From assembly GCA_947498985.1 (NCBI GenBank), contig CANMMF010000001.1, positions 1 through 64,000 of the forward strand: DNA of 64,000 nt. Reading direction: 5' to 3'. The DNA comes from an uncultured Paracoccaceae bacterium. Its GTDB lineage: Bacteria > Pseudomonadota > Alphaproteobacteria > Rhodobacterales > Rhodobacteraceae. A program made the translations under genes and the position numbers. The notes below the pieces were generated by a model. That model saw only the letters and a program-made list of their open reading frames with translations, was not told the origin of the DNA and made no database searches. Positions 1 through 64,000 of the stretch are shown in pieces (position 1 is the first letter of the stretch; every line of letters begins with the position of its first letter).

Positions 1-725
<725 letters not shown>

Positions 726-838
726 CTCTTTGACGCCTCATCTTTGAAGGGGCCGACCCGACCCGGGGTTTTCATCGCGGGCGATCTATGCCGGAACGGC
801 CCTGAAATCAAGCCTGTTCCTGCCGCCGCGACAAGGTC

Positions 839-1132
839 TCAACCCGGTGTTGCGCCGGCGTGCAGCAAGGGGCCGATCTGCTCGATCAGGTTGGTCCGGA
901 TGCAGCCGTCAAACCGTGCCGGCACCCGGGCCAGGGTCGCTGCATCGTCGATGCCGCTGGAAAAGCCGCTGCCGTCATATGGCCCCGAGAGGATGACCGC
1001 CGCGCCCGCCTCCTTCATCCGCCGCGTGAACCGGTGCGGCCAGCCCCAGAGCGGCGGCGCGTCATCGATCGGAACGGCGATGACCCGGTTGCGACAGACC
1101 CGCGGCACGACACCCGACCAGCCCATCGCCAT
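839..1132 (-). pseudogene. C-terminal fragment resembling glycerophosphodiester phosphodiesterase (probable gene remnant)
   Basis: 97-aa ORF (...CRNRVIAVPIDDAPPLWGWPHRFTRRMKEAGAAVILSGPYDGSGFSSGIDDAATLARVPARFDGCIRTNLIEQIGP) resembles the C-terminal part of alphaproteobacterial GDPDs from memory. The codon before the ATG is TAG and no N-terminal domain lies upstream. Confidence 0.5.
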
Positions 1133-1300
1133 CTAGCGCAAAAGGCAGGACGTGTGCGCGGCGCGCTCAAACCCGCGCAACCCGGGCGACGCCTCCGTCG
1201 CGGCGCGGGTCGGCTCGTGCCCGCCACGGACACCAAAGACCGCGCGGCGCGCCTGCGCGTCCCCAACATCCGATCCTCACAGTCTACCCCCGCCGCCGGA

Positions 1301-1882
1301 TCAGCTGTCGGCATCCGCCTCTTCCGGGGCTGCCGGATCCGCCGGATCCGCCGCTTCCGCCGGGGCTGCCGGGCTGTCGAACCAGCCCTGCTCTGCCTGC
1401 TGCTCCCGCAGCCAGTCCTCGATGCCCTTGGCGGCATCTTCGGCTAGGATGCGGATCTGCTCTTCGCGGGTGTTGGCCAGCCGCGATTCAAAGACCTTGA
1501 TCACGCTGATCACCTCGGTCTCGGGGTTGAGCTTTTCGCCCGCCGCGTCGTCCCAGACCGTCACGCGCATCGCCAGCGCGGATTTGCCGGGCACCACCGG
1601 CGGCGGCAGCGAATAGGCTTCGACGCTCACCCCGAAATGATAGAACCTGTCGCCGGTAAAGCGGCGGAAGCGCTGCTCGATGGCGGTGTCGACGGCGGTG
1701 ATCCACTCTTCGCGGGTGGCCTCGCGCGACACCAGCAGCTTTTCCAGCTTGGGTGCCACCACTTCGGAATGTCCGAGCTTGAAATCCCCCAGCGGCTGGA
1801 CCGGCCCGGCCAGATCCTGGGTGGCGTCCGTGCAGGCGGTGAGCAGCGCAAGCCCGGCCAGGGCGACGATCTTTCGAAACAT
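1301..1882 (-). CDS. Putative lipoprotein, unknown function
   Basis: MFRKIVALAGLALLTACTD signal peptide with lipobox LTAC; Ala/Pro/Asp-rich low-complexity C-terminus. Confidence 0.75.
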   Translation of the reverse strand: MFRKIVALAGLALLTACTDATQDLAGPVQPLGDFKLGHSEVVAPKLEKLLVSREATREEWITAVDTAIEQRFRRFTGDRFYHFGVSVEAYSLPPPVVPGKSALAMRVTVWDDAAGEKLNPETEVISVIKVFESRLANTREEQIRILAEDAAKGIEDWLREQQAEQGWFDSPAAPAEAADPADPAAPEEADADS

Positions 1883-2039
1883 ACAGGTTTTCCCCTTCGG
1901 CAACGCCGTCCTCGATAGCGCATGCCGGATGCCGGTGCAATTGCAAGGCGTGCCCCCAGGCGCGGCAAAGCGCTGTGGCATATGACATGTCTGATGCTAG
2001 ACTGGCGCGGGGGATTGTGAAGACATGGGGGACGATGTC

Positions 2040-2960
2040 ATGAGAATTGCGACCATGGCCACCGGCGGGATCGGTGGATTTCTGGCGGTGAAACTGACGA
2101 AAAGTGGACACGAGGTGGCCGCCATCGCGCGCGGCGCGCATCTGAACGCGATCCGCGAAAACGGGCTGACGCTGGAGGGGGCCGCCGGTACCGAAAAGGC
2201 GCGTCCCTGGATCGCGACGGACAAGCCGCAGGAGGTGGGGCCGGTCGATGCCATCATCTTCGGCGTCAAGGGCGACGCTTTGGAGAGCGCGGGGCAAGAA
2301 TGCAAGGCCCTGCTGGGGCCGAACACGATTGTCGTACCGTTTCTCAACGGGGTCGAGGCGTCGGACAGGTTGGCGCGGGTGCTGCCCGAACATCACGTGG
2401 CCAACGGCATGGCGCAGGTCTCGACCACCATTTCCGAACCCGGTGTGATCAGGCAGACCGGCGCGTTTCAGGCCTTTACCTTCGCCGAGCGCGACAGCCG
2501 CCCGTCAGAGCGGGTCGACGCCTTGCGACAGGCGATCCGCGAGGCCGGTGTGCAGGCGCCCGACACCGACGATATCGAGCGCGATCTGTGGTGGAAATTC
2601 GTGTTGTTCTCTGCGCTCTCCGGGGTGACGGCGGCGGCGCGCTGTACGGTGGGCGACATCCGGTCCCATCCGCCGCTGGCGGCCCTGTTCCGCAAGGCGG
2701 TTTCGGAAACCTTGGCCATCGCCGGGGCCAGGGGGGTCACCCTGCCCGACGATGTCGAGGCGGATATCTGGTCGCGCGTGGAGGCGTTTCCCGGCGACGG
2801 TCGCGCCTCCACCGCCATCGATCTGGAACACGGACGCCCGCTGGAGATCGACTGGGTCTCGGGCGCCGCGGCGCGCATCGCACAGGAGGTCGGGGTCGAC
2901 GCGCCGACTCATGCAACGCTTTACGCGCTGCTGCTGCCCTACAAGAACGGTCGGGGGTGA
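2040..2960 (+). CDS. panE: 2-dehydropantoate 2-reductase family (ketopantoate reductase)
   Basis: MRIATMATGGIGGFLAVKLTKSGHEV Rossmann start; FLNGVE and KFVLFSALSGVTA motifs typical of ApbA/PanE. Confidence 0.85.
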   Translation: MRIATMATGGIGGFLAVKLTKSGHEVAAIARGAHLNAIRENGLTLEGAAGTEKARPWIATDKPQEVGPVDAIIFGVKGDALESAGQECKALLGPNTIVVPFLNGVEASDRLARVLPEHHVANGMAQVSTTISEPGVIRQTGAFQAFTFAERDSRPSERVDALRQAIREAGVQAPDTDDIERDLWWKFVLFSALSGVTAAARCTVGDIRSHPPLAALFRKAVSETLAIAGARGVTLPDDVEADIWSRVEAFPGDGRASTAIDLEHGRPLEIDWVSGAAARIAQEVGVDAPTHATLYALLLPYKNGRG

Positions 2961-3028
2961 GGCGTCGCGTCGCTTGGCCGGGCCGCGGCGGAGACCTATC
3001 TTAGAGGCACGCCAAAGGAAGATGTGCC

Positions 3029-4396
3029 ATGACCGAGATGCGCCCCGTTCAACGCCCCGACATGCCGGTCCGCGTGCCGCTGATGACGAAACATGTGGGG
3101 ATCTGGGGCAGCCTGCAGGCGTCCCGGCGCAACATCCTGTCGATCATTCCGGAGCTTGCGACACGCCAGCCGATGGTCTCTGGCAAGACCGGCAAGCGCT
3201 GGCACATGGTGATGGAACCCGACGCGCTTCGGCGCATGCTGCTGGAAAAGCTCGATGATTATCCCAAGTCGATTGTCACAAAGAACCTGCTGCGGCCAGC
3301 CATCGGCGAGTCGCTCTTTATCGCCGAAGGCGCGCATTGGCGCTGGCAGCGGCGCACCGCCGCCCCGGTCTTTTCGCATCGCAACGTGATGAACCTCGCG
3401 CCGGTCATGTCCGGTGCCGCGGAGCGCTCGGTGGCGCGCATCCACGAGGCGGGTCCGCGCGCGGTGGATTTCCTGCAGGAGATGGTCAGCACCACCTTCG
3501 ACGTGATCTCGGACGTGACGTTTTCCGGCGACGAAGCGTTTGACCGCGACCTCGTGCACCGCGCCATCGATGCCTATATTTCCGAAGCCGGGAAAATATC
3601 CCTCTTTGACATGCTGGGCTTTCCCGATTGGGTGCCGCGCCCCGGACGGATGTTCTCAGCCGGTGGCATGAAGGACATGAAGCGCGTGGCGGATGAGGCC
3701 ATCGAGGCCCGCGCCGCGCGCGGTGCAGAGGGTGTGCCGGATCTGCTGGATCTGCTCCTGTCGGGCGAAGATCCTGAATCAAAACGCAAAATGAATGTGG
3801 GAGAGCTGCGGGACAACCTGCTGACCTTCATCGTGGCGGGTCACGAGACCACCGCCCTGACGCTTGCCTGGTCGCTTTATCTGCTTGCCTTCGATCCCGC
3901 GATCCAGGACCGCGCCCGCGCCGAGGTGAACGAAGTGGTGACGGATGGCGTCGCCACCGGGGGCGATGTGGAAAACCTGGGTTTTATCCGGCAGATCGTC
4001 GACGAGGCGCTGCGGCTCTATCCCCCAGCGGGCATGGTCTCGCGCACCGCGCAAGCCGCAGACACGCTCTGCGGCCGCGAAATCCGGCCCGGCGACACGG
4101 TGATCGTGCCGATCTATGCGCTCCACCGCCATCACCTGCTCTGGGAGGAGCCCGACGCCTTCCGGCCGGACCGCTGGGCGGAGGGCAAGCCTGACCGCTA
4201 CGCCTATCTGCCGTTTGGCGACGGGCCGCGGATCTGTATCGGCGCGTCCTTCGCGCTGCAGGAAGCCGTCATCATCCTCGCCACCCTGATCGCCAATTTC
4301 CGCTTCAAGCCGGTCAAGGGCCGCGATCCGGAACCGGTGATGATCCTGACCCTGCGCCCCGAAGGCGGCGTCTGGCTGGAGGCCGAGCCGGTCTGA
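3029..4396 (+). CDS. Cytochrome P450
   Basis: I-helix AGHETTALTL, ExxR (EALRL), haem loop FGDGPRICIGASFA. Confidence 0.95.
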   Translation: MTEMRPVQRPDMPVRVPLMTKHVGIWGSLQASRRNILSIIPELATRQPMVSGKTGKRWHMVMEPDALRRMLLEKLDDYPKSIVTKNLLRPAIGESLFIAEGAHWRWQRRTAAPVFSHRNVMNLAPVMSGAAERSVARIHEAGPRAVDFLQEMVSTTFDVISDVTFSGDEAFDRDLVHRAIDAYISEAGKISLFDMLGFPDWVPRPGRMFSAGGMKDMKRVADEAIEARAARGAEGVPDLLDLLLSGEDPESKRKMNVGELRDNLLTFIVAGHETTALTLAWSLYLLAFDPAIQDRARAEVNEVVTDGVATGGDVENLGFIRQIVDEALRLYPPAGMVSRTAQAADTLCGREIRPGDTVIVPIYALHRHHLLWEEPDAFRPDRWAEGKPDRYAYLPFGDGPRICIGASFALQEAVIILATLIANFRFKPVKGRDPEPVMILTLRPEGGVWLEAEPV

Positions 4397-4415
4397 GACC
4401 CGACGCGACGGGTGA

Positions 4416-5882
4416 TCAGGAGGCCAGATACGCGCGGATGGCCGCCTCTGTCCCGTCGCGATGGATCGCCTGCAATTGCGCGGCGAACGCCGACCGAAAC
4501 CGCGCGTTTTCCGCCAGCGCCCCGTAGATCTGCGGCTGTTCCAGCCACAGGCCCGGTATCTCGCGCGCAGCCTCGGCACGTTCGGTCAGGCTGTCCCATT
4601 GCGGGTCGTTGGGTGCAATTTCAGTGCCATCCTCGCGCGTGCCCTGACAATAGCGCGCCCAAAGCGCGGAGACGAGGGCAAGGCCCTCGACCGGACCCTC
4701 CGCCGCCAGCGCGGCCTTGATCGACGGCACGATGAAGCCCGGCTGGCGGGAGGAGCCGTCAAACGCCACCCGCCGCGTCGTGTCGACGATGCGCGGATTG
4801 GCGAAACGCTTCAGGATCATATCGAGATAGGCGTCCGGCGTGAATTCCGGCACCGGCGCGACATAGGGCAGGATCTCGCTGCGCTCGACCTTGGCCAGAA
4901 GCCCGGCGATCGCGTCATGCTCCATGCAGCCCGACACCGTGGGGATCGACAGAAGATCGCCCGCGGCGGCCACAACCTGATGGCCGCCATTGAGGATCCG
5001 GATCTTCATGGTCTCATAGGCATGCACGTCACCCGAAAACGTCGCACCCACCTTGTCCCAGTCCGGGCGACCGGCGCAGAAATTGTCTTCGATCACCCAT
5101 TGGCGGTAGGCCTCATGCGTCACGGGGGCGGCATCGTCGATGCCCAGCGAGGCGGAAAGCGCGATCTCATTGGCGCCGGTGGCGGGCACGATACAATCGA
5201 CCATGGAATTGGGAAAGCTCGCCTGACCGTCGATCCAATCCGCCAGATCCGGGTCCGTGAGCCGCGCCAGAGACACCACCGTCTGCCGCAGGATGTCGCC
5301 ATTGCCCTGAAGATTGTCACAGCTTTGCACCGTGAAGGGCCCGGTGCCCGCGGCGCGGCGCTGGGCCAGCGCGGCGACAATGGCACCAAACGCGGTGCGC
5401 GGCGTGCCGGGATGGCTGGCATCGTGCCTTATGTCGGGATGGTCCGCGTCAAAGCCGCCCTTCGCGGCGCTGTGGTAATACCCGCCTTCTGTCACAGTCA
5501 GGGAGACGATGCGGATGGCCGGGTCGGCCATCGTGGCGATGAGCGTGGCATTGTCCGGCTCGACCGGCAGGAAATCGATCATCGCGCCGGTCACCTCGGC
5601 AGCGGACCCGTCCGGATCAAGCTCGATCAGCGTGGTCAGGCAATCCTGCGCCAGAAGCTTGTCGCGCATGACGCTGTCGCCGGCGCGGACCCCCGCCCCG
5701 ATGATCGCCCAGTCATGCGCCTCGCCCTGCTGCATCAGCCGGTGCAGATACCAGGCCTGATGCGCGCGGTGAAAATTGCCAAGCCCGATATGCACGATCC
5801 CCGGCGTCAGCGCGCTGCGATCATAACGCGGGACAAGCACCTCTTGAGGCAGGGAGTTCAGGCTTGCTTTGCCGAGTTTCAT
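4416..5882 (-). CDS. mtlK: Mannitol dehydrogenase family protein (mannitol 2-dehydrogenase / fructuronate reductase-like)
   Basis: TPGIVHIGLGNFHRAHQAWYLHRL; KIRILNGGHQ motif; adjacent to a polyol transporter operon. Confidence 0.88.
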   Translation of the reverse strand: MKLGKASLNSLPQEVLVPRYDRSALTPGIVHIGLGNFHRAHQAWYLHRLMQQGEAHDWAIIGAGVRAGDSVMRDKLLAQDCLTTLIELDPDGSAAEVTGAMIDFLPVEPDNATLIATMADPAIRIVSLTVTEGGYYHSAAKGGFDADHPDIRHDASHPGTPRTAFGAIVAALAQRRAAGTGPFTVQSCDNLQGNGDILRQTVVSLARLTDPDLADWIDGQASFPNSMVDCIVPATGANEIALSASLGIDDAAPVTHEAYRQWVIEDNFCAGRPDWDKVGATFSGDVHAYETMKIRILNGGHQVVAAAGDLLSIPTVSGCMEHDAIAGLLAKVERSEILPYVAPVPEFTPDAYLDMILKRFANPRIVDTTRRVAFDGSSRQPGFIVPSIKAALAAEGPVEGLALVSALWARYCQGTREDGTEIAPNDPQWDSLTERAEAAREIPGLWLEQPQIYGALAENARFRSAFAAQLQAIHRDGTEAAIRAYLAS

Positions 5883-5910
5883 CGTCGTGTTCCTTGCTCG
5901 CTGGCCGCGC

Positions 5911-6678
5911 TCAGCTCATCCAGTTGCCGCCGTCCACATTGTAGGTCTGCGCCACGATATATGCGGCGGCATCGCTGGCCAGAAAGACCGCCATTCCCGT
6001 CAGGTCCTCGGCGGTGCCCATGCGGCCAAAGGGCACGGCTTGCCCGACCTCTTTCTTTTTCTGCCCGGGCGCCTTGCCTTCGTATTTGGCAAAGAACGCA
6101 TCGACCCCGTCCCAGTGTTCCCCGTCCACCACACCCGGCGCGATTGCGTTCACGTTGATGCCGTGCTGGATGAGGTCGAGACCGGCCGATTGCGTCAGGC
6201 TGATCACCGCGGCCTTGGAGGCGCAATAGACCGCCACAAGTGCCTCGCCGCGGCGGCCGGCCTGGCTGGCCATGTTGATGATGCGCCCGCCCTTGCCCCG
6301 CGCGATCATGTGGCGGGCGACGGCCTGCAGCGTGAAGAGCGGACCGGCCACGTTGATGTCGAACACCCGCGCGTAATCGGCGCGCGCGATCTCGACAATC
6401 GGGGCGGCGGTGAAGAGCGCGGCGTTGTTGATCAGGATATCGATATGGCCCAGCGCATCGACGGTCTGCGCAACCGCGGCATCGATGCTGTCCTGCCGAG
6501 TCACGTCCATCTCGATGGCCACCGCGCCGATCTCGGCCGCGGCCTGACTTGCGCGGTCGATGTCGATATCGGCAATCGCGACCTGCGCGCCTTCGGCGAT
6601 ATAGGCCTTGGCAAACGCCAGCCCGATGCCACGCGCGGCCCCGGTGATCAGCGCGGTTTTGCCATCGAGCTGGCGCAT
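5911..6678 (-). CDS. smoS: SDR-family sorbitol (L-iditol 2-) dehydrogenase
   Basis: [49 protein letters not shown] overlap with the upstream ABC ATPase; operon context. Confidence 0.85.
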   Translation of the reverse strand: MRQLDGKTALITGAARGIGLAFAKAYIAEGAQVAIADIDIDRASQAAAEIGAVAIEMDVTRQDSIDAAVAQTVDALGHIDILINNAALFTAAPIVEIARADYARVFDINVAGPLFTLQAVARHMIARGKGGRIINMASQAGRRGEALVAVYCASKAAVISLTQSAGLDLIQHGINVNAIAPGVVDGEHWDGVDAFFAKYEGKAPGQKKKEVGQAVPFGRMGTAEDLTGMAVFLASDAAAYIVAQTYNVDGGNWMS

Positions 6679-7682
6679 CAGCCGATCCTCAGGCCCTGCG
6701 CGTCGAACTTGTGCAGCTTGTCGAGCTGCGGCGTCAGGAAGATCTTGTCGCCATGTTTCGCCTGGATGTCGCCGGTGATCCGGACGGTGACCATGTCGGC
6801 CAGTCCGGTCTCGTGTACGTGGATGAACGTGTCGGAGCCAAGATGCTCGGCCACACCCACCGTGCCCTGCCACATGCCCTCGGACATGCTGACATCGGTG
6901 TGCTCGGGGCGGATGCCGATGGTGGCCGCGCCATGCTTGTCGGCCTCGGCACCCTTGATGAGGTTCATCTTCGGCGACCCGATGAAACCGGCCACAAACT
7001 CGTTGCGCGGATTGTGGTAAAGCTCCAGCGGGCTGCCGACCTGCTCGATGAACCCGGCGCGCAGCACGACGATCTTGTCGGCCATGGTCATCGCCTCGAC
7101 CTGGTCGTGAGTGACGTAGATCATCGTTGTCTTCAGACGTTCATGCAGCTCCGAGATTTCCAGCCGCATGCCGACCCGCAGGGCGGCGTCGAGGTTGGAG
7201 AGCGGCTCGTCAAAGAGGAACGCCGCCGGTTCGCGCACAATCGCCCGGCCGATGGCCACGCGCTGGCGCTGGCCACCCGAAAGCTGACCGGGGCGGCGGT
7301 CGATGTAATCGGCAAGGTTCAGAACCTTGGCCGCCCCGTCCACGCGCCGGTCGATCTCGGCCTGATCCATCTTGGCCATCCGCAGAGGAAAGGCGATGTT
7401 CTTGCGCACCGACATATGCGGGTAGAGCGCATAGGACTGGAACACCATGGCCAGACCGCGTTTGGCGGGCACGAGATTGGTGGCGTCCTTGCCGTCGATC
7501 TCGATATGTCCCGACGAGATGTCCTCGAGGCCCGCGATCAGCCGCAGCAGCGTGGATTTTCCGCAGCCCGAGGGGCCGACGAACACCGTGAACTCACCAT
7601 CCTCGATGGTCAGATCCAGCGGCGGGATGACCTGAACGTCGCCAAAGCTTTTGGTGACCTGCTTGAGTTGAATTTGTCCCAT
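6678..7682 (-). CDS. smoK: Polyol ABC transporter ATP-binding protein (MalK/UgpC type)
   Basis: Walker [27 protein letters not shown] signature, MalK-like C-terminal regulatory domain ([11 protein letters not shown]). Confidence 0.92.
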
Positions 7683-7694
7683 GTATCAGGTTCC

Positions 7695-8525
7695 TTATTT
7701 CACCGCGCCGAACGTCAGGCCGCGGACAAGTTGCTTTTGGCTGAACCAGCCCATGATGAGGATCGGCGCAATCGCCATGGTCGATGCCGCGCTGAGCTTG
7801 GCAAAGAAGAGACCTTCGGGGCTCGAGTAGCTTGCGATGAAGGCCGTCAGCGGGGCTGCATTCACCGCCGTCAGGTTGAGTGTCCAGAACGCTTCGTTCC
7901 AGGCGAGGATGAAGTTCAGCAGCATGGTCGACGCGATGCCGGGAATGGCCATCGGCGTCAGGATATAGAGCACCTCTTCCTTGAGCGAGGCGCCATCCAT
8001 GCGCGCGGCTTCGAGGATCTCGACCGGGATCTCGCGGAAATAGGTGTAGAGCATCCAGACGATGATCGGCAGGTTGATGAGCATCATCACGATCACCAGC
8101 CCCGCGCGGCTGTCGAGCAGCCCCATCTTGATGAAGAGCAGGTAGATCGGATAGAGCACCCCGACCGCCGGCAGCATCTTGGTGCTGAGCATCCACAGCA
8201 GGATATCCTTGGTCCGCTTGGAGGGCACGAAAGCCATCGACCAGGCGGCGGGCACCGCGATGATCAGCCCCAGGATGGTCGAGCCGCCCGCGATCAGGAT
8301 CGAGTTCCACAGGAAGCGGGCGTAGTTCGACCGCTCCATCACGACGCCGTAGTTTTCCAGCGTCCAGTCGAAGTTCAAAAACAGCGGCGGGCTGGCGATG
8401 GCCTGGGCTTCGGTCTTGAAGCTGGTCAGGATGGTCCACAGGATCGGGAAGAAGATCAGCAGACCGATGAGCCAGGCGAGACTTGTGTTGATCACCTTGC
8501 GGCGGGGTGTGACTGCGCGTGCCAT
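7695..8525 (-). CDS. smoG: Polyol ABC transporter permease (MalG type)
   Basis: Hydrophobic permease with EAA motif (EAARMDGASLKEEVLYILTPMAIPGIASTMLL); operon position. Confidence 0.9.
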   Translation of the reverse strand: MARAVTPRRKVINTSLAWLIGLLIFFPILWTILTSFKTEAQAIASPPLFLNFDWTLENYGVVMERSNYARFLWNSILIAGGSTILGLIIAVPAAWSMAFVPSKRTKDILLWMLSTKMLPAVGVLYPIYLLFIKMGLLDSRAGLVIVMMLINLPIIVWMLYTYFREIPVEILEAARMDGASLKEEVLYILTPMAIPGIASTMLLNFILAWNEAFWTLNLTAVNAAPLTAFIASYSSPEGLFFAKLSAASTMAIAPILIMGWFSQKQLVRGLTFGAVK

Positions 8526-8527
8526 GA

Positions 8528-9394
8528 TCAGTTATCCAGGTTCTTGCCGACGATCCGCATCAGGAAGATCGCGACGATGTTTGCAAGGATGATGGCGTAG
8601 ACACCACCGGCAGAGCCAAGTCCGACATTCTGGCTTTCCAGCACCCGCTGGAAGATCAGGTAGGACAGGGTCCGTGTGCCGAATGCGCCACCCGTGGTCA
8701 CGAAGATCTCTGCGAAGATCGCCAGAAGGAAGATCGTCTGGATCAGCACCACAATGGTGATCGCCCGGCTCAGATGCGGCAGGATGATGTAGATGAAGCG
8801 TTGCAGGACCGGCGCGCCGTCCATTTCGGCGGCCTCGAGCTGCTCGCTGTCGAGCGACTGGATCGCCGTCAGCAGGATCAGCGTGGCAAATGGCAGCCAC
8901 TGCCAGGAGACGATCATGATGATCGAGGGCGTCGCGACATCGGAGAGCCAACTGACCGGTTCGGCGCCGAAGAAGCGCCACAGATGTGCGAAAAGCCCGT
9001 TCACCGGATCCATGAACATGTTCTTCCAGACCAGCGCCGAGACGGTGGGCATCACGAAGAAGGGTGCGATCACGAGGATCCGGACAACCCCCTGCCCCCA
9101 CATCGGCTGATCCAGCAGGATGGCCAGCAGCACGCCGAGGCAGACGGTGATCACCAGCACACCGACCACGATCACCAATGTGGTCTGCACCGCGGGCCAG
9201 AACGAGCTCGATGTGACGAAACGGACGTAATTGTCAAAACCGGCCCAGCCCAGATCACCGCCGCGCAGCGGCAGGTATCTCCGGAACGAGAACCACAATG
9301 TCATGATCAGCGGGACCAGCATCCAGCCCAGAAGCAGGACTACTGCCGGGGCCATCATCAGTCGGGCCGCAGATCGGGAAGCCTTGGTCGCCAT
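8528..9394 (-). CDS. smoF: Polyol ABC transporter permease (MalF type)
   Basis: EAA motif EAAEMDGAPVLQRFIYIILPHLSRAI; multiple TM segments; operon position. Confidence 0.9.
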   Translation of the reverse strand: MATKASRSAARLMMAPAVVLLLGWMLVPLIMTLWFSFRRYLPLRGGDLGWAGFDNYVRFVTSSSFWPAVQTTLVIVVGVLVITVCLGVLLAILLDQPMWGQGVVRILVIAPFFVMPTVSALVWKNMFMDPVNGLFAHLWRFFGAEPVSWLSDVATPSIIMIVSWQWLPFATLILLTAIQSLDSEQLEAAEMDGAPVLQRFIYIILPHLSRAITIVVLIQTIFLLAIFAEIFVTTGGAFGTRTLSYLIFQRVLESQNVGLGSAGGVYAIILANIVAIFLMRIVGKNLDN

Positions 9395-9481
9395 TGGGAT
9401 GCATCTCCTCCGTGGACGCGCAGCCGCTTTGCGGCGCCGTCAGCTCCAGACAACTTGTGAAAACGGGGTACTTGGGGGGGT

Positions 9482-9509
9482 CAGAGGGCGACGGACGCGC
9501 CGCCCTCTG
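9482..9509. other. Intercistronic stem-loop between smoE and smoF (9-bp perfect stem)
   Basis: CAGAGGGCG (9482-9490) ... CGCCCTCTG (9501-9509), 10-nt loop, just 3' of the smoE stop codon at 9526. Confidence 0.7.
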
Positions 9510-9525
9510 GATCGTGCCGGAAGGC

Positions 9526-10830
9526 TTAGCGGTAACCCGCGGCTTCCATGGCTTCGTTGGTGATCGCCTGCGCCTTCTCGAGGGCTTCCTCGACGGTCTG
9601 CTGACCGGCATAGGCGGCAGAGAACTCCTGGCTGACCTCGGTCCAGAAACCGGCCCATTCAGGGATGGCGGCGAACTGGATGCCGACGTAGGGAACAGGG
9701 TCCACGGTCGGGTTGTTGGGATCAGCCGACAGGATCGAGTCCAGCGTCATCTTTGCGAACGGCACTTCGGCGTAGTTGGGGTTCTCGTAGAGCGAGGTCC
9801 GCGCTCCCGGAGGCACGTTGGCCCAGCCTTCGTTCTCGGCGACAAGCTCGATGTAATCCTTCGAGGTGGCCCACTCGATGAACTCCTTGGCGGCGTCGGC
9901 TTTCGCGGTGCCCGAGGGGATCGCCAGGGCCCAGGCCCAAAGCCAGTTGGACCGCTTGCCAAGGCCGTTATCCGGCGCAAGGGCAAAGCCGACGCTGTCG
10001 GCAACTTCGCTGTCATTGGGGTTGGTCACGAAGGACGCCGCAACGGTCGCGTCGATCCACATGCCGCACTTGCCCTGATTGAACAGCGACAGGTTCTCGT
10101 TGAAACCGTTGGTCGCAAAGCCGGTGGGGCCGGATTCGTTCATCATGTCGACGTAGAAGTTGAGCGTCTCGGCCCAGGCCTCGGAGTCGAGCTGCGCGTT
10201 CCAGTCTTCGTCCAGCGGACGTGCGCCGAAGGAGTTGGCCATGGTGTTGATGAAGGCACCGCCCTCACCCCAACCGGCCTTGCCGCGCAGGCAGATGCCG
10301 TTGATGTCGGCGTCGCGGTCGGTCATGGCGGCGGCGGCTTCGCGAATGAACGTCCAGGTGGGGGCGTCGGGCATCTCGAGGCCCGCAGCTTCCATCAGGT
10401 CGGTGCGATACATCACCATCGAGCTTTCGCCGTAGAACGGTGCGGCATAAAGCGTGCCGTCATGGCTGAGGCCGTTTGCCATGGCAGGCAGGATGTCGTC
10501 GACATCGTATTCCTCGGACAGGTCATCGAGCGGCACAAGCCAGCCATTGGCGCCCCAGATCGGAGTTTCGTACATGCCGATGGTCATGATGTCGAACTGG
10601 CCACCCTTGGTGGTGATGTCCGTCGTCACGCGCTGGCGCAACACGTTTTCCTCGAGCGTGACCCACTCGACCTCGTGACCGGTTTTTGCAGTAAAGTCGT
10701 CGGTATAGCCCTGCATCCGGATCATGTCGCCGTTGTTGACGGTCGCGATCGTGATCGTTTCTGCATATGCGCCACCTGCGGCGATCAGCGAAATCGCCGT
10801 CGCTGCACGAAGTGTCTTCGTGAGAGTCAT
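9526..10830 (-). CDS. smoE: Polyol ABC transporter substrate-binding protein
   Basis: MTLTKTLRAATAISLIAAGGAYA signal peptide followed by an SBP family 1 fold; first gene of the transporter operon. Confidence 0.9.
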   Translation of the reverse strand: MTLTKTLRAATAISLIAAGGAYAETITIATVNNGDMIRMQGYTDDFTAKTGHEVEWVTLEENVLRQRVTTDITTKGGQFDIMTIGMYETPIWGANGWLVPLDDLSEEYDVDDILPAMANGLSHDGTLYAAPFYGESSMVMYRTDLMEAAGLEMPDAPTWTFIREAAAAMTDRDADINGICLRGKAGWGEGGAFINTMANSFGARPLDEDWNAQLDSEAWAETLNFYVDMMNESGPTGFATNGFNENLSLFNQGKCGMWIDATVAASFVTNPNDSEVADSVGFALAPDNGLGKRSNWLWAWALAIPSGTAKADAAKEFIEWATSKDYIELVAENEGWANVPPGARTSLYENPNYAEVPFAKMTLDSILSADPNNPTVDPVPYVGIQFAAIPEWAGFWTEVSQEFSAAYAGQQTVEEALEKAQAITNEAMEAAGYR

Positions 10831-10901
10831 CCCACACCTCCCTGAGTTTGGATGATTATGTCCGCAAACGCTACTCGACTCGTTTACGCGAAGTCAACAA
10901 A

Positions 10902-10921
10902 AACTTTACGCGCGAAAAGTT
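10902..10921. promoter_or_regulatory. LacI-family operator candidate (20-bp near-perfect palindrome centred on CG)
   Basis: AACTTTACGCGCGAAAAGTT: 9 of 10 base pairs symmetric, central CpG, between the lacI-type gene and smoE. Confidence 0.65.
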
Positions 10922-10932
10922 CTTTGACCGCC

Positions 10933-11964
10933 CTACGCTGACTCGCGCATAATCAGCCGGGCCGGGAACAGCGTCTCGATCCGCTCGCCCAGCCGTCCGC
11001 CGCTCTCCACCACGCGAAACAGGGTATCGACAGCATTGTCCGACACCGCAGCGTAATCATGCGCCGCCGTCGTCAGCGATGGGCAGGTGAAGCGCGAAAA
11101 CGGGTGATCGTCATGCGACGCCACGCGCAGGCGCGCCTCGGGTTTGCGGCCAACCTCCACACCCATTTCATAACACGCGGACAGCAGACCGATCGCGAGA
11201 CGGTCATTGCTGCACAAAAGCGTGTTTGTCGGCAGCGCGTCCTCGTGCAGCACCTTCAGCCCGCCTTGCCGCCCGATTTCCTCGAATCCCCAGCCGGTCC
11301 CGTCGATCTTGATCACATGCGGCTCGAAGCCAAGACGGTCCATCATCGTCAGATACGCCTTGCGGCGCTTGTTGGCGTTGGGATTGGCGGGGTGGCGCAT
11401 CTCGAAAAAGCACGGCGGCTCCCCGGTGCGCGTGAGATATTCGACGGTTTGCGAGACGAAGCTGTGATTGTCGGAGCCGATGAATGCCTCGCCCAACCCT
11501 TCGAGATTGCTGTCAAAAAGCACCGTCGGCACGTCCCGGCAAAACGCCTCGATTGCCGATTTGTCCGACAGCCGGCCCAGCGGCGCAAAGAGAACACCCG
11601 CCGGTTTCAGCGACCGCAGACCGTCGAGGATGTCGTTCTCCAGCGCCTGTTCGCCATGGGCGCTGAACAGCGTCGGCGAAAACCCCGCATCGATGCAGCG
11701 CCGTTCCAGAACGCGCACGATTTCGGCAAAGAACGGATCGGCGAGATAGGGCACGATGATGCCGATATTCTTCGTCAGTTTCCGGTTCTGGTTCATCGCG
11801 AAGATATTGGGGCGGTAATCGTGCCGCTCCAGCGCCGCTTCGATGCGCTGGCGGGTCGAGGCGCGCACGCTTTCGGGATCGTGGAAATATTTGGACACCG
11901 TCGGCCGCGAAATGCCGCTGACCGCCGCAAACTCCTCCATGTTCTTGATCTTGCTGCCAGACAT
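10933..11964 (-). CDS. LacI-family transcriptional regulator
   Basis: N-terminal [48 protein letters not shown] plus periplasmic-binding-like domain; upstream of the polyol operon. Confidence 0.93.
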
Positions 11965-12190
11965 TGGCCTGCGCGTCCCTTTCGGATCGGTCCGGTCGAC
12001 GGCCCCGCGCCGTCGTTTTTTACATTCTTCACAGATTTCTTTCGCGCGCAAATATTCTTTCGGCGCGGCGGGAAAGAAAAACTTCACATCTCTGTCACGC
12101 TTAACAATTGGGCAGAGGATGGGTTCGCGGGCAAGACCACCCAAAACCCGGCCCTGTCGCAAGGCGCTCTCGGCACGCGGAGGGCCCGGC

Positions 12191-12204
12191 TTGATCTGTG
12201 TCAA
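12191..12204. promoter_or_regulatory. FNR/FnrL-like box
   Basis: TTGATctgtGTCAA, one mismatch to TTGAT-N4-ATCAA, upstream of bchE. Confidence 0.55.
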
Positions 12205-12216
12205 CATAACTTAACA
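12199..12216. promoter_or_regulatory. PpsR/CrtJ-type site 1 (TGT-N12-ACA)
   Basis: TGTcaacataacttaACA, 18 bp, upstream of bchE. Confidence 0.65.
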
Positions 12217-12223
12217 GCTAAAG

Positions 12224-12241
12224 TGTCAGTATTTTCTGACA
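12224..12241. promoter_or_regulatory. PpsR/CrtJ-type site 2 (TGT-N12-ACA)
   Basis: TGTCAgtattttcTGACA, with 5-bp symmetric ends, 17 bp upstream of the bchE ATG. Confidence 0.8.
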
Positions 12242-12258
12242 CCGAGTCGGAGGGACCC

Positions 12259-13953
12259 ATGCGCATCTTGTTCGTTCATCCAAACTACCGCTCCGGCGGT
12301 GCGGAGATCGCCGGGACATGGCCGCCCGCCTGGGTTGCCTATCTGACCGGCCATCTGCGGCAATCGGGCTTTGACGACATCCACTTCATCGACGCGATGA
12401 CCGATGCGCTTTCGGATGCGGAGCTTGCCCGGAAAATGGAGGCGCTGAAACCGGACGTGGTCGGGGTCACCGCCATCACCCCGTCGATTTACCGCGCCGA
12501 AGACGTGCTCAAGGTCGCCCGCGATGTCGTACCGGAGGCGGTGCGCGTGATGGGCGGGGTGCACGCGACCTTCATGTACAAGCAGGTGCTGACCGAAGCG
12601 CCCTGGATCGACGTGATTGTCCGCGGCGAGGGCGAAGAGATCTGCACCGAGCTGATGCTGGCCATCGAGGACGGTCGCTTCCCCGCCGAACGGCACGGCA
12701 TCAAGGGTCTGGCCTTCCGCGACGGCGGCAGGATCGTGGCCACGCAGGCCGCCTCCACCGTCAAGGACCTCAGCAAGATCAAGCCCGACTGGTCGGTGCT
12801 CGAATGGTCGAAATACATCTACATTCCGCTTGGCACCCGAGTCGCCATCCCGAACCTCGCCCGCGGCTGTCCGTTCACCTGTTCGTTCTGCAGCCAGTGG
12901 AAATTCTGGCGCGACTACCGGGTGCGCGACCCCGGGGATGTGGTGGATGAGATCGAGGATCTGGTCGACAATCACGGCGTCGGCTTTTTCATTCTCGCCG
13001 ACGAGGAACCCACCATCAACAAGAAGAAATTCGTGGCCTTCTGTCAGGAGCTGATTAACCGCGGCCTGCCCAAACGCGTGAAATGGGGCATCAACACCCG
13101 GGTCACCGACATCTACCGCGACCGCGATCTGCTGAAGTTTTACCGCAAGGCGGGGCTGGTGCATGTCTCGCTCGGCACCGAAGCCGCGGCGCAGATGAAG
13201 CTCGATGTCTTCAACAAGGAAACCAGGGTCGAAGAGAACAAGACCGCGATCCGCCTGCTGCGCGAGGCCGATATCCTGGTCGAGGCGCAGTTCATCGTCG
13301 GGCTCGACAATGAGACCCCGGAGACGCTGGAAGAGACCTACCGCATGGCCTGGGACTGGCAGCCGGATCTGGCCAACTGGTCGATGTACACGCCCTGGCC
13401 GTTCACCCCGCTCTTTCAGGAACTGAAGGACCAGGTCGAGATCTACGATTTCTCCAAGTACAATTTCGTCACGCCGATCATGAAGCCCGCCGCCATGGAA
13501 CGCGGCGAATTGCTTGATGGCGTGATGAACAATTACCGGCGCTTCTACAGCCGCAAGGCGCTTTTCCACTATCCTTGGCGTGGCACCGGGTTCCGGCGCC
13601 GCTACCTGCTGGGCTGTCTCTACGCGTTTCTCAAAGCCGGTTTCCAGAGGACGTTCTACGATCTCGGCAAGGCCGGATACTGGGGGCCGCAGACCCGGAA
13701 TACGGTCGATTTCCATTTCGACGAGACCCGCCAGATCGCCGAAGCGCAGATGGCCGATTGGGAGGCGTCCGCCGACAAGGCTGCCAAAGCCGCAGAGCGG
13801 CGCGAGGCGCTGCGCCAGCAGGGCAAGGAGCGCGCGGCGCGGCGCAATCAGGACTTCAGAATGCCCAACGGCGCCACTTTGCCCGCCCGCGGACGGGATG
13901 CCGCGACGCTCAAGGCCTGCGGCGGGGGCGACCAGCAACTGAACGATGTCTGA
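12259..13953 (+). CDS. bchE: Mg-protoporphyrin IX monomethyl ester oxidative cyclase, anaerobic (B12-binding radical SAM)
   Basis: N-terminal B12-binding-like region ([25 protein letters not shown]), radical [11 protein letters not shown] (CxxxCxxC), followed by bchJ; PpsR sites upstream. Confidence 0.93.
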
Positions 13954-14545
13954 GACCGGCAATCCCGCCTCAGGGCTGATCGGGCCGAACGCCATTTTGC
14001 AGGTGCTGCCGGTAATCGAGCGCTTTGGCGGTCCGGAGCGTTGTTCGGGGATGCTCGCCCGAGCGGGCCTCCGGCACATCCCGCATGGCGACCGGATGAT
14101 CCCCGAAACCGATGCCGCCCGCCTGCACCGCCAGTTGCGCCGCGAAGAGCCCGACATGGCGCCAGCCCTGTCCCACGAGGCGGGCATCGGCACGGCGAAC
14201 TACATCCTGCGTCACCGGATACCGCGCCCCGCGCAATGGCTGCTCCGGGCCCTGCCCCCGGCACCCGCCGCCCGGCTTTTGTCCAGGGCGATCGCGCAAC
14301 ACGCCTGGACCTTCGTCGGATCCGGCAGGCTGGTCGTTGCGGATGCGTGGAGCTTCGAGATCGAAGCCAACCCGCTGATCGCCGGGGAAACAAGCGATGC
14401 CTGCCTGTGCCACTGGCATGCGGGTGTCTTTGCGCGGCTCTACCAGGTGCTGGTCGCGCAGGGCACCTCCTGCACGGAGACGTGCTGCGGCGCGCAACAC
14501 CCCGGCAACCGGTGCCGCTTCGAGTTACGCCGGGTGCGTCTTTAG
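13946..14545 (+). CDS. bchJ: Bacteriochlorophyll 4-vinyl reductase (V4R-domain) BchJ
   Basis: [32 protein letters not shown]...; 4VR-like C-terminus [19 protein letters not shown]; 8-nt overlap with bchE. Confidence 0.88.
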
Positions 14546-14713
14546 GGTCTGAGCCGTCGGGCCCCGCCGGCAGAGGTTCTTGCCGCGACGCGCGGTGTCC
14601 CTTGCGACCTCCTCCTCTTCGCGACCCCACTTCGCGACAACGCTGCCTCTTGCCGTCGCACTTCGCTATACCAGAGCCAAAGCCTTACCGGGCCCTGCAA
14701 GGAGAGTTTGATC

Positions 14714-15259
14714 ATGGACGCTCGAAAAACCGTTTTCACCAAGGAAATCATCGCGGCGGATGAGACGGGCGCCCCGTGTGAGCGGATCACCCGCGTCGCG
14801 GCGATGGCGGTCATCGGGAATCCGTTTGCGGGCGGCCATCACGCGGATCTGTCGCCATTGTTCGAAGTGGGCGCGCGGCTTGGCGCGGCTCTGTCAGAGG
14901 AGCTCGTGAAGATGCTGGAGGGTCCAGCCCTGTGTTATGGCAAGGCGGCGCTTGTCGGGGCATCCGGCGCGATGGAGCATGGCGCGGCGGTACTGCATCC
15001 GGCACTTGGCAAACCCGTGCGCGCAGCGGTTGGTGGCGGCAAGTCGCTGATGCCCTCCAACCACAAGGTCGGGCCGCTGGGCGGCAGCATCGATCTGCCA
15101 CTGGGCCACAAGGACGACCCGTGGTCGTTCGATCATATCGACACGATGACGCTCTGGGTGCCCGACGCACCGCGCGCGGACGAGATCGTGCTGTGCATCG
15201 GTCTGTCGGACGGGACAAGGGCGCTTCCGAGAGTTGGAAAAGGCCCAATCACTGCCTAG
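14714..15259 (+). CDS. Amino acid synthesis family protein (DUF1185-like)
   Basis: MDARKTVFTKEIIAADETGAPCERITRVAAMAVIGNPFAG...; resembles the DUF1185/Amino_synth family from memory. Confidence 0.7.
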   Translation: MDARKTVFTKEIIAADETGAPCERITRVAAMAVIGNPFAGGHHADLSPLFEVGARLGAALSEELVKMLEGPALCYGKAALVGASGAMEHGAAVLHPALGKPVRAAVGGGKSLMPSNHKVGPLGGSIDLPLGHKDDPWSFDHIDTMTLWVPDAPRADEIVLCIGLSDGTRALPRVGKGPITA

Positions 15260-15433
15260 TCGCCGGGGCCCTTTGATTTGGGCACTCTCTCGCACGCAGC
15301 AGAAGCGCGCGCGGCTGAAGCTGCAGTTCACGTGCCCTCCGCAAAAGCCCCAAGTTCAGCGCCAGAGATCCTGCCGGCAACCCGCAGACCATATGTCCGC
15401 GCGACCCGGGAAAACGGGCACGCCCTCCGCCGT

Positions 15434-16225
15434 CTAGACCATCTGCTTGTGTACTTCCGGCACAAATGTCTGATCCGCCAGAGGAGGCCGGACATAGCCG
15501 CGCTGCGGGGGGCGATCTTCGAGGATGACCGGCTCGCGGGCAATCTCCTTATAGGGGATCAGCGACAGCAGGTGGCTGATGCAATTCAGCCTGGCATGCT
15601 TCTTGACGTCGGAATTGACCACATACCACGGCGCCTGCTTGATGTCGGTGTGCGCAAACATATCGTCCTTGGCCTTGGAGTAATCCACCCAGCGCTTGCG
15701 GCTTTCCAGATCCATCGGGCTGAGTTTCCACTGCTTGGCGGGATCGGTCAGGCGTTTCTGGAAGCGACGCTCCTGCTCTTCGTCGCTGACCGAGAACCAG
15801 TATTTGATCAGCTGGATCCCCGAGCGGACAAGCATGCGTTCGAACTCGGGACAGCTGCGCATGAATTCCTTGTATTCCTCATCCGTGCAGAACCCCATGA
15901 CGCGCTCGACACCGGCGCGGTTGTACCAGGAGCGGTCGAAGATGATGATCTCGCCCGCCGCCGGCAGTTCCGAGACATAGCGTTGGAAATACCATTGCGA
16001 CTTCTCGCGCTCGGTGGGCGCGGGCAGTGCGACGACCTGGCAAATGCGCGGGTTCATCGCTTCGGTGATGCGCTTGATGGTGCCGCCCTTGCCCGCGGCA
16101 TCCCTGCCCTCGAAGATGATCGCGACCTTGTGGCCCGTCTGCTTGACCCATTCCTGCAGCTTCACCAGTTCGATCTGCAGCCGGGCGAGTTCGACCGAAT
16201 AGGCTGATTTCGATATCTTGGTCAT
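15434..16225 (-). CDS. ppk2: Polyphosphate kinase 2
   Basis: Walker A FEGRDAAGKGGTIKRI; IIFDRSWYNRAGVERVMGFC; VDYSKAKDDMFAHTDIKQAPW. Confidence 0.95.
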   Translation of the reverse strand: MTKISKSAYSVELARLQIELVKLQEWVKQTGHKVAIIFEGRDAAGKGGTIKRITEAMNPRICQVVALPAPTEREKSQWYFQRYVSELPAAGEIIIFDRSWYNRAGVERVMGFCTDEEYKEFMRSCPEFERMLVRSGIQLIKYWFSVSDEEQERRFQKRLTDPAKQWKLSPMDLESRKRWVDYSKAKDDMFAHTDIKQAPWYVVNSDVKKHARLNCISHLLSLIPYKEIAREPVILEDRPPQRGYVRPPLADQTFVPEVHKQMV

Positions 16226-16396
16226 CCTCCGCCCTCCGCGATTTTTCTGCGGTCAAGCAAAGCACAAATCCCGCAAAATTGCGACTTCGCGCTTGGCGGT
16301 CCCGATGGACGGGGATGGATTTGGGGGGGGTATGAGGCGCCATTGACGGCTTTGACGACCGTTGTGTGGCGTTGTCACCGCCCTCGGCATTGTCAT

Positions 16397-16440
16397 TGTG
16401 ACAGGCGTGTCGAACCGGCACAACACAAGCGCCTGTCACA
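16397..16440. other. Inverted repeat (11-bp perfect arms, 22-nt loop) downstream of tRNA-Lys
   Basis: TGTGACAGGCG (16397-16407) ... CGCCTGTCACA (16430-16440). Confidence 0.7.
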
Positions 16441-16460
16441 TCCGTTCCTTGGGGAAACAG

Positions 16461-16536
16461 TGGTGAGCCGTGCAGGGTTCGAACCTGCGACCCACTGATT
16501 AAAAGTCAGTTGCTCTACCAACTGAGCTAACGGCCC
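16461..16536 (-). tRNA. tRNA-Lys (anticodon TTT)
   Basis: Reverse complement GGGCCGTTAGCTCAGTTGGTAGAGCAACTGACTTTTAATCAGTGGGTCGCAGGTTCGAACCCTGCACGGCTCACCA folds as a cloverleaf; CTTTTAA anticodon loop; encoded CCA. Confidence 0.97.
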
Positions 16537-16722
16537 ACTAGGCGGCGTAATTAGAAAGAAGCGCGGGGCGGGTCAACCCCATGCGATGGGTTTTTGCCAA
16601 TCCGTCCCAAGAGTTGATGTCAACGCGGACCTGCCTCGAAATTCCAGTGTCCGGGACAGGCGCGATTCAGCACCGGATATGCGCGCCCGGCATGGCTGGA
16701 TTCCTCGGAAAAGCAGGCGTAT

Positions 16723-17562
16723 ATGCGCCTCATGGACGCTGCGCGCACAGATGGTTTGCCCTTCATGAAGATGCATGGGCTGGGAAACGACTTTGTCGTG
16801 CTCGACGGGCGCGGCCGGACGATTGACGTGACCCCGGCGCTTGCGCGCGCCATCGCGGACCGCCACCGGGGTGTCGGCTTTGACCAGCTCGCGCTGATCG
16901 GGGACGGGCAGGACGCGCATCTGACATTCTACAACGCGGACGGCTCAACCTCGGCGGCCTGCGGCAATGCCACGCGCTGCATCGCCCGGCATCTGATGGC
17001 CGAAACCGGGCGCGCGCGCCTCACCCTGACCACGGATCGCGGCGCCTTGCAGGCTGTGGACACCGGCGACGGGCAGGTGTCGGTCAATATGGGACCGCCG
17101 CAGCTGGAATGGCAGGACATTCCCCTGGCCGAAGCGATGGACACGCTGGAGCTGCCCATCGACGGGCAGCCCACCGCCACCGGCATGGGCAACCCGCATT
17201 GCACCTTCTTTGTCGCGGATGCCGACGCGGTCGATCTGGCGGAGTTTGGCCCCGCGATCGAGCATCACCCGCTCTATCCCCAGCGCACCAATGTGCAGGT
17301 CGCAAGCCTGATCGGGGAGGACCATCTGCGCATGCGGGTCTGGGAGCGTGGCGTGGGCGTGACGCTAGCCTCGGGCTCGTCGAGCTGTGCCACGGCGGTT
17401 GCCGCGGCCCGGCGCGGTCTGACCGGACGACAGGTCCTTTTGACGCTGGACGGCGGAGATCTCGAGATCGACTGGCGGGATGACGGCGTCTGGATGACCG
17501 GGGCGACGGCGCATGTCTTTGACGGCGTGTTCACTACTGAATGGCTGGAGCAGGTCCGATGA
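16723..17562 (+). CDS. dapF: Diaminopimelate epimerase (second catalytic Cys replaced by Ser, see findings)
   Basis: [54 protein letters not shown]. Confidence 0.93.
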
Positions 17563-18809
17563 CCGCACCCAAATTCACCACGCTGGGCTGTCGGCTCAAC
17601 GCCTATGAGACCGAAGCCATGAGAGAGCTTGCCGCCGAGGCCGGGCTCACCGATGCGGTCATCGTGAACACCTGCGCCGTGACCAACGAAGCGGTGCGCA
17701 AGGCGCGCCAGGACATCCGCCGTCTGCGCCGCGAGAACCCGGATGCCCGCGTGATCGTGACCGGCTGCGCGGCGCAGATCGACCCCGACAGCTTTGCCGC
17801 GATGGACGGGGTCGACGCGGTGATCGGCAACACCGAGAAAATGGCGCGCGACACGTGGCAGGGCCTTGCCACAGGGTTCATCGGCGACACCGAAACGGTG
17901 CAGGTCAATGACATCATGTCGGTGACCGAAACGGCGGGCCACCTGATCGACGGCTTCGGCCGCCACCGCGCCTATGTGCAGGTCCAGAACGGCTGCGATC
18001 ACCGCTGCACCTTCTGTATCATTCCCTATGGGCGCGGCAATTCGCGCTCCGTGCCCGCCGGTGTGGTTGTCGACCAGATCAAACGGCTGGTGGACCGCGG
18101 CTTCAACGAGGTTGTGCTGACCGGGGTCGATCTGACCTCCTGGGGCGCGGATCTGCCCTCCGCCCCGCGCTTCGGCGATCTGGTCATGCGCATTCTGAAG
18201 CTTGTGCCGGATCTGCCGCGGCTGCGGATCAGCTCCATCGACAGCATCGAAGCGGATGACAACCTCATGATGGCCATCGCAACCGAACCGCGGCTGATGC
18301 CGCATCTGCATCTGAGCCTGCAGCATGGCGACGATCTGATCCTCAAGCGGATGAAGCGGCGGCATCTGCGCGACGATGCCATCGCGTTTTGCGAAAACGC
18401 GCGGCAGCTGCGCCCCGGGATGACCTTCGGTGCCGATATCATCGCGGGCTTTCCCACCGAAACGGAGGCGCAGTTCGGCCAGTCGCTGCGGCTCATCGAG
18501 GAGTGCGGCCTCACATGGCTGCATGTCTTTCCCTATTCGCCGCGCCCCGGCACGCCTGCAGCCCGCATGCCTCAGGTCGATGGCCGCGCGATCAAATCGC
18601 GCGCGGCGCGATTGCGCGAGGCCGGAACCAAGGCGGTTGCGCGCCACTTGGCAAGCCAGCTTGGACAGGAACACCACGTTCTGACCGAAAGCCCGGAGAT
18701 GGGCCGCACGGAGCAATTCGCGGAGGTGCGGTTCACACAACCGGTGCCCGAAGGCCGCATTCTGACAGCAGTGATCTCCGGGCAGGACGGCCAGAGGCTC
18801 GTGGCCTGA
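17559..18809 (+). CDS. mtaB: tRNA (N6-L-threonylcarbamoyladenosine(37)-C2)-methylthiotransferase
   Basis: [37 protein letters not shown] radical SAM; ATGA overlap with dapF. Confidence 0.93.
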
Positions 18810-18895
18810 GATCTCCTCAGCCCTCGCAGCCCGAGACTATTGACACCCCATCGCGCCGCGCCCCCGTCATGGCCCGGCAGACAAAGGCCCGCCCC

Positions 18896-19519
18896 ATGCA
18901 TCCCAACCCGATCTTCCGCCAGACCGACGCAAAGCGCTCGCTGGATTTTGCCCGTGCGCGGGGGTTCGGCGTGCTCGCGATCTCGACCGGCGGTGCCCCT
19001 CTGCTGAGCCACATTCCGTTTCTGCTGTCCGCCGATGGCGGCGTGGCGGATCTGCATCTGGTGCGGTCTAACCCGATTGCGCGTGCCGTGCGCAGCGAGG
19101 CGCAGGCGCGGCTCGATGTGCTGGGCCCGGACGGCTATGTTTCTCCCGACTGGTACGGGATCGACGATCAGGTGCCGACCTGGAACTACGTGGCCGTGAG
19201 CTTGACCGGCCGTCTCGAAGCGCTGCCTCCCGATGCGCTGGAGCCGATGCTGGCCGCGCAATCGGCCGCCTATGAAAGCCGGCTGCCGAAACCGCCCTGG
19301 ACGATGGAGAAGATGACCGACGCCACCAGAACCCGCTTCCTGCGCATGATCCAGCCCTTCCGTCTGCATGTCGACGCGCTGGAGAGCACCTGGAAACTGG
19401 GGCAGAACAAGCCCGAAGCCGCGCGCCATGCCGCCGCCGCTGCTGTGCGGCAGGGTCTGGGACACGGGCTCGCGGCGCTGTCGGAGCTGATGGCGCAGCC
19501 GCCAGACCCGCAGACGTGA
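18896..19519 (+). CDS. FMN-binding negative transcriptional regulator (PaiB family)
   Basis: MHPNPIFRQ...FGVLAISTGGAPLLSHIPFLLS...WYGIDDQVPTWNYVAVSLTGRLE...LGQNKP. Confidence 0.85.
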   Translation: MHPNPIFRQTDAKRSLDFARARGFGVLAISTGGAPLLSHIPFLLSADGGVADLHLVRSNPIARAVRSEAQARLDVLGPDGYVSPDWYGIDDQVPTWNYVAVSLTGRLEALPPDALEPMLAAQSAAYESRLPKPPWTMEKMTDATRTRFLRMIQPFRLHVDALESTWKLGQNKPEAARHAAAAAVRQGLGHGLAALSELMAQPPDPQT

Positions 19520-20037
19520 GCCGCGTCATCTTTCTGCACGGCGCTTCCAGCAGCGGCAAGACCACGCTGGCGCGGGCCCTCCGAGCGGCCAGCCCCCTGC
19601 CCTTTGTGCACCTGTCGCTCGATCACTTTCGCGACAGCGGCGCGATTGATCCTGCCGCCTATGCCAACTGGCCCGACGCCCGCCCGCGCGTCTTTGACGG
19701 GCTGCACCGCGCCTTTTCCGGGTTTGCGGATGCGGGAAACGATGTGATCGTCGAGCATATCCTGGACACTGACGGATGGCAGGCCGATCTTCGCGACCGG
19801 CTCGCGCGGCACCATGTGCTGTTCGTGGGTGTGATGACCCCGCCCGATGTTCTGTCCGCGCGCGAACTGGCCCGTGGCGACCGGGAGCCGGGCAGTGCTG
19901 TGTGCGATCACGACCGGATCCACCAGGGCCTTGTCTACGACCTCACGCTCGACGGCACCGCCTGCGCCGGGCCGAACGCCCGCCGCATCCTGCGCGCGCT
20001 CGATGCGCCCCCCGCAAGATCGCGGTTTTTCGACTGA
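19516..20037 (+). CDS. Chloramphenicol phosphotransferase-like kinase (CPT family)
   Basis: IFLHGASSSGKTTLARALR P-loop; LSLDHFRDSGAIDP; DVIVEHIL; overlaps the paiB-like stop (GTGA). Confidence 0.75.
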   Translation: MSRVIFLHGASSSGKTTLARALRAASPLPFVHLSLDHFRDSGAIDPAAYANWPDARPRVFDGLHRAFSGFADAGNDVIVEHILDTDGWQADLRDRLARHHVLFVGVMTPPDVLSARELARGDREPGSAVCDHDRIHQGLVYDLTLDGTACAGPNARRILRALDAPPARSRFFD

Positions 20038-20140
20038 ACCCGCGGCCGGATGGCGGGCCAGCGTCACACTCCCGGCACAGCTTTTCCGCAACAGCGCCCA
20101 AGCGTTTGCAACGGCAATTGATTTCGGTCATGACAGCAAA

Positions 20141-20833
20141 ATGACACTGCAGACCCGCGCGCTTTGCGTCCACCTTCTGACCGCGTCGGGCGCGGTATTT
20201 GCCATGCTGGCCCTGCTTGCCGCCGCCGAGGGCAAATGGTCGATCATGTTCCTGTGGCTGGTGGTGGCCTTTGCCGTGGACGGAATCGACGGCCCGCTGG
20301 CGCGCAAATATGATGTCGGCACCAACGCGCCGCGCTTTGACGGCGTGCTGCTCGACCTGATCATCGATTACCTGACCTATGTGTTCATCCCCGCCTTCGC
20401 GCTCTTTCAATCCGGACTGATGCCGGGATGGACGGGCTGGGCCGCGATTTTCGTGATCACCTTCGCGTCGGCGATGTATTTCGCCGACAGCCGGATGAAG
20501 ACCGCCGACAAGAGCTTTCACGGGTTTCCGGGATGCTGGAACATGCTGGTGCTGGTCATGTTCGCCATCGAGCCGAATTTCTGGGTGATCTTCGGGCTGG
20601 TCACGGCGCTGGCGATCGCCATGTTCCTGCCGCTGAAATTTATCCACCCGGTGCGCACGAAACGCTGGCGCACCCTGTCACTGCCCATCGCGCTGGCCTG
20701 GACGTTCTTTGCGGGCTGGGCGGCCTGGGTGGATTTCCACCCGCAAAGCTGGGCGCATTGGGGGCTTGTGGCCACCTCGGTCTATCTGGTCGGCGTCGGC
20801 ATCGTCCAGCAATTGCTGCCGGAACGCGGCTGA
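20141..20833 (+). CDS. pcs: Phosphatidylcholine synthase (CDP-alcohol phosphotransferase family)
   Basis: DGIDGPLARKYDVG...RFDGVLLDLIIDYLTYVFIPAFAL: CDP-alcohol phosphotransferase motif and Pcs-like TM layout. Confidence 0.9.
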   Translation: MTLQTRALCVHLLTASGAVFAMLALLAAAEGKWSIMFLWLVVAFAVDGIDGPLARKYDVGTNAPRFDGVLLDLIIDYLTYVFIPAFALFQSGLMPGWTGWAAIFVITFASAMYFADSRMKTADKSFHGFPGCWNMLVLVMFAIEPNFWVIFGLVTALAIAMFLPLKFIHPVRTKRWRTLSLPIALAWTFFAGWAAWVDFHPQSWAHWGLVATSVYLVGVGIVQQLLPERG

Positions 20834-20863
20834 CGGCGCGCGCGGCCTCGGGACGGCGGGCGG

Positions 20864-20895
20864 GGCGCCTTTCGGGCAAGGCCCGAAACAGCGCC
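20864..20895. terminator. Bidirectional terminator-like hairpin between convergent pcs and ubiK
   Basis: GGCGC-c-TTTCGGGC-AAG-GCCCGAAA-ca-GCGCC. Confidence 0.65.
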
Positions 20896-20905
20896 GCTCG
20901 CCGGA

Positions 20906-21151
20906 TCAGTCGGAGCGCGCGTCCATCGCATCGAGCCGCGCCTTCAGCGCCTCGTTTTCCTCGCGCGCCTTCTGGGCCATCGCGCGCACCGCGTCGAACT
21001 CCTCGCGGGTGACAAAATCGCGATCCGCCAGCCAGCGGTCCATCATCGACTTCATCGCGGTCTCGGCCTCGGCCTTGGCCCCTTGCGCCACACCCATCGC
21101 ATTGGTCATGAGCTGGCTGATGTCGTCGAACACCTTGTTTCGGGTCTGCAT
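20906..21151 (-). CDS. ubiK: Accessory factor UbiK family protein (BMFP domain)
   Basis: 81 aa: MQTRNKVFDDISQLMTNAMGVAQGAKAEAETAMKSMMDRWLADRDFVTREEFDAVRAMAQKARE. Confidence 0.85.
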   Translation of the reverse strand: MQTRNKVFDDISQLMTNAMGVAQGAKAEAETAMKSMMDRWLADRDFVTREEFDAVRAMAQKAREENEALKARLDAMDARSD

Positions 21152-21243
21152 GTTTCACTCTCCTGTGATCTGATCCCAATATGGGCCTTGCCGGGGCGTC
21201 TCTCAAGGTTGACTTCCCGCAACGACCAGAGGCAACAGGACGC

Positions 21244-22134
21244 ATGTTGGCCGCCATCCCCTTCCCCGACCTCTCGCCAGAGCTCTTTGCCGTCACGATT
21301 TTCGGGACCGAGTTCGCGTTGCGCTGGTACGCGCTGGCCTATATCGCAGGCATCCTCATCGGCTGGCGCATCGCCGTCTGGGCGGTCAAACGCCCGCATC
21401 TGTGGCGCCGCGACACCGCACCTCTGACCGTCTCGCAGGTCGAGGATCTGCTGACCTACGTGATCCTCGGCATCATTCTCGGCGGTCGCCTCGGCTATGT
21501 GCTGTTTTACCAGCCGGTCTATTACCTGCAGAACCCGTTCGAAATCCCGATGATCTGGACCGGCGGCATGTCCTTTCACGGCGGGCTGCTGGGTGTGGTG
21601 ACCGCGCTTTTGATCTTTCACCGCCGCACCCGCGTGCCGCTGGGCCCCACCGCGGATCTTCTGGCGCTGGCCACGCCGGTGGGCATCCTGCTCGGGCGGC
21701 TGGCGAATTTCGTCAACGCAGAGCTCTGGGGCCGGGCCACCGACATGCCCTGGGGCGTGATCTTCCCCGGTGCCGCGGCGCAGGACTGCGGGCAGCCCGA
21801 AGGCATGCTCTGCGCCCGCCACCCGTCGCAGCTTTATGAGGCCACGCTCGAAGGGCTGCTGCTGCTCATCGTGCTATTTGTTCTGGTCCATCGCGGCGCG
21901 CTCAAACAGCCCTGGCTGGTGGCTGGCACCTTCTTTGCCGGATACGGGATCGGCCGGTTCATCGTCGAGTTTTTCCGCCAGCCCGATGCGCAATTCGTCT
22001 CGCCTGGCAATCCGCTCGGGCTGGCGGTGGAGATCGGCGGCTACGGTCTGACCATGGGCCAGCTGCTGACCCTGCCGATGATCCTCGGGGGGGCTGCCGC
22101 GATCCTCTGGGCGCGACGCCGCCAACCGGCATGA
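21244..22134 (+). CDS. lgt: Prolipoprotein diacylglyceryl transferase
   Basis: [52 protein letters not shown] motifs. Confidence 0.97.
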
Positions 22135-23195
22135 CGCCTCTGGCAGAGATCCTGCGCGCGCAAATCGCCTGCACCGGCCCCCTGACGCTGGCCGACTACA
22201 TGACCGCCTGCCTGCTGCACCCCGAGCACGGCTATTACATCACCCGCGATCCGCTTGGCGTTTCGGGCGATTTCACCACCGCGCCGGAAATCAGCCAGAT
22301 GTTCGGAGAGCTCATTGGCCTTTGTCTGGCGCAAAGCTGGCGCGATCAGGGCGCGCCCTCGCCGTTTTGTCTGGCCGAGCTCGGGCCCGGTCGCGGGACA
22401 CTCATGGCCGACATCCTGCGGGCCACCCGGGCTGTGCCGGGGTTCCGCGACGCCGCCCGCCTGCATCTTGTGGAAGCCAGCCCGGCGCTGCGCGCAGAGC
22501 AGGCAAGCAGCCTTTCCGGACACAGCCCGCAATGGCACGACACGCTCGAAACGCTGCCTTCGGCGCCGCTTTTTCTCGTCGCCAACGAGTTCTTCGATGC
22601 GCTGCCGATCCGGCAGTTCCAGCGCGACCCCAAAGGCTGGAGAGAGCGCGTGGTCGGCCTGCACGGCGACGCGCTCGCGCTTGGCCTTGTCGATCCGGTC
22701 CCGCATGCCGCGCTTGATCATCGGCTGCAGGACACATCACCCGGCCAGATCGTGGAAACCTGCGCGCCGGCCCGCGCGGTGAGCGGCGAAATCGCCGCCC
22801 GGATCGCCCGGAATGGCGGCATGGCGCTGATCGTCGACTACGGCGATTGGCGCAGCCGCGGCGATACGTTCCAGGCGCTGCGAAATCACGCCCCGGTCGA
22901 TCCGTTTGACGCGCCGGGCACGGCGGATCTGACTGCCCATGTGGATTTCGAACAGCTGAGCCTGGCCGCCAGGCCAGTCGGGCAGAGCGGGCTGACCGCG
23001 CAGGGGGTGTTCCTGGAACGTCTGGGCATCACCGCACGGGCACAAGCGCTGGCGCGCAATCTGAGCGGCGCGGCTCTTGAGCAGCATATCGCTGCACATC
23101 GCCGGTTGACGCACCCCGCAGAAATGGGTTCGCTGTTCAAGGCATTCGCCCTTTTTTCCACCGGCGCCCCGACGCCACCCGGATTGGATCCATGA
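22131..23195 (+). CDS. MidA/NDUFAF7-family SAM-dependent methyltransferase
   Basis: [62 protein letters not shown] overlap with lgt. Confidence 0.9.
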
Positions 23196-23947
23196 CGCTC
23201 GACATCATCACGGCGCACAGTCTCGACCCGTTCCGACACGGATTTTTCACCCGCAAGGGCGGCGCGTCCTCGGGTGTGTTTGCCGGGCTGAACTGCGGCG
23301 CGGGCTCTTCGGATCAGTCCGAAATCGTCGCGATCAACCGCGCGCGCGTGGCCGATGCGATGCAGGTGTCGCCGGACGCGCTGGTCAGCGTGCACCAGGT
23401 GCATTCACCCGATGTCCTGCATGTGCAATCGGTCCCGGACGGAGCCCGTCCGCAAGCCGACGCCATGGTCACCGCGACGCCGGGTCTGGCCCTGGCGGTT
23501 CTCACCGCCGATTGCCAGCCGGTGCTCTTTGCCGATCCGCAAGCCCGGGTGATCGGTGCGGCCCATGCCGGGTGGCGCGGCGCACGCGATGGCGTGCTCG
23601 AGGCAACCGTCGCCGCGATGGAAGAGCTTGGCGCCGCACGCGACGCGATCCGGGCGGTGATCGGCCCGTCGATCAGCCAGCGCGCCTATGAGGTCGGGCC
23701 GGAGTTCTTCGACGATTTTCTCGCCGAGGATCCGGGCAATGCGCGGTTCTTTGCAGGCGGCGACGGCGACCGCATGATGTTCGATCTGCCCGGCTACGGT
23801 CTGGCGCGCCTGCGGGCCGCAGGCATCGAGGCGGAGTGGACGCGCCACTGCACCTATTCCGACGCCGACCGGTTCTATTCCTATCGCCGCACCACCCACG
23901 CCAAGGAGGCCGACTACGGACGCCTGATCTCTGCCATCCGGATCTGA
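23192..23947 (+). CDS. pgeF: Peptidoglycan editing factor PgeF (laccase-domain family)
   Basis: HGFFTRKGGASSGVFAGLNCG, HQVHSPDVL, LTADCQPVLFAD, AAHAGWRGA, TYSDADRFYSYRR. Confidence 0.93.
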   Translation: MTLDIITAHSLDPFRHGFFTRKGGASSGVFAGLNCGAGSSDQSEIVAINRARVADAMQVSPDALVSVHQVHSPDVLHVQSVPDGARPQADAMVTATPGLALAVLTADCQPVLFADPQARVIGAAHAGWRGARDGVLEATVAAMEELGAARDAIRAVIGPSISQRAYEVGPEFFDDFLAEDPGNARFFAGGDGDRMMFDLPGYGLARLRAAGIEAEWTRHCTYSDADRFYSYRRTTHAKEADYGRLISAIRI

Positions 23948-24102
23948 GCGCCTTTTGCACCTCCTGCCCGGCGGACGAACAAAGACGCCAAATCCTCACT
24001 ATTGTCCTCGCTCTGTCACAAGTGCGCCCCATTTCGCGCCGAAATTAACCTTAACGACAGCAAGGAAAGGCCGGGGCAAACACTGGCAACAGGAGCAGAG
24101 AC

Positions 24103-24273
24103 ATGAAGAACCAGACCCGTTTCATCCGGTCCATCACCCGGACTGCCGCCGAAATGACCGCCCCGGGTGCGGAGACGCAGATTGCCATGCCGTGGCATCG
24201 CGGCGCGCCGCGCGCGGCGTTTATCGAAAAGCGCTCTGTCCCGGCAAGCCAGCTCAAACGCGCCTCCGCCTGA
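24103..24273 (+). CDS. Small protein, 56 aa, unknown
   Basis: Below the ORF-track cutoff; AGGAG 6-7 nt upstream; MKNQTRFIRSITRTAAEMTAPGAETQIAMPWHRGAPRAAFIEKRSVPASQLKRASA. Confidence 0.5.
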   Translation: MKNQTRFIRSITRTAAEMTAPGAETQIAMPWHRGAPRAAFIEKRSVPASQLKRASA

Positions 24274-24667
24274 TCGCGGGCCGGTCTCGCGCGGGGTGTG
24301 GCGTCTGAGCGCCGCCCTTTGACCTGCGCGCACCCTTTTGCAGGCAGGCCAACGCAGCGCGACGCGCCGTCGCCTCGGCGAGAGTGCCGCGCATGGTGGA
24401 TCTGCGGCGCCGGTACCTGAACCCGCGCCCCCGACATCCCAGCACACAGATGATTCGGCGAAAAACCGCGCAAATCGGGCGCGGTTGTTTCGTGTTCTCA
24501 AACAAAGCCCGATCCGGCACCGGATTAATCCCGCAATTGCATATGAATCGTGGTTAATTTTGACTTTGGCGGCGGATTCCCGCTTAACTGTCACCAGCGA
24601 AAACAACTGTCCTTTCGTCGTTGTTGGTGGGGGCCAACACGGATGTGACCAACCGTATGGTGTTCAC

Positions 24668-25459
24668 ATGAGTAGCCTCCGTCCGAGTATCAAAGCCGAT
24701 ACGACATCCGTTTCCCTCCAGATCTCGCAGCACAGCGCGCCGATTGGCGATGGTGCGCCGCGCCGGTCCGTGTCGCTCATGCGCAAGTACGAAGCGTCCG
24801 CGCTGCTGCCCGACCTTTCGGTGTCGTTTAAGCAGCATGTCGCACCGGCCACCGCCATTTTCGAGGAATGCGCCACCGCCTTTGCCCGCGGCACGCTTGT
24901 ACCCACGGTGCGCGGGCCGGTTGCCATCGAGGATCTGATGCCCGGCGACTATGTCGAGACGACGGACGGCTCCGAGCCGGTGACCTGGATCGGCTCGACC
25001 ACCTATGTGCCGGGCCTCAGCGACGACACGACCACGCTGACCAATCTCACGCGGATCACCTCCGACGCCTACGGCATCGGCCGCCCGGGCATGGACATTC
25101 TGGTGGGCCCCGCCGCCCGGCTGGTGGTCCGCCACGCCAAGCTCGAAAAGCTCATCGGTCAGGAATCGGTGCTGGCGCCTGTGGCCGATTACACCGATGG
25201 CGACCGGCTGTTGCAGATCTCTCCCGCAGGTCCGGTGCAGCTTTACCATTTCATGGTGCAAAGGCACGCCACCGTCACGATCGGCGGGATCGAGCTTGAG
25301 ACCTATCATCCGGGAAAGGCGCTCAACCAGCTCAACGGACAGAACCTGCGCGCGCTCTTCCTGTCGATGTTTCCCAACATCGAGCGGCTTGAGGATTTCG
25401 GAACGGTCAACCTGAGCCGCACCAGTCGCGAGGTCATCGACAGCCTGATCGACACCTGA
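24668..25459 (+). CDS. Hint-domain (hedgehog/intein N-terminal-like) protein
   Basis: ECATAFARGTLVPTVRGPVAIEDLMPGDYVETTDGSEPVTWIGSTTY matches Hint-domain pattern common in Roseobacters. Confidence 0.8.
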   Translation: MSSLRPSIKADTTSVSLQISQHSAPIGDGAPRRSVSLMRKYEASALLPDLSVSFKQHVAPATAIFEECATAFARGTLVPTVRGPVAIEDLMPGDYVETTDGSEPVTWIGSTTYVPGLSDDTTTLTNLTRITSDAYGIGRPGMDILVGPAARLVVRHAKLEKLIGQESVLAPVADYTDGDRLLQISPAGPVQLYHFMVQRHATVTIGGIELETYHPGKALNQLNGQNLRALFLSMFPNIERLEDFGTVNLSRTSREVIDSLIDT

Positions 25460-25481
25460 CCCGCGTCAGCGCAACCCCGCG

Positions 25482-25982
25482 TCAGGCGGAGCGGCTCAGC
25501 CGCTCCTCCATCACTTCGAACGGCACACCCGGTTCGTCCTTCGCGCCGCGGATCACCAGCGAGGTCTTCACGCTCGCCACGTTTTCAGCCGCCGTCAGCT
25601 GACCGGTCAGGAAGTTCTGAAAACTGCCCAGATCGGGGGCCACACATTTCAGGATGAAATCCACCTCGCCGTTGAGCATGTGGCACTCGCGCACAAGCGG
25701 CCAGGACAGGCAACGGGTCTCGAAGGCGCGCAGGTCGCTCTCGGCCTGGCTCTGCAGACCGACGCTGACAAAGACCTGTACCTCGAAGCCGAGCTCGCGC
25801 GCGTCCACATCCGCGTGATAGCCCCTGATGAAGCCTTGCTCTTCCAGCGCCCGCACCCGGCGCAGACAGGGCGGCGCGCTGATGCCCACGCGCTTGGCCA
25901 GTTCCACGTTGGTCATGCGCCCGTCGGCCTGCAGCTCCGCCAGTATCTTTCGGTCGATCGGGTCCAGACGGTGACCTGCCAT
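25482..25982 (-). CDS. Lrp/AsnC family transcriptional regulator
   Basis: [60 protein letters not shown]. Confidence 0.95.
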
Positions 25983-26027
25983 GTTACTCCCCCATTTTGG
26001 CAATTATTATACCACCTACGCGTTTGC

Positions 26028-26058
26028 GCGCAATAATATTTCACAGTAGCGCAATAAT
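26028..26058. promoter_or_regulatory. Phased direct repeat GCGCAATAAT x2 in the lrp-trxB divergent intergenic region
   Basis: GCGCAATAAT at 26028-26037 and 26049-26058, 21-bp periodicity. Confidence 0.5.
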
Positions 26059-26212
26059 CTTCCGCCATCAAACGCGGCACCTGGCACATATCCGGTCCAC
26101 CGCCGCGACCAGGCTCGCAGTGCATGGCAAGATGCGCCCCCTGCCCCTTTCCGTTCAAGCGCACGCTGTTTATATGGGCGTCTCATCTGCTCAACGCCGG
26201 AGGTCGCTGCCC

Positions 26213-27217
26213 ATGTCCCAAACCCGTCACACAAAGGTGCTGATCATCGGCTCCGGTCCGGCAGGCTACACCGCCGGTGTCTACGCGGCCCGCGCGATGG
26301 TCGAACCGATCCTCGTGCAGGGGCTGGAGCCCGGCGGTCAGCTGACCACCACCACCGAAGTCGAGAACTGGCCGGGTGACACAGAAGTGCAGGGGCCGGA
26401 CCTTATGGTCCGGATGGAGGCGCATGCCCGCGCCATGGGCTGCGAGATCATCGGCGACATCATCACCCGGATCGAGTTCGACAAGCGCCCGTTCGTGGCC
26501 CATGCCGACAGCGGCTCGACCTTCACCGCCGACGCTATCATACTGGCCACCGGCGCGCGCGCCAAGTGGCTGGGCCTGCCCTCCGAAGAGGCCTTCAAGG
26601 GCTTCGGCGTCTCGGCCTGCGCGACCTGCGACGGCTTCTTTTACCGCGGCAAGGAGATCGTGGTGATCGGCGGCGGCAACACCGCCGTGGAAGAGGCGCT
26701 GTTCCTGACCAATTTTGCCTCGAAAGTCACGCTGATCCACCGCCGCGACGAGCTTCGCGCCGAGAAGATCCTTCAGGACCGGCTGTTCAAGAACCCCAAG
26801 ATCGAGCCGCTGTGGTTTCACCAGCTCGAAGAGGTTGTGGGCGACGACAATCCCAAAGGCGTGACGGCCGTGCGCGTGAAAAATGTCCAGACCGGCGAGA
26901 TCACCGAGATCCCATGCGCGGGCGTGTTTGTGGCCATCGGTCACGCGCCCGCCAACGAGCTGGTCAAAGACGTGCTTGAGACGCATATGGGCGGCTACGT
27001 GGTGACCAGACCCGACAGCACCGAAACCTCGATCCCGGGGATCTTTGCGGCGGGCGATCTGACCGACCACAAATACCGCCAGGCGGTTACCTCTGCGGGC
27101 ATGGGCTGCATGGCCGCGCTGGAGGCGGAGCGCTTTCTGGCCGAGCAGGGCGAAGACGATGGCAAGGACGTGAGCGAACCGCTCGGATACGGCGCGCCGG
27201 TGACGTCGGACGCGTAA
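26213..27217 (+). CDS. trxB: Thioredoxin-disulfide reductase
   Basis: [31 protein letters not shown] redox site, [34 protein letters not shown]. Confidence 0.97.
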
Positions 27218-27244
27218 ACCTCCTCCGGATTTCCAAACTGCCTA

Positions 27245-27276
27245 AACACCCCGGTGCCGCAAAGCGCCGGGGTGTT
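27245..27276. terminator. Terminator-like hairpin after trxB
   Basis: AACACCCCGG ... CCGGGGTGTT, 10-bp perfect stem, 12-nt loop. Confidence 0.65.
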
Positions 27277-27391
27277 GCGCATGGGCCCGTTCATGCGGTC
27301 TGCTCCTTAGGGTCTTCTAGACGGACCCTTCACACAACTGTCCCCACCGGCCGCAAAGCGCCGGGCCACACATGGAAAAGGGGACGCAACC

Positions 27392-28714
27392 ATGGCTTCG
27401 CACGGCACGCTCACACATATTCCGGGGCCGCCTGCGCTGCCCGTCATCGGTCACACCGTGCAGATTGCGCGCGACAGCTATGGCACCCAGCAGCGCTGGA
27501 TGCGGCGCTACGGCAATGTCTACAAAACCCATATGCTGGGGCGCTGGCGGGTCAATCTCTGCGGGCCGGACGCGCTCGAGATGGTGCTTCTGGACCGTCA
27601 GAAGATCTTTTCCTCGAAAGGTGGCTGGGACGCGCTGGAACGGCTCTATCCCGGCGGGTTGCTGCTGCAGGATTTTGACGAACACCGCGCCAGCCGCCGC
27701 ATCATGACGGCCGCGTTTCGCGCCGGAGCCATGGCCGATTACCGCAGCCGGATGACCGAGGCGATGGAACAGCTGCTCACGACCTGGCCCGAGGGCACAC
27801 CATTCCGTTTCTACGATGCCGCCAAGGAGCTGACGCTGCGCATGGGTGGGGCCGTGTTCATGGGGCTTCCGCTGAACGGCGCGCTGGCCAAGCAGCTGAA
27901 CGCCGCGATCCGCGACGAGATCCGCGCCGCCCTCGCGGTCATCCGCACGCCGGTCCCCGGGACCGCGATGTGGCGGGGGGTGCGCGGGCGGCGCTTTTTG
28001 CTCGAGACCTTCCGCGCGCTGATCCCCGAGCGGCGCCGGACCGGCGGCAACGACTTCTTTTCGCAGATGTGCCTGGCCCGCGACGAGGATGGTGCGGCCT
28101 GGGGCGAGGCGGAACTGCTCGACCAGTTCAACCTGCTGATCATGGCCGCCCATGACACCACCGCGACGACGCTCACCGCGATGATGGCAGCGCTGGCGCA
28201 GAACCCCGCCTGGCAGGACAAGCTTGCCGATGAGGTCGCGGGCCTTGGCGATGGTCCGCTTGACGATGCGGCGCTCGCGCGCATGACCGAGACCGACAAG
28301 GTGATGAAAGAGGCGCTGCGCCTGATTACCCCGGTGCCGTTCATTCCACGCCTCGCGCTCGAGCCGTTCACATTCGACGGCATCGAGATTCCGGCGGGCA
28401 CGTCGATTGCGCTCAATCCCGGCGTGACGATGCGGTCGCCCTCGCTCTATACCGATCCGCTGAGCTTCGATCCGGACCGGTTCAGCCCCGAGCGGGCCGA
28501 GGACAAGCGCCACAAGTTCGCCTGGACGCCGTTTGGCGGCGGCGCGCATAAATGCCTTGGGATGCATTTCGCGTCGATGCAGGTGAAGATCTTCATCGCA
28601 ACCCTGCTGCGTCACAGGCGCGTGTCGCTTGCAGGCAGGGCGACGCCGCACTGGTCGATGATGCCGATCCCGCGACCGACCTGCGGCCTGCCCGCGGTGC
28701 TTTCGGCGCGCTGA
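27392..28714 (+). CDS. Cytochrome P450 (second, unrelated paralogue)
   Basis: I-helix MAAHDTTATTL, ExxR KEALRLI, haem loop FGGGAHKCLGMHFA. Confidence 0.93.
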   Translation: MASHGTLTHIPGPPALPVIGHTVQIARDSYGTQQRWMRRYGNVYKTHMLGRWRVNLCGPDALEMVLLDRQKIFSSKGGWDALERLYPGGLLLQDFDEHRASRRIMTAAFRAGAMADYRSRMTEAMEQLLTTWPEGTPFRFYDAAKELTLRMGGAVFMGLPLNGALAKQLNAAIRDEIRAALAVIRTPVPGTAMWRGVRGRRFLLETFRALIPERRRTGGNDFFSQMCLARDEDGAAWGEAELLDQFNLLIMAAHDTTATTLTAMMAALAQNPAWQDKLADEVAGLGDGPLDDAALARMTETDKVMKEALRLITPVPFIPRLALEPFTFDGIEIPAGTSIALNPGVTMRSPSLYTDPLSFDPDRFSPERAEDKRHKFAWTPFGGGAHKCLGMHFASMQVKIFIATLLRHRRVSLAGRATPHWSMMPIPRPTCGLPAVLSAR

Positions 28715-28722
28715 GGCGCCAC

Positions 28723-28813
28723 GGATCCCGCCATGGCCGGGCGTCACTGGGGATTTTAGGCAACAAATCGCGGATCCGGCGCATTCGGGGTTTCCTCCAG
28801 CGCCGGAATGACA
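28723..28813. repeat. Pair of degenerate interspersed-repeat ends related to GGATTCCCGCCTGCGCGGGAATGACA
   Basis: GGATCCCGCCATGGCCGGGCGTCA (28723-28746) and GGTTTCCTCCAGCGCCGGAATGACA (28789-28813), same orientation, intergenic. Confidence 0.5.
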
Positions 28814-28815
28814 GA

Positions 28816-28835
28816 TGTGTTCAGCCGTGAACACA
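28816..28835. promoter_or_regulatory. 20-bp perfect palindrome upstream of MarR-EPS/ATP-sulfurylase fusion (operator candidate)
   Basis: TGTGTTCA-GCCG-TGAACACA, 8-bp perfect arms, 16 bp upstream of ATG 28852. Confidence 0.65.
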
Positions 28836-28851
28836 CTTTGAGTCGCCCGCC

Positions 28852-30930
28852 ATGTCCGCGATCCCCGCCAGCCACACCCTGCCGGAAGAAGATCAGCTCT
28901 TCCGCCTTCTGCGCCAGCTCGACACGGCGCCGGAGGCGTCGCAGCGCGCCACCGCCGAGGCGCTGAACATCTCGCTCGGTCGGCTCAACGCCTATCTGCG
29001 CGCGGCATCAGAGGCGGGCCTCGTCAAGATCACCAACCGGACCGGTCCCGACCGCAGGCAGCGCTTTGCCTATGCGCTGACGCTGCGCGGCGCGACCGAA
29101 AAAACCCGTCTCACCGACCGCTTTCTGGCCCGCAAACGGGCCGAATACGACGCCCTGCACGCCGAACTGACCGGCGCTGCAAGCGGCCTCGCCCCCATCA
29201 AGTTGAGGAACATTCCCATGCAGAACAATCTGGCCCCCATCCCGGAGCTTTTCGTGTCCTACGAAAGCGCCCAGAAACTCAAGGTCGAGGCGGGGGAGCT
29301 GACCTCTCACGACCTCACACCGCGCCAGATCTGCGATCTGGAACTGCTGATGAACGGCGGCTTCAACCCGCTGAAGGGGTTCCTGTCGGAGGCCGATTAC
29401 AACGGTGTGGTCGAGGAAATGCGGCTGGCCGACGGCACGCTCTGGCCGATGCCGATCACGCTGGATGTGAAAGAAGGCTTTGCCGAAGGTGTCGAGATCG
29501 GTCAGGACATCGCCCTGCGCGACCAGGAGGGCGTGATCCTCGCCACCATGACCGTCACCGACAAGTGGACACCCAACAAGGCGCGCGAGGCCGAGAAGGT
29601 CTTTGGCGCCGATGACGACGCGCATCCGGCCGTCAACTACCTGCACAACCAGGCGGGCAACGTCTATCTGGGCGGGCCGGTGACCGGCATCCAGCAGCCC
29701 GTGCATTACGATTTCCGCGGTCGCCGCGACACGCCGAACGAGCTGCGCGCCTATTTCCGCAAGCTTGGCTGGCGCAAGGTTGTGGCCTTCCAGACCCGCA
29801 ACCCGCTGCACCGCGCGCATCAGGAGCTGACCTTCCGCGCCGCGCGCGAGGCCGAGGCCAACCTGCTCATCCACCCCATTGTCGGCCTGACCAAACCCGG
29901 CGATGTCGATCACTTCACCCGCGTGCGCTGCTACGAGGCGGTGCTCGACAAGTACCCCGCCTCCACCACCACCATGTCGCTGCTCAATCTGGCGATGCGC
30001 ATGGCGGGTCCGCGAGAGGCGGTCTGGCACGGGCTTATCCGCGCCAACCACGGCTGCACGCATTTCATCGTCGGCCGCGACCACGCGGGCCCCGGCAAGA
30101 ACTCCGCCGGAGAGGATTTCTACGGACCCTATGATGCGCAGGATCTGTTCCGCGAATACCAGTCCGAGATCGGCTGCGAAATGGTCGACTTCAAGCACAT
30201 GGTCTATGTGCAGGAGCGCGCGCAATACGAGCCCAATGACGAGATTGCCGACAAGGACAATGTCACGATTCTGAACATCTCGGGCACCGAGCTGCGCCGC
30301 CGTCTGCGCGAAGGGCTCGAGATCCCCGAATGGTTCTCGTTCCCCGAAGTGGTGCGCGAGCTGCGCCGCACCTCGCCGCCGCGCTCCGAGCAGGGCTTTA
30401 CCGTATTCTTCACCGGCTTTTCGGGCTCCGGCAAGTCGACCATCGCCAACGCGCTGATGGTCAAGCTGATGGAGATGGGCGGCCGTCCCGTGACGCTTCT
30501 GGATGGCGATATCGTGCGCAAAAACCTCAGCTCCGAGCTTGGGTTCTCGAAAGAGCACCGCGACCTCAACATCCGCCGCATCGGCTATGTCGCCTCCGAG
30601 ATCACCAAGAATGCGGGCATCGCGATCTGCGCGCCCATCGCGCCTTATGCCACCACCCGCCGTGCGGTGCGCGAGGATATCGAGGCGTTTGGCGCCTTCA
30701 TCGAAGTGCATGTGGCGACCTCGATCGAAGAATGCGAACGCCGCGACCGCAAGGGGCTCTACAAGCTCGCGCGCGAAGGCAAGATCAAGGAATTCACAGG
30801 GATTTCAGACCCCTATGATGTTCCCGTCGATCCCGAACTGCGTGTCGAGACCGAGGGCACGGATGTCGACAATTGCGCACATCAGGTGATCCTGAAGCTT
30901 GAATCGATGGGTCTCATCGCCGCGCAATAG
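28852..30930 (+). CDS. Fusion: EPS-associated MarR-type winged helix + sulfate adenylyltransferase + adenylylsulfate kinase
   Basis: N-term LPEEDQLFRLLRQLDTAPEASQRATAEALNISLGRLNAYLRAASEAGLVKI...TEKTRLTDRFLARKRAEYDALHAEL resembles MarR_EPS; then ATP sulfurylase (QTRNPLHRAHQELTFRA) and APS kinase (GFSGSGKSTIANAL). Possible internal start at 29218 (GAGGAAC then ATG). Confidence 0.9.
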   Translation: MSAIPASHTLPEEDQLFRLLRQLDTAPEASQRATAEALNISLGRLNAYLRAASEAGLVKITNRTGPDRRQRFAYALTLRGATEKTRLTDRFLARKRAEYDALHAELTGAASGLAPIKLRNIPMQNNLAPIPELFVSYESAQKLKVEAGELTSHDLTPRQICDLELLMNGGFNPLKGFLSEADYNGVVEEMRLADGTLWPMPITLDVKEGFAEGVEIGQDIALRDQEGVILATMTVTDKWTPNKAREAEKVFGADDDAHPAVNYLHNQAGNVYLGGPVTGIQQPVHYDFRGRRDTPNELRAYFRKLGWRKVVAFQTRNPLHRAHQELTFRAAREAEANLLIHPIVGLTKPGDVDHFTRVRCYEAVLDKYPASTTTMSLLNLAMRMAGPREAVWHGLIRANHGCTHFIVGRDHAGPGKNSAGEDFYGPYDAQDLFREYQSEIGCEMVDFKHMVYVQERAQYEPNDEIADKDNVTILNISGTELRRRLREGLEIPEWFSFPEVVRELRRTSPPRSEQGFTVFFTGFSGSGKSTIANALMVKLMEMGGRPVTLLDGDIVRKNLSSELGFSKEHRDLNIRRIGYVASEITKNAGIAICAPIAPYATTRRAVREDIEAFGAFIEVHVATSIEECERRDRKGLYKLAREGKIKEFTGISDPYDVPVDPELRVETEGTDVDNCAHQVILKLESMGLIAAQ

Positions 30931-30951
30931 GCCGCTTCCGAGGCCTTGGAG

Positions 30952-30976
30952 AGAGCCGGGCCGCGCGCCCGGCTCT
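30952..30976. terminator. Terminator-like hairpin between convergent genes
   Basis: AGAGCCGGGC-CGCGC-GCCCGGCTCT, 10-bp perfect stem. Confidence 0.8.
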
Positions 30977-30982
30977 TTGCGT

Positions 30983-31600
30983 TTATTCCCGAAACCGGTG
31001 GGCAGAGACGTTGATGTCACCCCAGTCTTCCTGCGCGATCCACGCACCGCTCAGCGCATCCCAGAGCGCCCCCGCACCTTCATCGAGGCGCAAGCGCGCG
31101 GGATGCACGCGCCTCGGCGCGCCGCTCTTGGCCTGAAGTCTCACGATCCGGCGCTCCTGCACGGCTTTGGCGAGCGCGGGCAGACGTGGATCCGGCGGGC
31201 CGTCCTGCCGCTCAGACGGCGGGAACAGCGCGCGGGTCTCGGCCATGCGGGCGCGCACCGGGGCGGCAAAGCTCTCCCAGACCTTGTCGCGGGCCAGCCG
31301 TCCCGCGCGCTCCAGCCCCAGCGCCGCCAGTTCCGGCACCCGGCGTGACAGGATGATCGCCAGCGCCTGCGCCTCTTCTTCGGACAGGCCGGTCAGTCGG
31401 GTGCGATATTCGAAGCCCAGCTCGATCCCGCCCTGGTTGCCCTGATGCACGATGATCGGCAGCCCGGCCTCCGTCATGGCATCGACGTCGCGCAGGATCG
31501 TGCGCGGCGCCACTTCAAGCGCATCGGCCAGCTGGCGGCTTGTCAGCCGCCCGCGATTCTGGAGCATCAACAGGATCTGCAAAAGGCGGGACGCGCGCAT
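30983..31600 (-). CDS. YafY/WYL-type HTH transcriptional regulator
   Basis: MRASRLLQILLMLQNRGRLTSRQLADALEVAPRTILRDVDAMTEAGLPI. Confidence 0.9.
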   Translation of the reverse strand: MRASRLLQILLMLQNRGRLTSRQLADALEVAPRTILRDVDAMTEAGLPIIVHQGNQGGIELGFEYRTRLTGLSEEEAQALAIILSRRVPELAALGLERAGRLARDKVWESFAAPVRARMAETRALFPPSERQDGPPDPRLPALAKAVQERRIVRLQAKSGAPRRVHPARLRLDEGAGALWDALSGAWIAQEDWGDINVSAHRFRE

Positions 31601-31614
31601 GGATCGACACTAAC

Positions 31615-31631
31615 ATGACATAAGATGTCAT
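31615..31631. promoter_or_regulatory. Divergent operator candidate
   Basis: ATGACAT-AAG-ATGTCAT, 7-bp perfect arms, between the YafY-type regulator and the DUF6855-like gene. Confidence 0.65.
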
Positions 31632-31702
31632 ATAAGCCCTGCTATGGCCTGCCGACGGGTTTGCGAATCAGCGCAGGCCAAAGACCATCGAAAGGCCCTG
31701 AC

Positions 31703-32131
31703 ATGACCAGCGTAACCTACGGCACCGGCACAAAAGACGACCCCTGGCAGCTGAAAACACCGCCCTTGTCGTCGGATTTCCTCGTCTGGAAGGACACCGA
31801 CCGCGATCCCGCCGCGCTGGTGGTGCAGGTGGGCAAGACGCAACTGTCCTACGACCTGCGCTGTCTCGACGACGCGCATGCGATGTTACTGCAGAGGGGC
31901 GACTGGGTGCCGCTGGGCAATGCCGATGAAGGCAAGCCCACCAAGGACGGCACATTGGAGGACTGGGCGCGCAGCGCCGACAATCCGCGCGGCGGCTATT
32001 ACGGGCTGCGCAAGGGCTATCGTGGACGGTTTGCCAATTACGTCTCGCCGGTTCTCGAACTGCTGGGGCTGGCGGAGCTTGAGCACAACGCCCGCAACAA
32101 CCGCATCCGGGCGATCAGCAGGTCGGGCTGA
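31703..32131 (+). CDS. DUF6855-like protein divergent from YafY-type regulator
   Basis: YGTGTKDDPWQLKTPPLSSDFLVWKD...YGLRKGYRGRFANYVSPVLELLGLAELEHNARNNRIR; family recalled from memory. Confidence 0.65.
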   Translation: MTSVTYGTGTKDDPWQLKTPPLSSDFLVWKDTDRDPAALVVQVGKTQLSYDLRCLDDAHAMLLQRGDWVPLGNADEGKPTKDGTLEDWARSADNPRGGYYGLRKGYRGRFANYVSPVLELLGLAELEHNARNNRIRAISRSG

Positions 32132-32170
32132 GCGGCCCGGCCCGACGGGATCTCAAAGCGGTGCGCCGGA

Positions 32171-32398
32171 TCAGTGCACCGCCACCGGCGCCAGATCGTT
32201 CTGGCGGGCCAGCACAAAGGCCAGTTGGCGGTCTTTCACCAGGGCCAGACGCTCTCCGTCGGCGCGATGCACGGCGTAAAGCGTCTCGTGATCGCCGACC
32301 TGTGCCTGCACTTCGTCGGGCAGATCCGCCACCGCAACCGGACGCACATAGACGATCCGATCCTCGGTTCCGGTCTCAATTTCATGTTGCGTGTTCAT
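32171..32398 (-). CDS. DUF1150 family protein
   Basis: 75 aa, ...VRPVAVADLPDEVQAQVGDHETLYAVHRADGERLALVKDRQLAFVLARQNDLAPVAVH; follows hsp20. Confidence 0.8.
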   Translation of the reverse strand: MNTQHEIETGTEDRIVYVRPVAVADLPDEVQAQVGDHETLYAVHRADGERLALVKDRQLAFVLARQNDLAPVAVH

Positions 32399-32401
32399 GG
32401 C

Positions 32402-32812
32402 TTACCCTTTCCTGATCGAAATCGTCTGAACCACCGTTTCGGGCCGGCTCATGGTCAGATCCACATGCAGCAGCCCGTTTTCCATCACCGCTTCTCCCAC
32501 CTCAACGCCGTCAGCGAGCACAAAGCTCCGCTGAAACTGGCGCGAGGCGATGCCGCGATGCAGAAACACCCGTTCCGCGCTGTCGTCGCTCTGGCGTCCG
32601 CGGATCACCAGTTGCCTGTCCTCGACCGTGATCGAAAGATCGGATTCAGAGAACCCGGCCACCGCCAGCGTGATCCGATAGGAGTGATCCGAGGTTTGTT
32701 CGATATTGAAGGGCGGATAGCCTTCAGCGGATTTCGCCGTGCGTTCCAGCAGGCGTTCCAATTGCTCAAATCCGAGCATATGCGGGTATGATCCCAGCGT
32801 AAGCTTTGTCAT
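32402..32812 (-). CDS. Hsp20 family small heat-shock protein
   Basis: YPPFNIEQTSDHSYRITLAVAGFSESDLSITVEDRQLVIRGRQ...FLHRGIASRQFQRSFVLADGVEVGEAVMENGLLHVDL: alpha-crystallin domain. Confidence 0.95.
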   Translation of the reverse strand: MTKLTLGSYPHMLGFEQLERLLERTAKSAEGYPPFNIEQTSDHSYRITLAVAGFSESDLSITVEDRQLVIRGRQSDDSAERVFLHRGIASRQFQRSFVLADGVEVGEAVMENGLLHVDLTMSRPETVVQTISIRKG

Positions 32813-32813
32813 C

Positions 32814-32841
32814 GACACGTCCTTTGGCACAAGCGACCGTC
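32814..32841 (-). promoter_or_regulatory. ROSE-like RNA thermometer hairpin occluding hsp20 Shine-Dalgarno
   Basis: RNA 5'-GACGGUC(G)CUU-GUGCCA-AAGGAC(G)UGUC-3' pairs over 10 bp with a bulged G in UCGCU opposite the AAGGA SD. Confidence 0.6.
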
Positions 32842-32879
32842 CTTGGCGGGCCCCGTTATGGCAACCCGCCGCTTTCCCG

Positions 32880-32908
32880 ATATGGGAAGTCGACGCGGCC
32901 TCTGCAAG
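32880..32908 (-). promoter_or_regulatory. Sigma32-like promoter for hsp20
   Basis: Minus strand CTTGCAG-N15-CCCATAT; compare CTTGAAA-N11-16-CCCCATNT. Confidence 0.5.
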
Positions 32909-32985
32909 GGCTTTGCCGAAGCGCCCGAACCCGCTATCTTAACCACAAGAGGCCAGAACGCGCGGCTGTCACCGGGACCGTTTCA

Positions 32986-33210
32986 ATGAATGCACCAACC
33001 GACATCTCGATGAAAACCGACGACGTGCTGCGCGTGGAGCTTGCGGTGTTCCGCCGCGAACACCGCGACCTCGACGAGGCGATCCGCGCAATGCAGACCA
33101 CCGGCACCGCCGACCAGATCACGCTTCAGCGGCTGAAGAAGAAAAAGCTGCGGCTGAAGGACAAGATCGCCATGATCGAGGACCGGCTGCTGCCCGACAT
33201 CATCGCCTGA
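32986..33210 (+). CDS. YdcH family (DUF465) protein
   Basis: [53 protein letters not shown]. Confidence 0.88.
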
Positions 33211-33319
33211 GAAGCCACGCATCACCGGCAGGCAGTGCCGCGATTGCGCAGGTGCTGGCGGCATTGCTCCCTGCTGCAATCTGGCTATAGTCCGCGCTCC
33301 CAGCCTGCCGGAGGACGTC

Positions 33320-33808
33320 ATGGCGAACCAGAAGATCGGCATCATCATGGGCAGCCAGTCCGACTGGCCCACAATGCGCGAAGCCGCGGATGTGCTCGAC
33401 GAGCTTGGCCTGACCTACGAGACGCGCATCGTCTCGGCGCATCGCACGCCCGACCGGCTCTGGGATTACGGCAAGACGGCGGTGGATCGCGGCCTGCAGG
33501 CGATCATCGCCGGTGCGGGCGGGGCCGCGCATCTGCCAGGCATGATGGCCTCGAAGACCCGCGTGCCGGTGATCGGCGTGCCGGTGCAGACCAATGCGCT
33601 GAGCGGGGTCGACAGTCTATATTCGATCCTGCAGATGCCGCGCGGCTATCCCGTGGCGACCATGGCCATCGGGGCCGCCGGGGCCAAAAATGCCGGGCTG
33701 ATGGCCGCACAGATCCTCGCGCTGCAGGATCCGGCGCTGGCCGAAAGGCTGGATGCGTGGCGCGCGGCGCTCAGCGCGTCGATCCCCGAAGAGCCCAGCC
33801 GCGACTGA
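33320..33808 (+). CDS. purE: 5-(carboxyamino)imidazole ribonucleotide mutase
   Basis: [51 protein letters not shown]. Confidence 0.97.
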
Positions 33809-33878
33809 CGCAATTGCCACTTGAAGTGATGCGCGGGCGCGCGCAAACACGGGCGCGACAGCAGCAACGGAGCCCGCC

Positions 33879-34949
33879 ATGACCACGCCCCTCGCCCCCG
33901 GCAGCACGATCGGCATCCTTGGCGGTGGCCAGCTTGGCCGGATGCTGTCGGTGGCCGCCAGTCGTCTGGGCTATCGCTGTCACATCTTCGAGCCGGGGGC
34001 GGCCCCGCCCGCCGGGGACGTGGCCTTTGCCGTGACCACCGCCTCCTACGATGACGAAGCCGCCCTCAGGGCCTTTGCGGATGCGGTCGACGTGATCACC
34101 TATGAGTTCGAGAACATTCCGACCTCGGCGCTCGATCTGCTGGAGGCGCATGGCCCGATCCGCCCCGGTCGCGAGGCGCTGCGGGTCAGTCAGGACAGGC
34201 TCACGGAAAAGCGCTTCATGGCCGATCTGGGTCTGGCAACCGCGCCTTTTGCCCCGGTCGACAGCGCCGCGACGCTGGCGGAGGCGCTGGAGCAGATCGG
34301 CACACCCGCGATCCTCAAGACCCGTCGCTTTGGCTATGACGGCAAAGGGCAGGCGCGGATCATGGCACCCGGGGATGCCAGCCAGGCGCTGGCCGACATG
34401 CAGGGCGCGCCCGCGATCCTCGAAGGGTTTGTGCCGTTTTCCAGCGAAGTCTCTGTCATCGCCGCACGCGGGCTTGACGGGCAGGTCACCGCCTATGATC
34501 CCGGCCAGAACGTGCATGAAGGCGGCATCCTGCGCACCACCACCGTGCCCGCCGCGCTGCCCAAGCGGCTCTCGACCGACGCGGTGCTGATCGCGGCCCG
34601 GATCCTGAACGCGCTCGATTACGTGGGCGTCATGGGGGTGGAGCTTTTTGTGACGCCGCAAGAGCTTATCGTGAACGAGATCGCGCCGCGGGTGCATAAT
34701 TCCGGGCACTGGACGCAGGACGGCTGCGCCGTCGATCAGTTCGAACAGCATATCCGGGCGATCACCGGCTGGCCTCTGGGCGACGGTGCGCGCTATGCGG
34801 ATGTGGTGATGGAGAACCTGATCGGGGACGATCTGGACCAGGTGCCGGCCCTCGCAGGGGCCGCCAATTGCGCGCTGCATCTTTACGGCAAGGCCGCGGT
34901 CAAGCCTGGGCGCAAGATGGGTCATGTCAATCGCATCACGGCGCACTGA
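33879..34949 (+). CDS. purK: 5-(carboxyamino)imidazole ribonucleotide synthase
   Basis: STIGILGGGQLGRMLSVAASRLGY, FGYDGKGQARI, NEIAPRVHNSGHWTQDGC. Confidence 0.97.
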   Translation: MTTPLAPGSTIGILGGGQLGRMLSVAASRLGYRCHIFEPGAAPPAGDVAFAVTTASYDDEAALRAFADAVDVITYEFENIPTSALDLLEAHGPIRPGREALRVSQDRLTEKRFMADLGLATAPFAPVDSAATLAEALEQIGTPAILKTRRFGYDGKGQARIMAPGDASQALADMQGAPAILEGFVPFSSEVSVIAARGLDGQVTAYDPGQNVHEGGILRTTTVPAALPKRLSTDAVLIAARILNALDYVGVMGVELFVTPQELIVNEIAPRVHNSGHWTQDGCAVDQFEQHIRAITGWPLGDGARYADVVMENLIGDDLDQVPALAGAANCALHLYGKAAVKPGRKMGHVNRITAH

Positions 34950-34952
34950 CCT

Positions 34953-35528
34953 TTGGCCGCGGCGGACAAATATGACCGCATCACAGTCAAGAGCTGCGCC
35001 GATTTGCACAACTGGTTGCGCGCACATCACAAGCGCGACACCGGCGTCTGGCTGGTGACCTACAAGAAGCACACCGATCACTACCTGGATTGGGGCGACA
35101 TGATTTCCGAATTGCTGTGCTGGGGCTGGGTCGACAGCCAGACCCGCGGGGTCGACGCGGATCGCACCTCGGTTCTGATCGCCCCGCGCAACCCACGTTC
35201 CGCCTGGTCGGCGATCAACAAAGAGAAGGTCGCGGCATTGCGTGCCGAAGGCCGCATGCAGCCCGCCGGAGAGGCGCTGATCACCGCCGCCAAAGCCAAC
35301 GGCATGTGGAACTTTCTGGACGATGTCGAACGGCTGGAGGTGCCCGCCGATCTCGCCACGGCGCTGGCAGATCTGCGCCCGGTCTGGGAAAGCTGGCCCC
35401 GCTCGGTCAAACGCGCCACTCTGGAGTGGATCAAGACCGCGAAACGCGCGCCGACCCGGGCCAGGCGCATCGCCGATGTGGTGGCTTCGGCAAGGGAGGG
35501 TCTGCGGCCCAGCCCGTTCCGGCGCTAG
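34953..35528 (+). CDS. YdeI/OmpD-associated family protein
   Basis: WLRAHHKRDTGVWLVTYKK...ELLCWGWVDSQTRGVDADRTSVLIAPRNPRSAWSAINKEKV; TTG start. Confidence 0.8.
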   Translation: MAAADKYDRITVKSCADLHNWLRAHHKRDTGVWLVTYKKHTDHYLDWGDMISELLCWGWVDSQTRGVDADRTSVLIAPRNPRSAWSAINKEKVAALRAEGRMQPAGEALITAAKANGMWNFLDDVERLEVPADLATALADLRPVWESWPRSVKRATLEWIKTAKRAPTRARRIADVVASAREGLRPSPFRR

Positions 35529-35550
35529 CCGCCGTTGCGTGGCCCGGCAT

Positions 35551-36069
35551 CTATCCGCGCCCGGCCCCGCGCAGCCAATACCACAGACAGGCCGGCACCT
35601 CGCGCAGGATGCCCTTTATGGCCGGTTTCAGCCGTGCGCCGCGCAGCGACACCGGCGCAAGTCTTGGACGCAACCCCAGACGCCGCGCCACCAGCCCCGC
35701 GCGCGGGGCGTGCCAGAAATCGGTCACGATCAGCACATCGCGGACGCCCAGCGCCTGCAACGCGGGCAGCGCGTTGCGCAAATTCTCTTCGGTGGTGGTC
35801 GAGCGGTCCTCCGTCAGCAGCGCGTCTTCGGGAACCCCCGCCGCGCGGCAGACCGCGGCGATCACCGCGGCCTCGCTCGGGCCATGCACGCCGACCCCGC
35901 CGGTGGCGAGCACCGCGCGCACGCGCCCGTCATGCCAGAGCGTCGCGCCCTTTTCTGCCCGGCGGCGCAGCGTGGGCGACGGCACACCGCCCGCCCAGAC
36001 TGCAGCCCCCAGCACGATGGCCACCGGCCGTGTCTCTGGCTCCGCATTCATATCGGCAGAAAAGCACAA
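35551..36069 (-). CDS. YdcF/DUF218 family protein
   Basis: AIVLGAAVWAGGVPSPTLRRR...LATGGVGVHGPSEAAVIAAVCRAAGVPEDALLTEDRSTTTEENLRNA. Confidence 0.88.
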   Translation of the reverse strand: MCFSADMNAEPETRPVAIVLGAAVWAGGVPSPTLRRRAEKGATLWHDGRVRAVLATGGVGVHGPSEAAVIAAVCRAAGVPEDALLTEDRSTTTEENLRNALPALQALGVRDVLIVTDFWHAPRAGLVARRLGLRPRLAPVSLRGARLKPAIKGILREVPACLWYWLRGAGRG

Positions 36070-36169
36070 GGGATCGCCGCTTCACAGCCCCCGTATATCT
36101 TTTGACGCAGGCTGGCTTTCCTGCGCCATGCCATTAAGTCTTTGCCAAACGGAACGAGGGAAGAACGCA

Positions 36170-37018
36170 ATGACCGACGAATATACGCCGCCGAAAGTCT
36201 GGACCTGGGACAAGGAAAGCGGGGGCACGTTTGCCTCCACCAACCGGCCGGTGGCCGGGCCGACCCATGACAAGGACCTGCCGGTCGGCAAACACCCGTT
36301 CCAACTTTACAGCCTCGGCACGCCCAACGGCATCAAGGTCACCGTGCTGTTCGAAGAGCTTCTGGCCGCGGGCATCAAGGAGGCGGAATACGACGCCTGG
36401 CTGATCAGGATCGGTGACGGCGACCAGTTCGGATCGGGGTTTGTGGAGCTCAACCCCAATTCCAAGATCCCCGCCCTGCTCGACCGCTCGGGCGACACGC
36501 CCACGCGGGTCTTCGAATCGGGCGCGATCCTGCTCTATCTTGCGGAAAAGTTCGGTGCCTTCCTGGGCCAGCCCGCCGATCGCGCCGAACTGCTCAGCTG
36601 GCTGATGTGGCAGATGGGCAGCGCGCCCTATCTCGGCGGCGGGTTCGGCCATTTCTACGCCTACGCGCCCTCCAAGATGGAATATCCGATCAACCGCTTC
36701 GCGATGGAGACGAAACGCCAGCTCGATGTGCTCGACCGCAATCTGGCCGAGCGCCGGTTCATGACCGGGGATGACTACACCATCGCCGATATCGCGATCT
36801 GGCCCTGGTACGGCGGCCTTGTGAAAGGCTGGCAATATGAGGCGGCGGAGTTTCTCGACGTCGAAAGCTACACCCATGTGCGCCGCTGGGCGGATGAGAT
36901 CTGGGCGCGCCCGGCTGCCAAGCGCGGCCGCATGGTCAACCGTTTGAAGGGCGATGACCACGAGCGTCTGGAAGAGCGGCACGATGCCTCCGATTTCGAT
37001 GGTCTGGACGCCGGGTGA
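36170..37018 (+). CDS. yghU: Glutathione-dependent disulfide-bond oxidoreductase (YghU-type GST)
   Basis: YTPPKVWTWDKESGGTFASTNRPVAGPTHDKDLPVGKHPFQLYSLGTPNGIKVTV...LNPNSKIPALLD. Confidence 0.92.
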   Translation: MTDEYTPPKVWTWDKESGGTFASTNRPVAGPTHDKDLPVGKHPFQLYSLGTPNGIKVTVLFEELLAAGIKEAEYDAWLIRIGDGDQFGSGFVELNPNSKIPALLDRSGDTPTRVFESGAILLYLAEKFGAFLGQPADRAELLSWLMWQMGSAPYLGGGFGHFYAYAPSKMEYPINRFAMETKRQLDVLDRNLAERRFMTGDDYTIADIAIWPWYGGLVKGWQYEAAEFLDVESYTHVRRWADEIWARPAAKRGRMVNRLKGDDHERLEERHDASDFDGLDAG

Positions 37019-37069
37019 TGGCGATTGCGCGCGGTCGTCTCCGGGCGGCTGCGCGCTAGATCGCGGGTT

Positions 37070-38389
37070 ATGAACGAACAGGATCGATCAAAGGGCCTTG
37101 CCGTGCCGTCCGGGCGGATGTCGCGGGCCGTGCGCATGGGCGGGCTGACCGGCGGCATTCTGGGCTCTGCCGCTTTGGGCGGGGCGCGTGCGTTGCTCTC
37201 GGGTCAGCGGCCCGACCCGCGTGCGCTGCTGCTCACCCCCGGCAACGCGAGGCGCCTGACCGATGAGCTTGCGCGCATGCGCGGCGCCGCCATGAAGATG
37301 GGGCAGCTTTTGTCGATGGAGACCGGAGACATCCTGCCCAAGGAGCTGGCAGATGTGCTGGCGCGGCTGCGGGCCGACGCGCACATGATGCCGCCGTCAC
37401 AGCTCAAACGCTTGCTCGAGGCGGAATATGGCGCAGGTTTTCTCAAGCGTTTTGCGAAGTTTGACACGCGCCCCGTCGCGGCAGCCTCCATCGGGCAGGT
37501 GCACCGGGCGGTCACCAAGGACGGCCGCACGCTGGCGCTCAAGATCCAGTATCCCGGCGTGCGTGCGGCCATCGACGCGGATGTGGCCAATCTCGGCGCG
37601 CTGCTCAAGATGTCGCGGCTTCTGCCCAAAGACCTCGCGCTGGCGCCGTTTCTAGACGAGGCGCGCCGCCAATTGCACGAGGAAGCCGATTACACCCGCG
37701 AAGCCGAGCAGTTGCGCGCCTTCGCGGCGCTGATGGCGCAGGATGACGGGTTTGCCGTCCCGGAGGTGCATGCGGATTTCTGCACCGCTGCCATCCTCGC
37801 GATGGATTTTGTCGAAAGCCAGCCCATTGAAACGGTCGAAAATGCCGGGCAATCGCTGCGCGATGACGTCGCCACGCGCTTGTTTGCGCTGCTTCTGCGA
37901 GAGATCTTTGCCTTTCGACGCGTGCAGACCGACCCTAACTTCGCCAATTACCGCTGGCAGCCCGAGAGCGGGCGCATCGTCTTGCTGGATTTCGGCGCCA
38001 CCCGCGAATTTGCGTCGGATTTTGCCCAGGCCATGCAGGAGATCCTGCGCGCCAGCCTCGCCGGGGACCGGGCGCGCACCATGCAGGCCCTGCGCGCGCA
38101 GGGGATCGTGCCCGAAACCGCGCCCGACGGTCAGATGCGGGTGCTCGAACAGATGATTGCAATGGGGCAGGACACGCTGCGCCAGCCGGTTGTCGACTTT
38201 GGCGACACGCGCTTTCTCGAGGCCATGCGCGAGGCGGGCATGCAATTGGGCATGGAAGAGAACTTCCGCCATATCCCGCCGTGGGACGTGCTCTATCTGC
38301 AGCGCAAGCTGGGTGGGCTGGTGCTGCTGGCCACCCGTCTGGGCGCGCGTGTTCCGATGCGCGATCTGGCGAGCCGCTACGGCGCCTGA
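37070..38389 (+). CDS. ABC1/UbiB-family atypical kinase
   Basis: RMRGAAMKMGQLLSMETGDILP (KxGQ), AAASIGQVHRAV, LKIQYPGVRAAIDAD, VLLDFGATREF. Confidence 0.93.
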   Translation: MNEQDRSKGLAVPSGRMSRAVRMGGLTGGILGSAALGGARALLSGQRPDPRALLLTPGNARRLTDELARMRGAAMKMGQLLSMETGDILPKELADVLARLRADAHMMPPSQLKRLLEAEYGAGFLKRFAKFDTRPVAAASIGQVHRAVTKDGRTLALKIQYPGVRAAIDADVANLGALLKMSRLLPKDLALAPFLDEARRQLHEEADYTREAEQLRAFAALMAQDDGFAVPEVHADFCTAAILAMDFVESQPIETVENAGQSLRDDVATRLFALLLREIFAFRRVQTDPNFANYRWQPESGRIVLLDFGATREFASDFAQAMQEILRASLAGDRARTMQALRAQGIVPETAPDGQMRVLEQMIAMGQDTLRQPVVDFGDTRFLEAMREAGMQLGMEENFRHIPPWDVLYLQRKLGGLVLLATRLGARVPMRDLASRYGA

Positions 38390-39549
38390 ACCATTCCTGC
38401 GCCGACATTCAGACTGAACAGCGCAGGGTCGATCCCCTGCAGGGTTGCGTGACCCAGAAGCGCGGCGGCGAGCGCCTCGGCATGCACCTGCCGGCCCGAA
38501 CGGCGCAGATCCTCCGCCCAGAGCGCGGCGATCCCGACCGCGTGCCCCAGCGCCATCGCGGTGCCGTGCAGCGTCCTGACACCGCCGCCGGCGCGGGCCG
38601 ACACGATGCCCGCACCGGGCGCGGACAGGGCGGGTCCGGCGTTGGAGAAAACAGGCGGGCGCAGCATGTCGCCATCGTGGATCAGCGCGCCCACCGACAA
38701 CACGCCCCGCGCGGCTGCCGGGGCCGCGGGGCCGGTTTCGAAGAGCGGCGAGACCATGCGGCGGCTGTCATCGCCGACGGCCCCCATGACCAGCGGCGCG
38801 GTGGCCGCGACCTTCATCGCCAGCAGCATCTCGAAGATGCGCAGATTGCCGCGATAGGCGGTCTGCGCGGCGGCGGTCGCCAGCGTCAGCGGAAAGCCGT
38901 CCTCGGTCAGGCGCTCGATCTCGAAGGCGGTGTCGAAACAGAGCGAAAAGCCGATGATGTCCGGGCCCTGACGCATCGCCCAGAGAAAAGCGCGCAGAAA
39001 GCTTTCGGAACTGCCATGCCCGTCATCCGGCATCGCCTTGGCCACCAGCAGACGGTCAAGCCCGCGCGCCACACCGATGCGCAGACCCTCCACATCGCGG
39101 CCCAGCACCGTGCCTGCCAGATGTGTGCCGTGCCCGTTGGCGTCCTCGATGCCGCTGCCGGTGCTGTCATGCGCCTCGATCTGCACGCCGTGAAATGCCG
39201 GGTGATGCGCATCGATCCCGGTGCCCAGCAGCGCCACGCGACCACCCGCGCCGGTCAGATCGCTGCGTTTCGCGCCCACCGCCTCGAGGCCCCAGCCCGC
39301 AACCGTGTCGCCGTCGCGCAATTCGTCCAGCGGCTCCGATCCGATCAGGCGGGTCGCGACGGCGGGCGCGAGCGCCAGCAGATCCGACGCGTTGATCACG
39401 TCGCGCAACTGCGAAATCGGCACGTCCAGCACGTCGATCTCCGGATCGGCGCCGGCCTCCGCATCGCGCGGCGCGGCCCCTCGCAACGTGGCTGGCGCAG
39501 GCCGATGCCAGTTGCCGGACCGGTCGCGCAAGGCAATGAACCGCGTCAT
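38377..39549 (-). CDS. S8 (subtilisin)-like protein, predicted pseudoprotease
   Basis: His motif NGHGTHLAG retained; Asp motif is VALLGTGID (D to G) and Ser motif is HGTAMALGH (S to A). Confidence 0.82.
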   Translation of the reverse strand: MTRFIALRDRSGNWHRPAPATLRGAAPRDAEAGADPEIDVLDVPISQLRDVINASDLLALAPAVATRLIGSEPLDELRDGDTVAGWGLEAVGAKRSDLTGAGGRVALLGTGIDAHHPAFHGVQIEAHDSTGSGIEDANGHGTHLAGTVLGRDVEGLRIGVARGLDRLLVAKAMPDDGHGSSESFLRAFLWAMRQGPDIIGFSLCFDTAFEIERLTEDGFPLTLATAAAQTAYRGNLRIFEMLLAMKVAATAPLVMGAVGDDSRRMVSPLFETGPAAPAAARGVLSVGALIHDGDMLRPPVFSNAGPALSAPGAGIVSARAGGGVRTLHGTAMALGHAVGIAALWAEDLRRSGRQVHAEALAAALLGHATLQGIDPALFSLNVGAGMVQAP

Positions 39550-39648
39550 GAAAAACTCCGGAGCGAAATCAACTTCGCCCCAAATCTAACGCGCTGCTGT
39601 GGATAACGTCAGGGGGTCTAGCGTAAAAACTGCGTAATTTCGCGCCCG

Positions 39649-40635
39649 TCAGAGCCCCGCATCGCGGAAAAGCCGCAGCAGGCTGGCCTCGGGGCGCGGT
39701 CCGATATGGCTGATGACCTCTGCCGCCGCCACGCATCCCATGCGCCCTGCGGTGGCCATATCCGCCCCGGTCGCGAGCCCGTAGAGAAAGCCCGCCGCGA
39801 ACTGATCCCCGGCGCCGGTGGCGTCCACCGGCACCACCCTTGTGACCGGCACATCGGTGCGCACGCCGTTTTGCAGAATCGTGACCCCGTCGCCGGAGCG
39901 GGTGCAGACAACCAGCGGGCAGATCGACGAGACCGCGGTGAGATCGGCCTCCAGATCGTCGTTCTGAAAGAGCGACCGGATCTCTGCCTCGTTGCCGATG
40001 ACGTAATCCATCTCGTGCTCGATGAGGTTGAGAAAGTCCTCGCGGTGCCGCTCCACGCAGAACGGATCCGAAATCGCGATCCCGGCCTTGCCCCCTGCCG
40101 CGCGGCAGGTGCGGGCGGCGCGCAGGAACGCCTCCTTGCCCTGATCCTTGTCGAAGAGATAGCCCTCGAGAAACACGATCTCGGTTTCTGCCGTCACGTC
40201 TTCGGCCACATCATCGGGGCCAAGCTCGGCCGAGATGCCCAGATAGGTGTTCATCGAACGCTCCCCGTCCGGTGAGACGAAGATCATGCTGCGTGAGGTC
40301 GGCAGACCGCCCGCCGCAACCGGGTCATTCACGAAATCGGTGCCGTCCTTTTCCATCGCCTGCGCGTAGAACCGGCCCAGCGCGTCGCCGTTGACCCGCC
40401 CGATGAACGCCGTGCGCAGACGCAGATTGCCGAGCCCCGCCATGGTGTTGGCCACCGAGCCGCCGGGGGTCTGCACCCGGTGTTCCATGGCGCCGTACAG
40501 CGTCTCACCGCGTTCTCGGTCCACAAGCTGCATGATGCCCTTCTGGATGCCCATCAGATCGAGGAATGTGTCCTCGGCACGCGAAATCACGTCGACCACG
40601 GCATTGCCGATGCCCACGACCTGGTACTTTTTCAT
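39649..40635 (-). CDS. PfkB-family carbohydrate/adenosine kinase
   Basis: VVGIGNAVVDVI, GGSVANTMAGLGNL, VDATGAGDQFAAGFLYGL. Confidence 0.93.
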   Translation of the reverse strand: MKKYQVVGIGNAVVDVISRAEDTFLDLMGIQKGIMQLVDRERGETLYGAMEHRVQTPGGSVANTMAGLGNLRLRTAFIGRVNGDALGRFYAQAMEKDGTDFVNDPVAAGGLPTSRSMIFVSPDGERSMNTYLGISAELGPDDVAEDVTAETEIVFLEGYLFDKDQGKEAFLRAARTCRAAGGKAGIAISDPFCVERHREDFLNLIEHEMDYVIGNEAEIRSLFQNDDLEADLTAVSSICPLVVCTRSGDGVTILQNGVRTDVPVTRVVPVDATGAGDQFAAGFLYGLATGADMATAGRMGCVAAAEVISHIGPRPEASLLRLFRDAGL

Positions 40636-41276
40636 TCGGTCTTGTCCTCGAACTGGCAAAGATCGCGTATCAGACACGCCTTGCATTTGGGTTTGCGTGC
40701 CACGCAGGTGTAGCGGCCATGCAGGATCAGCCAGTGATGCGCATGGCGTTGGAAATCCACGGGAATGTTGTCCTCGATGGCGCGTTCGACCGCGACCACG
40801 TCCTTGCCGGGGCAGATGCCGCTGCGGTTGCCGACACGGTAGATATGGGTGTCGACCGCCTGTGCCGGATGGCCCCACCACATGTTGAGCACCACATTAG
40901 CGGTCTTGCGCCCGACACCCGGCAGGCTTTCCAGGGCGGCGCGGCTGCAGGGCACCTCTCCGCCGTATTCATCGACCAGAAGACGGCTGAGCTTGATGAC
41001 ATTTCTGGCCTTGTTGCGGTAAAGCCCGATGGTCCTGATGTGTTCGGTGACGCCCTCTTCGCCGAGATCGAGCATCTTCTGCGGTGTGTCGGCCACCGCA
41101 AAAAGCCCGCGCGTCGCCTTGTTCACCCCGGCATCGGTCGCCTGGGCGCTCAGCGCCACGGCGACCACCAGCGTGTAGACATTCACATGCTCAAGCTCAC
41201 CCTTCGGTTCGGGCTCCGCGTCGTGAAAGCGCGCAAAGATCTCGCGGATCGTATGGTAGTCAAGCTGCCTGGCCAT
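40632..41276 (-). CDS. nth: Endonuclease III
   Basis: LSAQATDAGVNKAT, LPGVGRKTANVVLN, DTHIYRVGNR, C-terminal Fe-S Cys cluster (CVARKPKCKACLIRDLC). Confidence 0.97.
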   Translation of the reverse strand: MARQLDYHTIREIFARFHDAEPEPKGELEHVNVYTLVVAVALSAQATDAGVNKATRGLFAVADTPQKMLDLGEEGVTEHIRTIGLYRNKARNVIKLSRLLVDEYGGEVPCSRAALESLPGVGRKTANVVLNMWWGHPAQAVDTHIYRVGNRSGICPGKDVVAVERAIEDNIPVDFQRHAHHWLILHGRYTCVARKPKCKACLIRDLCQFEDKTE

Positions 41277-41426
41277 GGCCTGCTATGCAACGCCGCGCCC
41301 GCCGGGACAAGCCCGCGCTTGCGCGTCTTGCCGGTCCGGTGCCGCAAAGAGCGCCCCGCCACTTGCGCAACATTCGGGTCGTGCGCGCGCAGCGCAGCGC
41401 CTAGATTGCGTACAAGGAGACACGCC

Positions 41427-42269
41427 ATGCCCAAAGACCACGATCAGAGCTACCATTTTCAGGTGATGCGCCGGGCCATCGACTGCGTTGACCGCCTTGG
41501 CCCGCAGGCCACGCTCGACGCGCTGGCCGCCGAGATGGACATGAGCCCCGCGCATTTCCAGCGCCTGTTCACCCGCTGGGCCGGTGTCTCGCCCAAGCGC
41601 TACCAGCAATATCTGACGCTTGGACATGCCAAGGCGCTGCTGGCGGAGCGGTTCACCACGCTGGAGACAGCACTTGGCACCGGTCTTTCGGGCAGCGGGC
41701 GGCTGCACGATCTCTTCTTGCGCTGGGAGGCGATGAGCCCGGGCGATTACGCGCGCGCCGGGGCAGGGCTGACCATTCACTGGGGCTGGTTCGACAGCCC
41801 CTTCGGCCCGGCGCTGGTGATGGGCACCAAGAAAGGCATCTGCGGCATTGCGTTTTCGGCGGAATCCGGGCCCGGGGAAGCGATGCGCGATCTCACCGCG
41901 CGCTGGCCGCAGGCGGATTTTGTCGAGAATGCCGACGCTTTGGCGCCCTGGGTCGCGTCGGCCTTCGGGGTGGCCGAGGGCGGGCCGGTGCCGCTCTACC
42001 TCATCGGCGCGCCGTTTCAGATCAAGGTCTGGGAGGCGCTCATGCAGGTCCCGTCGGGGCATGTCACGACCTATTCGGAGCTTGCGGGTGCGGTCGGGCA
42101 CCCCAGGGCGGTCCGCGCGGTCGGCACGGCTGTGGGCCGCAATCCGATCAGCTATCTGATCCCCTGCCACCGCGCCTTGCGCAAATCCGGCGGGCTGGGC
42201 GGGTACCATTGGGGATTGCCGATCAAACGCTCGATCCTCGCCTGGGAGGCGGCGCGGGCGGAGGCGTAG
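41427..42269 (+). CDS. AraC-type HTH + methylated-DNA-protein cysteine methyltransferase (Ada-like)
   Basis: HTH MDMSPAHFQRLFTRWAGVSPKRYQQYL plus MGMT GRNPISYLIPCHRALRKSGGLGGYHWG. Confidence 0.95.
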   Translation: MPKDHDQSYHFQVMRRAIDCVDRLGPQATLDALAAEMDMSPAHFQRLFTRWAGVSPKRYQQYLTLGHAKALLAERFTTLETALGTGLSGSGRLHDLFLRWEAMSPGDYARAGAGLTIHWGWFDSPFGPALVMGTKKGICGIAFSAESGPGEAMRDLTARWPQADFVENADALAPWVASAFGVAEGGPVPLYLIGAPFQIKVWEALMQVPSGHVTTYSELAGAVGHPRAVRAVGTAVGRNPISYLIPCHRALRKSGGLGGYHWGLPIKRSILAWEAARAEA

Positions 42270-42326
42270 CCGGGGGGCCAGCCCCCCGGGCCCCCCGGCG
42301 GTATTTTCAAAGAGAAGAAACAGGGG
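42270..42326. repeat. GC-rich interspersed repeat, copy 1
   Basis: ccggggggccagccccccgggccccccggcggtattttcaaagagaagaaacagggg; similar to 50632-50689. Confidence 0.7.
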
Positions 42327-42474
42327 CGAGGCGCTTGTTGTGACGGCTGGCCGTGGCATTGAGCGATTTCCCGCCGAAATCGCCGCGACTTTGCACTCGG
42401 ATCAACCCATGTTTTTGGATATCAAGCGGTCAGACCCCATGAAGAAGGGGCCAACAAACATAAAGAGGCTTACC

Positions 42475-43143
42475 ATGATGCGGGTAAAATCCCCCTTCAT
42501 TCTTTCGATGGCCGCTGTGCTCGGCCTGTCCGCGTGCACCACCGGTCCGCTGGGCGATCCCAACGATCCCAACCGTCAGGCCAAGCAGGGCGCGCTGATC
42601 GGCGCGGGTCTGGGCGCGATCACCGGCCGTCTGGCGGGTGGCGATGACAAGGGTGAGCGCAACCGCGCCACCGTGGCCGGCGCGCTTGTCGGTGCCGCGG
42701 CCGGGGCCGCCATCGGCAACCAGCTCGACCGTCAGGAAGCAGACCTGCGCGCGCAGCTTGGCAATGACACGACGATCCGCAACACCGGCGACCGTCTGAT
42801 TGTGACCATGCCGCAGGACATTCTCTTTGCAACCGACAGCGCGACCCTGCGCCCGGACCTGCAGCGGGATCTGAACTCGGTGGCGCAGAGCCTTCTGGCC
42901 TATCCCAACACCACCGTTCAGGTCATCGGCCACACCGACAATACCGGTGACGCGGGCTACAACCTTGATCTGTCGCAGCGTCGCGCCCAGTCGGTTGCGG
43001 GTGTTCTGCGCAGCCAGGGTGTGCCCGGCGGCCGGATCCAGACCTTTGGCCGCGGCGAAGACCAGCCCATCGCGTCGAACCTGACCCCGGAAGGCCGCGC
43101 GCAGAATCGCCGCGTGGAAATCGTGATCCTGCCGAACGCCTGA
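42475..43143 (+). CDS. OmpA-family lipoprotein with glycine-zipper region (YiaD-like)
   Basis: Lipobox GLSAC; GALIGAGLGAITGRLAGG; OmpA domain VIGHTDNTGDAGYNLDLSQRRAQSVAGVLRSQGV. Confidence 0.93.
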   Translation: MMRVKSPFILSMAAVLGLSACTTGPLGDPNDPNRQAKQGALIGAGLGAITGRLAGGDDKGERNRATVAGALVGAAAGAAIGNQLDRQEADLRAQLGNDTTIRNTGDRLIVTMPQDILFATDSATLRPDLQRDLNSVAQSLLAYPNTTVQVIGHTDNTGDAGYNLDLSQRRAQSVAGVLRSQGVPGGRIQTFGRGEDQPIASNLTPEGRAQNRRVEIVILPNA

Positions 43144-43166
43144 TCCGCCGGATTGTGACATGAAAG

Positions 43167-43192
43167 AAGCGTCGCGGCTTGCCGCGGCGCTT
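43167..43192 (+). terminator. Rho-independent terminator after OmpA-family gene
   Basis: AAGCGTCGCGG-CTTG-CCGCGGCGCTT followed by TTG; 11-bp stem with one G-U. Confidence 0.75.
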
Positions 43193-43234
43193 TTGCGTTG
43201 TAAGTCCTGTCGCAACGCGGATCTGGAGGATCAT

Positions 43235-43804
43235 ATGACGGCACTCAAACTCGTGGGGCTCTGCGGCTCGCTGCGCGCGCAATCGACCAACCGGCTCTTG
43301 ATGCTGGAGGCGGCACGCCGCTTCGGAGAGGCGGAGTTCAGCGACGCGAACATTCGCTTTCCGCTGTTCGACGATGATCTTCAGACCGCCGAGGGCATCC
43401 CGCCCGAGGTGCAGACACTGGCCGACCAGATCGCCGCCGCCGATGCGGTGATCGTGGCCACTCCGGAATACAACAAGGGCATCTCCGGCGTGCTCAAGAA
43501 CGCGCTCGACTGGGTCAGCCGCACAGAGGGCACGCCCTGGCGCGACACGCCGGTGGCGCTGATGTCGGCGGCCGCCGGGCGCGCTGGCGGTGAGCGGGCG
43601 CAGAACATGGCCCGGCTGTGCCTCAACCCGTTCCAGCCGCGCGTGCTGCCCGGGCCCGAGGTGATGATCGCCGCCACCGGCAGTCAATGGGACGAGGACG
43701 GGCGCCTGACCAACGAACGCGGCATCCAGATGCTCGACGGGCTGATGCAGAAGCTGCGGGAAGAGGCACTCTGGATGCGCAAACGCGCCTCCGGCACGCT
43801 TTAG
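43235..43804 (+). CDS. NADPH-dependent FMN reductase family protein
   Basis: LVGLCGSLRAQSTNRLLMLEAAR; ATPEYNKGISGVLKNALDW. Confidence 0.92.
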   Translation: MTALKLVGLCGSLRAQSTNRLLMLEAARRFGEAEFSDANIRFPLFDDDLQTAEGIPPEVQTLADQIAAADAVIVATPEYNKGISGVLKNALDWVSRTEGTPWRDTPVALMSAAAGRAGGERAQNMARLCLNPFQPRVLPGPEVMIAATGSQWDEDGRLTNERGIQMLDGLMQKLREEALWMRKRASGTL

Positions 43805-44199
43805 ATCCGGTTCGAGATTTCGACCAGATTGCCATCGGGATCGCGCAGGTAAAGCGACAGGATCGGCCCTTCTGCGCCTGTGCGCTGCAATGGCCCGTCC
43901 TCTATCCCGATCCCGCGCTCCGCCAGATGGGTTTGCCAGCGCGCCAGCGGCGTATCGCTCAGAACGCAGAGATCGGCGCTGCCGGGATGCGGGTGGCGCG
44001 CCTTGGGATCGAACTCCGCCCCCGCCTCGTGCAGATTGATCTTCTGCGCGCCAAAGCTCAGCGCCCAGCGCGTGCTGCCATCCCCGGGCGTAAACGTCTC
44101 GGCCCGCATGCCAAGGCTCTCGCGGTAAAACGCGACAGTGGCGGAGAGATCGGCGACGGTCAGGACCAGGTGATCAAGCGACTGGACGGCGGGCGGCAT
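43801..44199 (-). CDS. VOC family (glyoxalase-like) protein
   Basis: QSLDHLVLTVADLSATVAFYRESLGM...GPILSLYLRDPDGNLVEISN. Confidence 0.92.
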   Translation of the reverse strand: MPPAVQSLDHLVLTVADLSATVAFYRESLGMRAETFTPGDGSTRWALSFGAQKINLHEAGAEFDPKARHPHPGSADLCVLSDTPLARWQTHLAERGIGIEDGPLQRTGAEGPILSLYLRDPDGNLVEISNRI

Positions 44200-44230
44200 G
44201 GCTGGAATACCTTTCGGCGGAGGATGTGCA

Positions 44231-45031
44231 ATGCAGGATGACCACGGCGCGATGCGGCGTCAAACCGATGTCATGGACGCGGCCCGCGGCAATGCGATGC
44301 TGGCCGCACTTGGTCTGCCCGGCAGGCTTGCCGAGGGCGACGCGCTGCCGCCGTTCTTTCACCAACTCTACTTCTGGGAGGCGCAGCCGCCGGAAAAGCT
44401 TGGCCGCGACGGGCATCCGAAGGTGGGTGATCCGATCCCGGATATGGGGCTGCCGCGCCGCATGTGGGCGGGGGGACAGCTGACGTTCCACGCGCCTCTG
44501 CGGGTCGGTGCGCGGGCGCAGAAAACCTCGACCGTCGCGGCGGCCACCCGCAAGACCGGGCGCAGCGGTCCCTTGGCCTTTGTCACGCTGCGCCACGAGA
44601 TCTCGCAGGGTGATGCGCTTTGCGTGACCGAGTTGCAGGATCTGGTCTATCGCGAAGATCCGGACCCCGCCGCGCCGCGCCCGGTTCCGCCGCAAGCCGC
44701 CACGGACGAGGACATCGCGGCGCCCGCCACCTTCAATCCGACCCTGCTCTTTCGCTACTCCGCGCTGACCTTCAACGGGCACCGCATTCACTACGATCGC
44801 GCGTATGCCAGCGAAGTCGAGGGCTATGACGGGCTTGTGGTGCACGGCCCGCTGCTGGCGCAGCTTCTGCTGCTCATGGCAGAGCGCGACGCGCCGGTGC
44901 GTGCCTTCAGCTTCCGCGCAACAGCGCCGTTGATGGATGTCGAGACGGCGATGCTCTGCCGCAAGGGGGGGGCGTTCTGGGTGCGCGGGCCGGATGGGCG
45001 GCAATGCATGCAGGCCGAGGTTCAGTGGTGA
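44231..45031 (+). CDS. MaoC/FAS1-like dehydratase family (mesaconyl-C4-CoA hydratase/HTD2-like)
   Basis: FNPTLLFRYSALTFNGHRIHYDRAYASEVEGYDGLVVHGPLLAQLL hot-dog motif. Confidence 0.85.
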   Translation: MQDDHGAMRRQTDVMDAARGNAMLAALGLPGRLAEGDALPPFFHQLYFWEAQPPEKLGRDGHPKVGDPIPDMGLPRRMWAGGQLTFHAPLRVGARAQKTSTVAAATRKTGRSGPLAFVTLRHEISQGDALCVTELQDLVYREDPDPAAPRPVPPQAATDEDIAAPATFNPTLLFRYSALTFNGHRIHYDRAYASEVEGYDGLVVHGPLLAQLLLLMAERDAPVRAFSFRATAPLMDVETAMLCRKGGAFWVRGPDGRQCMQAEVQW

Positions 45032-45059
45032 CCCGGCGTGGATCCCGCCTGGAGCGGCG

Positions 45060-45788
45060 TCAATACCCCGTGCCGTGCAGCACCACGGCCACCGTCCGCC
45101 ACAGCACAGACAGATCGGTGCCAAAGGACAGCGACCGCAGATAGTCGGTGTCGAAGCCTGCCCGTTCTGCAAAGCTCGACTCGTTGCGCACCGAGATCTG
45201 CCAGAACCCGGTGATGCCCGGACGCAGCGCGTAATAGGCGGTGCCGGGATAGAGCCCCTGCTGATCCACCATCATCGGGCGCGGGCCGACAATCGACATG
45301 TCGCCGCGCAGCACGTTCCAGAGTTGCGGCAGCTCATCGATGGAGGTCTTGCGGATCAGGCGTCCGACCGGCGTGATACGCGGATCGTGGCGCAGTTTCT
45401 GGTGGTGATCCCATTCGGCGCGGGCCTCCGGATCGCTGGCCAGATGCGCCTCGAGCAGGGTTTCGGCATCCGCCACCATGGAGCGCAGCTTCCACATCCG
45501 GAAGATGCGGCCGTTGCGACCGACGCGCTTTTGCAGATAGATCGGCGATTTGCCGTCCAGCGCGATCAGCGCGGCGACCGGCAGCAAAAGCAACAGCACC
45601 GGCAGGGCCGCCAGCAGCACCAGTGCGATATCGAGCCCGCGCTTGAATACGTCGCGGTAAAGCGCCCGATCCGCCTTCGAATCGAACGCCTTGATAATCA
45701 ACTTCTCAAATTCGGCCGTTGGCAGCGACCGGCGAAGATGCAAAGTCAAGATGACCTCCTTAAAGTCATACGTGACGAGAGCGGGCAT
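45060..45788 (-). CDS. Polyprenyl-phosphate sugar-1-phosphate transferase (EPS initiating sugar transferase)
   Basis: KRGLDIALVLLAALPVLLLLLP...RMWKLRSMVADAE...RKTSIDELPQLWNVLRGDMSIVGPRP...LRPGITGFWQI. Confidence 0.93.
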   Translation of the reverse strand: MPALVTYDFKEVILTLHLRRSLPTAEFEKLIIKAFDSKADRALYRDVFKRGLDIALVLLAALPVLLLLLPVAALIALDGKSPIYLQKRVGRNGRIFRMWKLRSMVADAETLLEAHLASDPEARAEWDHHQKLRHDPRITPVGRLIRKTSIDELPQLWNVLRGDMSIVGPRPMMVDQQGLYPGTAYYALRPGITGFWQISVRNESSFAERAGFDTDYLRSLSFGTDLSVLWRTVAVVLHGTGY

Positions 45789-46223
45789 AGCGCTGCACTG
45801 CAGAGATTCGGTCTTGGACCGCACGAAAAGATAGCGCCAAAATGCACTTTTTCGTCGCGGTCGCGGGCACGACGCCCTTAACGTTTTACCGAGTCCGGAT
45901 CCGAGTAGATCGCAGCAGACGTACCGTTTACTCCCAATGTGGAAACACCAACCCCCAGGTGCCATTTATGGCGAAATCAGACAAAACTGTGTTCTTATCG
46001 CTCGATTTGAATGTTATGCCCGCTGGCCGAGTGTTGCGTCAACAATCGGTTTGCCCTGCAACCTAAAGCAGATTCTTCGCTTTCGACGCAGTTTTCGCAT
46101 CATCGCTGCAATCGGCCGAAAAGCTGATGGAAGTGCGTGAATTTTCCCCGTAATTTGCGCGGCAATCGATTCCCGCACGCGCCGAAGAGCTAGGGTTTAC
46201 ATCCCCGACCGGCGCGCGACCTC

Positions 46224-46276
46224 GGAAACAATGGCATCGCTGGCTAACCACAGATTGTTTCCAAAATCGAAACAAT
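46224..46276. promoter_or_regulatory. Cluster of GAAACAAT motifs in a long intergenic region (candidate regulator sites)
   Basis: GGAAACAAT (46224-46232) / ATTGTTTCC (46254-46262) 9-bp perfect inverted repeat, third GAAACAAT at about 46269. Confidence 0.4.
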
Positions 46277-46715
46277 TCGGCGCGCAGAACCAGTGTGTTT
46301 ATCAAAATCGGGGGGTAGGTGCCCTCTCCCGCAACAAGGGCTGGGCCATTGGCGTAATCGCGGAAACAGTGCGGATTGCGGGCTGTCAAGACCGCCCAAC
46401 CGGTCCGGACCCGAGACAAGACCAGCTGCCGCCATCGCACCTTCCTCGCGGGCAGGTGCAAAATGCTGCAGTTGCGACAATCTGCAGACGAGCGAATGGC
46501 ATCTCGAAATGTTTCAAATTCGATATTTTCGTGATCGGGTGGTCCGAATCATGTCCTTTTCCCGCCTGCGAATCGCCACAGTTGGGCTGATTCCCGCCAC
46601 AATCTCGCCCAAAGCCGAGGGAATTGTGGCAGACGCCGCGAGAGGTCACAGTTGAAAGCCGCAGGGCGCACGGATATGTGCTGCGCGTCGTCGACCGGCA
46701 GGAAAGGGCGCCCGC

Positions 46716-47330
46716 GTGACCAATCATCTTTATCAGGGCGATCTGCCGGACAGCTTGGATCTGGGGCCCATCGTGGCCATCGATTGCGAGACCATGGGGC
46801 TGCATCCGCATCGCGACCGGCTCTGCGTCGTGCAACTGTCCGGGGGTGACGGGGACGCGCATCTCGTGCAGGTGGGCATCGGCCAGACCGCTGCTCCGAA
46901 CCTCGCGCGGCTGCTGACCGACAGCTCGGTGCTGAAGCTCTTTCATTTCGGCCGCTTCGATATCGCCGCGATGTATCACGCTTTCGGTGCGCTCGCCGCG
47001 CCGGTCTATTGCACCAAGATCGCCAGCCGCCTGATCCGGACCTATACCGATCGCCACGGGCTCAAGGCGCTGACCCAGGAATTGCTGGGGGTCGATATCT
47101 CCAAACAGCAGCAATCCAGCGACTGGGGCGCGCCCGAACTGACGGAGGCGCAGCAGGAGTATGCCGCCTCGGACGTGCTCTATCTGCACCGTCTGCGCGA
47201 CGAGCTGAACCAGCGGCTGGATCGCGAAGGCCGCATGGACCTGGCCCAGGCCTGTTTCGATTTCCTGCCCACCCGCGCGCGGCTCGACCTCGCGGGCTGG
47301 CCCGACACCGACATCTTTGCCCATGCCTGA
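46716..47330 (+). CDS. rnd: Ribonuclease D-like 3'-5' exonuclease
   Basis: VAIDCETMGLHPHRDRLCVVQLSGGDGDAHLVQ; KLFHFGRFDIAAM; YAASDVLYLHRLRDEL. Confidence 0.9.
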   Translation: MTNHLYQGDLPDSLDLGPIVAIDCETMGLHPHRDRLCVVQLSGGDGDAHLVQVGIGQTAAPNLARLLTDSSVLKLFHFGRFDIAAMYHAFGALAAPVYCTKIASRLIRTYTDRHGLKALTQELLGVDISKQQQSSDWGAPELTEAQQEYAASDVLYLHRLRDELNQRLDREGRMDLAQACFDFLPTRARLDLAGWPDTDIFAHA

Positions 47331-47348
47331 GCACGGCATCGCATAGGC

Positions 47349-47951
47349 ATGGGCCGCGCGGACGGGCTTTATTCCAGGATCGTCGCCTGGCTCAAGATCC
47401 TGCTGCCGCTGGCGGCGCTGGCGCTTTTGTCGACGTTGTTCCTGCTGTCGCGCAGTCGCGAGCCGCTGGTCGATGTGCCCTTTGCCGACGCGGTTGCCGG
47501 GGCCGAAAGCGCCAGCGAGCAGGTCAGCGCGCCCTATTACGCGGGCACCACGGATCGCGGCGACGTGCTGACCATGACCGCGCGCACCGCCCGCCCCGAA
47601 GGCCCGGACCTGATCCACGCCGACGACCTCAAGGCCACGCTGTCGATGAAGGATGGCAGCAAGGTCACGCTCGATGCAACCGCCGCCACCCTGCGCAATG
47701 CCGAGCGGCAGGCGGATCTGGAGAATGGCGTGCGCATCGAAAGCTCGTCGGGATACGTTCTGACCACCGATGCGCTGGTCTCCGATCTTGACCGGACCGT
47801 TGCGGAAACCCGCGGGCCGGTGTCGGGACGTGGCCCCGCCGGCACGATAGAGGCCGGAAAGCTGCGCATCGAGCCCGTTGACGACGGGGATGACGTCCAA
47901 TTGCTTTTCACCGGTGGCGTAAAGCTGGTATATGAGCCGCAACAAGAATGA
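47349..47951 (+). CDS. lptC: LPS export ABC transporter periplasmic protein LptC
   Basis: Single N-terminal TM then OstA-like repeats; directly upstream of lptA and lptB. Confidence 0.88.
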   Translation: MGRADGLYSRIVAWLKILLPLAALALLSTLFLLSRSREPLVDVPFADAVAGAESASEQVSAPYYAGTTDRGDVLTMTARTARPEGPDLIHADDLKATLSMKDGSKVTLDATAATLRNAERQADLENGVRIESSSGYVLTTDALVSDLDRTVAETRGPVSGRGPAGTIEAGKLRIEPVDDGDDVQLLFTGGVKLVYEPQQE

Positions 47952-47961
47952 GTGCTGTCCA

Positions 47962-48465
47962 ATGATCCGTACCTGTGTCCTTGCTATCGGTCTGGCCGCC
48001 CTGCCCGGCCTCGCGTCCGCGCAAGGCGCGCAGGTGGCGTTCGGCAGCATGGAGCAGGACACCGACGCCCCGGTCGAGGTCACCGCGGACCAGCTCTCGG
48101 TCAACCAGTCCGACGGCACCGCGCTCTATTCCGGCAGCGTGATCATCGCGCAGGGCGACATGCGGCTCGCCGCGCCGCGCGTGCTGGTGGTCTATGCCGA
48201 AGCGGCGGGGCGGATCGAACGGCTGGAGGCGACCGGCGGTGTCACGCTGGTCAGCGGCGAAGAGGCCGCAGAGGCGGAGCGCGCCGATTACAACATCGAG
48301 GCGGGCACCGTGGTGATGTCGGGCAACGTTCTGCTCACCCAGGGCGGCAACGCGCTCACTGCGGAGCGCATGACCGTGAATCTCGAGGACGGCACGGCGC
48401 GGATGTCGGGCCGCGTGCGCACGGTGATCCAGCAGCAGGAAAACGCTCCGGAGGCGACGGAGTGA
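47962..48465 (+). CDS. lptA: LptA/OstA family LPS transport protein
   Basis: Signal peptide; [44 protein letters not shown]. Confidence 0.92.
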
Positions 48466-49223
48466 TGGCCCGCCCCAGACTCAGCGTCACCGAAGGCAAC
48501 AGCGGCCTTCAGGTCATCCACCTGCGCAAGAGCTACCGCAAACGTGTGGTCATTCGCGACATGTCGATGCGGCTCGATCGCGGCGAAGTGGTCGCGCTGC
48601 TGGGGCCCAACGGGTCCGGCAAGACCACGTCGTTCTACGCCATCGCGGGGCTGGTCAATCCCGAAGGCGGGCAGGTGCTGATCGACGGGCGGGATGCCAC
48701 CTATCTGCCGATGTACCGCCGGGCGCGGCTCGGCATCGGCTATCTGCCGCAGGAGATGTCGATCTTCCGCGGGCTGACGGTCGAGGACAACATCGCCTCG
48801 GTGCTCGACATCGCCGAGCGTGACCGGCACCGCCGCCGCGAGCGGCTCGAGGAGCTGCTGGGCGAGTTTTCCATCGAACACCTGCGCCGCGCCCCGGCGC
48901 TGGCGCTGTCGGGCGGTGAACGCCGCCGGGTGGAGATTGCCCGCTGCCTGGCCGCCGATCCGAAATACCTGCTGCTCGACGAGCCCTTTGCCGGGGTCGA
49001 TCCGATCAGCGTCGGCGACATCCGCCATCTGGTTGCCGATCTGAAGAAACGCGGCATCGGCGTGCTGATCACCGATCACAACGTCCGCGAAACGCTGGAG
49101 ATCGTCGACCGCGCCTATATCCTGCATGATGGTCAGGTGCTGATGTCCGGCACGCCCCAGGAGGTTGTGCAGAACGAGAACGTGCGGCGGGTCTATCTTG
49201 GCGATAACTTCCGTTTCGGCTGA
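48465..49223 (+). CDS. lptB: LPS export ABC transporter ATP-binding protein LptB
   Basis: [51 protein letters not shown]. Confidence 0.97.
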
Positions 49224-49479
49224 CGCCAAAGCGCGTCAATTTGTCCGAAGCTATCTTGTTAACCCTTGCCGGTTTCGATTGACAGGCAGGGGTCTTCTCG
49301 CCTCAAATAAACCCATGACGATGCGCATTGCTGCATGGCTGACCGGCGCTCCCCTGCTCACAGGGGCCGAAATGGATCAAGCTGCCGCACCGCGTCGTTT
49401 CTCCTAAACCCGACATGCCACACAACAGGTCGCCCTTGGGCGTCGCTGGCGGGTCGGGTGCCAAAAAGAAGGATAACAC

Positions 49480-50043
49480 ATGCGCTACCAGATCTCGGGA
49501 AAGCAAATCGATGTCGGTGAAGCCCTGCAAACCCATGTCCAGACCGAACTGGGCGAGGTGCTGGAGAAGTATTCGCAACGCCCGACCGATGCCAATATCG
49601 TCTTTTCCAAGAGCGGCCATGAATTTGTCTGTGAAGCCACCGTTCATCTCTCGACCGGACTGACCGCGGCCGCCAGGGCGCATGCCACTGAAATCTATGC
49701 CGCTTTCGACGATTGCGCCGAGAAGATGGACAAGCAGCTCAGGCGGTACAAGCGCCGGCTGAAGGATCATCACAAGGACCGCACGGAACCCGTTGAACTT
49801 TTTGGAGCCGCCTCGTATATCCTCGCGTCAGGGGAAGCGCCGGATGACGCCGAACCGGAGACGCTTCAGCCGATCATCGTGGCCGAGATGGAAACGACGA
49901 TCCCGTCCCTGACGGTCGGCGAGGCGGTGATGCAGATGGAACTGGCTGGCGCCCCGGTGCTCGTGTTCCGAAATGAAAAGAAGGATGGCGTGAACGTCGT
50001 GTACCGACGCGACGACGGCAACATCGGCTGGATCGATCCATAA
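49480..50043 (+). CDS. hpf: Ribosome hibernation-promoting factor, long form
   Basis: MRYQISGKQIDVGEALQTHVQTELGEVLEKYSQRPTDANIVFSKSGHEFVCEATVHLSTG plus C-terminal dimerisation domain (VLVFRNEKKDGVNVVYRRDDGNIGWIDP). Confidence 0.95.
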   Translation: MRYQISGKQIDVGEALQTHVQTELGEVLEKYSQRPTDANIVFSKSGHEFVCEATVHLSTGLTAAARAHATEIYAAFDDCAEKMDKQLRRYKRRLKDHHKDRTEPVELFGAASYILASGEAPDDAEPETLQPIIVAEMETTIPSLTVGEAVMQMELAGAPVLVFRNEKKDGVNVVYRRDDGNIGWIDP

Positions 50044-50100
50044 CGCCACAGGCAGGCGGATCCGGCGACAACGCGACTTCTGATTAACCACGGGCAGCCC

Positions 50101-50565
50101 ATGAAATTCCAGGATCTACTGAAACCGGAAGCCGTGAAGGTTCTGAGCGCCGCTTCCAGCAAGAAGCGTCTGATGCATGACATCGCCGAACTGGCCGATC
50201 AGGCGTATGGTCTGTCGGCGCAGATCACCGTCGAGGCATTGCTGGAGCGGGAATCGCTTGGCCCCACCGGCGTCGGGCAGGGCGTCGCCCTGCCGCATGC
50301 GCGGCTTTCGGGTCTGACCGAGGTGATCGGCGCGTTCCTGCATCTGGAAAAACCGATCGATTTCGACGCGGTGGACCGCCAGCCGGTGGATCTTGTCTTT
50401 GCGCTTTTTGCCCCCGAAGACGCGGGTGTGGAGCATCTTAAGGCGCTGGCGCTGGTGTCGCGCAGCCTGCGCGACAGCTCGCTCTGTGCCAAGCTGCGCG
50501 CCAACCACGACCAGAGCACGCTCTACACGATCCTGACCGCCGCCGAAGCGGAAAAGGCGGCGTAG
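50101..50565 (+). CDS. ptsN: PTS IIA-like nitrogen regulatory protein PtsN
   Basis: LLERESLGPTGVGQGVALPHARLSGLTEVIGAFLHLEKPIDFDAVDRQPVDLVFALFAPED. Confidence 0.95.
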   Translation: MKFQDLLKPEAVKVLSAASSKKRLMHDIAELADQAYGLSAQITVEALLERESLGPTGVGQGVALPHARLSGLTEVIGAFLHLEKPIDFDAVDRQPVDLVFALFAPEDAGVEHLKALALVSRSLRDSSLCAKLRANHDQSTLYTILTAAEAEKAA

Positions 50566-50605
50566 CCGAAGCGTCGGTGCCGACGGTGTTCTGAAGATCC
50601 GGTTT

Positions 50606-50626
50606 CGGATCGCCGTTGGCGATCCG
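50606..50626 (+). terminator. Terminator-like hairpin after ptsN
   Basis: CGGATCGCC-GTT-GGCGATCCG, 9-bp perfect stem. Confidence 0.6.
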
Positions 50627-50631
50627 ACCGG

Positions 50632-50689
50632 CCGGGGGGCGCTGCCCCCCGGACCCCCCGAAGTATTTCTGAACCGAAGAAGCCGGGGA
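50632..50689. repeat. GC-rich interspersed repeat, copy 2
   Basis: ccggggggcgctgccccccggaccccccgaagtatttctgaaccgaagaagccgggga; similar to 42270-42326. Confidence 0.7.
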
Positions 50690-50762
50690 CACGTGTCGCG
50701 CGGGGCGCGGGTGGTTTTCTCCGGATGGCGGACCGGTTATGGTCTGCCGTGAGCGACAGGCA

Positions 50763-52193
50763 TCACGCCCAGTCGTCGAAGCCGAACATCAGGTAGTCGC
50801 GCATATAGGCCTCGCGCGCGAGGCTTTCGATCTGCCCGTCATAGATCTCCGCCAGCGAAAAAGGCGCCTTTGTCGGCACGGCCTCGGGATCGGGCGGCGC
50901 GGGATGGCCGACCTGCAAGGCCAGCGCGGGCAGATAGGCGGTCATCTCCTCTTCGCGGATGATCATGTCGGGCAGGGTGAATTCCGACATGCCCTGAATG
51001 CACTGCGCCTGCGTGGCCCAATGGCCATCGACCCGCACCGCGGTCTGACCGGCCAGGTTGGCGCGCACGAAATCGAGCCAGGCGGTGAACGCCTCGCGAT
51101 GCGCGTTCACATCGTAATCCGCAGCGGGTTCGCCTTCAGGGATGGGCAGGTTATGCGCCCGGCGCAGCGTCTTGCGAATGCCCAGAAAGCTGCCTTTCTG
51201 CGTGGTCAGGATCTTTGAACAAAAGGCCTCATGCGCGCGGGCCAGCGGGTGGCGGATCACGGTGAAGCTGCGATGCCCCGGCCGTTCGCGTTTCCACGCG
51301 CGCAGGCTGTTCTGGCTGAAGTCGGAGACCAGCGCCTTGCCATCAACCTCGTCCAGCGCGCAGAGCCAGCGGCGTACCATCTGTTCGGGCCCGGACCGGA
51401 TCGGCATGTAGAGCAGCGGTGTCTTTGCCGCCGCCAGATAGCCCGGCACCACCGGCCCGCGCCGCGGCTCGAAATTGGGGGTGCGCGAGAGATTGAAGCG
51501 GTCGAGCCGTGTCAGCGCCCGCTCCATCGCGTCGAAATTCTCCACCTTTTGCGACACAGGCTCGGGGTTCTGGCGCTTGAGGGCGGTGTTGAGACTATCG
51601 AGCTGCGACGAAGCCCCGAGCCAGCGGGCGAGCCCGTTCATCACCTCAACCGATTGCAGATCCTCATAGGCGACGTAGAACGCGGTCTGCGCCGTCTTTT
51701 GCAAAGCGTTCATCAGCGTGACCTGAAAGGCCTGCAGCGCCTGCAGATGCGCCTCGAATTCGGCGCCGTCAAAGCGTATCTTCGCATCCTTGCGCCGCTT
51801 GACATTGGTCAGCTTCCACTGCCCAGTCGCCTGCGCAATTTTCCAGCTGACATAGCTGTCGACCGGATTGCGGGTGAGCACGATCTTGGCCACTTTCGGA
51901 TCGTCCAGCAGCGCGCCGAGCACCCGCGGGTCGTGGTCGTGGAAATAGCGAAACCCGCCGATCCCGTGCCGCGTCGCCTTGCGGATATGGCCCAGCAGCC
52001 GCTCCGGATGCCGGTCCCGTTCCTCTTGGGTGATGCCGAGGATGTCGTCGCTGTTGGGGTAGCCGATGAAATGCGGGTTGAACGCCTCGCCATGACAGGT
52101 GATGCCGTCAAACGCGTTGAGATTGGCCTCGAGGAAATTCGAGCCGGTCCGCATCTCGGCAAAAACCACGAAGCAATCGAACGGCTGAGACAT
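50763..52193 (-). CDS. Sulfotransferase family protein (Stf0/NodH-type)
   Basis: FDCFVVFAEMRTGSNFLEANLNAF (PAPS-binding-like start), LTRNPVDSYVSWKIAQATGQWK. Confidence 0.85.
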   Translation of the reverse strand: MSQPFDCFVVFAEMRTGSNFLEANLNAFDGITCHGEAFNPHFIGYPNSDDILGITQEERDRHPERLLGHIRKATRHGIGGFRYFHDHDPRVLGALLDDPKVAKIVLTRNPVDSYVSWKIAQATGQWKLTNVKRRKDAKIRFDGAEFEAHLQALQAFQVTLMNALQKTAQTAFYVAYEDLQSVEVMNGLARWLGASSQLDSLNTALKRQNPEPVSQKVENFDAMERALTRLDRFNLSRTPNFEPRRGPVVPGYLAAAKTPLLYMPIRSGPEQMVRRWLCALDEVDGKALVSDFSQNSLRAWKRERPGHRSFTVIRHPLARAHEAFCSKILTTQKGSFLGIRKTLRRAHNLPIPEGEPAADYDVNAHREAFTAWLDFVRANLAGQTAVRVDGHWATQAQCIQGMSEFTLPDMIIREEEMTAYLPALALQVGHPAPPDPEAVPTKAPFSLAEIYDGQIESLAREAYMRDYLMFGFDDWA

Positions 52194-52202
52194 GGCGCTG
52201 GC

Positions 52203-53903
52203 CTATTTCCTGACGAGATACGGCTTGCGCCGTGTGGTCCGGGCGTTGTGCGGGATCGGATCGACCGGGAAATCGCCCATCAGATACGGATGCATGCCCT
52301 GGTTCTTGAGGTTCTGCAGAAACTGGCCGAACCCGGTCAGATCCTCGAGGCGCGGCGCCTCGGCCAGCCGCCGCATGCTCTTCTGCCCGATTTCGTCGAT
52401 GATCACCTGCAAGGGCTCCATCGGCGCTTCGATGAACTCGGCCATGGTCCACATCCGCACACGCGCCTTGACATCGGGGCTGCGCAGCTCGTCGAGCATG
52501 GCGTTCTCGATCTTCTGCAGGATCGCCGCCGCCGCCCGGATCTCGGCGAAGTTGCTGTTGGACTGGAACAGCGGCACCGCCCAGGCGCCGGAAATCACGC
52601 TGATCTGCGCGTTGGGATCGCGCGCCATGTGCCAGTTGATCCCGGGGTTGTCGCGCGGGCCGTATTGGAAGCACAGCCGCTCCCCCCGCGTGTTCCAGAG
52701 CAGGTTGGTCAGGAACGCCTTGGGGTTGCTGTCGCGCAGTTTGGCGTTGTTGGAAAGCGCGCCGTTGATCACTGTTTGCCCGCCTGCGAACTCGGCCTTG
52801 TCCGGCCCGTAGATATGCCCGTGGACCTGCGCGCTCGTTGCCCGTCCGAGCCAACCCTCGAAATCCTGAAAAAGCTCTGAAAAGCCCTGGAACACCGAGT
52901 ATTTTCCGGCCGTCACGCCGTTTTCCCAGCCTGGATTGGGGAAGCGGCTTTGCATGTAGAGCCCCGGTCGTCCGCGCGTCCGGCGGTCGACGGCTTTGGC
53001 AAAGATGCGGTCGATCTTGCCCGGATTCGGCTCCTGCCGCGACATGGCGGTGTCGGTGTCGGTCAGGAACGCCTCGTAAAGCCGGTCCGCATGCGGCCAG
53101 ATCTTGCGCGCCACAAAACAGTCAGACCGGCGCAGAAGCTGCAGGTGATCATCGTAGAAAATATGCGGTTTGCCCTGAAAGTCGAACTTCGACAGGGTCA
53201 GCGACCGGCTTTCGATATTGGTGGAATAAAGCCGCGCCAGCGTCTGGAAATAACTCTCATCCGGGATCCAGACGCGGCGGAAATAGCCGTCATATTTCGG
53301 GCGTTCGGGATCCTCAAGCACCGCCGACAGCGTCTGGCGGGTCAGGCACCACCATTGGCTGCCCATATGCGGCACAATCCCGTTGGGGATGCGCCGATGC
53401 AGCGACATCGCGCGCTGAAACTCCACAAACCAGTCAAAGAGATACCGGTTCTTGCGCCAGGAAAACGGGAAATAGAGCGTGAAGCGTTCGTGGTCGAGCC
53501 CGCCGACCGTCCAGGGCACATCCGCCGTTGTGGCGCTTTCGATGAAATCGGTGCGCGGGCGTTCGGCGAGGTAGTCGACCAGTTCCTCCACCGGGCGTAG
53601 CGGCAGGCAGGAGCCCGAGGCGAGATAGACATGCCGCACCTCTTCGAACCGGGCAAGCATCAGCTCTGAGGCGTCCTGACTGGCCGCAACGAGCCCCCAG
53701 GTGCCCCATTCGCAGCGGTGCCGTCTGGAAAAGAGCACGCCGGGCAGATCCGACAGCGACTGCACAAACGCCTCATAGGTCGCGCGCGGCACAACCTTGT
53801 CCACATGGATCACCACCGGGCAGCCGGCGCGCGCCCAGTGCCGCGCCACCAGTTCCGCGCGGTCAAGGGCGGTATGCACCAGCATGACGATGCCGACGCT
53901 CAT
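52203..53903 (-). CDS. GT14-type beta-1,6-N-acetylglucosaminyltransferase-like protein with C-terminal DUF5927-like domain
   Basis: MLVHTALDRAELVARHWARAGCPVVIHVDK...VYLASGSCLPLRPVEELVDYLAERPRTDFIES...WIPDESYFQTLAR; long C-terminal extension. Confidence 0.82.
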   Translation of the reverse strand: MSVGIVMLVHTALDRAELVARHWARAGCPVVIHVDKVVPRATYEAFVQSLSDLPGVLFSRRHRCEWGTWGLVAASQDASELMLARFEEVRHVYLASGSCLPLRPVEELVDYLAERPRTDFIESATTADVPWTVGGLDHERFTLYFPFSWRKNRYLFDWFVEFQRAMSLHRRIPNGIVPHMGSQWWCLTRQTLSAVLEDPERPKYDGYFRRVWIPDESYFQTLARLYSTNIESRSLTLSKFDFQGKPHIFYDDHLQLLRRSDCFVARKIWPHADRLYEAFLTDTDTAMSRQEPNPGKIDRIFAKAVDRRTRGRPGLYMQSRFPNPGWENGVTAGKYSVFQGFSELFQDFEGWLGRATSAQVHGHIYGPDKAEFAGGQTVINGALSNNAKLRDSNPKAFLTNLLWNTRGERLCFQYGPRDNPGINWHMARDPNAQISVISGAWAVPLFQSNSNFAEIRAAAAILQKIENAMLDELRSPDVKARVRMWTMAEFIEAPMEPLQVIIDEIGQKSMRRLAEAPRLEDLTGFGQFLQNLKNQGMHPYLMGDFPVDPIPHNARTTRRKPYLVRK

Positions 53904-54910
53904 GCCCAGTTCCCCTTGGACATCAGGCCGAGGATCTCGAGCTGGCGCCAGTTGATGTATTTCTCGCTCCACTTGCACCAAAGCTCGGGGTTGTCCCTTA
54001 TGCCCTCCGCATAGGCCAGATATTCGCGGCTGGCGCCGTAATGCTGCTTGCGCGTCAGCTCTTCTGCGGCCTTTTCGGTGAAGGTGTGCAGAAATTTCGT
54101 GTGCAGAAGAATGCCGCTGGCCTTCTCGCCGCCCCATTCGTCATAGACCTGGTTGAGCCCGCGCGGCAGCAGGTTGTGGGTCGAGCTGACATAGGCGTAG
54201 CGCCGGTCCCAGCGCACCAGCGGCACCTTGTTGAGCGCGGGCGCCATGTCCGGCGTATCGGGAAAGAACACCCGCGCGCGCGGGCCGCCCTGAATCCACA
54301 GATTGCCGAATTTCGGGTTCTTCTGGATCGTGTAATTGCCCGCATCGAACCACGACGCGATTTCCATCGGGTTCTGGCCGGGCGTGTAGGGCTGCTGGTC
54401 GATGCGGCCCTTGGGGTACATGTCAAGCAGCATCGCGCTGAAGGATTTGATCGAGGAGGCATCCAGCCAGTCGGTCAGCGCGCGCAGGGGCCGCGTGTCG
54501 CAGAACGGGTAGAGGAAATGCTCATCGGGATCCACGGTAAGGCACCAGTGCCCGTGCCCGTAGCGCATCAGCAGCCAGTTCATCCAGTCGACGCCGAACC
54601 GCGCTCGCTTGTAGCTGGCCCGCGTCGTCCAGACCGACACATCGGGCTGCTTTTCGAGATAGTCGAGCGAGCCGTCATTGCTGTCATTGTCGACAAAGAA
54701 GAAGTGGTTGACCCCCATATCCCTGTAATATTTCAGGAAATACGGCAGCCGTACGCCTTCGTTGCGCTGAGTGCAAAAGACCAGAAGATCAGTGGGATGG
54801 ATGTCGGCCACGCGGTTGGCCACGGGGCGCAACTCGCGACGCTTGCGAAAGGCCCGCAATCGCCAGCGTCTGCGCTGAAGCCTCAGCCGATATGACTGCC
54901 ATACGCCCAA
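53900..54910 (-). CDS. Glycosyltransferase family 2-like protein
   Basis: VFCTQRNEGVRLPYFLKYYRDMGVNHFFFVDNDSNDGSLDYL...CLTVDPDEHFLYP; ATGA overlap with the downstream GT14 gene. Confidence 0.88.
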   Translation of the reverse strand: MGVWQSYRLRLQRRRWRLRAFRKRRELRPVANRVADIHPTDLLVFCTQRNEGVRLPYFLKYYRDMGVNHFFFVDNDSNDGSLDYLEKQPDVSVWTTRASYKRARFGVDWMNWLLMRYGHGHWCLTVDPDEHFLYPFCDTRPLRALTDWLDASSIKSFSAMLLDMYPKGRIDQQPYTPGQNPMEIASWFDAGNYTIQKNPKFGNLWIQGGPRARVFFPDTPDMAPALNKVPLVRWDRRYAYVSSTHNLLPRGLNQVYDEWGGEKASGILLHTKFLHTFTEKAAEELTRKQHYGASREYLAYAEGIRDNPELWCKWSEKYINWRQLEILGLMSKGNWA

Positions 54911-54961
54911 TCGCGTGCCCCTTGATGGCCGTCTGCACGGCTCTTCGTCTCGTCGCGGCTA

Positions 54962-56164
54962 TCAGATCTCGGTTAAGACAGTCTTGAAATGCGCCTCCCA
55001 ATCGGGGGGAGTGAGCGTGTTTGTGCTGTCTTTTGCAGGTCTGCGCCCCGCCCGATGATCCTCCGCCAGCTGAGAAATTTTATCCCGCCAAAGATAACGC
55101 TCTGAAACGTTTACGTAAACCGGAATATCTCCAAGCACTTCGCGATAGATGGGCAGGTCGTTGCATAAAACCGGCACTCCGAGGCTGGCCGCCTCAACCG
55201 GAGGCAGACCAAAGCCTTCGGCATGGCTGGGAAAGAGCAGCCCCGCCGAGCCTGCCAGAAGTCCGAAGACCGCGCCATCATCGAGCCCCGGCAATTCATG
55301 CACCCGTTCGGGTGCCGCATCGAGTCTGTCGAACACCTCCCGGTTCTGCCAGCCGCGGCTGCCGCAGATCAGCAGATGCGCCTCGGGGATTTCAGGCCAG
55401 AGATAGAGCAGCAGGGCGTGGTTCTTGCGCGGCTCGATGGTGCCCAGCGTGACGAAAAAGGGCGCGCCCTCCCACGGCCCGCGCGGCGGAGTGCCCGGCA
55501 CCGGCAGATCCACACCCAGATGCGCCACCACCGTCTTGCCGCGCAATCCCGGCGCGTGACGCGCCAGATCGGCCTCGGTCTGAGCCGAGTTGCAGATCAC
55601 CAGATCGGCGAACCGCGCCACGCGGCGCAGAAAATTGGCGAAGGAGCGCACCGTCTCGCGACGCTGGAAATCCGGGTGATCCAGCGGGATCGTGTCATGC
55701 ACCAGCACGCCGACGCGGGCGTGCGGGATCAGCCGCACAGCCGTGAGCACCCGGTCCGTCAGGTTGCTGTGCCCGGTATTGAGGTAGTGGATCCCGCGCG
55801 GCAGGTGCCGGCGCAGCATCCGGCTCAGCCGGATGGGCAGGCACCGGTCGCGGCAAAGCCGCCGCACATCCGCCTCCGCGCGTGCCCGCACCGGATCGAT
55901 CCCGCGCGAGATCCGCGACAGCCGGTCGGCGGCCCCCCAGGTGTTTCCGGCAATCCGGTCGCGCAGAGCGGCGCAGCCGTCGCGGTCCAGCAGCGCAAAC
56001 CCCAGCGACGTGCGCACCAGCCCGAACACCGGCGCAGCCCGCGCCAGCAGCGCCTCGAGATAGGCAAATTCGACGCGGTCCACCCCCGTCATGCGCCGTC
56101 CGGCGCGCCGGACGCTGCGGGTCAGGTCAAGCAGGCGGGCTGGATCACTTGTCGTAATGGCCAT
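54962..56164 (-). CDS. Glycosyltransferase family 4 (GT-B)
   Basis: FVTLGTIEPRKNHALLLYLWPEI, SHAEGFGLPPVEAASLGVPVLCNDLPIYREVLGD. Confidence 0.92.
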   Translation of the reverse strand: MAITTSDPARLLDLTRSVRRAGRRMTGVDRVEFAYLEALLARAAPVFGLVRTSLGFALLDRDGCAALRDRIAGNTWGAADRLSRISRGIDPVRARAEADVRRLCRDRCLPIRLSRMLRRHLPRGIHYLNTGHSNLTDRVLTAVRLIPHARVGVLVHDTIPLDHPDFQRRETVRSFANFLRRVARFADLVICNSAQTEADLARHAPGLRGKTVVAHLGVDLPVPGTPPRGPWEGAPFFVTLGTIEPRKNHALLLYLWPEIPEAHLLICGSRGWQNREVFDRLDAAPERVHELPGLDDGAVFGLLAGSAGLLFPSHAEGFGLPPVEAASLGVPVLCNDLPIYREVLGDIPVYVNVSERYLWRDKISQLAEDHRAGRRPAKDSTNTLTPPDWEAHFKTVLTEI

Positions 56165-57128
56165 GGGTGTGCCAGCGCCAAGCATCTTCGATCATCTGCG
56201 GCAGGGTCGAGCGTCGCGGCGACCAGCCCAGCTCCGCCTCGGCCCGGGTGGATCCGGAGACCAGCTTTGTGGCGTCACCCGCGCGGCGCGGACCCTCGGT
56301 ATAGGGCACCTCGCGATTGGTGACGGCGCGCGAGGCGTCCACCACCTGCCGCACGGAAAAGCCGTGTCCGCTGCCCAGGTTGAAGACCGCGCTGCCCTTG
56401 CCCTGCTCAAGCCATTTCAGCCCCAGCACATGGGCATCGACCAGATCGCAGACATGCACGTAGTCGCGGATGCAGGTGCCGTCGGGTGTGTCGTAATCGG
56501 TGCCGTGGATGGTCAGCGCCGGGCGCTTGCCGTCAATCGCCTCCAGCATGACCGGGATGAGATGGGTCTCGGGCCGGTGATACTCCCCGACCTCGGCCTC
56601 CGGATCGCCACCGGCGACGTTGAAGTAGCGAAAGATCACGTGGCGCAGACCGTGCGCGGCCTCGAAATCGCGCAGGATGTTCTCGACGGCGCGTTTGGAG
56701 GCGCCATAGGCGTTGAGCGGCGCCTGCGTCGTTTCTTCCGTCAGCACCACGTTGTCATGCTCGCCATAGGTCGCGCAGGTGGAGGAGAACACGAGATCGA
56801 GACACCCCGCCGCCACTGCCGCCTCGATCAGCGTGAGCGAACCCAGGACATTGTTGCGCCAGTAAAGCCCGGGCTGAGCCATCGCCTCACCCACCTGGCT
56901 GAGGGCGGCGAAATGCATCACGGCGACGGGCTGCCAGCGGGCAAAGATCGCATCCAGCCGGGCGCGGTCAGCAAGCTCCGCCACTTCGAACGGGCCGAAC
57001 TTCACCGCGTCGCGCCAGCCGGTCGAGAGGTTGTCGACGCAGACCGGCACGTAGCCTGCCGCAACCAGTGCCTTGCAGGCATGGCTGCCGATATACCCGG
57101 CGCCGCCTGTCACCAGCACATGGGTCAT
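56145..57128 (-). CDS. galE: UDP-glucose 4-epimerase
   Basis: VLVTGGAGYIGSHACKALVAAGYVPVCVDNLSTG; YGASKRAVENILRDF; YDTPDGTCIRDYVHVCDL. Confidence 0.97.
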   Translation of the reverse strand: MTHVLVTGGAGYIGSHACKALVAAGYVPVCVDNLSTGWRDAVKFGPFEVAELADRARLDAIFARWQPVAVMHFAALSQVGEAMAQPGLYWRNNVLGSLTLIEAAVAAGCLDLVFSSTCATYGEHDNVVLTEETTQAPLNAYGASKRAVENILRDFEAAHGLRHVIFRYFNVAGGDPEAEVGEYHRPETHLIPVMLEAIDGKRPALTIHGTDYDTPDGTCIRDYVHVCDLVDAHVLGLKWLEQGKGSAVFNLGSGHGFSVRQVVDASRAVTNREVPYTEGPRRAGDATKLVSGSTRAEAELGWSPRRSTLPQMIEDAWRWHTHGHYDK

Positions 57129-57133
57129 GGAGC

Positions 57134-58030
57134 TTATTCCGCTGCCCGCCGCGACGACGTGATTTCCATCAGATAGGCTTCGAGATCCTCGCGCAGATCG
57201 TCACGGGCCAGACCAAAGGCCACCGTCGCCTGCAGGAACCCCGCCTTGGAGCCGCAGTCGAACCGCTGACCACGGAAGCGATAGCCGTAAACGCCGTCGC
57301 CATCCTCGCCGATCTCCTGGGCAATCGCATCGGTGAGCTGGATCTCCCCGCCCGCGCCGGACTTGATCCGGTTGAGGTTGCGCAGCACGTTCGGCGACAG
57401 GATATACCGCCCGATCACCGCGAGGTTGGAGGGCGCGGTGCACTGCGCGGGTTTTTCGACCATGCCCTTGACCGACACCATGGAGCCGTGATCGGCATCG
57501 ATATCGAGCACGCCATAGCTCGACGTCTGCTCCTCGGGCACTTCCATCGCCGCGACCATGCTGCCGCCGGTCTCTTCATAGGCCTCGACCATCTGCGCCA
57601 GACAGGGCGTTTCGGCGGCGATCACATCGTCGGGCAGCATCACGGCAAACGGTTCGTTGTGGATGAGGCGGCGGGCGCACCAGACCGCATGGCCAAGCCC
57701 CATCGCGCGGTGCTGGCGGATATAGGCAATCTCTCCTGAATCCATATTGGTCGATTTCAGGATCTCGAGAAGGTCGTCCTTGCCTTTCTTGCGCAACTCC
57801 TGCTCAAGCTGCGGAGCGTGGTCGAAATAATCCTCCAGCGCGCCCTTGCCGCGGGAGGTCACAAAGATGAACTCCTTGATCCCGGCCTCGCGCGCCTCGT
57901 CGATGGCGTATTGCACCAGCGGACGGTCGACCAGCGTCATGATTTCCTTGGGCACCGATTTTGTTGCCGGCAGAAACCGCGTCCCCAGCCCCGCGACGGG
58001 AAAAATCGCCTTGGTGACCTTCTTGCGCAT
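57134..58030 (-). CDS. galU: UTP-glucose-1-phosphate uridylyltransferase
   Basis: KAIFPVAGLGTRFLPATKSVPKEIMTLVDRPLVQYAIDEA. Confidence 0.97.
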   Translation of the reverse strand: MRKKVTKAIFPVAGLGTRFLPATKSVPKEIMTLVDRPLVQYAIDEAREAGIKEFIFVTSRGKGALEDYFDHAPQLEQELRKKGKDDLLEILKSTNMDSGEIAYIRQHRAMGLGHAVWCARRLIHNEPFAVMLPDDVIAAETPCLAQMVEAYEETGGSMVAAMEVPEEQTSSYGVLDIDADHGSMVSVKGMVEKPAQCTAPSNLAVIGRYILSPNVLRNLNRIKSGAGGEIQLTDAIAQEIGEDGDGVYGYRFRGQRFDCGSKAGFLQATVAFGLARDDLREDLEAYLMEITSSRRAAE

Positions 58031-58145
58031 GACCCTGCTCCTTCTTTTCTCAACTATCACACGAAGCCACCGGACACGCCAGATGTCTTCAAACCAACTC
58101 ACCTGAATCCGCCATAGCCCGGCGAATTCACCACTGTCTTAACGT

Positions 58146-59393
58146 CTAACGCGCTTTTGTGAACTCATATTGACCACGAACCGGAACCAATCGATTAACT
58201 TCTGCCGCAATTCGCGATTTTCGGCGCCAGAAGCGAAACAATCCGGCGTCCCGCTCACTGCGCCCGAAAAGACCGCCCTTTTGCTCCCAATAGCCTGCCG
58301 CATCGAAGCGCGCGTGGTGGTAACGCGCGTTGGACCCCATGAGCAGCAGGGTCACGATATCTCCGTCGGCGGCGCGCGCGGCGGCCTCCTCGCGCAGCGC
58401 TTTCGCCCGGAGGGGCCGTCCCGTCAGCAACCTGCGGGGCGCATCCGGTCGTCCCGGAAAAGGGCGGAACCCGTCGGCGGCAAAAGGCAGCGCCGGCAGC
58501 GCGGAGATGATCCGGGCACGCCCGTCCCTCGCGCCGCGATCGAACCCGCGCAGCAATCGCAGAACATCATCGGCGCCAAGCGGGCCGGTCTGCAAAAGCT
58601 TCAGCAGCCGCAGACGTTGTTCCCGTCGAAGGCCGCGCATCGCCTTCTTGTGGGTCTTTTCAGGGGAATGCTTGCGCAGAAACACCATCTGCGATGCGGC
58701 GATTTCGCTCAGGTCTCGCGGCACCCGCGCCTGCGAGCGCCGGGCGCTTTCGGCAAAGCCGTGATGCACCTGTGCCAGCGGCACAATTGCGGTGGCCTGC
58801 CCGGCCTGCGCCAGCCGCATGTTGAGATCCGTCTCGTCGAGATAGAAGTGAAAAGCCGGATCGAAGCCACCCATCTCGGCCAGCACGTCGCGCCGCACCG
58901 CCATGTTGGTGCCTTCGGTCTTGATCGCGCGGTCCGGCTGCGGGTGCAAAAGGCGCGGGCTCATGTCCTCGAATGCGATATCCTGCGCCGCGCCGGTGAC
59001 ATCGACACTGCGCGCGCGCCACTGAAAGGACATCCCGTTGCGGCCAATGACAAAACCGCCCGTCGCCGCAACCTCACCGTCCTGAAACGGCGCCACAAGA
59101 TGCCTGAGCCACAACGGTTCCGGCACCGCATCGTCATCGATGAAGGCCACAACCTCGCCTGCCGCCGCGCAAATCCCCAGATTGCGCGCTTGCGAGATAT
59201 TGGCCTCGTCAAACTCGACAAGCTTGACGAGATCCGCATAAGGACCCGCGCGCAGGGCGGCGGCCCCCTTGGGACAGGCCACCACGACAACCTCGAAAGC
59301 GGCGTAATCCAGCTGTGCCAGCCCGGTCAGACAGCGCTGCAGCGCCTCCGCGCGGTCGCGGCTCACAATGATGACGCTGACCGGCAGATCCAT
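58146..59393 (-). CDS. Glycosyltransferase family 2
   Basis: VSVIIVSRDRAEALQRCLTGL...ARNLGICAAAGEVVAFIDDDAVPEPLWL...LDETDLNMRLAQAG. Confidence 0.93.
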   Translation of the reverse strand: MDLPVSVIIVSRDRAEALQRCLTGLAQLDYAAFEVVVVACPKGAAALRAGPYADLVKLVEFDEANISQARNLGICAAAGEVVAFIDDDAVPEPLWLRHLVAPFQDGEVAATGGFVIGRNGMSFQWRARSVDVTGAAQDIAFEDMSPRLLHPQPDRAIKTEGTNMAVRRDVLAEMGGFDPAFHFYLDETDLNMRLAQAGQATAIVPLAQVHHGFAESARRSQARVPRDLSEIAASQMVFLRKHSPEKTHKKAMRGLRREQRLRLLKLLQTGPLGADDVLRLLRGFDRGARDGRARIISALPALPFAADGFRPFPGRPDAPRRLLTGRPLRAKALREEAAARAADGDIVTLLLMGSNARYHHARFDAAGYWEQKGGLFGRSERDAGLFRFWRRKSRIAAEVNRLVPVRGQYEFTKAR

Positions 59394-59396
59394 GGC

Positions 59397-60194
<798 letters not shown>

Positions 60195-60311
60195 CCGTCC
60201 GCTCCTTTTCACGCCTGACTTGCGCGATTTATTGATTTGAAACCTCATTCGCCTTATGCTGCCTTTCATAAAGAACGGCAAGCAAGCCGCACGCCAGAGC
60301 AGGTGACCCGC

Positions 60312-61142
60312 ATGTTTCAGACCTCCGCCCCCAGATCGCGGCTGACTTCGGCTGTCTATATTGCCGAGCTGATCTACCACAACGCGGTCAGGTCGGTCCG
60401 CAAGACCCATGGCAACGCCTTCATGGCGATCTTCATGAACATGCTGCAGACGGTCATCTTCGTGCTGGCCTTCTATTTCATGTTCATGATCCTCGGCCTG
60501 CGCGGCACCGCGGTGCGCGGCGATTTCATGATCTACATCATGACCGGCATTTTCCTCTACATGACCCATACCAAGACGCTGTCGGCCGTGATGGGCTCCG
60601 AAGGGCCCGCCAGCCCGATGATGCAGCACGCGCCGATGAACACGATGATCGCGATCCTGTCGGCGATGCTGGGCACGCTCTACATCCAGATCCTGTCGCT
60701 GGTGGCGATCCTGTTTGTCTATGACGTGGCCTTCAATCCCTTCGTCATGCAGGAGATCAACGACCCCATCGGCTGCATGGCGATGATCCTTCTGTCGTGG
60801 TTTTCCGGCGCGGCCATCGGCATGCTGTTCCTGGCGCTGAAGCCGTGGTTTCCGACGCCGGTCCAGATCATCTCGACGGTCTATCAGCGGGCCAACATGA
60901 TCGCGTCGGGCAAGATGTTCGTCGCCAACACCATGCCCGGATACATGCTGGTGATGTTCGACTGGAACCCGCTCTTTCACACCATCGACCAGTCCCGCGG
61001 CTATGCCTTCGTGAACTACAACCCCCGCAACTCGGAATGGGATTACGCGCTCTACCTCTCGATTGTGCTGATCATGATCGGCCTTATGGGGGAGTTCTAT
61101 ACCCGCAAACACGCCTCTGCCTCCTGGGCCGCGCGACGCTGA
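60312..61142 (+). CDS. ABC-2 type polysaccharide export permease (KpsM/Wzm-like)
   Basis: Six predicted TM segments; IYIMTGIFLYMTHTKTLSAVMGSEGPASPMMQHAPMNTMI...GAAIGMLFLALKPWFPTPVQI...MIASGKMFVANTMPGYMLVMFDWNPLFHTIDQSRGYAFVNY. Confidence 0.85.
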   Translation: MFQTSAPRSRLTSAVYIAELIYHNAVRSVRKTHGNAFMAIFMNMLQTVIFVLAFYFMFMILGLRGTAVRGDFMIYIMTGIFLYMTHTKTLSAVMGSEGPASPMMQHAPMNTMIAILSAMLGTLYIQILSLVAILFVYDVAFNPFVMQEINDPIGCMAMILLSWFSGAAIGMLFLALKPWFPTPVQIISTVYQRANMIASGKMFVANTMPGYMLVMFDWNPLFHTIDQSRGYAFVNYNPRNSEWDYALYLSIVLIMIGLMGEFYTRKHASASWAARR

Positions 61143-61265
61143 CGTGCGGCGCGGGCCGCCGGTGGCAGTTGCATGCGGGGCGACGCCCCCCCTATGCGTA
61201 TGGTTTCACATCACGCCGCCGTCGCGTTAGACTGGCCGCAATGAAATCGCCCCGGAGCGTCCGTG

Positions 61266-61775
61266 ATGTTGCCATCAGCCACCCGCATTCTCTGTCTGCT
61301 CACGCTTCTCGGCGCGACAACCGCACCCGTCCCGTCGCACGCGCTGTCCTGCCTGCCCGCAGACCCCATAGCCGATTTCCTGCAGGCCAACGCCTCCGAC
61401 GAGATCTGGATTGTCGTCGACGGCACGCTGCGTTTCGACGAACGCAAGCTGCCGCCGCGCGACGCGCTCGACAACAATGCGCCGCCGCAAACCGATATCG
61501 ACGCGCGGCTGACCGGCACATCGCTGGGTACGGACGGGTTCGCGCGCCCGTTTGACCGTGCCATCACCCTGCAGGCGCTCTGCTATGGCCCGTGGTGCGC
61601 CGGGGCCACCGACGGCGCGCGCTATCTGGCGTTTCTCAAACGTGAGGGTGACGGCTACGTGATGCCCGTGAACCCCTGCGGCAGCATGGTCTACCAGAAC
61701 GCCACCGCAGAGATGCGCGACGCGCTCACCACCTGCTTCCGGGGCGGCACCTGCACACCGGCAGAGATGAACTGA
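61266..61775 (+). CDS. Secreted hypothetical protein
   Basis: Signal peptide MLPSATRILCLLTLLGATTAPVPSHA; several Cys residues; no family recognised. Confidence 0.65.
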   Translation: MLPSATRILCLLTLLGATTAPVPSHALSCLPADPIADFLQANASDEIWIVVDGTLRFDERKLPPRDALDNNAPPQTDIDARLTGTSLGTDGFARPFDRAITLQALCYGPWCAGATDGARYLAFLKREGDGYVMPVNPCGSMVYQNATAEMRDALTTCFRGGTCTPAEMN

Positions 61776-61796
61776 CCCACCGGCATCGACACGAGG

Positions 61797-64000
61797 TCAA
61801 GACCGCCGCTTGCGCGCCACCTTGCGCTTGACCTTGGCGGCTTTCTTCGCGGCCTTGGCCGGTTTGCGTTTTGGCGCCGCGCCGCGTTTGCCGCGCCCGC
61901 GCCCGGTCCCGCCACGCCGCGACGGCGCGCTTTCATAGCGCTCCTCCTCGATCTCCAGCATCTCGAAGGCGATACCGCCGGTCACTGGCGCGGCTTCGAT
62001 CAGCTTCACCCGCGCGCGCATCCCGATGGCGATCACCCGGCCGGTATCGGCCCCCATCAGCGTGCCCTGCTCGCGGTCGAAATGGAAATATTCGCGCCCC
62101 AGCGTCGAGATCGGCACAAGCCCGTCCGCCCCGGTCTCATCGAGCTTCACAAAGACGCCGAACTTGGCGATCCCGCTGATCCGCCCAGTGAACTCCGCCC
62201 CGATCCGGTCGCTCAGAAACGCCGCAAGATAGCGGTCCGTGGTGTCGCGCTCGGCCATCATCGAGCGCCGCTCGGTGTCGGAGATATGCTGCGCCGTCTG
62301 CTCGAGTCGCTCGATATCCTCCACGCTCAGCCCGTCATCGCCCCAGCCATGCGCCGAGATCAGCGCACGATGCACGATGAGGTCCGAATAGCGCCGGATC
62401 GGCGAGGTGAAATGCGCGTAGTTTTGCAGCGCCAGCCCGAAATGGCCGAAATTCTTCGGACTGTAATAGGCCTGCGTCATCGAGCGCAGCGTGGCGAAAT
62501 TGATCAGCTCCGCCTCTTCGGTGCCCGCCGCATCATGCAAGAGCCGGTTGAGATGCGACGTCTTCAGCACCTGCCCCTTGGCCAGCACCAGACCGGAGGC
62601 CTGCGCGGTGTCCCGCAGGCTTTCCAGCTTGTCCTCGGGCGGCTCCTCATGCACGCGGAACAGCAGCGGCGTGTCGCGCGCGATCAGCGTCTCGGCGGCG
62701 GCGACATTGGCCAGCACCATACATTCCTCGATCAGCTTATGCGCTTCCAGCCGCTCGGCGAAATCCACCGAGCGCACCGTGCCATCGTCATCCAGCACCA
62801 CCTTGCGCTCCGGCAGGTCCAGATCCAGCGGCTGACGGCGATTGCGCGCCGCGCGCAGCGCCTCGTAGGCCGCAAAAAGCGGGCGCAGCACCGGCTCCAG
62901 CAGCGGGCCGGTGGCCTCGTTGGGATCGCCGTCGATGGCGGTCTGCACCTCCTGGTAGCTCAGCGACGCGGGCGAGCGCATCAGCCCGCGAAGAAACCCG
63001 TGAGACCGTTTCTCGCCATCCGCACCCAGCACCATGCGCACCGCAAGACAGGCCCGCGGCACCCCTTCGTGCAGCGAACACAGATCACCCGACAACCGGT
63101 CCGGCAGCATCGGCACAACGCGGTCGGGAAAATAGCTCGAATTGCCGCGTTTTTTCGCCTCACGGTCCAGTTTCGTGCACGGCCGCACGTAATGGGCGAC
63201 ATCGGCAATCGCGACCCAGAGGATATGCCCGCCGGGGTTCTTCGGATCGTCATCTGCCTCGGCAAACACCGCGTCGTCGTGATCGCGCGCGTCGGAGGGA
63301 TCGATGGTGATCAGCGGCATCTGGCGCAGATCGGTCCTCCCCTTGAGGCCCGCAGGCTTCATCGCGTCGGCCTCGGCCAGCACTTCGGGCGGGAAATCGT
63401 CGGGAATGCCGTGCTGGTGGATGGCGATCAGCGACACCGCGCGCGGCGCGCTCGGATCGCCCAGCCGCAGCACGATGCGGGCGCGCGGCAGGCCCATGCG
63501 GCCCGCGGGCCCGGCCTGTTCGGCCTCGACCAGCTCCCCCTCCTGCGCGCCGCCGGTGGCGTCGGCGGCCACCTGCCATTCGCGGTCGGCACCCTTGTCG
63601 ATGGGCAGAATGCGTCCGCCCTCGGCACTCTTGCGGAAAATGCCCACCACCTTGCGCGGGCTCTGCCCGATGCGGCGGATGAGCCGCGCCTCGTAATTGT
63701 GATCCTCCTCATGCACGACCTGCAGCCGCGCGAGGATCCGGTCCCCTTCGCCCAGCGCCGGGTCGGAGGCGCGCGGCACCACCAGCACGACGGGCTCCAC
63801 CCCCTCACCATGCCATTCCAGCGGCTGGGCAAAGAGATCGCCGTTGGCGTCAGGCTCTTTCACCTGCAACACGCTCACCGGCGGCAGCCGGTCGGGATCG
63901 CGATAGGTCTTCTTGCGCTTTTCCAGATGGCCCTCATCCGCCAGCTCGCGCAGAAGGCGTTTGAGGTCGATCCGCGCGGCCCCCTTGATGCCGAAGGCCT
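61797..64000 (-). CDS. rnr: Ribonuclease R, partial (N-terminus outside window)
   Basis: LITIDPSDARDHDDAVFAEADDD, FTSPIRRYSDLIVHRAL, S1 domain, basic C-terminal tail KRKPAKAAKKAAKVKRKVARKRRS; reading frame continues past 63878 to the window edge. Confidence 0.96.
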   Translation of the reverse strand, partial: AFGIKGAARIDLKRLLRELADEGHLEKRKKTYRDPDRLPPVSVLQVKEPDANGDLFAQPLEWHGEGVEPVVLVVPRASDPALGEGDRILARLQVVHEEDHNYEARLIRRIGQSPRKVVGIFRKSAEGGRILPIDKGADREWQVAADATGGAQEGELVEAEQAGPAGRMGLPRARIVLRLGDPSAPRAVSLIAIHQHGIPDDFPPEVLAEADAMKPAGLKGRTDLRQMPLITIDPSDARDHDDAVFAEADDDPKNPGGHILWVAIADVAHYVRPCTKLDREAKKRGNSSYFPDRVVPMLPDRLSGDLCSLHEGVPRACLAVRMVLGADGEKRSHGFLRGLMRSPASLSYQEVQTAIDGDPNEATGPLLEPVLRPLFAAYEALRAARNRRQPLDLDLPERKVVLDDDGTVRSVDFAERLEAHKLIEECMVLANVAAAETLIARDTPLLFRVHEEPPEDKLESLRDTAQASGLVLAKGQVLKTSHLNRLLHDAAGTEEAELINFATLRSMTQAYYSPKNFGHFGLALQNYAHFTSPIRRYSDLIVHRALISAHGWGDDGLSVEDIERLEQTAQHISDTERRSMMAERDTTDRYLAAFLSDRIGAEFTGRISGIAKFGVFVKLDETGADGLVPISTLGREYFHFDREQGTLMGADTGRVIAIGMRARVKLIEAAPVTGGIAFEMLEIEEERYESAPSRRGGTGRGRGKRGAAPKRKPAKAAKKAAKVKRKVARKRRS

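Follow-up and report, generated by a model that had tools for sequence, protein, structure and literature searches.

Predicted FnrL and tandem PpsR sites overlap upstream of bchE in a Paracoccaceae bacterium and in many of its relatives

Upstream of bchE in an uncultured Paracoccaceae bacterium, a predicted binding site for the oxygen regulator FnrL shares bases with a predicted operator of the light/redox regulator PpsR, which raises the question of whether the two proteins compete for the same nucleotides and whether such an overlap is a coincidence or a part of the promoter. The gene lies in the 64,000-nucleotide stretch that was analysed (the window), at one end of a contig of a 5.29 Mb draft genome, and is followed by bchJ; its product is the oxygen-independent (anaerobic) chlorophyll-ring cyclase. 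The initial annotation had described three motifs upstream of the bchE ATG at 12259, with 7 bp (12217-12223) between the two PpsR sites and six bases shared between the first of them and the FNR box, and all of these elements were recovered at exactly the positions given. The features of the locus are as follows:

10933-11964, minus strand: divergent gene for a LacI-family regulator (Pfam LacI and Peripla_BP_3)
12191-12204, plus strand: FNR-type box TTGATctgtGTCAA, a perfect consensus match and predicted FnrL activator site
12199-12216, plus strand: predicted PpsR operator 1 (PpsR1) TGTCAACATAACTTAACA, an exact TGT-N12-ACA that starts at FNR box +8
12199-12204, plus strand: the six shared bases TGTCAA, right half of the FNR box and left half of PpsR1
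12224-12241, plus strand: predicted PpsR operator 2 (PpsR2) TGTCAGTATTTTCTGACA, TGTCA-N8-TGACA, starting at FNR box +33
12227-12232, plus strand: candidate -10 hexamer CAGTAT inside PpsR2, with A at position 2 and T at position 6
12239 (about +/-2), plus strand: predicted transcription start, deduced from the spacing of class II FNR promoters together with the -10 inside PpsR2
12249-12253, plus strand: Shine-Dalgarno sequence GGAGG, read from the sequence
12259-13953, plus strand: bchE, ATG at 12259 (TIGR02026, 823 bits, cut-off 481)
13946-14545, plus strand: bchJ, second gene of the operon (TIGR02019, 161 bits; Pfam V4R)

The control proposed for this promoter presupposes that both regulators are encoded, and their absence from the genome had been named in the initial annotation as a finding that would speak against it; both are present, with 462 bits each. 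PpsR, encoded at C1:456417 (TIGR02040, cut-off 275), matches the protein of the solved PpsR structure (4hh2) over a long part of its sequence, and FnrL (NF045989, cut-off 300) has its N-terminal cysteines visible. The gene for the aerobic cyclase, acsF, is located at C1:441633, and bchEJ lies on the same contig ~430 kb from this ppsR/acsF region. Two BLUF-domain proteins are also encoded, one at G000:C1:70870-71139, ~7 kb to the right of the window, and one at G000:C3:503054.

The divergent lacI-type gene is an unlikely target of the sites, since ~226 bp separate its start (11964) from the FNR box, and since it is to bchE that the register of the sites is fixed. Between this gene and the bchE promoter stands a terminator-like hairpin (CGACGGC-CCCGC-GCCGTCG followed by TTTTTT, 11997-12015, plus strand). 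Elsewhere in the window, a protein with a Hint_2 domain is encoded at 24338-25459 (plus strand), and a frame for ATP sulfurylase plus APS kinase at 28852-30930 (plus strand) carries an N-terminal winged helix-turn-helix match (PF13412), which could reflect a fusion or a start-codon effect.

A single TGT-N12-ACA means little, because the bare pattern occurs 15 times in the window where 4.5 occurrences are expected. The extended palindrome TGTNA-N8-TNACA, by contrast, is found in the window only as PpsR1 and PpsR2, and at 34 sites genome-wide (5.29 Mb) against 5 for the reversed control. Likewise, TTGATN4GTCAA is matched perfectly in the window by the bchE FNR box alone, which belongs to 31 sites matching TTGAYN4RTCAA in the whole genome (control, 2). 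Under local base composition, the number of FNR boxes with an overlapping PpsR site expected in the 294-bp intergenic region is ~1e-6, and that of all three sites in the observed register ~2e-10. A chance origin of the module is rejected on these expected counts and on the conserved register, and of the two it is the conservation in relatives that weighs more.

This conservation was assessed in bchE upstream regions gathered from 80 named genomes plus further relatives, 137 of them distinct. A perfect FNR box (TTGAYN4RTCAA) is present in 125 of the 137, usually ~67 bp and mostly 62-76 bp before the bchE ATG. Measured from this box, an exact PpsR site is found at +8, i.e. with the six-base overlap, in 62/125 and at +32 to +34 in 82/125, while no other offset has more than 4 cases (n=125). 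Allowing one mismatch adds 22 sites at +8 and 18 at +33, whereas the offsets that have a match at all average 1.6 each, and conservation drops to background upstream of the FNR box. Lack of conservation had been a further finding held to count against the module; instead, the motifs are strongly conserved in relatives and keep a fixed register. At least one exact PpsR site accompanies the FNR box in 118/125 regions, with both sites in 26, only the overlapping site in 36 and only the downstream site in 56. The organism of the window groups with Roseovarius tolerans, Yoonia, Loktanella and Lutimaribacter in having both, and in Cereibacter, Rhodobacter, Gemmobacter, Tabrizicola and Phaeovulum the downstream site mostly occurs alone. 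That PpsR1 and PpsR2 substitute for each other is only suggestive: with kinship ignored, the association reaches p=2e-8 for exact matches and is weak, p=0.045, when one mismatch is allowed.

Outside the Rhodobacteraceae, records from Jiella (L059), a Beijerinckiaceae MAG (L060) and Aquibium (L069) contain a bchE that is 81-82% identical and has the same promoter module, which suggests that the operon was transferred along with its promoter. Six Sphingomonadales bchE upstream regions (L083, L086, L088, L089, L103 and L106) are devoid of the FNR and PpsR motifs and share TTTGATyCA-N2-CGCAAAG as well as a CTCCCyCAC...GGGGGA inverted repeat that overlaps the likely ribosome site. The full strict module was found in none of 240 class-wide genomes, few of which may be phototrophs, apart from the window's own.

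Within the family, the composite FNR/PpsR pattern has 79 matches in 397 genomes, compared with 0 for its reversed control. Of these matches, 44 are located at bchE, so that the composite is seen there in 43/79 bchE-bearing genomes, a count which includes G301 with a bchE remnant; in that genome (L230, G301:C26, about 21227) an intact composite operator precedes the broken N-terminal piece of bchE. The remaining 35/79 lie elsewhere, several of those inspected being FNR boxes beside polyphosphate kinase 2 genes where the ACA looks incidental, and the composite is not upheld as a general FnrL/PpsR device. The arrangement seen divergent to these polyphosphate kinase 2-like genes, identified by eye (L213, L218, L221, L229, L231 and also L212), consists of TTGAY-N3-TGTCAA, A-rich sequence and TNACA, and suggests that FnrL may control PPK2 genes. 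Composites occur occasionally at bchC and hemA: one is found at a bchC-like gene (L220) and two near hemA-like genes (L227 and L225), all identified by eye; L220 and L227 also have a second PpsR site after the composite, with roughly the same spacing.

How the sites might work together depends on where transcription starts. PpsR2 is asymmetric across the relatives, in that position 5 is A in 80/82 and position 9 is T in 62/82, whereas A occupies the position that mirrors 9 in just 30/82 (p=4e-5). Positions 4-9 may thereby resemble a -10 hexamer (XAnnnT). Reading CAGTAT (12227-12232) as this -10 places the start near 12239 and the centre of the FNR box at -41.5, which is the class II position. 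A consensus promoter scan detected no canonical sigma-70 site at the bchE promoter, which is consistent with an activator-dependent promoter but is not proof of one.

On this basis, we consider it probable that the bchEJ core promoter belongs to class II and depends on FnrL, and that two PpsR operators lie over it in tandem, at which active PpsR would block both FnrL and RNA polymerase. PpsR2 would span about -15 to +3 and cover the -10 and the start, and PpsR1 would span about -40 to -23, covering the -35 region together with six bases of the FnrL box; because the operators cover the core and the FnrL box, bound PpsR would shut out activator and polymerase together. When oxygen falls, FnrL would become active and PpsR would be relieved, so that FnrL could bind and recruit polymerase, and the anaerobic cyclase would be produced only after the fall in oxygen, by an AND-NOT logic. 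The sites and their likely readers, FnrL and PpsR, are well supported; the start site, the binding of the two proteins, their direct competition and the AND-NOT logic we infer from the sequence.

Mutual exclusion of FnrL and PpsR, which the initial annotation had traced to the shared bases, is plausible from the arrangement of the sites. It need not be due to these six bases, because the putative -10 and start lie under PpsR2, and because R. sphaeroides and many other relatives retain both regulators although they are without the overlap. The overlap would act as a second lock, because PpsR bound at PpsR2 alone should already block polymerase. Since PpsR and FnrL are oppositely regulated by oxygen, exclusivity would matter mainly when both are active, for instance at low oxygen with PpsR under light control, and the second lock would be most useful when FnrL is active and PpsR is still on, e.g. 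at low oxygen in the light.

One half of PpsR1 is readily obtained, because the GTCAA of the FNR box with a preceding T makes TGTCA. The two regulators could act independently, with PpsR repressing only via PpsR2 at the -10 and start, and with PpsR1 a weak site, or one with no function, that forms readily because the FNR GTCAA provides half of it; FNR boxes with TGTCAA do exist at other genes, and R. sphaeroides is among the 56/125 relatives with an exact PpsR2 and no exact PpsR1. However, the far half of PpsR1, ACA, is in phase in 70/125, and none of the other shifts between -8 and +11 has it in more than 7/125; PpsR1 is also kept on its own, because 36/125 have an exact PpsR1 without an exact PpsR2. 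Furthermore, the base at +8 tracks PpsR1, although it belongs to the FNR spacer, which is not read by FNR: T occupies it in 63/70 genomes that have the far ACA and in 27/55 that do not. A Fisher test of TG against ACA gives p=5.5e-7, with relatedness ignored. We regard independent action as unlikely. The ACA state changed at least 21 times on the BchE tree, and the tree-corrected comparison has only 7 well-supported pairs, which agree in direction (~3 vs 0.6) but are not significant and underpowered, so that proof of base-sharing by phylogenetically independent pairs is not upheld. A dual constraint on the shared bases is likely, but not proven.

The FNR-type box may also have another reader. 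It could be recognised mainly by a different Crp/Fnr-family protein, FixK-like or CrpK-like, with PpsR acting as proposed: the genome encodes a FixK-like protein (L032) that lacks the FnrL cysteines and has the same ETVSR recognition motif, and the bases by which FnrL activates R. sphaeroides bchE serve for activation by CrpK as well (PMC4263372). Direct activation by FnrL via the homologous site has, however, been published for that species and is stronger than that by CrpK (PMC4263372), and we consider a main role for such a protein quite improbable. It is hardly credible that PpsR additionally activates under anaerobic conditions, or remains on the DNA together with PpaA, the overlap tuning co-occupancy instead of exclusion: CrtJ ChIP enrichment at R. 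capsulatus bchE is similar aerobically and photosynthetically (PMC5362033), AerR isoforms alter CrtJ action at R. capsulatus bchEJGP (PMC6199135, PMC5362033), and a PpaA/AerR-like gene, identified by eye, lies directly upstream of ppsR in the window's genome, but a PpsR1 that shares the FnrL half-site and a PpsR2 over the candidate -10 are geometries typical of repression, and the CrtJ sites at R. capsulatus bchEJGP are described as distant (PMC6199135), not tandem as in the window. Because CrtJ stays at bchE photosynthetically in R. capsulatus, it is no general rule that the repressor simply leaves, and a plain off/on exchange should be viewed with caution.

For the preferred reading, a FnrL-dependent promoter under tandem PpsR operators, the overlap is no coincidence but a conserved switch assembled from known elements, because about half of the photosynthetic relatives examined have it in precisely this form. 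It is also dispensable, because many relatives with both regulators lack it. A wider proposal, which we advance only tentatively, is that TTGAY-N3-TGTCAA-N9-ACA is an evolved promoter part of the Rhodobacteraceae where FnrL (oxygen) and PpsR (light/redox) compete for the same bases, that it has been repeatedly gained and lost, trading places with the downstream PpsR site, and that it would make low oxygen and relief from PpsR strictly required for the anaerobic cyclase. The locus offers a compact, sequence-defined case in which the control of chlorophyll synthesis by oxygen and light may hinge on competition for the same bases. Sister lineages, some with the overlap, some with the downstream site and some with both, provide a natural series for testing the effect of the overlap. 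This is of particular relevance for aerobic phototrophs that carry both the aerobic (acsF) and the anaerobic (bchE) cyclase.

A literature search retrieved no earlier description of a FnrL/PpsR overlap, with most older subscription papers beyond its reach. The individual parts have counterparts in known systems. At bchC of Rhodobacter capsulatus, two TGT-N12-ACA sites about 8 bp apart are bound cooperatively by CrtJ, compared with 7 bp between the sites in the window, and the accessible sections of that source describe no overlapping FnrL box (PMC6199135). In the bchF-aerR intergenic region of the same species, a photosynthesis control region receives input from both FnrL and CrtJ, as predicted for FnrL and PpsR in the window, but at a different gene and, as far as the accessible text goes, with no shared-base geometry described (PMC4634722). 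In Dinoroseobacter shibae the bchF promoter has two PpsR motifs, one over the -10 and start and one over the -35, as predicted for the window, and their mutation derepresses the gene; the available part of this report likewise describes no overlap with a FnrL box (PMC10890935).

The closest counterpart is bchEJ of Rhodobacter (Cereibacter) sphaeroides. FnrL binds there upstream of bchEJGP at TTGACatgcATCAA, as seen by ChIP (PMC2908626), and mutation of the T of TCAA at -57 causes about 90% loss of FnrL-induced activity, while global expression data for bchE in the fnrL mutant are ambiguous (PMC4263372). The PpsR ChIP peak at bchEJ contains TGTCAACTGAAATGGACACA, and PpsR binding and repression were established by ChIP and expression (PMC4344238). 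Both sequences are present in the R. sphaeroides genome examined here (L012), with the PpsR site at +33 and the mutated T at -57, so that FnrL control of bchE, which the initial annotation had stated for Rhodobacter, is documented through the homologous base at the same position. The register of the FnrL box and the downstream PpsR site (+33) and the distance to the ATG are identical to those of the window; the right half of the FnrL box is ATCAA instead of GTCAA, a second reported PpsR site lies ~485 bp further upstream in L012, and no PpsR site covers the FnrL box. Because L012 has both sites in the same register, the module of the window corresponds to the R. sphaeroides promoter with one PpsR site added over the FnrL box.
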